Positions 1 to 29,974 of a stretch of DNA of 29,974 nt are shown here, in pieces (the first letter of the stretch is position 1; every line of letters begins with the position of its first letter). The notes beneath the pieces were generated by a model. The model was not told the DNA's origin. It did not search any database and saw only the letters and a list, made by a program, of their open reading frames with translations. Both the position numbers and the translations under genes were made by a program. The DNA comes from a virus. Where the stretch lies: positions 1-29,974 of the IMG/VR virus record IMGVR_UViG_3300042543_000417. One strand, 5' to 3'.

Positions 1-64
1 CAACAACTTCTCCGGAGAATGTCATCGCTTCTCCATTATTGAACTTAACTGTAAATGTGCTCAT
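1..64 (-). CDS. Partial phage gene at left edge, N-terminus only
   Basis: Only the first 21 codons are visible before the window ends. An ATG at 64 follows GGAG with a 6-nt gap on the minus strand, a good ribosome binding site. The visible protein begins MSTFTVKFNNGEAMTF, a beta-rich start that I do not recognise. A perfect TATAAT box lies about 70 nt upstream, so the gene appears to begin its own transcript. Function unknown; it is called real from the start signal and promoter. Confidence 0.6.
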   Translation of the reverse strand, partial: MSTFTVKFNNGEAMTFSGEVV

Positions 65-131
65 TTCGAACTCCGTCTCTCATGTCACTCTATCGTTTTG
101 TTGATACCACTTCCCCGCGGCATCGTTAACT

Positions 132-137
132 ATTATA
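132..137 (-). promoter_or_regulatory. Promoter -10 box (TATAAT) for the left-edge gene
   Basis: The minus strand reads GATATAATAG here, a perfect -10 hexamer. The predicted transcript start is near 125, giving a leader of about 60 nt before the ATG at 64. No good -35 is seen at 16-18 bp; TTAGAT is the nearest and is poor. The tandem ACCGGT repeats lie just upstream and could bind an activator or repressor. Confidence 0.5.
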
Positions 138-178
138 TCTCTATTATCAGAGGAAATCTAACTTCAAAGCCTAAAAAC

Positions 179-242
179 GGTCAAATAACCGGTCATACAA
201 CCAAATGACCGGTCAAATAACCGGTCATAGCGCCAAATGACT
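179..242. repeat. Two tandem 32-bp repeats containing ACCGGT palindromes
   Basis: Units 179-210 and 211-242 share ggtcaaataaccggtcata followed by ccaaatgac. The perfect palindrome TGACCGGTCA spans the junction at 207-216, with ACCGGT also near 188 and 220. The array sits between the end of the 27-aa gene and a TATAAT box on the minus strand, so a protein-binding operator is the likeliest role. There is no U-tract, which argues against a terminator. Confidence 0.6.
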
Positions 243-324
243 AGCCGCGACGATGCAACTCCGCCAGCAAAACGACAAGCCCGACCGCGCCCGTCACCGT
301 CAAAATAAACTCGGAAACGCTCAT
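241..324 (-). CDS. 27-aa single-pass membrane micro-protein
   Basis: The ATG at 324 overlaps the TGA of the preceding gene by one base (TGATG), so translation is probably coupled. The peptide starts MSVSEFILTVTGAVGLV, continues with VLLAEL and ends HRRG. That makes one hydrophobic helix of about 18 residues followed by a short basic tail, expected to be cytoplasmic. It lies downstream of the lysis cassette on the same strand. Size and topology would fit a small holin or spanin-like accessory, but nothing proves that. The overlap and clean hydrophobic profile are the evidence that it is real. Confidence 0.5.
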   Translation of the reverse strand: MSVSEFILTVTGAVGLVVLLAELHRRG

Positions 325-479
325 CAGGCCGGTGACAGATGCTGCAACATGTACGCAATCCGAGCCGCTTCATTCGCACGAGCCGTCACGCGAATATGCT
401 CCTCACGAGTCTTTGCCTGCTCAACGTCCGCCGCCAGCTCATCCGCGAGCTGCCGAGCCGCTGCCGCCGCCTCCGTCAT
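324..479 (-). CDS. 51-aa helical phage protein, function unknown
   Basis: The protein runs MTEAAAAARQLADELAADVE, then a charged amphipathic helix containing KTREEHIRVTARANEAARIA. I chose the ATG at 479 because GGGAG lies 9 nt upstream and the ATG comes one base after the preceding stop. The in-frame ATG at 488 has the same GGGAG abutting it, too close to work. It is entirely alpha-helical, without cysteines or membrane segment. Similar short helical proteins occur in actinophage genomes, but I know no function. Its stop overlaps the start of the 27-aa membrane peptide. Confidence 0.6.
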   Translation of the reverse strand: MTEAAAAARQLADELAADVEQAKTREEHIRVTARANEAARIAYMLQHLSPA

Positions 480-480
480 G

Positions 481-1407
481 TCACTCATCTCCCTCGCCGC
501 CAGCTTCCTCTTCAACAACCTCGACGACCTCCGCGTCAACGATCTCCGCCGACTCGCCGAGCGCGCCAGCCACCGCCACCGCTCCAGCCGCCAGCCGCTG
601 CAACCGCTCCAGCACGATCGCCTCGGCCGGCCGGCCGTCATTCACCTCAACACGAGCATCCAGCTCCACGCCGCCGCGAACACCCGCCCGGTCAAGGATC
701 TCCGTGCTCGCCTTCAAGCGAACCGGCTCCGAGGAGGCGTTCTCCATCAAATCCTCGAGAACGTCCACCGCGTACGGCGCCGCCTGCGTAAGCTTCTCCC
801 GAGCCCGCTCCACGTCATCGCCAGGCCGCTTCTTCGTCGACCGCAGATGCACACGGCACAGACCGTCATCCTTCGGCCGCCCGGAACTCCACAACAGACA
901 ACGAATCCCATCATCCTTGATGTGGCGGCACCGATGAGGAAGAGCGGTCGGCTGCTTCTTCGGGTTCGGCTGACCACCCGCCTCCTGCTCCGCAATCCAC
1001 ATTTTCGTCGCGCCCAACACCCACGGAGGAACCAGGTAATCCGACGCGGACTCCACAACGAGATCCAAACCCGTCAAGTAATCCGAGTTCGGAGCATCGG
1101 GGTCAACCATGATCGGACGCCGCTGCGACAACGACATCACTACACGGGACTTCTCCTGCTCAGGAGAGCGAGCCTGAATCAACCCGGTCGGCGCGCCATT
1201 CGCCGCGAACACGGGAACCCAGTTCATCTTCGCCTTGCGCAAAACCCGCCGATGCTCAAACGTGTCCTCACACACGCCGCGCTCAACTTCCTCAATCCCG
1301 AGATCACTCAGAATCGGGCGCATGTCAAACGCTTCATCGATCACAGGCAGCGCACCCGCGGCATCCTCATCGGACACCGAGGCCGGAAGCGCATCACTCA
1401 CGAGCAC
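481..1407 (-). CDS. Zinc-motif helical protein, possible small terminase
   Basis: 308 aa from a GTG at 1407; a second GTG at 1401 is possible, and neither has a good Shine-Dalgarno. A Cys/His cluster near residues 154-183 (CRHIKDDGIRC, then DDGLCRVH) has C-x7-C-x12-C-x2-H spacing. Such clusters occur in phage DNA-binding and small-terminase-like proteins. It is followed by helices including RLKASTEILDRAGV, a phrase typical of terminase small subunits and related helical-repeat proteins. The C-terminus is very acidic (VVEVVEEEAGGEGDE). The minus-strand frame stays open about 90 nt above the GTG without an ATG, so the true start is unsure. A role in genome packaging is inference; a general nucleic-acid-binding protein is the alternative. 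Confidence 0.65.
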   Translation of the reverse strand: MLVSDALPASVSDEDAAGALPVIDEAFDMRPILSDLGIEEVERGVCEDTFEHRRVLRKAKMNWVPVFAANGAPTGLIQARSPEQEKSRVVMSLSQRRPIMVDPDAPNSDYLTGLDLVVESASDYLVPPWVLGATKMWIAEQEAGGQPNPKKQPTALPHRCRHIKDDGIRCLLWSSGRPKDDGLCRVHLRSTKKRPGDDVERAREKLTQAAPYAVDVLEDLMENASSEPVRLKASTEILDRAGVRGGVELDARVEVNDGRPAEAIVLERLQRLAAGAVAVAGALGESAEIVDAEVVEVVEEEAGGEGDE

Positions 1408-1510
1408 AAAGGTAACACGAGTCTGCGCAAGCGGACACAGGGGACTCGAAAGATTTTGGCGAGAGAGGAGCGAGACCGCCTCGCTTAGAACCCTGCACTA
1501 ACAGTAGCTC

Positions 1511-1555
1511 CCGGGGAAGTTGCCCGTTGAGGCGTACTGCTTCAACTTCCCCCGG
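1511..1555. other. Long GC-rich hairpin between endolysin and terminase-like gene
   Basis: ccggggaagttg (1511-1522) pairs with caacttcccccgg (1543-1555): a 12-bp stem with one bulged C and a loop of about 20 nt. There is no U-tract on either strand. It could be an mRNA processing or stability element, a terminator without U-tract, or part of a packaging site, since cos/pac signals often lie near small-terminase genes. Confidence 0.45.
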
Positions 1556-1566
1556 AAACAAGAACA

Positions 1567-1599
1567 CCTCCGGCCTCGAGGTTACCGAGGGCGCGGAGG
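1567..1599 (-). terminator. Hairpin after endolysin gene, probable terminator
   Basis: cctccg (1567-1572) pairs with cggagg (1594-1599), and the stem extends inward through gcctcg/cgagggc around gttac. It begins 22 nt past the endolysin stop. On the minus strand it is followed by TGTTCTTGTTTCC, moderately U-rich. A second hairpin follows. Confidence 0.5.
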
Positions 1600-1620
1600 C
1601 GTCTTGCTGGCAGAACTAGC

Positions 1621-2547
1621 TTATGGCTTGTCCTTGCCGAACAGGCGGACCCAGGTCTTGCGATCCGGGCGACCCGTCTGCTCGAGAGCTTGATCCTTCT
1701 GGAACTTCTTGTACGCGTTCATCGGCCACCGCTGCTCTCCTGCTGGGAGCGAAATCTCTTTGCGGAAGCCAAGGTCATGCAGGCGGCACGCGGTGCGCCA
1801 GGCTGCGAGGTTGGCCATGTTCCCGTCGATCGCTCGCTGAGCTGCAGCCCGGCTCGGGATCGTCTTGTCCCAGGTCTCAGGACGAGCGTTCGCTCGGTAC
1901 TTGGCAGCGTGCTCACGCCAGAACACGGGGTTGTAGTTCTCTGCCACCTTGGACCCTGGGTACTCAGACCAGGCCTTGTGCAGCGTGTCGCCCTTACGCC
2001 CTAGGAACGGCGACGGACCCTTCGGATTCACCCCGTAGGAACCGTCCGTCCACGCCTGGTGAGTGATGATCCGCTTGTCGTCCGGCCACTCGCACAGGTC
2101 CCAGAGCGCTGCCGCGGTTCGCGAAGCATTCTCGATCTGATAGTCCGTGAGTGTGGTGCCGCGGCCAGGGTCATCGATCTCGATACCGAACAGCTGATGA
2201 TGCCCAACATTCGCGGCACGGTTGATCCCGATGGCCGGAAACGGCCCACCGTCACCGGAGTGGTACGAAGGCTTGGCCGACAGCAGGTACGTGTCGCCGG
2301 GTCCGCGTCCGATGAGCATGTTTGAGATCGCCCAGTCGTACGTGTTCGCACACCAGTAGAGCGTCGGCGCTCCGCTGTTCCCGGTCGCGGATGCCGTTGC
2401 CGTGTTGTGCATAACGATGCCGTCGAGACCACCGCCCTGCGAACCCCAGGTACCGCCGCGAGTGTCCCAGCGGGTGTAGGTCTTGAGGTCGACGCCGTGG
2501 TCGCGAAGTGCGGCGAGAAGCTGTGAAGGGGTCGGGTGATTGCTCAT
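1621..2547 (-). CDS. Endolysin: N-acetylmuramoyl-L-alanine amidase
   Basis: 308 aa. Predicted to cut the amide bond between N-acetylmuramic acid and L-alanine in peptidoglycan at the end of infection. Residues about 35-195 form an Amidase_2/PGRP-type zinc domain. Visible signatures are GIVMHNTATA with the likely zinc ligand H47, GIEIDDPGRG (121-130), and ITHQAWTDGSYGVNPKGP with likely ligand H163. The C-terminal part (about 220-308, with NAYKKFQKDQALEQTGRPD) resembles a peptidoglycan-binding helical repeat. There is no signal peptide, so release should depend on the holin-like protein upstream. The ATG start overlaps the stop of the 45-aa acidic gene (ATGA). Confidence 0.9.
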   Translation of the reverse strand: MSNHPTPSQLLAALRDHGVDLKTYTRWDTRGGTWGSQGGGLDGIVMHNTATASATGNSGAPTLYWCANTYDWAISNMLIGRGPGDTYLLSAKPSYHSGDGGPFPAIGINRAANVGHHQLFGIEIDDPGRGTTLTDYQIENASRTAAALWDLCEWPDDKRIITHQAWTDGSYGVNPKGPSPFLGRKGDTLHKAWSEYPGSKVAENYNPVFWREHAAKYRANARPETWDKTIPSRAAAQRAIDGNMANLAAWRTACRLHDLGFRKEISLPAGEQRWPMNAYKKFQKDQALEQTGRPDRKTWVRLFGKDKP

Positions 2548-2681
2548 GCGTCCGGCTCCTGGTCGAGATCCTCAACGTCGGAGGGTTCCGGATCGGCGTC
2601 GACAACTTCAGGTGACCAATCCGCGGGAGGTTCGGTCACCTCGATGTCGGCGGCGTCAATGTTGGCTTCGTCGTCACTCAC
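2544..2681 (-). CDS. 45-aa highly acidic protein inside the lysis cassette
   Basis: A GTG at 2681 overlaps the holin-like stop by 4 nt (GTGA), and its TGA overlaps the endolysin ATG by 4 nt. The gene is therefore locked between the two by coupled translation. It begins VSDDEANIDAADIEV and ends DVEDLDQEPDA; close to 40% is Asp or Glu and there are no Lys or Arg residues. No membrane segment or signal peptide is present, so it is not a classical spanin. It might modulate the holin or endolysin, or simply provide coupling. The position and overlaps support it; the function is unknown. Confidence 0.65.
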   Translation of the reverse strand: MSDDEANIDAADIEVTEPPADWSPEVVDADPEPSDVEDLDQEPDA

Positions 2682-2902
2682 TTGGATCCACCGCCATAGC
2701 GGGTGTCCTTCGGGTTGAGCCAGTTGATGACGACGGGCACCGCGCTTGCAAGACCGGCGATGACCCAGGTCTGCCAGGAGGCGAAGTTGATGGTGCCCTT
2801 GGACACGAAGTCGGCGATCGCCATGGAGAGCACGATCGCGATGAAGACCTTGACAGCCGAGGCGAGCGGGCTTACGGCGAGCCAGTTCTCGAACTTTTCC
2901 AC
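2678..2902 (-). CDS. Holin-like two-helix membrane protein
   Basis: 74 aa. A GTG at 2902 was chosen because AAGGAG lies 7 nt upstream; the in-frame ATG 30 nt further up has no comparable site. The protein starts VEKFENWLAVSPLASAV. It has two hydrophobic stretches, VKVFIAIVLSMAIADFV (about 17-33) and TWVIAGLASAVPVVINWL (about 45-62), and a short polar end. Size, two-helix topology and position ahead of the endolysin fit a phage holin, which would open the membrane for the amidase. Sequence alone does not identify a holin family. Confidence 0.75.
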   Translation of the reverse strand: MEKFENWLAVSPLASAVKVFIAIVLSMAIADFVSKGTINFASWQTWVIAGLASAVPVVINWLNPKDTRYGGGSK

Positions 2903-2978
2903 TGAGTTCTCCTTAGGAGCGTTGCGCGTCATCCGCGCACTCAGCTATCTTAGTCCGATCTCGAGTTCCCGATGTCTC

Positions 2979-3170
2979 TTACTCGTCTCGAAGAAACTCT
3001 TCTGGCACGACAAGCTCGCCCTCGAGCATGGTCTCGTCGATGATCACATACTCGCCGTCGGGCCATTTCGCGAGACCAGACAGCTCCTCGGGGTGCTCCT
3101 GTTTCATGTGCGCGAGAACGGCTTTGACGTCACCTGACTCGTCGAAGAACTCGCAGAATCCGCAAGCCAT
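2979..3170 (-). CDS. 63-aa protein with one C2H2-type zinc-finger pattern
   Basis: The ATG at 3170 has CTGGAGG 8-9 nt upstream. The first 26 residues hold MACGFCEFFDES and LAHMKQEHPEEL: two Cys two apart, 14 residues, then two His four apart. This C-x2-C-x14-H-x4-H spacing resembles a single C2H2 finger. The rest is acidic (VIIDETMLEGELVVPEEF). It lies just downstream of a 161-aa Cys-rich gene and upstream of the lysis cassette. DNA binding or protein interaction is possible; no partner is visible. The longer open frame upstream lacks a good start and overlaps the neighbouring gene. Confidence 0.65.
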   Translation of the reverse strand: MACGFCEFFDESGDVKAVLAHMKQEHPEELSGLAKWPDGEYVIIDETMLEGELVVPEEFLRDE

Positions 3171-3225
3171 GGATTCATCCTCCAGCAGGTACGCGAGAGG
3201 TCGGTACCCGTCGCGGGTTGCTACT

Positions 3226-3711
3226 TTACACTGCTTCGCGACAGCCTGGGCAGAGGAGCACATCGTAGCCGGTCGGGTAAGAGACTCCCACACCGTTTGA
3301 AGTAACCGCCGCAGGAACCACATTCGCGTCCTCCGCTCCGCATCGATCGCACACCAGGTCAACAAGCCATCGGGCGTTTCGCCCTTTCTGCGCGAGCCCG
3401 ACAAGGCCGAGCGACAGCGCGTGCATTGCGCCGGAGCCTCCGGTTCGCCTCAGGAACGGCCGAGTGTCATCAACCTCGATGACGGCGCGCACCTTCTTGC
3501 ACGGGCACTCCATACGCGTAGGCTTACAGTACACAGCTCCGTTAGTGACGGTGTGTCTTGAAACTCCGTGCCCACAGACGCAGATCCGCCCGTCTCGTCC
3601 GTGCGCTGGTCGCACTCGCAGGTTCTCGTCAGCCTCCTCGGCTTCCTCCATCGAGATCCCCATGCTTGCCAGCATCTCTTCCGGCGTCATCATCTTTTCG
3701 TCGTCACTCAT
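3226..3711 (-). CDS. 161-aa Cys-rich protein, probable zinc binder
   Basis: The ATG at 3711 is preceded by GGGAG with a 5-nt gap. The N-terminus is acidic (MSDDEKMMTPEEMLASMGIS). Then CVCGHGVSRH and CKPTRMECPCKK form a Cys/His cluster near residues 45-72, and CDRCGAED plus LLCPGCREAV form a second CxxC pair around 122-158. Similar proteins with CGH, CKPTRMECPC and VEDTRPFLR-like blocks are, from memory, recurrent in actinophages, but I know no function. It is the first gene of the transcript starting at the extended -10 promoter at 3752-3760. Confidence 0.8.
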   Translation of the reverse strand: MSDDEKMMTPEEMLASMGISMEEAEEADENLRVRPAHGRDGRICVCGHGVSRHTVTNGAVYCKPTRMECPCKKVRAVIEVDDTRPFLRRTGGSGAMHALSLGLVGLAQKGRNARWLVDLVCDRCGAEDANVVPAAVTSNGVGVSYPTGYDVLLCPGCREAV

Positions 3712-3751
3712 TTTTTCTCCCGACTCTGCGTCGCCTGTCTCTGACAAGTCA

Positions 3752-3760
3752 ACTATAGCA
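3752..3760 (-). promoter_or_regulatory. Extended -10 promoter (TGCTATAGT)
   Basis: The minus strand reads TGCTATAGT, matching the TGnTATAAT extended -10 with one mismatch. The predicted start is near 3745, about 34 nt before the ATG at 3711. No clear -35 is present (TGTACT at 17 bp is weak), as expected for extended -10 promoters. It would drive the 161-aa gene and perhaps the lysis cassette. Confidence 0.5.
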
Positions 3761-3832
3761 TAGTTTTCTCTTCTAGTACACTAAGAGATACTTGAAATTT
3801 TTGCTAAAAATAATCAACTAATCATAAACCCG

Positions 3833-3902
3833 TTAACGAGACTATTTCTGAGATAGGGCCCACGCTACACGTATACGCGTATTAGAAAGATAGTCTCGTT
3901 AA
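3833..3902. repeat. Inverted repeat with 13-bp perfect arms
   Basis: ttaacgagactat (3833-3845) is the exact reverse complement of atagtctcgttaa (3890-3902), with a few more base pairs inward past a bulge. The interior of about 44 nt contains the palindromes gggccc and cgtatacg. It is too long and loop-rich for an ordinary terminator. Candidates are a structured RNA, a recombination site or an origin element. Confidence 0.6.
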
Positions 3903-4027
3903 TAGTTTTAAGATTAGTAGTTTAGTTCCGTACTGCATCACTTTTTCTTTTCGCTGATTTCGTTTTCTCTTAGTACGTCTCTTCGCCGCTTTCTCCCCCG
4001 AGTTCATATAGTGAATCATAGACATTA

Positions 4028-4047
4028 GTGCGCGATGGTGCGCAATG
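4028..4047. repeat. 10-bp tandem repeat gtgcgc(g/a)atg
   Basis: gtgcgcgatg is followed directly by gtgcgcaatg and then a partial gtgaatgg copy. Two and a half iterons in AT-rich DNA could be a protein-binding site. Too short to be certain. Confidence 0.35.
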
Positions 4048-4148
4048 GTGAATGGTCTCGCGGCTAGAGAAAGTTTTTGATTTACTTTTTGTCGTCAGTA
4101 TGTTTCGCGCGTAACTGATAGTTAAACTTTTTTATTTGTAAACAAGCA

Positions 4149-4166
4149 GACTTCTACACAGAAGTC
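4149..4166 (-). terminator. Hairpin downstream of the thioredoxin gene
   Basis: gacttc (4149-4154) and gaagtc (4161-4166) form a 6-bp stem with a 6-nt loop, about 40 nt past the last stop of the glycan/redox operon. On the minus strand the sequence after it is CTGCTTGTTTAC, only weakly U-rich. Possible terminator. Confidence 0.35.
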
Positions 4167-4204
4167 GACCCCAAAATAAAATAAATAAACTAGAGAGTCT
4201 ACTT

Positions 4205-4558
4205 CTACCCGCGCGAAAGCGTGCCGTCGAGATCCTCGAGTATGGCGTACGCCGGGCGCGCTCCTACCATTTCCCGTACACGAATCTCATAGGAGTAGAA
4301 CAGCGTCGTGGGCACGGCAGTGACGCGCATGCGTCGCGCAAGCAGCACGTCGTCTTCGGCGTCGACTCCGTAGATGATCGTGTCGAGTCCCGTGCGTTCG
4401 CGTACCTCGTCGCTCACCTCGCGCAGGGTCGCCCAGTAATCGGCGCACGAAGGGCACCAGGTCGCATAGAACACGACGGCGATGAGTTTATCCCGCCCAT
4501 CTCTTAGCGCCGTCTCGAGCCCTCCGTGTTCGAGGGGCACGTATCTCGTCTCCGTCAT
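4205..4558 (-). CDS. Thioredoxin-fold protein with WCPSC active site
   Basis: 117 aa from the ATG at 4558, which overlaps the upstream stop (ATGA) and has GAGGAAG upstream. It has the thioredoxin layout: VVFYATWCPSC with a CxxC motif near residues 35-38, then DTIIYGVDAEDDVLLARRM and VTAVPTTLFY carrying the cis-proline. The active site is CPSC rather than the CGPC of housekeeping thioredoxins. There is no signal peptide, but the gene just upstream encodes a one-helix membrane peptide. It is the last gene of a six-gene operon with sugar-modifying enzymes and a CxxC protein. Possible jobs are reducing a viral or host enzyme or a partner for the CxxC protein; the real target is unknown. Confidence 0.85.
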   Translation of the reverse strand: MTETRYVPLEHGGLETALRDGRDKLIAVVFYATWCPSCADYWATLREVSDEVRERTGLDTIIYGVDAEDDVLLARRMRVTAVPTTLFYSYEIRVREMVGARPAYAILEDLDGTLSRG

Positions 4559-4695
4559 CGCCGGCTTCCTCGCGCTCTCGCGGTGACGATTTCCGCCAGT
4601 CCGACACCGGCTAGTACTCCTAACCCGAGAGCGCATCCTCCGAGAAGAAGGATGGCGGTACGGTTACGGCGCACCCCTCGAGCGCTCTTACTCAT
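4555..4695 (-). CDS. 46-aa basic single-pass membrane peptide
   Basis: It starts MSKSARGVRRNRTAILLLGG, and a glycine-rich hydrophobic helix (about residues 13-34) is followed by a basic end with ARARGSRR. The start at 4695 overlaps the previous gene by 8 nt and the stop overlaps the thioredoxin ATG by 4 nt, so the three genes are probably translated together. Basic residues flank both sides of the helix, leaving orientation unclear. It could anchor the thioredoxin or the CxxC protein at the membrane. Function unknown. Confidence 0.65.
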   Translation of the reverse strand: MSKSARGVRRNRTAILLLGGCALGLGVLAGVGLAEIVTARARGSRR

Positions 4696-4960
4696 GAAGA
4701 TGTTCCAGGAGCCCGAGATGTGACAGGGCTGACCCAAGGCAGCTCGCGCACAGTAGTATACGCATGTCTGGCTCTCCGGCGAGTTGGCGTTCAACGTTGT
4801 CGACCGCCATCCCGTAGCCTCCATGCACCTCCACCCAGGCGGCGTCTGCATATTGATATACGCGCGCCCCGGGCGATCCCTCCGGGTAGACAAGCTCAAG
4901 CTCGCGAGCGCACGTGTCGCATCGCCGCGTCTCTCCCGACGCGCTTGACTCAATAGCCAC
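4688..4960 (-). CDS. 90-aa protein with two CxxC pairs, probable zinc binder
   Basis: A GTG start at 4960 is used; the only upstream in-frame codons run back to a stop. CDTC lies at about 14-17 and CASC at about 72-75, separated by a beta-rich stretch containing VYPEGSPGARVYQYADAAWV and a short GGYGMAVDN segment. Widely spaced CxxC pairs usually form a zinc knuckle, or alternatively a redox pair that the nearby thioredoxin could reduce. It lies between the GH130-like gene (17-nt gap) and the membrane peptide (8-nt overlap). I do not recognise the family. Confidence 0.75.
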   Translation of the reverse strand: MAIESSASGETRRCDTCARELELVYPEGSPGARVYQYADAAWVEVHGGYGMAVDNVERQLAGEPDMRILLCASCLGSALSHLGLLEHLHE

Positions 4961-4977
4961 CTGCTCATTATATCATT

Positions 4978-6030
4978 CTAGACTGTTCGTAGCAGGCGAG
5001 GTACCTTACTTACTGGTAGCCAGGCGACCCATGATTCGATGTCGCCTCTCCCAAGCGTCACGACAAGGTTCCCGTCTCGTACTCCGATGCCCGCGGCGAA
5101 CTCGATTCCCGCTCCGGCGAATTGGAATGGTTCACTGATCGCGGTGATGTTTCCCGACTCGTCGAAGCGCGCAAGAAAGTGGTGATAGTCCTTGTGGCAG
5201 AAGTCGACGTTTCCGAATCGGCGGCTGTCCCACATCTTCCCGCGCTTGGTTAGTAGCCGGTGCATGACGCCCAAGTACCCCCCGTTTCTACCCTTTTCTC
5301 CCACCTCCACCTCCGCCCAAGGGATCAAGTGCGTGTTTCCCCGTAGGCCGAGCGCCCAGTCGTCATCGTGCCCGAGCGCGGTGATCAATTCCCCTGAGCG
5401 GATCACGGCGTACGGCCCGTAGATGAAGTCGAACTGCTTCGAGTGTTCGTACATTGGCGCCATCCAGTTTTTCTCTGGTTTGACGCTCAGTGCACCAGGG
5501 TGCTTCACCATTGTTACTGCCCGCGCCTTGCGTGCTTCGATTTCTAGTTCGCACGTGACCTGGCGCGCGACGGGTGTGTGCCCGCGCTCAAGTAGAACAC
5601 CGGTCATCATCCATTTCCCGTCACGGCGGTAAAGTTTCGCGTCTTCGATGCCCCGGTCTACTCGCATCCCTGTTTCGCGCGCGGCGTCGTCGAATGACAC
5701 GCGGCGATAGTTTCGTAGCGACCAGCTATCCAGTGCCGGTTTCTTACCCGGCTTGTGCTCGAGGTCCGCGATGTAGACGCGATTTCGGATTGGGCCTCCG
5801 GTTGACACGTGCAGTTCACCGTGTTCGAGAATGACATAGTTGCTGGAGCGCACGGCAACGAGCGTGTCTCCAGTCTCGGCAATACATAGTGATGGGTTGA
5901 ACGCGGACCATTCAATGCTGCGCGCGCTGATGTAGCGTTCCATGCGAGCGACGTGTCCGCCGAACTTGGACCAGAGCGCGGGTGCTCCTTGTTTTTCCAG
6001 TGTTGTCGCTCCGGCCCAGACGCTAGGCAT
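4978..6030 (-). CDS. GH130-like five-bladed beta-propeller, possible glycan enzyme
   Basis: 350 aa. The ATG at 6030 overlaps the methyltransferase stop by 8 nt. Signatures in order are WSAFNPSL (41-48), RGIEDAKLYRRDGKW (126-140), VKPEKNWMAP (183-192), GLRGNTHLIPW (228-238), GGYLGVMHRLL (250-260), FAGAGIEFAAGI (304-315) and GRGDIESW (327-334). The FNPS, ED-R/K and EKNW blocks are typical of GH130 mannoside phosphorylases/hydrolases and of related propellers fused to glycosyltransferases. It probably binds or cleaves a surface glycan, or acts as a glycan-recognition module. No signal peptide or membrane helix is present, so it is cytoplasmic or virion-associated. Its place after a pyruvyltransferase and methyltransferase supports a role in modifying a sugar polymer. 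The exact substrate and activity are unknown. Confidence 0.75.
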   Translation of the reverse strand: MPSVWAGATTLEKQGAPALWSKFGGHVARMERYISARSIEWSAFNPSLCIAETGDTLVAVRSSNYVILEHGELHVSTGGPIRNRVYIADLEHKPGKKPALDSWSLRNYRRVSFDDAARETGMRVDRGIEDAKLYRRDGKWMMTGVLLERGHTPVARQVTCELEIEARKARAVTMVKHPGALSVKPEKNWMAPMYEHSKQFDFIYGPYAVIRSGELITALGHDDDWALGLRGNTHLIPWAEVEVGEKGRNGGYLGVMHRLLTKRGKMWDSRRFGNVDFCHKDYHHFLARFDESGNITAISEPFQFAGAGIEFAAGIGVRDGNLVVTLGRGDIESWVAWLPVSKVPRLLRTV

Positions 6031-6814
6031 CGTAGATTGGTGACGGGTAGCGATTGGTGACGGGTCCGGTTTTGTTGACGAGTGCAAAGATGTTGTCGCC
6101 GGTTTCGGTGAGCTTGTACCCCGCCTTGGCGAGCGCGTTTAGCGTGTGCAGTTCTGGGTCCTCCCAGGTGTCCTCGGTCCAGATGTCTCCGGTGAACCCT
6201 GCGGCACGAAGCAGGTGTTTTAGCGACCAGACAGAGTACTCATAGTTGTGTCGATGATAGGTCGCCCCGGGCTGGTATTGCATATAGAAGTATGGGTCTC
6301 GGCCGGCAAGGATTTTGGTAATGCCTCGCGAGGACGCGATGTTTGGCGTCGTGAGTAGCAGCGTCCCGCCGGGTTTGAGTATTCGGTTGATTTCGCTTAG
6401 GAGCGCCATGGGGTCGACCTCCATGTGCTCGAGCACCTCAAGGCAAAGTACCATGTCGTAGCGCTCGTTCTCGCACTGGATGCGCTCGAACTCAAGGTCC
6501 GCGGTGTATGCGCGAACGGTTCGTGTTTCGTCTCTGGAACCGGTTAGCGTAAGTTCTCTGACGGGCTGGTCGCCGGTGAAGTCTGTGACCTCGACGTCAA
6601 CGTCAGGAGCGAGTGTACCAAGGACGAGCGGAATGGTTGTGCTGGTACCGATTTCTAGTACCCGCGATGTCGTGCCATGTAGCTTGTCGAGTGCGACATG
6701 CAGGCTTCGCGCGTAGCGTCGCCAGTGCACACGCGTGTACTCGTCTTTTGGCGCGCACGCATTAATGGCGTCTTTGATGCTGGCGGGTATCCCGTTGTCC
6801 TGATTGCTGATCAT
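6023..6814 (-). CDS. SAM-dependent methyltransferase (class I)
   Basis: 263 aa from the ATG at 6814, with AGGA about 8 nt upstream. A Rossmann fold is evident: motif I RVLEIGTSTTIPLVLG (51-66), an acidic turn DVEVTDFTGD (73-82), YDMVLCLEVLEHM (119-131) and ILKPGGTLLLTTPN (145-158). EVLEH followed by LKPGG-LLLTTPN is typical of the Methyltransf_11/23 group, often found in polysaccharide and glycan loci. It starts 9 nt after the pyruvyltransferase stop and overlaps the GH130-like gene. The substrate is most likely a sugar given the neighbours, but DNA, protein or small-molecule targets cannot be excluded. Confidence 0.88.
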   Translation of the reverse strand: MISNQDNGIPASIKDAINACAPKDEYTRVHWRRYARSLHVALDKLHGTTSRVLEIGTSTTIPLVLGTLAPDVDVEVTDFTGDQPVRELTLTGSRDETRTVRAYTADLEFERIQCENERYDMVLCLEVLEHMEVDPMALLSEINRILKPGGTLLLTTPNIASSRGITKILAGRDPYFYMQYQPGATYHRHNYEYSVWSLKHLLRAAGFTGDIWTEDTWEDPELHTLNALAKAGYKLTETGDNIFALVNKTGPVTNRYPSPIYDA

Positions 6815-6823
6815 GTGTGTATC

Positions 6824-7573
6824 CTATCGGTTCATCCCGTGTCTGTGTTTTTCCCACCAGTTGATTCCGTCCCAGCTGTGCCCCCAGTGGTTTTGCTGCG
6901 CGGTGTCGATTTCAAGCCACTCGAGCCAGTCGTCCCATTTGGCCGGGCAGTCGATGTTTCTGCTGGTTCCACCGTTGTAGAACGCGAAGGGAACGGAGTA
7001 CGCGTGCGCAACAATTGCGGCGTGCATTGCTCCGGCGAGCACGAAGTCCGCGCTGGCGATGCGCTGGGTTAGCGTGACAATGTCGTCCCTGGCGCGCACG
7101 ACCGGTGACACGATGGTGTCGACTCCGAGGTTGCTGGCCCGGTACGTGTCACGACGCGAGTCAAGTATGTGCGGGACGAAGATGGTTTCGCCTTCGTCTT
7201 TCTTTCGCGGCGGTGTTTTCACGACGAGCGGAACGTAGCGCCCGGGGTCTGCGGTGACGAAGATGTCTTTCCCGGCGCGACGGAGTGCGCGTTGCGTTGC
7301 TGGTCCTCGGCACCCCATGAATATGGATTGCGCGACGAGTTCTGGGTCGAGTTCGTTTCCGCGCCATCCACAGTTATGGAAGACGGGCGTGTACCCGCTG
7401 CGCAAGATTTCGCTCATGACGGCGTTGTCAATGTAGCTTCCGATGAGGCAGTGCGCGCGCGTGGCGTCGCGGGCGTATGACTCGAGGAGCGCGTCATTGG
7501 ATGCGCCTACGAGTTCCCATAGGGCGTCGCCATAGTTGCGCTCCCGCGCGGGTGTTTTCCACTCCCAGATCAT
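6824..7573 (-). CDS. Polysaccharide pyruvyl transferase family protein
   Basis: 249 aa, first gene of the operon. Family members (CsaB, PssM, Wca-type) move a pyruvyl group from phosphoenolpyruvate onto sugars to make ketals on surface polymers. Visible family features are RNYGDALWELV near the N-terminus (12-22), GYTPVFHNCGWRG (60-72), FMGCRGPATQRALR (85-98), VTADPGRYVP (106-115), IFVPHILDS and the conserved C-terminal block AGAMHAAIVAHAYSVPFAF (180-198). It is shorter than many members, about 300-400 aa from memory. The transcript appears leaderless: a TACAAT box ends 6 nt before the ATG. A phage copy could remodel host wall polymers or decorate the virion. Confidence 0.82.
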   Translation of the reverse strand: MIWEWKTPARERNYGDALWELVGASNDALLESYARDATRAHCLIGSYIDNAVMSEILRSGYTPVFHNCGWRGNELDPELVAQSIFMGCRGPATQRALRRAGKDIFVTADPGRYVPLVVKTPPRKKDEGETIFVPHILDSRRDTYRASNLGVDTIVSPVVRARDDIVTLTQRIASADFVLAGAMHAAIVAHAYSVPFAFYNGGTSRNIDCPAKWDDWLEWLEIDTAQQNHWGHSWDGINWWEKHRHGMNR

Positions 7574-7579
7574 CTATGA

Positions 7580-7601
7580 ATTGTATCCCCCGGGATACTA
7601 T
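7580..7601. promoter_or_regulatory. Mirror-image divergent leaderless promoter with central palindrome
   Basis: GTATCCC-CC-GGGATAC (7583-7598) is a perfect dyad centred at 7590.5. On the minus strand TACAAT (7585-7580) ends 6 nt before the ATG at 7573. On the plus strand TACTAT (7596-7601) ends 6 nt before the GTG at 7608. Both -10 boxes and both start codons are equidistant from the centre (8 and 17.5 nt). Neither gene has a Shine-Dalgarno at normal distance, so both mRNAs probably begin at their start codon. A dimeric regulator on the dyad would control both. Confidence 0.6.
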
Positions 7602-7607
7602 TGTTTG

Positions 7608-7883
7608 GTGGAAGAGTTTAGTTTCGAGTCGATTGAGCGCGAGTATGAGCGCTATTGGCGCGCGTTTATCGCGGAGCAGCTCGAGGACGTGATCGCGGGT
7701 AGTAAGCGCACGCAGACTCCTGAGTCTGAGCAGGAGGCGCGCTGGTTTCGCGAGGGGCTACGTTTCGCGGTGATCATTTGTCGTTACACTGAGTCTACTG
7801 ACCCGACCTACGCGGACGTTGAAGAACGACTCCGTCGGCGCCCTCCGGACGCTGATGGCGGCTTCGGTGTTGTTGACGACTGA
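7608..7883 (+). CDS. 91-aa helical protein divergent from the glycan operon
   Basis: A GTG at 7608 is chosen from the TACTAT box spacing and coding content; the in-frame region upstream lies within the neighbour's coding sequence. It starts VEEFSFESIEREYERYWRAF, is rich in Glu and Arg, and is predicted helical up to about residue 75, with a hydrophobic core FREGLRFAVIICRY. The tail is flexible (RRRPPDADGGFGVVDD). No HTH motif is evident, so calling it the operon's regulator would be a guess. It is the only plus-strand gene within about 14 kb and ends 3 nt from a convergent gene. Confidence 0.6.
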   Translation: MEEFSFESIEREYERYWRAFIAEQLEDVIAGSKRTQTPESEQEARWFREGLRFAVIICRYTESTDPTYADVEERLRRRPPDADGGFGVVDD

Positions 7884-7886
7884 GCG

Positions 7887-8018
7887 CTACGCGTGTCGTT
7901 GCACGATTTGTAGCCAGAGTTTTTCGACTCCTGGTTTTTCGCATACCCAGCACGAGTTTCCGTCTGGTCGCGCAACCCATTGAACGTCGCACGCGACGCA
8001 TTGCCATTGGGTTTCCAC
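7887..8018 (-). CDS. 43-aa zinc-ribbon micro-protein
   Basis: It starts VETQWQCVACDVQWVARPDG and then has NSCWVC: Cys pairs at 7/10 and 23/26 give C-x2-C-x12-C-x2-C, a classic small zinc ribbon. The GTG at 8018 lies 14 nt after the upstream stop and lacks a clear ribosome binding site, so coupling is assumed. The frame continues further upstream, but that part overlaps the better-supported 43-aa neighbour and reads as low-complexity. It is the last gene of the minus-strand tail-fibre transcript. Confidence 0.6.
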   Translation of the reverse strand: METQWQCVACDVQWVARPDGNSCWVCEKPGVEKLWLQIVQRHA

Positions 8019-8032
8019 AGCGCTCGGGTCGA

Positions 8033-8164
8033 TCAGCGGCTGTGTTGCAGTTGTCGTTTGGCGTTCGTGTCGTGCAGGTTGACTTCGAGCATGTTGTCGT
8101 AGATAGTGATGTATGGTGTAAGCGCGTAGCCACGCGGCGTCAATACCAGCTGATAGAAGGTCAC
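8033..8164 (-). CDS. 43-aa beta-rich hypothetical protein
   Basis: A GTG at 8164 has GGAAAGG 7 nt upstream. It begins VTFYQLVLTPRGYALTPYIT and continues IYDNMLEVNL, predicted beta strands with many aromatics. Third codon positions are strongly G/C, as in neighbouring genes, which supports this frame over the overlapping one. It lies between the fibre gene and a zinc-ribbon peptide. I do not recognise it. Confidence 0.55.
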   Translation of the reverse strand: MTFYQLVLTPRGYALTPYITIYDNMLEVNLHDTNAKRQLQHSR

Positions 8165-8252
8165 GCATAGGCCTTTCCACCTTTGTCTTTGCCGATTAGT
8201 AGAGTCTTTATTTTCCGCGTCGGTGTGTTCTTGTGAAAACAAGTAATTATGA

Positions 8253-10001
8253 CTAGGCGCCAGGCCAAGTATCGTTGGACCAAGCGATGCGCTTCCAGAT
8301 GTGTGTGGTGCCGTCGTAGGTTCCAGTGCAGAAGTAATGATGCGATGTGTCATCTGCTACAAGATGGGCAACATCTCCTGCCTGCCCGAGAGACGATGTC
8401 GGAACGTTAACTCGAATGTAGGCTCTGTCACTAAGAGTCGCGATCTGGTTTCCTGGAATATTGGCATCGCTAAGAAATTCTCCATTGCTGCCGTCTAATA
8501 CGACAGACTGTGGCGATCCAACATAAAGAGGCCATTCTTCACTCTTTCCAGAAATTCCTGTTACCCAGAGACCGCCCATCGCCGGGCCGTAGAGAATTCC
8601 TTCTGAGTCAAACGTCCACTGGTAGTACCACGGTGAATTGTATGTAAAGGTATATGTCTGCCCTGCCGTGAACACTGCGCCATTTGCTGTAACGGTCATC
8701 ACGCCGTCAGTCGCAGTGGCAGAGTCAACAATGTAGTCGGTGCCGCCAACATTTACTGTGTAGCCAGTCTGAATATTGGCTGTGTCTTCTGCAAGAAACT
8801 CTGTTCCATTTGACACATTTTCATTCATTACGTTATTTGTAATAAACGTTGGTCTTGTAGTTATTGCGACCGCTCTGTCAGTGTCAGAAACAATGACGCT
8901 GTTTTTTTCTCCACCAAGGATTATGTTTGCGGCAGACTCATCAATATTTCCACCAGCGCGGAGGTGGACGTGATTCGGCGTCCCACCTGTCGGTTCAATA
9001 ACTAGATATTGATCTGTACCAAGACCGTCGTGTGGAACAATCTGAATTGAGTCATTTAATCCCTCACCAGAGCCTTCAATTGCGTTCTCAATGTAGCCAG
9101 CTCCAGGAAGTTCAAACCTTCCTTCTGAATTCATTCTCCAGTAGTATTCAGGGCCTTCTTCAATACTATTCCAGTTAGAAGTAAATCTAATATCGTCGTT
9201 TGCGCGGAGGAGTATGTCGTCCCCGCCTGCTTCAATAAATACGTCGTCGTCTGAAAAAATTCTTACATCAAGGTCTTTGCCTTCAATGTTGACTGCGCCA
9301 GTATTATAGTCAACTTCTATTTTTGATTTATACGTGTACACGAAGTTAAGTTGACTGAAAGTCACAGGTTCTGCTGGAGGCGTACCGCCAGAAAGGAAAA
9401 TAGTTACGCCGCCGCTGCCTACAGTGCATCCACTGTAGTAACCAGCAAATTCTTCGTCAACATAGATTCTTGTTCTACTTGCAAAGTCTAGTACAGAAGA
9501 AATAAAATCAACTACGTCTACTTGATCATCAAGCTGTATTTTATGTGACTCAGGGTTGTCACTGAGCCAAGTTCCTTCACTCCAGTGATTGCTTGTCGCA
9601 TAAAAGGCCGTGTCATTTTCAGAGCCATATGCTTCAATTCTTGCTGCATTGTTACCTGGGTCTAAAACCAGTTGTGCGCCCACTTCATCGGCGTTGTTGT
9701 TTAACGCCTGCAGATGCATGGTCTGGTTGTCATCAACGTACGCAGTCGTTGCGTCGAATTGGAAATCGCCTACGTCTGCGTTGCCATTGCCATTGCCACC
9801 CGCTGGCCCGGTCGGCCCCGTCGGTCCCATCGGGCCAGCCGCCCCTTGAGGACCAGAAGTCTCTACAATGATGGTGGCCTGAACCGGTGTAGTGACCTCG
9901 ATTGTTGTCGGGTTCTCTTCTACAACAATCTCTGCAGTAGTTTTGTGGACTATGACTTCTGCGCGCGGCCAGGCTTCCGGCTGCGCATCTACATCGCTCA
10001 T
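8253..10001 (-). CDS. Tail fibre/minor tail protein with short collagen-like linker
   Basis: 582 aa. The N-terminal 45 residues are Val/Thr-rich (TTAEIVVEENPTTIEVTTPV), followed by about 7 Gly-X-Y triplets (50-69, [20 protein letters not shown]) and a GNGNGNA spacer. A long beta-rich, Asn/Asp-rich body follows with no enzymatic motif. The C-terminal segment (DRAYIRVNVPTSSLGQAGDV onward) looks like a receptor-binding or trimerisation tip. Its ATG overlaps the stop of the upstream 118-aa protein (ATGA). The body is clearly AT-richer, especially at third codon positions, than both flanks. This suggests module acquisition from a different phage pool. Its role in host binding is inferred. Confidence 0.75.
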   Translation of the reverse strand: MSDVDAQPEAWPRAEVIVHKTTAEIVVEENPTTIEVTTPVQATIIVETSGPQGAAGPMGPTGPTGPAGGNGNGNADVGDFQFDATTAYVDDNQTMHLQALNNNADEVGAQLVLDPGNNAARIEAYGSENDTAFYATSNHWSEGTWLSDNPESHKIQLDDQVDVVDFISSVLDFASRTRIYVDEEFAGYYSGCTVGSGGVTIFLSGGTPPAEPVTFSQLNFVYTYKSKIEVDYNTGAVNIEGKDLDVRIFSDDDVFIEAGGDDILLRANDDIRFTSNWNSIEEGPEYYWRMNSEGRFELPGAGYIENAIEGSGEGLNDSIQIVPHDGLGTDQYLVIEPTGGTPNHVHLRAGGNIDESAANIILGGEKNSVIVSDTDRAVAITTRPTFITNNVMNENVSNGTEFLAEDTANIQTGYTVNVGGTDYIVDSATATDGVMTVTANGAVFTAGQTYTFTYNSPWYYQWTFDSEGILYGPAMGGLWVTGISGKSEEWPLYVGSPQSVVLDGSNGEFLSDANIPGNQIATLSDRAYIRVNVPTSSLGQAGDVAHLVADDTSHHYFCTGTYDGTTHIWKRIAWSNDTWPGA

Positions 10002-10354
10002 CGCGTCACTTCTGGCGTTACGCGAACCTTGCCCTCAACGAGACGAGTAACGTACCCGCTCGAGGACACGAGCTCGAGGTCATAGACGTAGTTGCCAGGG
10101 CGCAGCGCCCCGGTGTCGGTTGCGCTTAGCGCTAGAACAACAGTGCCCTGCGCCCCTCCGAGAGTGATTTTCCCGTTGCTTGTTGTAAGGCTGGTCATCG
10201 TCCCGGGGGACGTTACCTTTTCCCGGACCTGCATTCGCGCGGTGTACCCGGTCAGATTGACCACAGCGGGCGGGTCACCAACCTTCCATGTCATGGTGAG
10301 GTCCCACGACGCGCCCTGGTGGATGGTAAGGTTTAGAATCCCAGGTGCCTGCAT
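9998..10354 (-). CDS. 118-aa phage virion/tail-associated protein preceding the fibre
   Basis: The protein begins MQAPGILNLTIHQGASWDLT and ends EGKVRVTPEVTR. The pattern INLTIHQGASWDLT, GYTARMQVREK, GKITLGGAQGTVVLALSATDT, YVYDLELVSSSG, VTRLVEGKV is one I recognise from many phages, where it sits directly upstream of tail-fibre genes. It is a beta-sandwich protein of uncertain role, probably a baseplate or fibre-attachment component. The start lies only 2-3 nt after the predicted transcript start of the 10363-10391 promoter, so the mRNA may be nearly leaderless. The stop overlaps the fibre start. Confidence 0.75.
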   Translation of the reverse strand: MQAPGILNLTIHQGASWDLTMTWKVGDPPAVVNLTGYTARMQVREKVTSPGTMTSLTTSNGKITLGGAQGTVVLALSATDTGALRPGNYVYDLELVSSSGYVTRLVEGKVRVTPEVTR

Positions 10355-10362
10355 GGTCTAAT

Positions 10363-10391
10363 AGTATATCTAACCCGCGGCGACGAGTCCA
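10363..10391 (-). promoter_or_regulatory. Promoter for the tail-fibre transcript
   Basis: On the minus strand TGGACT (10391-10386), a 17-bp spacer, then TATACT (10368-10363). The -10 matches five of six and the -35 four of six of the sigma70 consensus. The predicted start is 2-3 nt before the ATG at 10354. Confidence 0.6.
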
Positions 10392-10397
10392 TGCTTA

Positions 10398-10417
10398 CGT
10401 GGCAGCATTATGCCACG
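10398..10417. other. Perfect 7-bp hairpin next to the fibre promoter
   Basis: CGTGGCA (10398-10404) and TGCCACG (10411-10417) flank a 6-nt loop, just upstream of the -35 box. The 9-mer attatgcca occurs at 10407-10415 and again at 10451-10459. It could terminate the upstream operon (no U-tract) or be an operator. Confidence 0.4.
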
Positions 10418-10451
10418 CACGATAATAGAATCCCGGAAATGAAACACGCTA

Positions 10452-10691
10452 TTATGCCAAACTTCCGTGCATGGCGGAAATCCACGTCTCGAGCAGCTCG
10501 GGTGGAAGCTTTCGCATCTCGGTGATCACGTCTCGTGTGCTCTCGGTCCACGCGGAGATCTGACTGTAAGGATCAGTTAGATCCCACTCTAGCGGCCATT
10601 CGTCGCGCTGGTACCCGTACCTCACCATAAGTTGTTCCGCGATGCCCGCGACAACCTTTTCGTTGATGTCGTCAAACTCTGGAGCGCTCAT
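10452..10691 (-). CDS. 79-aa hypothetical protein, end of small-gene operon
   Basis: Starts MSAPEFDDINEKVVAGIAEQ and is acidic and helical, with three Trp residues in DEWPLEWDLTDPYSQISAWT and no cysteine. The ATG overlaps the stop of the 42-aa membrane peptide (ATGA). It is the last gene before a hairpin and the next promoter. No recognisable family; probably an early or accessory phage protein. Confidence 0.65.
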   Translation of the reverse strand: MSAPEFDDINEKVVAGIAEQLMVRYGYQRDEWPLEWDLTDPYSQISAWTESTRDVITEMRKLPPELLETWISAMHGSLA

Positions 10692-10816
10692 GGCTGGTCA
10701 CCGTCCTCGAAGTGGATCTTACACGTGTGCTTCTTGGGATAACCATATTCGGTTGCCCAGACAAGGTAGCACAGCAACAGGAACATTATTATCAGTATCG
10801 TAATGATGGTTACCAT
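10688..10816 (-). CDS. 42-aa single-pass membrane micro-protein
   Basis: The ATG at 10816 overlaps the preceding TGA by one base (TGATG) and the stop overlaps the next ATG by 4 nt. It starts MVTIITILIIMFLLLCYLVW, an uninterrupted hydrophobic helix from residue 2 to 20. A polar end with KKHTCKIHF and acidic residues follows. No N-terminal charge precedes the helix, so it could be an N-out membrane anchor. The double overlap and the strongly hydrophobic reading make it convincing. Function unknown. Confidence 0.65.
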   Translation of the reverse strand: MVTIITILIIMFLLLCYLVWATEYGYPKKHTCKIHFEDGDQP

Positions 10817-11532
10817 CACGTCCAGCCTTTCATAGCGTCGAGCATGTATTGCTCCTTACAGCACCCGTCGCAGTCATGAATCTCGCTTCGGCCCAACGCG
10901 CGACGCCATGGCGCCTCGTCAGGGTCCGGGTGCATTATGCCGTGTTCGCATACCCGCGAAATGGAGTGTGCAACCGGGTCGAACTCCTGTGGCCATTCAG
11001 AGAGTGGGTGTCGAGTCACGGCGTGAATGGCGCAAGTGTCACCGGCGCATCGTTCTGGTGTATGTACTCCGGTTAGGGTGCGCCCTCCCGCGAGGACGGC
11101 GATATTGACTCCGAGCTCGTCGGGTGATTCGAAGTAGATAGGTCGGTCCGGTGTGAGGCGCGGTGGTATTGCTGGTTTTGGCGCATGCTTCTTTTTCTTT
11201 GATGCTTTGGTCCTGGGTGGTATCGAGCTGACGGCGCGCTTCTTTGTTCGTAGTCCCGGGCTTGCGGTGACGATTTCGCGCTCGTCTTCATACCGTGGCG
11301 CGATGATTTCCGCTAGTGTAAGTCCTGGCGCTCGAATGTCGTCCCAGCTCAGCGTTGCACTCGGGTCGGCGTTCGCGGCGGGAGGGTTCCATGTCCAGCC
11401 GAGGAATGTGCGTCGCGCGCTGTAGACGTTTCCGTTGGCGCCCCACAGCACGGCGAGGCTGCCGATATCTGGCTCGTCTTCGTCAGCTGTTGTGATCACG
11501 GCTTGTTCTGCTTTCCTGCTTGTGCTCGACAA
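10816..11532 (-). CDS. 238-aa Cys/His-rich protein of a phage-specific type
   Basis: TTG at 11532 is the longest start and GTG at 11499 is an alternative; neither has a good Shine-Dalgarno. It holds VLWGANGNVYSARRTFLGW, a central basic Lys/Pro linker (TKASKKKKHAPKPAIPPR) and a C-terminal cluster. That cluster reads CAGDTCAIHAVTRHPLSEWP, VCEHGIMHPDPDEAPWRR and HDCDGCC. The block C-x4-C-x2-H, WP, C-x-HG-x2-HPDPD is one I recall from many phage genomes, with no known function; it probably binds zinc. The basic linker suggests nucleic-acid contact. It overlaps the upstream gene by up to 50 nt. Confidence 0.7.
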   Translation of the reverse strand: MSSTSRKAEQAVITTADEDEPDIGSLAVLWGANGNVYSARRTFLGWTWNPPAANADPSATLSWDDIRAPGLTLAEIIAPRYEDEREIVTASPGLRTKKRAVSSIPPRTKASKKKKHAPKPAIPPRLTPDRPIYFESPDELGVNIAVLAGGRTLTGVHTPERCAGDTCAIHAVTRHPLSEWPQEFDPVAHSISRVCEHGIMHPDPDEAPWRRALGRSEIHDCDGCCKEQYMLDAMKGWT

Positions 11533-11764
11533 TGACGCTCAGGTACGTAACCGTGTCGGCTGGGAAGTGTGCGACGGCTTCAGTGGTTCCGAACATCTTA
11601 TAGTTAATGACCCATAGCCCGTACTGCCGATACGCGCCGCCCGCGTGTTTAATGACTCCGATTACTTCGTTTTTGCCGTGTACCCAGACGGTGACGCTGT
11701 CGATGTCATTAGGGTCGTAGAAGTCCAGGTTGAAGTCAATCTCGAGCAGGTCATCCTTGTGCAT
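11483..11764 (-). CDS. 93-aa beta-rich hypothetical protein
   Basis: ATG at 11764 with AGGAAAA 6-7 nt upstream, 3 nt after the preceding stop. The protein starts MHKDDLLEIDFNLDFYDPND and alternates strand-like segments such as SVTVWVHGKNEVIGVIKH and YGLWVINYKMFGTTEAV. No cysteines, unlike its neighbours. Not recognised; possibly a small beta-sheet protein acting on host or phage targets. Confidence 0.65.
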   Translation of the reverse strand: MHKDDLLEIDFNLDFYDPNDIDSVTVWVHGKNEVIGVIKHAGGAYRQYGLWVINYKMFGTTEAVAHFPADTVTYLSVIVEHKQESRTSRDHNS

Positions 11765-11767
11765 GTG

Positions 11768-12301
11768 CTATTTTCCTCGCGCGCGTTGATCCGCTCGAGT
11801 GTCGCGAATGATGTCGCAGTAGCACTCGCAGTTGTCGCACACTCTTGGCGGCTTGATCCATGAACACTTGCACCCGTCCGCCATGGGGCAGATAACGTCG
11901 TGTCCGAATATTGTCAGCGTGCTATTTGTTTCTTCTTCGACGTTTTCTTCGCGAAGCTCGTCTAGTGTTGGCATGCCGAGCATCTTGGTGATTTCGTCGA
12001 GTGTCAGGTTGCCTGCGGTGTCGGTGTACTTTTTCTTTGCCCGGTCAGTGTCTCCTGACATGACGAGTGTCGCGTTGCCGACGTCTTTCATCGCATCGGA
12101 GTAGCCTTTCAGGTATCCTTCAAGGCGCGACTCTTTTTCATGTTCCCAGCACTCGTTTGCCTCGTCAGTGCGCGCGCAGCGCAGCTCGGTGCAGATGCAG
12201 ACTCTCTTGCGTCCGTCGAGGCGGTCTGCCATTTCGGGCGATGTCAGGCAGCGATTGTCGTGCCAGTAGTCCTGCTTGCTTTTTTTCTTTCCCATCTTCA
12301 T
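11768..12301 (-). CDS. 177-aa Cys-rich protein sharing motifs with neighbours
   Basis: The ATG at 12301 overlaps the upstream stop (ATGA) with GAGAG upstream. The N-terminus is basic (MKMGKKKSKQDYW). CICTELRCARTDEANECWEH follows near residues 35-54, then EGYLKGYSDAMKD near 61-73. The C-terminus has CPMADGCKCSW and CDNCECYCDIIRDTRADQRA. The GYxxGxxDAxKD box recurs in the 109-aa and 112-aa neighbours. The C-x-CDII-x2-x-R-x3-x-R box recurs in the 109-aa and 73-aa neighbours. Probably several zinc sites; function unknown. Confidence 0.7.
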   Translation of the reverse strand: MKMGKKKSKQDYWHDNRCLTSPEMADRLDGRKRVCICTELRCARTDEANECWEHEKESRLEGYLKGYSDAMKDVGNATLVMSGDTDRAKKKYTDTAGNLTLDEITKMLGMPTLDELREENVEEETNSTLTIFGHDVICPMADGCKCSWIKPPRVCDNCECYCDIIRDTRADQRARGK

Positions 12302-12516
12302 TTCGCTCTCTGCTCTTCGATTTCTTCTCGTAGTCTTTCGTCAACATGCTCTGGAATGTAGTCACCCGCGTCGCGGTGCTCTGCGATGTGCTCCAGCATC
12401 GCTTCCCTAGTTGGATGACTCCAGTTATCGCTCAGGCTGCACCCGCAGCATTGCCAGCCGTTGTCAAAGCTTTCGTAGATGTACGCGTCGGCTTCACCGA
12501 ATCGACAGTAGCTCAT
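12298..12516 (-). CDS. 72-aa CCGC/His protein, actinophage-type zinc protein
   Basis: Begins MSYCRFGEADAYIYESFDNG and then WQCCGCSLS, followed by AMLEHIAEHRDAGDYIPEHV. The arrangement YCRF, CCxC, about 14-16 residues, H-x3-H and AGDxxP matches a small protein type I recall from many actinophages. The Cys pair plus H-x3-H would make one zinc finger. Both ends overlap neighbours by 4 nt. The role is not known. Confidence 0.75.
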   Translation of the reverse strand: MSYCRFGEADAYIYESFDNGWQCCGCSLSDNWSHPTREAMLEHIAEHRDAGDYIPEHVDERLREEIEEQRAK

Positions 12517-12842
12517 TCACGTTCTTTCTTGGCGATCTCTGCTGCGTAACGGTACGCCGCGGTGATGTCGCAGCGCTGGCACGCGATGCGCGGATCATGC
12601 CTAGGGTGCATGTCTTCTCCGTACTGATAGATGCGTTCCGCGATATTCTTTTGCGCATCGGCGCTGCCTTGCTGGTACCCGCGGTGATAGTCTTCAGAGA
12701 AGTATGGCGCGTTCCATCGTGCTCGTTCGTTTTCTCGAACATCGGCGATGATGTCGCATAAGCAGAACGCGTTTCCGAAGTCTACGCACTTTTCTTTGTC
12801 GTCCTGGTGCTTGTGCTCCGGGCAGTATTCGTCGTGCGTCAT
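12513..12842 (-). CDS. 109-aa Cys/His-rich protein (HDEYC/CLCDII type)
   Basis: Starts MTHDEYCPEHKH, then FGNAFCLCDIIADVRENERA near residues 22-41, RGYQQGSADAQKN near 54-66, and a late pair CQRC. The opening HDEYC and the C-x-C-DIIADVR box are shared with the next gene upstream (MNHDEFC, CQCAIIAQVR), so the two look like paralogues. Small phage proteins with this HDxxC...CxCDLIAxVRxDER pattern are common in actinophages as far as I recall. Likely zinc-binding; function unknown. It overlaps neighbours by 4 nt on each side. Confidence 0.7.
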   Translation of the reverse strand: MTHDEYCPEHKHQDDKEKCVDFGNAFCLCDIIADVRENERARWNAPYFSEDYHRGYQQGSADAQKNIAERIYQYGEDMHPRHDPRIACQRCDITAAYRYAAEIAKKERE

Positions 12843-13060
12843 GCTGTTACTTCTTCGAGAGTGTCTATCGCTTCAATGGCATTGATGGCGTCAGTATGCC
12901 CGTCGCAGTAGTCAGCACCTTCTTCGCATTTACACGGCAACTCTTCGATTACTGAGATGATGTATGTTCGCTCTGATGCTCTAACTTGAGCGATAATAGC
13001 GCACTGGCAGCCACCGTCCCAGCGCCCTACGCTTTGATTGCAAAACTCGTCGTGATTCAT
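12839..13060 (-). CDS. 73-aa Cys-rich paralogue of the 109-aa neighbour
   Basis: The ATG at 13060 was chosen for its ATGA overlap with the upstream stop; 12 extra codons upstream lie inside that gene. It starts MNHDEFCNQSVGRWDGGCQC and runs into AIIAQVRASER, then has PCKCEEGADYCDGHTDAINA. The first half repeats the HDExC plus CxCxIIAxVRxxER layout of the next gene. The second half has three Cys and one His that could form another zinc site. Confidence 0.7.
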   Translation of the reverse strand: MNHDEFCNQSVGRWDGGCQCAIIAQVRASERTYIISVIEELPCKCEEGADYCDGHTDAINAIEAIDTLEEVTA

Positions 13061-13395
13061 TCGGGCGCCCCGTGGCAGCAGTTGTTGTCCGGGCACATGT
13101 GTGCCTCGCGCCAGTGAACACCTTGCGGGCGATCATTCTTGGCAGCGTCCCACCCGGCCTTGAATCCCTCATTCCAGATTTCATGCTTGTAGCGCATCAT
13201 GAGCTCGTGTCCCTTGATGTACTCCTCGAGTTGCTCGTGCTCGTCAATTGCTGCAAGGTCAATGTCAACGTACTGCTCGTCTAGAGCTTGTACAGCTTGC
13301 CGGGCGATTCCGTCCCACGGCCCAAAAGCGTTGGTACGAAAGGCTTTTCTTAGCGCGTTCGCGACGATCTGCGCGCGGCGGTCATTGTCTATCAT
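13057..13395 (-). CDS. 112-aa helical protein with C-terminal Cys/His tail
   Basis: The ATG at 13395 has AAGGGG 6 nt upstream. Starts MIDNDRRAQIVANALRKAFR, a helical domain ending with IARQAVQALDEQYVD. It then has WNEGFKAGWDAAKNDRP, the GFxxGxxDAxKN box found in two neighbours, and ends CPDNNCCHGAPE, a potential metal-binding tail. It overlaps the upstream gene by 14 nt and the downstream gene by 4 nt. Function unknown. Confidence 0.7.
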   Translation of the reverse strand: MIDNDRRAQIVANALRKAFRTNAFGPWDGIARQAVQALDEQYVDIDLAAIDEHEQLEEYIKGHELMMRYKHEIWNEGFKAGWDAAKNDRPQGVHWREAHMCPDNNCCHGAPE

Positions 13396-13747
13396 CCGCG
13401 TCCCCTTCGAGAAGTTCGAGTACGTCCTCGAGTGTGATGCCATCGTGCCATGCAAGCTCGAGCTCAAGCGCGAGGTCAGCCTTGTACTCGCGGATGAGTT
13501 CGGCGCAGATTTCGCCCGCGTGAGGCCGCTGCTCTGTCTCATCGACGTACGCTGACCAGCGCAGAGGTGATTCGATCGGGTCGCCTGGCGCCGCGTGGCC
13601 AAGCGTCGAGGTGATGGTTGAGACAATGGACGGGGTCGATACGCGCGACTCGCCGGCGCCCCAGACCACGCCGGGCTTGCCCACCGGGTAGCTTACGCTT
13701 GACGAGCTGTAGCTTACCGACACCTTTGGCTTGTCTTTCTTTCCCAC
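13382..13747 (-). CDS. 121-aa hypothetical protein, first gene of the small-gene operon
   Basis: A GTG at 13747 with GAG 7-10 nt upstream. The N-terminus is basic then Ser/Val-rich (KVSVSYSSSSVSYPVGKPGV), probably disordered. The C-terminal half is acidic and helical (ICAELIREYKADLALELELA). It lies about 57 nt downstream of the predicted transcript start of the 13811-13839 promoter. No recognised domain. Confidence 0.65.
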   Translation of the reverse strand: MGKKDKPKVSVSYSSSSVSYPVGKPGVVWGAGESRVSTPSIVSTITSTLGHAAPGDPIESPLRWSAYVDETEQRPHAGEICAELIREYKADLALELELAWHDGITLEDVLELLEGDADDRQ

Positions 13748-13810
13748 GCGTTTCTCGTTTCGTCGTGGCCGTTGTCATTGACCATAATCGCGGCGGAAAA
13801 CTTAGGTTTG

Positions 13811-13839
13811 ATTATACTGCTCGGCACAGTTTATGTACA
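13811..13839 (-). promoter_or_regulatory. Near-consensus promoter of the ten-gene operon
   Basis: On the minus strand TGTACA (13839-13834), a 17-bp spacer, then a perfect TATAAT (13816-13811). The predicted start is near 13804. The -35 hexamer is the core of the palindrome TATGTACATA (13832-13841). That motif recurs in the intergenic region, so binding there would directly block the promoter. Confidence 0.7.
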
Positions 13840-13974
13840 TATGCAAATGCATGTTCTCGTGCTGCTTTGCACGCATTTCTCGCCTAGTTATTGTACAATC
13901 GACATGGCCCAAAAGCTCGCCCTTGCTCATTCCGTATACCGTTAACCTTAAGGGTGTACACCCAGGCATGTACA
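13832..13974. promoter_or_regulatory. Cluster of TGTACA palindromes, putative operators
   Basis: TATGTACATA (13832-13841), ATTGTACAAT (13890-13899) and GGGTGTACACCC (13952-13963) are perfect palindromes around GTAC, with a further ATGTACA at 13968-13974. TTGGTGTACACCAA, a 14-bp palindrome, lies inside the FmdB gene at 14177-14190. GTAC-centred dyads at irregular spacing between divergent transcription units suggest one dimeric regulator, or recombinase accessory sites. Confidence 0.5.
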
Positions 13975-14006
13975 AAAAGCATGGGAGCAAGGCCGGTTTT
14001 ATAGGT

Positions 14007-14037
14007 AAGTTAACGTACAAAGTTAGTACATTAACTT
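14007..14037. repeat. 31-bp inverted repeat, resolvase-subsite-like
   Basis: AAGTTAACGTAC (14007-14018) and GTACATTAACTT (14026-14037) are inverted 12-mers with one mismatch, separated by 7 bp. Serine resolvase res subsites and invertase hix sites also use imperfect 12-bp inverted half-sites, with overall lengths of about 25-34 bp. It ends 4 bp before the Shine-Dalgarno of the FmdB gene, whose downstream partner is a serine recombinase. An autoregulatory operator is the alternative. Confidence 0.5.
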
Positions 14038-14055
14038 CACGGGAGAAGGGTTTTC

Positions 14056-14235
14056 ATGCCGACTTATGACTATATCTGCCCGAACGGGCATCCCTATTCA
14101 GAGACGCGCTCAATGACCGCTTCTCAGGTCAAAGAGACCTGCCCAAAGCCCGACTGTAACCTACAACTCAGCCGCGTTTGGTGTACACCAACTATCACCT
14201 TCAAAGGGCGCGGCTTCTACTCGACTGGCGGATGA
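14056..14235 (+). CDS. FmdB-type zinc-ribbon protein
   Basis: 59 aa, ATG preceded by GGGAGAAGGG. It reads MPTYDYICPNGHPYSETRSM, then a CPKPDC pair, and ends FKGRGFYSTGG. The opening MPTYDYxC and closing FKGxGFY are hallmarks of the FmdB (CxxC_CXXC_SSSS) regulatory zinc-ribbon family, common in bacteria and in phages. Likely ligands are C8, H12, C29 and C34. The protein presumably binds DNA or a protein partner. Its TGA overlaps the recombinase ATG (ATGA), so the two are co-translated. This suggests it could act as a co-factor or directionality factor for the recombinase, which is inference. Confidence 0.85.
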   Translation: MPTYDYICPNGHPYSETRSMTASQVKETCPKPDCNLQLSRVWCTPTITFKGRGFYSTGG

Positions 14236-14981
14236 CGCACATGGCTGATGATCTGGCGCTTCTCTACGCTCGAGTATCCACGTCCATGCAGGTCGCCGAT
14301 GGCATGTCCCTCGACGCGCAGGAACGAGAGCTCGTTCGCGCCGCCGAACTCGCTGGGTACACGCGATGGGAGCTCATTCGCGAGGAAGGTCGTTCAGGTA
14401 AGTCGATCAGCGGCCGCCCCGCGATTCGAGCAGCCCTTGCCCGACTTGAAGCAGGGGACGCCGCGGCGCTCTTTGTCACGCGCATCGATCGCCTCGCCCG
14501 TTCCACGCGAGACTTTCTGCAGATCGTTGATTCCAGCGAAAAGCACAAATGGCGCTTGGTTCTGCTCGACCTTAACCTGGACACGTCATCCTACAGCTCA
14601 AGATTCGTGGTCACGATCATGAGCGCCCTTGCTGAGATGGAACGCGCCATCATCGCGGAACGCCAGAAGGACGTGCACAAGGAACGCCGTGAACGCGGGC
14701 AGCGCTGGGGTATTGACCTCGGCCCACAGCCAATGGTGCCCGTCACGGTTCGCGAGCGTATTCGCCGTGAACGCGAGGCAGGGATGAGCTACCTGCAGAT
14801 CGCGAAGCAACTCAACGCCGACGGAGTGCCAACTGCTCAAGGATCGAGCACATGGCACCCGTCAACGGTGCGTAAGATGTACATGTCGATGCTTCGCGAA
14901 GAGACAGCAGCAAACAACGACCAGCTAGCCCCGCTGCAAGATCTTGCAGACGAACTAGGGATTGATCTAAATGAGCTGTAG
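14232..14981 (+). CDS. Small serine recombinase (resolvase/invertase type)
   Basis: 249 aa from the ATG at 14232, which overlaps the FmdB stop; an ATG at 14241 is possible. The catalytic domain shows LYARVSTSMQ with R14 and nucleophile S16, GRSGKSISGRPAIRAAL (53-69) and FVTRIDRLARSTRDF (81-95) with the conserved DRLAR arginines. FVVTIMSALAEMERAIIAER then forms the long helix E. The C-terminal part has SYLQIAKQLNADGVPTAQG followed by WHPSTVRKM, the DNA-binding recombinase motif. It lacks the zinc ribbon and coiled coil of large serine integrases (usually over 450 aa). It may resolve, invert or integrate DNA. The inverted repeat at 14007-14037 is a candidate site. Confidence 0.9.
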   Translation: MTHMADDLALLYARVSTSMQVADGMSLDAQERELVRAAELAGYTRWELIREEGRSGKSISGRPAIRAALARLEAGDAAALFVTRIDRLARSTRDFLQIVDSSEKHKWRLVLLDLNLDTSSYSSRFVVTIMSALAEMERAIIAERQKDVHKERRERGQRWGIDLGPQPMVPVTVRERIRREREAGMSYLQIAKQLNADGVPTAQGSSTWHPSTVRKMYMSMLREETAANNDQLAPLQDLADELGIDLNEL

Positions 14982-15002
14982 TCTACCTAGCTTAGTTAGA
15001 CT
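14980..15002. terminator. Hairpin between convergent genes
   Basis: AGTCTA (14980-14985) and TAGACT (14997-15002) form a 6-bp stem in the 22-nt gap between the recombinase stop and a convergent gene. Weak stem and no U-tract; possible bidirectional terminator. Confidence 0.3.
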
Positions 15003-15003
15003 A

Positions 15004-15285
15004 TTAGTCAGAAAACTCGACACGACCGTCTGCGTCAGCCATTTTGTCCGTGTCAATTCCAAGCTCTTCCGACAGCTTAATAAGAACTCCGTAGACAGCC
15101 GCGTCCGCGCACTCCGATGGGGATGCCATGACCAGCGGCTTTTCATCTTCAGGATTATCCGCGGGGTGCCAGCTCAACCCGTCGCTCAGCGCTATCATCG
15201 CCTCTAGAATCCAGGCGTGCATGTCTCCAACGGAGACTGTGATGTAGTCATCATTCTCGTCTCCGTCATGAATCATGTTTTCCAT
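15004..15285 (-). CDS. 93-aa acidic hypothetical protein
   Basis: ATG at 15285 with AGGAAAG 3-4 nt upstream. It begins MENMIHDGDENDDYITVSVG and has a helical middle (MHAWILEAMIALSDGLSWHP) and an acidic end (DTDKMADADGRVEFSD). No cysteine pairs. It is the last gene of the primase-helicase transcript. Not recognised; perhaps a small replication accessory by position. Confidence 0.65.
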   Translation of the reverse strand: MENMIHDGDENDDYITVSVGDMHAWILEAMIALSDGLSWHPADNPEDEKPLVMASPSECADAAVYGVLIKLSEELGIDTDKMADADGRVEFSD

Positions 15286-15314
15286 TTTCTTTCCTACCCC
15301 TTCTTTATCTATAT

Positions 15315-15617
15315 CTATTCGCCAACAACAAATGAATGATCAGGACGTAGTGCAGTGTACGCCGCTTGAAAAAGTGAGTCCTGCGTCGCATGATCACCAG
15401 TGTTCGCGGCAAGCTCAGCAAGCTCATCGGCGATCATCTGGCTCATCGCACGCTCGCACTCTGCAGCCAGCCCAGCGATAAACGCGTCGTGATCATAAAG
15501 AAACCCGCCGGATGGATCATCAGCAGCAGCAAGCACCGGCTGCTGGAAGTATCCACGGATAACTTTTTCAAGTTCACCAGAACGATGACGCACCGCTTCG
15601 CTTGAATGAATAATCAT
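15315..15617 (-). CDS. 100-aa hypothetical helical protein
   Basis: The ATG at 15617 has AAGG 6 nt upstream; a GTG two codons earlier is possible. It begins MIIHSSEAVRHRSGELEKVI and contains AFIAGLAAECERAMSQMIAD, mainly amphipathic helices. It follows the primase-helicase with a 21-nt gap. The region 15286-15314 downstream is a pyrimidine-rich spacer with nothing evident. No family recognised. Confidence 0.6.
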   Translation of the reverse strand: MIIHSSEAVRHRSGELEKVIRGYFQQPVLAAADDPSGGFLYDHDAFIAGLAAECERAMSQMIADELAELAANTGDHATQDSLFQAAYTALRPDHSFVVGE

Positions 15618-15638
15618 AAGCACCTTTTCGTCGCCAGG

Positions 15639-18254
15639 TCACCGCGCAAAGCGCGTTGCCATTCCCCAGTCAACGTCGCCGCTTGACACCGCGCGTGGAA
15701 GCAACGACATGTTGCGAATCTCCGCGCGCGAGCCTAGCCCGTTAACTTCCATACCACGGTCTGCCATCTTGCGTTGGAACGCAATTTGTGTCATCGGACG
15801 CTCCCCTCGTTCTTCGCTCCACACTCGATACACGGCGTAGAGCGACTTAATAGGAATCGCGCCGCCCTCGGCTTCCTTAGTTTCTTCGCTAAGAAAGATG
15901 CCAATACGGTCCTCGTTCTTACGATAGATATCTGCCGCGTCGCTCACCGCGGTGCACCAGCCCAGCGCGTCGCGCGCACTCGAGCCGAGAAGCTTAATCG
16001 CGCCCTCGACCGCCCACGACAGCACAGCAGGCAGTGCGCCTTCGGGATCGAAGATGTACGACTTCAACTCAGGGTCAGGGTTTTCTGGCACATTTGTCAA
16101 TGGCACCGGGCGAATACGACGCCACATCGCGTCGTCCGAAATGATCGGACGGTGGTTAGTCGTTACCCAGAGCTTAGCGCGCGACTGAAACGTAAACGGC
16201 TTTTCACCTGGCGAACGCGCAGAGATTTCACTCGAGCCCGTAAGTTTCTTCACGCTGTTCTCCTTCATGCGCTCAGACTCGGGAAGCTCGTCGACCCAAA
16301 CCAAGCGGCGCCCGCGAAGCTCGGCCCAGTGATACAGATCACTGCCATGCGCCTGACCATCGCCCTGAGCAAGAATACTTGAATCAAGCGGCCACGCATA
16401 TTGCTGCGTGCCCAGGCACTTCACCAGCGCCTCAACGAGAGTATTTTTACCAGAGCCAGGAGGGCCGTAGACAAGAAACATGATGTCGTGTTTACGCGAA
16501 CCAGTCAGCGAATAGCCGGCGGCTCGCTGCAACCATTCTTGAAGTTCCTTGTCTCCGTTTGTCGCGAAGTCGATGAACTGGTCCCAACGCACGTTTCGCA
16601 TGCCCGGCGTGTAAGCAACCGGCGCCCGCCGCGTGATGTAAAGATCGGGTCGACCCTTGAGCAGCTCGCCTGAGCGAAGATCGATAACGCCGTTCGCGAC
16701 GCCGAGAAGATTTTCATCAGCATCCCAGTTCTCAACGCCGACGAGTATTCTCGGGTCGGACGTCGCGCTTTCGATTGCTCCGGCGATACGCGAATTTGAC
16801 TTTGACTGCGACGCCCAGCGAATAACTTCGCCTTGCTTCTCTGTGTCATCGTAGTGTACTACTTCGCTGGCAATGATCGGCGCGAGTTTCTTGGCAAGCT
16901 CACGCATTTCCAGATCTTCCACGTCAGGCTTCCAATACGCGCCATCCCAGTGGAACCAACCAAGACCCGGAGTATATCGAACCGCGGGCCCGAATGCGTC
17001 AACAATCCGTCGACCATTGCCAGTGTCAGTTAGCGTGCGCTTTCCAGGCTCTCCGCCTTCGTCTTCGCGTAGCGCATCGACGTCCTTTGGCACGTCGATG
17101 TTCATAAGATTTGCAGCCTCGGCGACAGAGTCGCCGTCCTCTATAGATGACGTAATTGCGCCGGCTATTGTTCCAGGCAGAGGTTGAACAACTCCAAGCA
17201 CTGGGCTAGGCGACGCCGCTCTCTTGCGAGACACTGGAACTGTTCTAGACTCATCCTGAGAGCGCTGCGCCCACTCTTGCAATCCTGGCCAGAGCTTCTC
17301 TGTCTTCGGATTGTCAATAACAAACTGAATCGCGCGGCGGACATGCATAAGCAAACCGCCCGCGCCTTCAAGCGGGAGCGGCGGGCGCACCTTCTCGGCG
17401 TTGAAGCGAATCATCATCGTCTCAACCGCAAGTCGACCAGCCTCGGTGTTGACAGGGAATTTGTTCGCAAGCGCGCATGTCATGGAGTAGATATCGACAG
17501 CACGCGAACCCTCGTCAATGCCTTCTTCGAGCAAGCGATCGACGTCAATGCGCTCTCCGCCAAAGTCAAGTGAATCAATCCAACCCCAGTCGCCTTCGCC
17601 CATTCCAGTGCCGGATGCTGACGAGCGCGCGCGCTTGCGCAAAGCCGAGAGCAGTTCTTCTGGCGCCTGTGCGATTTCGATTTCCCACGGAGCCTTACCT
17701 TCGACCCACTCATAGCAGTTGCCAGAGAAATGACGAGACGGCGCAATGAGCACGTAGCCGTTGTGCTTGATGTCGATTCCACCAAGCCCAGCCTTCTTCA
17801 GATTTCCGACCAGTGACTCAGACTCATCGCAGCGATAGAACAAGTGCCGCCCGCGCATCGTACGGCCACCGACAGAGTACTCGCCGGTGATCGCTTCGAC
17901 GGTAGCAGGCAGCGCGCCTTCAACAAGTTGCTCGAACTTCTCGAATGAGTCTGGCCCGCCCGAACGCGGGTCGATGTCGATGACGAAAAAGCCGGAAGGG
18001 CGGCAGTACACGCCGACGTTGGACTGCGGGTCAGAGGTGTACCACTGCGCGATCTGCTCGGCGTCAGTTGTCGCCTGTACGTTCCACTCGCTGATGCGCG
18101 GATGCTTGCCCACGTCTTTTGGCTCTGCGTGCGCGCCGCCGCATGTGCACCGCCCTCCGACAATTCCATAGCACGGCAGAATATGCCAGCCCTGGCTGGC
18201 GTACCACTGTGCCGCTGGCCCAAGTCGGCCGTCGGCCGCGTCCCAGGCGCTCAT
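15639..18254 (-). CDS. PrimPol / SF3 primase-helicase (D5/P4-like)
   Basis: 871 aa. It should make primers and unwind DNA at the phage fork. The N-terminal PrimPol domain has FFVIDIDPRSGG with catalytic Asp at about 93 and 95, GRHLFYR (135-141) and DIKHNGYVLIAPSRH (161-175). A middle linker is Ser/Pro-rich. The D5-type region starts near DENLLGVANGVIDLRSGELL (513-532). The SF3 ATPase has Walker A YGPPGSGKNT (596-605), Walker B LVWVDELPE (651-659), sensor WVTTNHRP (696-703) and the arginine motif WRRIRPVP (711-718). The ATG overlaps the stop of the small HTH gene upstream. Length and order fit phage/plasmid primases of the P4 type. Confidence 0.93.
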   Translation of the reverse strand: MSAWDAADGRLGPAAQWYASQGWHILPCYGIVGGRCTCGGAHAEPKDVGKHPRISEWNVQATTDAEQIAQWYTSDPQSNVGVYCRPSGFFVIDIDPRSGGPDSFEKFEQLVEGALPATVEAITGEYSVGGRTMRGRHLFYRCDESESLVGNLKKAGLGGIDIKHNGYVLIAPSRHFSGNCYEWVEGKAPWEIEIAQAPEELLSALRKRARSSASGTGMGEGDWGWIDSLDFGGERIDVDRLLEEGIDEGSRAVDIYSMTCALANKFPVNTEAGRLAVETMMIRFNAEKVRPPLPLEGAGGLLMHVRRAIQFVIDNPKTEKLWPGLQEWAQRSQDESRTVPVSRKRAASPSPVLGVVQPLPGTIAGAITSSIEDGDSVAEAANLMNIDVPKDVDALREDEGGEPGKRTLTDTGNGRRIVDAFGPAVRYTPGLGWFHWDGAYWKPDVEDLEMRELAKKLAPIIASEVVHYDDTEKQGEVIRWASQSKSNSRIAGAIESATSDPRILVGVENWDADENLLGVANGVIDLRSGELLKGRPDLYITRRAPVAYTPGMRNVRWDQFIDFATNGDKELQEWLQRAAGYSLTGSRKHDIMFLVYGPPGSGKNTLVEALVKCLGTQQYAWPLDSSILAQGDGQAHGSDLYHWAELRGRRLVWVDELPESERMKENSVKKLTGSSEISARSPGEKPFTFQSRAKLWVTTNHRPIISDDAMWRRIRPVPLTNVPENPDPELKSYIFDPEGALPAVLSWAVEGAIKLLGSSARDALGWCTAVSDAADIYRKNEDRIGIFLSEETKEAEGGAIPIKSLYAVYRVWSEERGERPMTQIAFQRKMADRGMEVNGLGSRAEIRNMSLLPRAVSSGDVDWGMATRFAR

Positions 18255-18475
18255 CGAGCAGAACCACTTGCACTAGCAAGTTGATCACTTGTGTGCAGTG
18301 ACATAAACCAGTCTTGCGCATCCTCCGGAAGTATGTAGACTCGTTCTCTGCCTGTCTCTGTAATAGTGCGCACGGCTGCCAAGTCGCCAGACTCAACGGC
18401 TCGAGCGACGGCTCGAGCTGGCAGGCCGTACATCATGGCCACACCGCGGATACTTAAGCGGCGTACGTTTTGCAT
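18251..18475 (-). CDS. Small HTH DNA-binding protein (excisionase/MerR-like)
   Basis: 74 aa, ATG with AGGGG 7 nt upstream. It reads MQNVRRLSIRGVAMMYGLPA, then ARAVARAVESGDLAAVRT and RVYILPEDAQDWF. The layout 'turn-on-a-helix, recognition helix, ESGDL, basic beta-hairpin, ILPEDAQDW' is the small winged HTH of excisionase/HTH_17 proteins. It is co-transcribed with the primase-helicase (ATGA overlap). It could regulate replication, load the primase at an origin in the adjacent non-coding region, or act as a directionality factor for the serine recombinase 3.5 kb away. The fold call is fairly sure; the role is not. Confidence 0.75.
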   Translation of the reverse strand: MQNVRRLSIRGVAMMYGLPARAVARAVESGDLAAVRTITETGRERVYILPEDAQDWFMSLHTSDQLASASGSAR

Positions 18476-18857
18476 ATTGTCACCCCTGAAAAGTGTTGCA
18501 GTCTATAGCTATAGGTCATGCGTCACGCTGTTGCGTAGGCGTCTTGATAGGAAGACGAACTTGTGTAATTTGCGCAATTTGTGACAGATGGACTGTATCC
18601 CATCGTTGCCGCAAAAATACACCCCGAAACGCCGTAGATTTTTATAAAGTTTTAGTCCGCGACTGCAAAGTCGTTGAGATGCAACAACTTCCTAAGCAAG
18701 ACTTGAAAGAGAATTATTTGTACATTGCTTTTGTACCTAAGCTTCATCTGGCGTAGAACTTGCGTCAAGCAACCGTCGCATGATTTTCTTGACCCTACAA
18801 TCTACCTATGGTGTATCCAACCGATCAGATCTAGCCGTATCCTGCCTTGGGAAAATC
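18476..18857. other. 382-bp divergent intergenic region, possible replication/control region
   Basis: Lies between the HTH/primase operon (minus) and the structural-side operon (plus). No convincing coding frame. It contains the perfect palindrome CTATAGCTATAG (18503-18514), which overlaps -10-like TATAGA/TATAGC on the minus strand, and the palindrome TTGCGCAA near 18570. It also has an AT-rich patch around 18648-18665 and a small hairpin CGACT-GCAA-AGTCG near 18661-18675 with a GNRA loop. A weak plus-strand promoter is possible (TTGACC at 18789-18794, 17 bp, TGTATC). By position it is a candidate origin. Confidence 0.45.
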
Positions 18858-19241
18858 ATGACCTTTTTTGATATCTCCGCCATCACAACCGTTGGCGCAG
18901 TGATTGGCGCTTTGGTAATTATCATCGGCGGGATTGTCGCCGTGTATAAAATTGCCAAGCGAGTCGAGGACGCCATCGGAGTCGACGAAAACGGTAAAAC
19001 CGTCAGTGATCGTCTCTCTCGAGTCGAGCATCAGCTTTGGCCTAACGGGGGAGACTCGCTCGCCGATCAGGTTAAAGATCTTGATACCTGCGCCAAAAAT
19101 ACATCTACCCAAGTCGAGCTGATTAGAGATCTTCTTGTCGGCATGGTCCACGGTCAGACTCAAGGTAGCGCTATGGGCAGAGCGTCGGGGGCCGCTTTTG
19201 GACTTGCCACGCCAAAGTACGGAAAGAAGACGCAAGACTAG
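18858..19241 (+). CDS. 127-aa membrane protein with coiled-coil, holin/DUF2746-like
   Basis: The ATG at 18858 has GGGA 6 nt upstream; an earlier ATG at 18780 would add a poorly coding 26 residues. It begins MTFFDISAITTVGAVIGALV and continues IIIGGIVAVYKIA, a single membrane helix at about 8-33. A charged helical region with SDRLSRVEHQLWPNGGDSLA and DQVKDLDT follows. The 'membrane helix, RVEHxLWPNGGxSLxD' layout recalls small actinophage membrane proteins annotated as holin-like or DUF2746. It ends basic (PKYGKKTQD). It may be a second lysis protein or a membrane-anchored virion factor. Confidence 0.7.
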   Translation: MTFFDISAITTVGAVIGALVIIIGGIVAVYKIAKRVEDAIGVDENGKTVSDRLSRVEHQLWPNGGDSLADQVKDLDTCAKNTSTQVELIRDLLVGMVHGQTQGSAMGRASGAAFGLATPKYGKKTQD

Positions 19242-19421
19242 CGCACGCTAGAGCAGTTTCGGTTTTACCTATAAGACGGCCATTTTCGACCATAAAAGTC
19301 TTCTTGTCTACGCTTTGGACAACATTCGTGTTCAATTTACTGGCCAAACACGAGCAACAAATCCCGTTACCTTCAAAGCAGTGCGCCTTTATCGGGGGTG
19401 CCCAACGGGAGGAAGATCGAT

Positions 19422-19718
19422 TTGTCGATCGCCGAACGCGCAGAGCGTATTCGCGAAGGATCAACATCTCCATTCCGCGGTCCAGGCCAGCCGTGCCCGA
19501 TCGCGCTTATTATGTCGCAAATGACGGAAGAAGATATCGAAACGCTTGAGCGAGAGCTATGGAGACCGCATACCGACCGCGGTCGACTTACAGCCCCAGA
19601 GCTCACTCAGATCTTAGAGGAGGAAGGCTACACTCTTTCCAAGATTGCAGTAGAGCGCCATCGCCGACAAGAGTGCCGATGCTTTAAGCGTCGCTCACAG
19701 GAGCCTTCCACATCATGA
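19422..19718 (+). CDS. 98-aa HTH-like DNA-binding protein
   Basis: A TTG at 19422 is chosen because GGGAGG lies 9 nt upstream; a GTG at 19398 would place that site inside the gene. It starts LSIAERAERIREGSTSPFRG, has ETLERELWRPHTDRGRLTAP, and ends with the putative HTH TQILEEEGYTLSKIAVERHR followed by RQECRCF. The ending 'xILxxxGYxxSxxAVxRHRRxxCRC' is one I recall from small actinophage DNA-binding proteins, sometimes beside terminase genes. It overlaps the metallophosphoesterase ATG by 4 nt. The 180 nt upstream hold no other gene. Confidence 0.65.
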   Translation: MSIAERAERIREGSTSPFRGPGQPCPIALIMSQMTEEDIETLERELWRPHTDRGRLTAPELTQILEEEGYTLSKIAVERHRRQECRCFKRRSQEPSTS

Positions 19719-20938
19719 GCCTTGAAGACAACATTAAAAAGCTGCAGCAAACTCCGCAGCGCGCACAGGTAGTGGGCCAGCGCGCATCGTACCCGTCAGG
19801 GTGGGAACCGGGAATTCGCCATGAAGGAAATGGCGGAATGCTCATCACCACAGATCTTGGTCCAAGCCTTGACGATGAAGATTCTTGGAAAGCCGCAGTC
19901 GAGTCGCTTGGAGTGACAGTGCCGCTCGGATGGACTGTGCGTCCGGTTGAGGCTCGCTACGACCCTGCCGCATGGCATCGCGACGAGGAAGGTGGCGGCG
20001 CGGTTACTCGGCCTATCTGGCGCTACCGCTTTAAGATCGAGCCGTCCGCTGCAAGCATTCCATACGATGATCTTGTCGATGTCATTGCTAAGCATAAGCC
20101 GCGTAAAAGTAAAGATGCAAATGAGTCTTTGCTCCTGGGAAGTACCTGGGTCCTCGCGACAGGCGACTGGCAGCTTGGAAAGATGGATGGCGATGGGACC
20201 GATGGAACTGTCAAAAGAATCCTCGACACAACTGACCAAGCAATTGACCGCATTAACGAACTTCGACGACTAAAGCGCTGGCCTGGCAGAGCAATGCTCG
20301 CGCTCACAGGAGACTGCGTTGAAGGGTTCAATTCGCAGAACGGCTCAAATATCTGGCGTACCACACTGTCAATGACAGACCAGGTGCGCCTTTATCGTCG
20401 CATTGTTATGCACATGGTGACGACTATCGCCAAAGAGTGCGACGAGCTTCTTGTTGTTGCCGTTCCAGGTAATCACGGCGAGACTGTCCGCGTAGCTGGA
20501 AAGATGGCAACTCGTATTGATGATTCATGGGACCTTGACGCGGTTGTCGCAGTTGCAGACGCATTGGAGCAGAATGTTGACGCGTACGGGCACGTAAGTT
20601 TCGCGATCCCAGAAGTTGACTCCGGCACTCTTGTGCTCGATGTCTCGGGAACTGTAACCGCCCTCGCGCATGGACATCAGGTGCCCCGCGGCAACGTACC
20701 CGCGTGGGTAGCCGAGCACGCAAAAAACATGGCGCCTGTCGGTGATGCCCACCTTGTCATTACCGGCCACCACCACCATCTCAAAATAGAATCAATGGGC
20801 CCGCGGACGTGGGTCCAGGTCCCATCCATGGAGTCTGAGTCGACATGGTGGAAAGAGCGTACCGGTTCGGTATCTCCGCCTGGCATGGTTAGCATGTTGG
20901 TCGGAGGGAAAGCATGGTCCGATCTCGCCGTCCTGTAA
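19715..20938 (+). CDS. Metallophosphoesterase
   Basis: 407 aa. Calcineurin-like phosphoesterase signatures are TGDWQLGK (149-156), LTGDCVEGF (197-205), VAVPGNHGET (248-257), ALAHGHQ (316-322) and ITGHHHHLK (349-357). Together these supply the Asp, Asn and His ligands for two metal ions. The first 140 residues form an N-terminal domain with WRYRFKIEP. Members act on nucleotides, nucleic acids or proteins. Phage versions of this length are sometimes annotated as exonucleases, but the substrate cannot be read from sequence. It overlaps the upstream HTH gene by 4 nt and the downstream gene by 25 nt. Confidence 0.88.
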   Translation: MSLEDNIKKLQQTPQRAQVVGQRASYPSGWEPGIRHEGNGGMLITTDLGPSLDDEDSWKAAVESLGVTVPLGWTVRPVEARYDPAAWHRDEEGGGAVTRPIWRYRFKIEPSAASIPYDDLVDVIAKHKPRKSKDANESLLLGSTWVLATGDWQLGKMDGDGTDGTVKRILDTTDQAIDRINELRRLKRWPGRAMLALTGDCVEGFNSQNGSNIWRTTLSMTDQVRLYRRIVMHMVTTIAKECDELLVVAVPGNHGETVRVAGKMATRIDDSWDLDAVVAVADALEQNVDAYGHVSFAIPEVDSGTLVLDVSGTVTALAHGHQVPRGNVPAWVAEHAKNMAPVGDAHLVITGHHHHLKIESMGPRTWVQVPSMESESTWWKERTGSVSPPGMVSMLVGGKAWSDLAVL

Positions 20939-21288
20939 AAGACGCGAGAAAGCGAGTACTACGCGAAGCGGAGGATCTAGTGGTTGGCCGCGAGTCGGAT
21001 CATCATTCTGATAACCTGACCCGCATTGGTGTGGTCTGGGCGGGGTTGCTCGATTTAGATGACGCAATACCGCCAACTACAGTAGCCGCGATGCTCTCTT
21101 CTCGTGATCTTGTATACGCAACGAGCACGGTAGATTCCGAGGAACATTGGATTGGTGCAGCGGCACACGCTGCGCTCGGGGCGTACAGCGAGGTTGGATT
21201 TTTCTCTGAAGACGCAGAGGAAGTTGAAGATCCAACTACAACGAGTACTGTAACTTCTCGGATTGGATTTACCTCTTCGAACGAGTAG
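20914..21288 (+). CDS. DUF6378-like phage protein
   Basis: 124 aa, ATG preceded by GGAGGGAAAGC. It contains VLREAEDLVVGRESDHHSDN, then LTRIGVVWAGLL, IPPTTVAAMLSSRDLVYATS and HWIGAAAHAALGAYSE. The order 'REAxxLVxGxRxxxxxxxxDNxxRIxxxW, IxPxxVAxxMxxxDLxR, DxxxxxAxYAAxxxE' matches the DUF6378 family, found in many phages and of unknown function. It is helical and may bind nucleotides, like the distantly similar all-alpha NTP pyrophosphatases, but that is speculation. It overlaps the metallophosphoesterase by 25 nt. Confidence 0.7.
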   Translation: MVRSRRPVKDARKRVLREAEDLVVGRESDHHSDNLTRIGVVWAGLLDLDDAIPPTTVAAMLSSRDLVYATSTVDSEEHWIGAAAHAALGAYSEVGFFSEDAEEVEDPTTTSTVTSRIGFTSSNE

Positions 21289-21351
21289 CAGGCGAAGCTT
21301 CCCGCTAATATTGTACTGGTGCAGCTCCCGTGTGGCGAGGAACAAGGCTAG

Positions 21352-21391
21352 TACTATAGGCGTGAAGTGTCACTACAAGAGACCGACACTT
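21352..21391 (+). promoter_or_regulatory. Possible fibre promoter with 5' hairpin
   Basis: TACTAT at 21352-21357 resembles a -10 box; no good -35 is seen. The predicted start near 21364 coincides with a hairpin, AAGTGTC (21365-21371) with GACACTT (21385-21391). The transcript of the 1326-aa fibre could thus begin with a stem-loop, which is known to stabilise some phage mRNAs. Confidence 0.35.
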
Positions 21392-21401
21392 TGACTCCTA
21401 G

Positions 21402-25403
<4,002 letters not shown>

Positions 25404-25413
25404 GCGAGCAGAC

Positions 25414-27786
<2,373 letters not shown>

Positions 27787-27794
27787 GGTGATTA

Positions 27795-28673
27795 ATGCCT
27801 ATCATGGGCGCTCTGTCCAGCTCATCGGCTCAAGGGTTTGGCAGAAACAAAGCCGCCGGCGGCCCTTTCGCATCTGGTGGAGTTGTCGCGACGGCGGGTG
27901 GATATAGGTACCACACTTTTCTAAACCCTAGCGGTACGCTCACTGTCACATCAGGCGGGCCGATGGAAGCTTTGATTATTGCTGGCGGTGGAGGCGGAGG
28001 CACGCACACAGGGGGAGGAGGCGGAGCAGGCGGGGTACTTTTTGTCAGCCAATCTGTACCATCCGGTACGTATGCAGTGACGGTTGGCAACGGCGGGGCG
28101 GGGGCGCCAGCTCTTTCGGGCGGCACGACAGCAGGGGCTCAAGGCGGCTCTTCAACATTTAATTCCAACACGGCAATAGGCGGAGGCGGCGGCGCTTCTC
28201 TTAGCGCCGCTGGAACTTCCGGCGGCTCTGGCGGCGGCGGCTCGAGAGGAAGCGGATACGCAGGTACGGCTGGGCAGGGAAACCGCGGAGGAAATGTTGG
28301 AGGGGTAATCGGTGGTGGCGGCGGCGGTGCCGGCGCTGCAGGAACAGATACTTCTACTCCCGGCCCGAGCAACGGCGGCATAGGGACAAATCTGTACTCC
28401 GCTTGGGCAGCCGCGACATCAACAGGAGTATCTGGTTACTTTGCCGGCGGTGGCGGAGGGGGCGGCGAACAGTCCGCCGGCGGGTTTTACTCAAATAGTG
28501 GCACCGGTGGGCTAGGAGGCGGAGGAAACGGAGGGCCTATCAACCCGTCCGGAGCTGGATTGCCGGGTGCCGCGAACACGGGCGGCGGCGGGGGCGCCGG
28601 CTGCGTCTACCCAGGGACAAACGTAGGAGGCGCGGGCGGGTCCGGCATTGTGATTATTCGCTACTTGATCTAA
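27795..28673 (+). CDS. Glycine-rich tail tip adhesin-like protein
   Basis: 292 aa, ATG preceded by GAGGTG. After a short head (MPIMGALSSSSAQGFGRNKA) and the beta segment GYRYHTFLNPSGTLTVTSGG, the protein is dominated by runs such as GGGGGGTHTGGGGGAGG and ends SGIVIIRYLI. This is the layout of phage glycine-rich proteins. The best known relative in architecture is the S16-type gp38 adhesin, where polyglycine-II helices pack into a sandwich and loops between them bind the receptor. The GIVIIRY ending is common in such proteins. It lies between fibres 2 and 3, so it probably caps one of them. A link with a particular receptor cannot be read. Confidence 0.8.
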   Translation: MPIMGALSSSSAQGFGRNKAAGGPFASGGVVATAGGYRYHTFLNPSGTLTVTSGGPMEALIIAGGGGGGTHTGGGGGAGGVLFVSQSVPSGTYAVTVGNGGAGAPALSGGTTAGAQGGSSTFNSNTAIGGGGGASLSAAGTSGGSGGGGSRGSGYAGTAGQGNRGGNVGGVIGGGGGGAGAAGTDTSTPGPSNGGIGTNLYSAWAAATSTGVSGYFAGGGGGGGEQSAGGFYSNSGTGGLGGGGNGGPINPSGAGLPGAANTGGGGGAGCVYPGTNVGGAGGSGIVIIRYLI

Positions 28674-28727
28674 AAGACGGGATCTCTCTCGACAAGAAGG
28701 ACCCAGCTCGGTAGCAGTAAAGATTGA

Positions 28728-29974
<1,247 letters not shown>

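Follow-up and report, generated by a model that had tools for sequence, protein, structure and literature searches.

A small serine recombinase of freshwater phages and its conserved, res-like candidate site

Which DNA site does the serine recombinase encoded near the primase of large freshwater phages act on, and to what end? The question is raised by a 29,974-bp IMG/VR phage fragment (record IMGVR_UViG_3300042543_000417), which was analysed over its full length and is referred to here as the window. Among the relatives of the window phage are large freshwater phages, for instance DSL-LC01, a metagenome-assembled genome of 129 kb with a predicted actinobacterial host and the sole record treated as complete in our analysis. 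A 277-bp AT-rich intergenic region separates small leftward genes, which end near position 13778, from a gene for an FmdB-type zinc-ribbon protein; the recombinase gene, two small genes and a convergent primase/helicase gene follow (Table 1). A viral scan with the recombinase returned 80 loci at 59–74% identity, plus the annotated phage DSL-LC01 (65%), and in nearly all of these about 80 loci the recombinase lies near the primase. A first-pass annotation of the locus had suggested a compact, undescribed recombination module made up of a 31-bp inverted repeat, the FmdB protein and the recombinase. Our results retain a candidate site beside a small serine recombinase, but FmdB is probably only a passenger and the repeat is not the crossover site.

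Several features of the surroundings are recorded here. A gene overlapping the primase start (18251–18475, minus strand) encodes a 74-aa HTH protein with weak likeness to excisionases or recombination directionality factors (phrog_66, E 0.0086); among the fetched loci, 21 keep it, the window included, with 51–74% identity in the others. It may act as a directionality factor or else in regulating replication. Positions 21423–29974 of the plus strand hold a series of collagen-like fibre genes with Gly-X-Thr repeats, the last of which runs off the record end. The DSL-LC01 genome lacks, over its whole length, ten 6-bp palindromes whose centres are made of A/T only, including GAATTC, CTTAAG, GTTAAC, GATATC and CATATG, at 3–35 expected occurrences each, which suggests restriction avoidance; GTTAAC is not avoided in the window (11 observed versus 4.7 expected).

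Table 1. Positions of the recombinase locus features in the window
Feature	Position	Strand	Evidence or remark
Site I, 28-bp palindrome CGTATACCGTTAA-CC-TTAAGGGTGTACA, proposed crossover site	13933–13960	+	Recurs upstream of family recombinases
TGTACA, accessory half-site-like word	13969–13974		Spacing of +9 from site I, shared by 22 of the 43 distinct sites
31-bp inverted repeat, proposed accessory site II or promoter-proximal element	14007–14037		Full repeat kept only in L003/L112
CGTACAAAGTTAGTACATTA, 11-bp direct repeat of GTACA	14014–14033	+	Exact match to YGTACN7RTACMTTA
FmdB/Zn_ribbon_8 zinc-ribbon protein, 59 aa, probable passenger	14056–14235	+	Pfam 4.4e-06; TIGR02605 3.4e-07
Serine recombinase, 249 aa	14232–14981	+	PF00239 catalytic domain and short HTH matching residues 8–48 of PF07508
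DNA primase/helicase	15639–18254	-	Conserved convergent neighbour of the recombinase

The protein combines a catalytic domain, helix E and one small C-terminal HTH within the range of about 180–250 aa that characterizes small serine recombinases. PF00239 matches residues 10–157, and the short HTH, a partial PF07508 covering only 41 of its 102 model positions, occupies residues 175–216 with nothing matched C-terminal to it. An AlphaFold model displays a long helix at 123–154 and helices thereafter, with pLDDT values of 54–67 over about 121–170. The equivalents of gamma-delta R8, S10, R45, D67, R68, R71, E124 and R125 are invariant in 52 distinct relatives, so that the catalytic residues of serine recombinases are in place throughout. 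The catalytic domain is closest to that of large serine integrases (TP901-1, 5e-15) and not to Sin or Tn3, the match to Sin having E values of 5e-5 to 4e-4. Assignment to the large serine recombinases was nevertheless rejected, since the protein is without a complete recombinase domain, zinc-ribbon and coiled-coil; with a family length range of 210–250 aa, the first-pass judgement that it is too short for a large serine integrase holds. The window recombinase carries a C-terminal extension (about residues 217–249; 14880–14981) that is absent from most relatives. A search of 84,980 prokaryote species genomes gave no relative above 43% identity, and prophages in sequenced bacteria, which offered only distant ones, were discarded as a source of close relatives. 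In these freshwater phages, 'recombinase family protein' is the sole annotation that the protein has had so far.

The inverted repeat described earlier, AAGTTAACGTAC-AAAGTTA-GTACATTAACTT, is present as claimed, with 12-bp arms, one mismatch and a 7-bp spacer. Alone it is not above chance in 30 kb: with 12-bp arms, at most one mismatch and a spacer of 0–20, the window holds 2 comparable repeats versus 1.9 expected in shuffled 30 kb. Within its own 277-bp intergenic region the repeat has a P of about 0.012, and GTACA-type words are enriched there (5 versus 0.3 expected; 0 of 3000 shuffles). Throughout IMG/VR, the close relative L003/L112 alone has the full repeat pattern next to a recombinase of this kind; the remaining 4 matches belong to loci without one. 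On the basis of its odd-length 12-7-12 geometry and its retention only in L003, we rejected the repeat as the crossover site. The first-pass annotation had proposed a search for a second copy; the repeat occurs once in the record, itself a 29,974-bp fragment, and a resolvase is compatible with this absence, since a single site per genome suffices for multimer resolution.

Comparison of the upstream regions of relatives yielded a 28-bp palindrome instead, YGTANANNNTTAR-NN-YTAANNNTNTACR, here termed site I, in which 13-bp arms with outer GTA and inner TTAA flank a free central dinucleotide (13946–13947 in the window). It lies 47 bp upstream of the 31-bp repeat and scores 36.3 bits, with 0.8 bits for the next best position in the window; the weight matrix was seeded with palindromes located near recombinases. 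DSL-LC01 likewise contains exactly one site I (27 bits versus 10 for the next best). We found 43 distinct sites, related by descent and not phylogenetically independent, and they have the make-up of a Sin-type site I, namely an inverted repeat of about 26–28 bp with a candidate 2-nt overlap. Resolvase-like subsites upstream of the gene pair, as anticipated by the first-pass annotation, thus do exist, but the candidate for crossover is the 28-bp palindrome and not the 31-bp repeat. In the literature that could be searched, we found no description of this site.

The link between site and enzyme is strict. All of IMG/VR was scanned with the composite pattern TTAAYNTTAAN5TACN9TGTACA, and all 29 loci retrieved are on contigs that encode a family recombinase; the gene is in the fetched piece for 28 of them, and the remaining locus, L105, is on the contig of L048, where the recombinase lies. 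The reversed control pattern gave 25 loci, none with a recombinase or primase. As 29 and 25 are alike, the proof lies in the association with the recombinase and not in the raw match numbers. Across 23 records, the palindrome pattern with 2 mismatches allowed detected 23 sites and its reversed control none, whereas three incomplete records had no site I at up to 3 mismatches. Palindromic covariation of the arms is modest overall (reached by 17 of 2000 shuffles) and significant only at positions 5 and 7 and, weakly, 8.

A second element, built on the word GTACA from which site orientation was assigned, accompanies site I. Its distance from the palindrome is 9–10 bp in 23 of the 43 distinct sites, 18–22 bp in 16 and 30–33 bp in 4, in steps of about one helical turn. 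In AT-rich phages the element reads TGTACAAAAGTGATACATTATTATATAAC, that is GTACA-N6-RTACATTA, an 11-bp direct repeat; GC-richer relatives have only a single TGTACA at +9, and site II is therefore not uniform. A head-to-tail repeat, as in the accessory site of a Sin-type res, is seen in the AT-rich phages and in the window. A second full scan, with the downstream motif, produced 21 matches, every one with a site I (19–37 bits) 9 or 18–22 bp upstream. The site II-like consensus YGTACN7RTACMTTA has 10 matches at zero mismatches in the 23 records; nine come immediately after a 28-bp site. The remaining one is the window copy inside the 31-bp repeat, which at 54 bp from site I is outside the usual spacings. 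As all of these matches belong to sites, we rejected the notion that the element is a general phage promoter. We propose that the first-pass annotation saw the outer, putatively accessory part of a composite site of 105 bp (13933–14037). Two further TGTACA words occur upstream of site I (13834–13839 and 13892–13897), the second of which is kept in L003; possibly they are further accessory half-sites on the other side.

The centre of site I behaves differently from its arms. With 0.06 and 0.20 bits, the two central positions have the lowest information content of all 28 (43 distinct sites), and none of the 43 centres is palindromic (AT, TA, GC or CG). The window has CC and L003 has CA, despite primases that are 93% identical. 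Six phages contain a second copy of the composite site (G004, 50636; G007, 23153; G019, 103; G012, 7968; G022, 112478; G023, 7763), which lies 14–32 kb away from the copy linked to the recombinase and seems to head a different operon. Near and far centres never match in these six (GT/TT, TC/GT, TC/GT, TC/AG, AG/GA and GA/AC). The far site of G012 (L119, about 1–1468) is followed by an apparent tRNA gene in the same orientation, as judged by eye. In several phages the sole detected site is 13–33 kb away from the recombinase, and only the far copy was found in G001, G002, G003, G010, G017 and G028–G030. In large serine integrases, a non-palindromic central dinucleotide sets the choice of partner. 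A centre that is free between relatives, never palindromic and never shared within a genome is what recombination between a site and the same site on a sister genome would produce; it agrees poorly with a host attB of fixed sequence and with an inversion switch.

An inversion switch, in which the two sites of one phage would invert the intervening 14–20 kb including collagen-like fibre genes, has in its favour that five of the six two-site phages (G004, G007, G012, G019 and G023) have outward-facing inverted sites with fibre genes between them. Hin- and Gin-type invertible segments are bounded by two inverted sites of identical centre; here the centres are mismatched whichever way they are aligned, so that strand exchange would be blocked, and only one site was detected in several phages. 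We rejected inversion on these mismatched dinucleotides and hold it to be very improbable. The module of FmdB and recombinase envisaged by the first-pass annotation, with FmdB as accessory factor, is scarcely credible. The gene pair itself was correctly described: the two frames overlap by ATGA, which makes translational coupling plausible, and the spacing is short in L003 as well. FmdB scores just below the curated cut-offs (TIGR02605, 30.2 bits versus 31.3; PF09723, 27 versus 34.4). However, only two of the roughly 80 loci, the window and L003, have the FmdB gene next to that of the recombinase; elsewhere the place between site and recombinase is taken by a two-gene dioxygenase-like set, a 335-aa protein, a kinase, a 114-aa protein or others (named by eye), or by no gene. 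The FmdB homologues of relatives (35–49% identity) are unlinked and in several cases reside beside redoxin and ribonucleotide reductase genes. FmdB was accordingly rejected as a partner of the recombinase, and the gene distribution suggests a probable exchangeable passenger inserted between site and recombinase.

Two further explanations concern the site itself. The palindrome and GTACA might serve only as operator or promoter, to which the recombinase or some other regulator of the phage binds with no recombination at that place. The location of the sites at operon starts would agree with this, as would the far sites that precede other operons and, in AT-rich phages, the continuation of the GTACA element into TATTATATAAC just before the gene. 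We nonetheless consider regulation alone rather unlikely, given the active site invariant in 52 proteins, the length of 28 bp, with GTA towards the outer ends and TTAA on the inside, and a centre that is free yet never palindromic, as expected of an overlap and not of an operator. Moreover, the ATG of L098 is about 25 bp after TTGTACA, too close for a promoter with TTGTACA as its -35 box. Alternatively, the site could be the attP of a small serine integrase that recombines with a host attB. The single site beside the recombinase in several phages, the integrase-like catalytic domain and the small excisionase-like HTH gene beside the primase are compatible with this, and the predictor applied in PMC10611076 classes DSL-LC01 as lysogenic. 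Yet a fixed attB would demand a matching overlap, and the dinucleotide falls into many classes and varies even between close relatives; no integrated copies were seen, the 84,980 prokaryote species genomes holding no relative above the identity given, and the C-terminal domains of large serine recombinases are lacking. Integration at an attB is therefore distinctly unlikely.

Most likely, this large family of freshwater actinobacterial phages pairs a small recombinase with a conserved, previously unannotated two-part site in a system that splits fused genomes. For the window, we judge it probable that the phage small serine recombinase has a res-like site of its own, at which it would resolve dimers or concatemers or circularize redundant ends. 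Support at the level of sequence comes from the palindromic site I, the GTACA element at helical-turn spacings, the strict recombinase association, the invariant active site and the free, never-palindromic centre. A recombinase dimer would bind site I and cleave at the central dinucleotide, leaving 2-nt overhangs; activation would require additional subunits, bound to the GTACA accessory element, to assist the synapsis of two complete sites. Since strand exchange demands the same central dinucleotide in both partners, recombination of a site would be confined to an identical copy, present on a fused genome or on a replicated one, and hence the system would resolve dimers or concatemers of a circular genome, or circularize redundant ends, in a manner comparable to Cre-lox in P1. 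Overlap of the site with the operon promoter may allow autoregulation. A bolder version, which we offer tentatively and with some doubt, is a phage analogue of Cre-lox derived from a shortened integrase-type serine recombinase, in which the non-palindromic centre would confine each site to its own copy. One phage could then have two mutually silent res sites that are served by a single enzyme and also drive two operons, coupling monomerization to transcription.

The recombinase conserved beside the primase of these widespread large freshwater phages thereby acquires a concrete candidate target. If the model is true, it bears on genome monomer upkeep and possible plasmid persistence of these phages. 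The natural series of site variants, differing in spacing and overlap, lends itself to studying the accessory-site activation of a serine recombinase, and the system is a possible new orthogonal recombination tool.

Among known systems, Sin with its 86-bp res from Staphylococcus aureus plasmids and the beta recombinase resemble the phage system in having a small serine recombinase and an inverted site I; their one accessory site with head-to-tail motifs has a putative counterpart in the AT-rich phages and the window. In Sin res, synapsis of the head-to-tail site II activates the inverted site I, and the system resolves dimers (PMC2428073). The phage version differs in that it is phage-borne, its catalytic domain is closer to integrases, its 28-bp site I has non-palindromic centres and its accessory spacing varies in helical steps. 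Site I of Tn3 and gamma-delta is 28 bp long, with outer TGT and an AT-rich inner part. The small serine recombinase with C-terminal HTH, the 28-bp site I and the 105-bp span of the phage site recall these resolvases, whereas Tn3 res comprises three dimer sites over 114 bp (PMC9943657), no transposon is present at the phage locus, and helix E and the HTH region differ. Large serine integrases (TP901-1, Bxb1 and SPbeta SprA) have the closest catalytic domain; in contrast to them, the phage protein is without C-terminal zinc-ribbon and coiled-coil, no attB-like partner was found, and putative accessory subsites are present. With P1 Cre-lox the system shares a phage-encoded site-specific recombinase that probably serves genome monomer upkeep, although Cre is a tyrosine recombinase. 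Small serine recombinases, probably likewise for monomer upkeep, are encoded by the phage-plasmids phiCD38-2 and D6 and by Bacillus plasmid prophages (PMC8026635), for which the accessible text of that study describes genes and not a res site. As far as sequence comparison can tell, the system is thus a phage variant of resolvase/res, new as a variant within a group whose small serine recombinases are already known from phage-plasmids.
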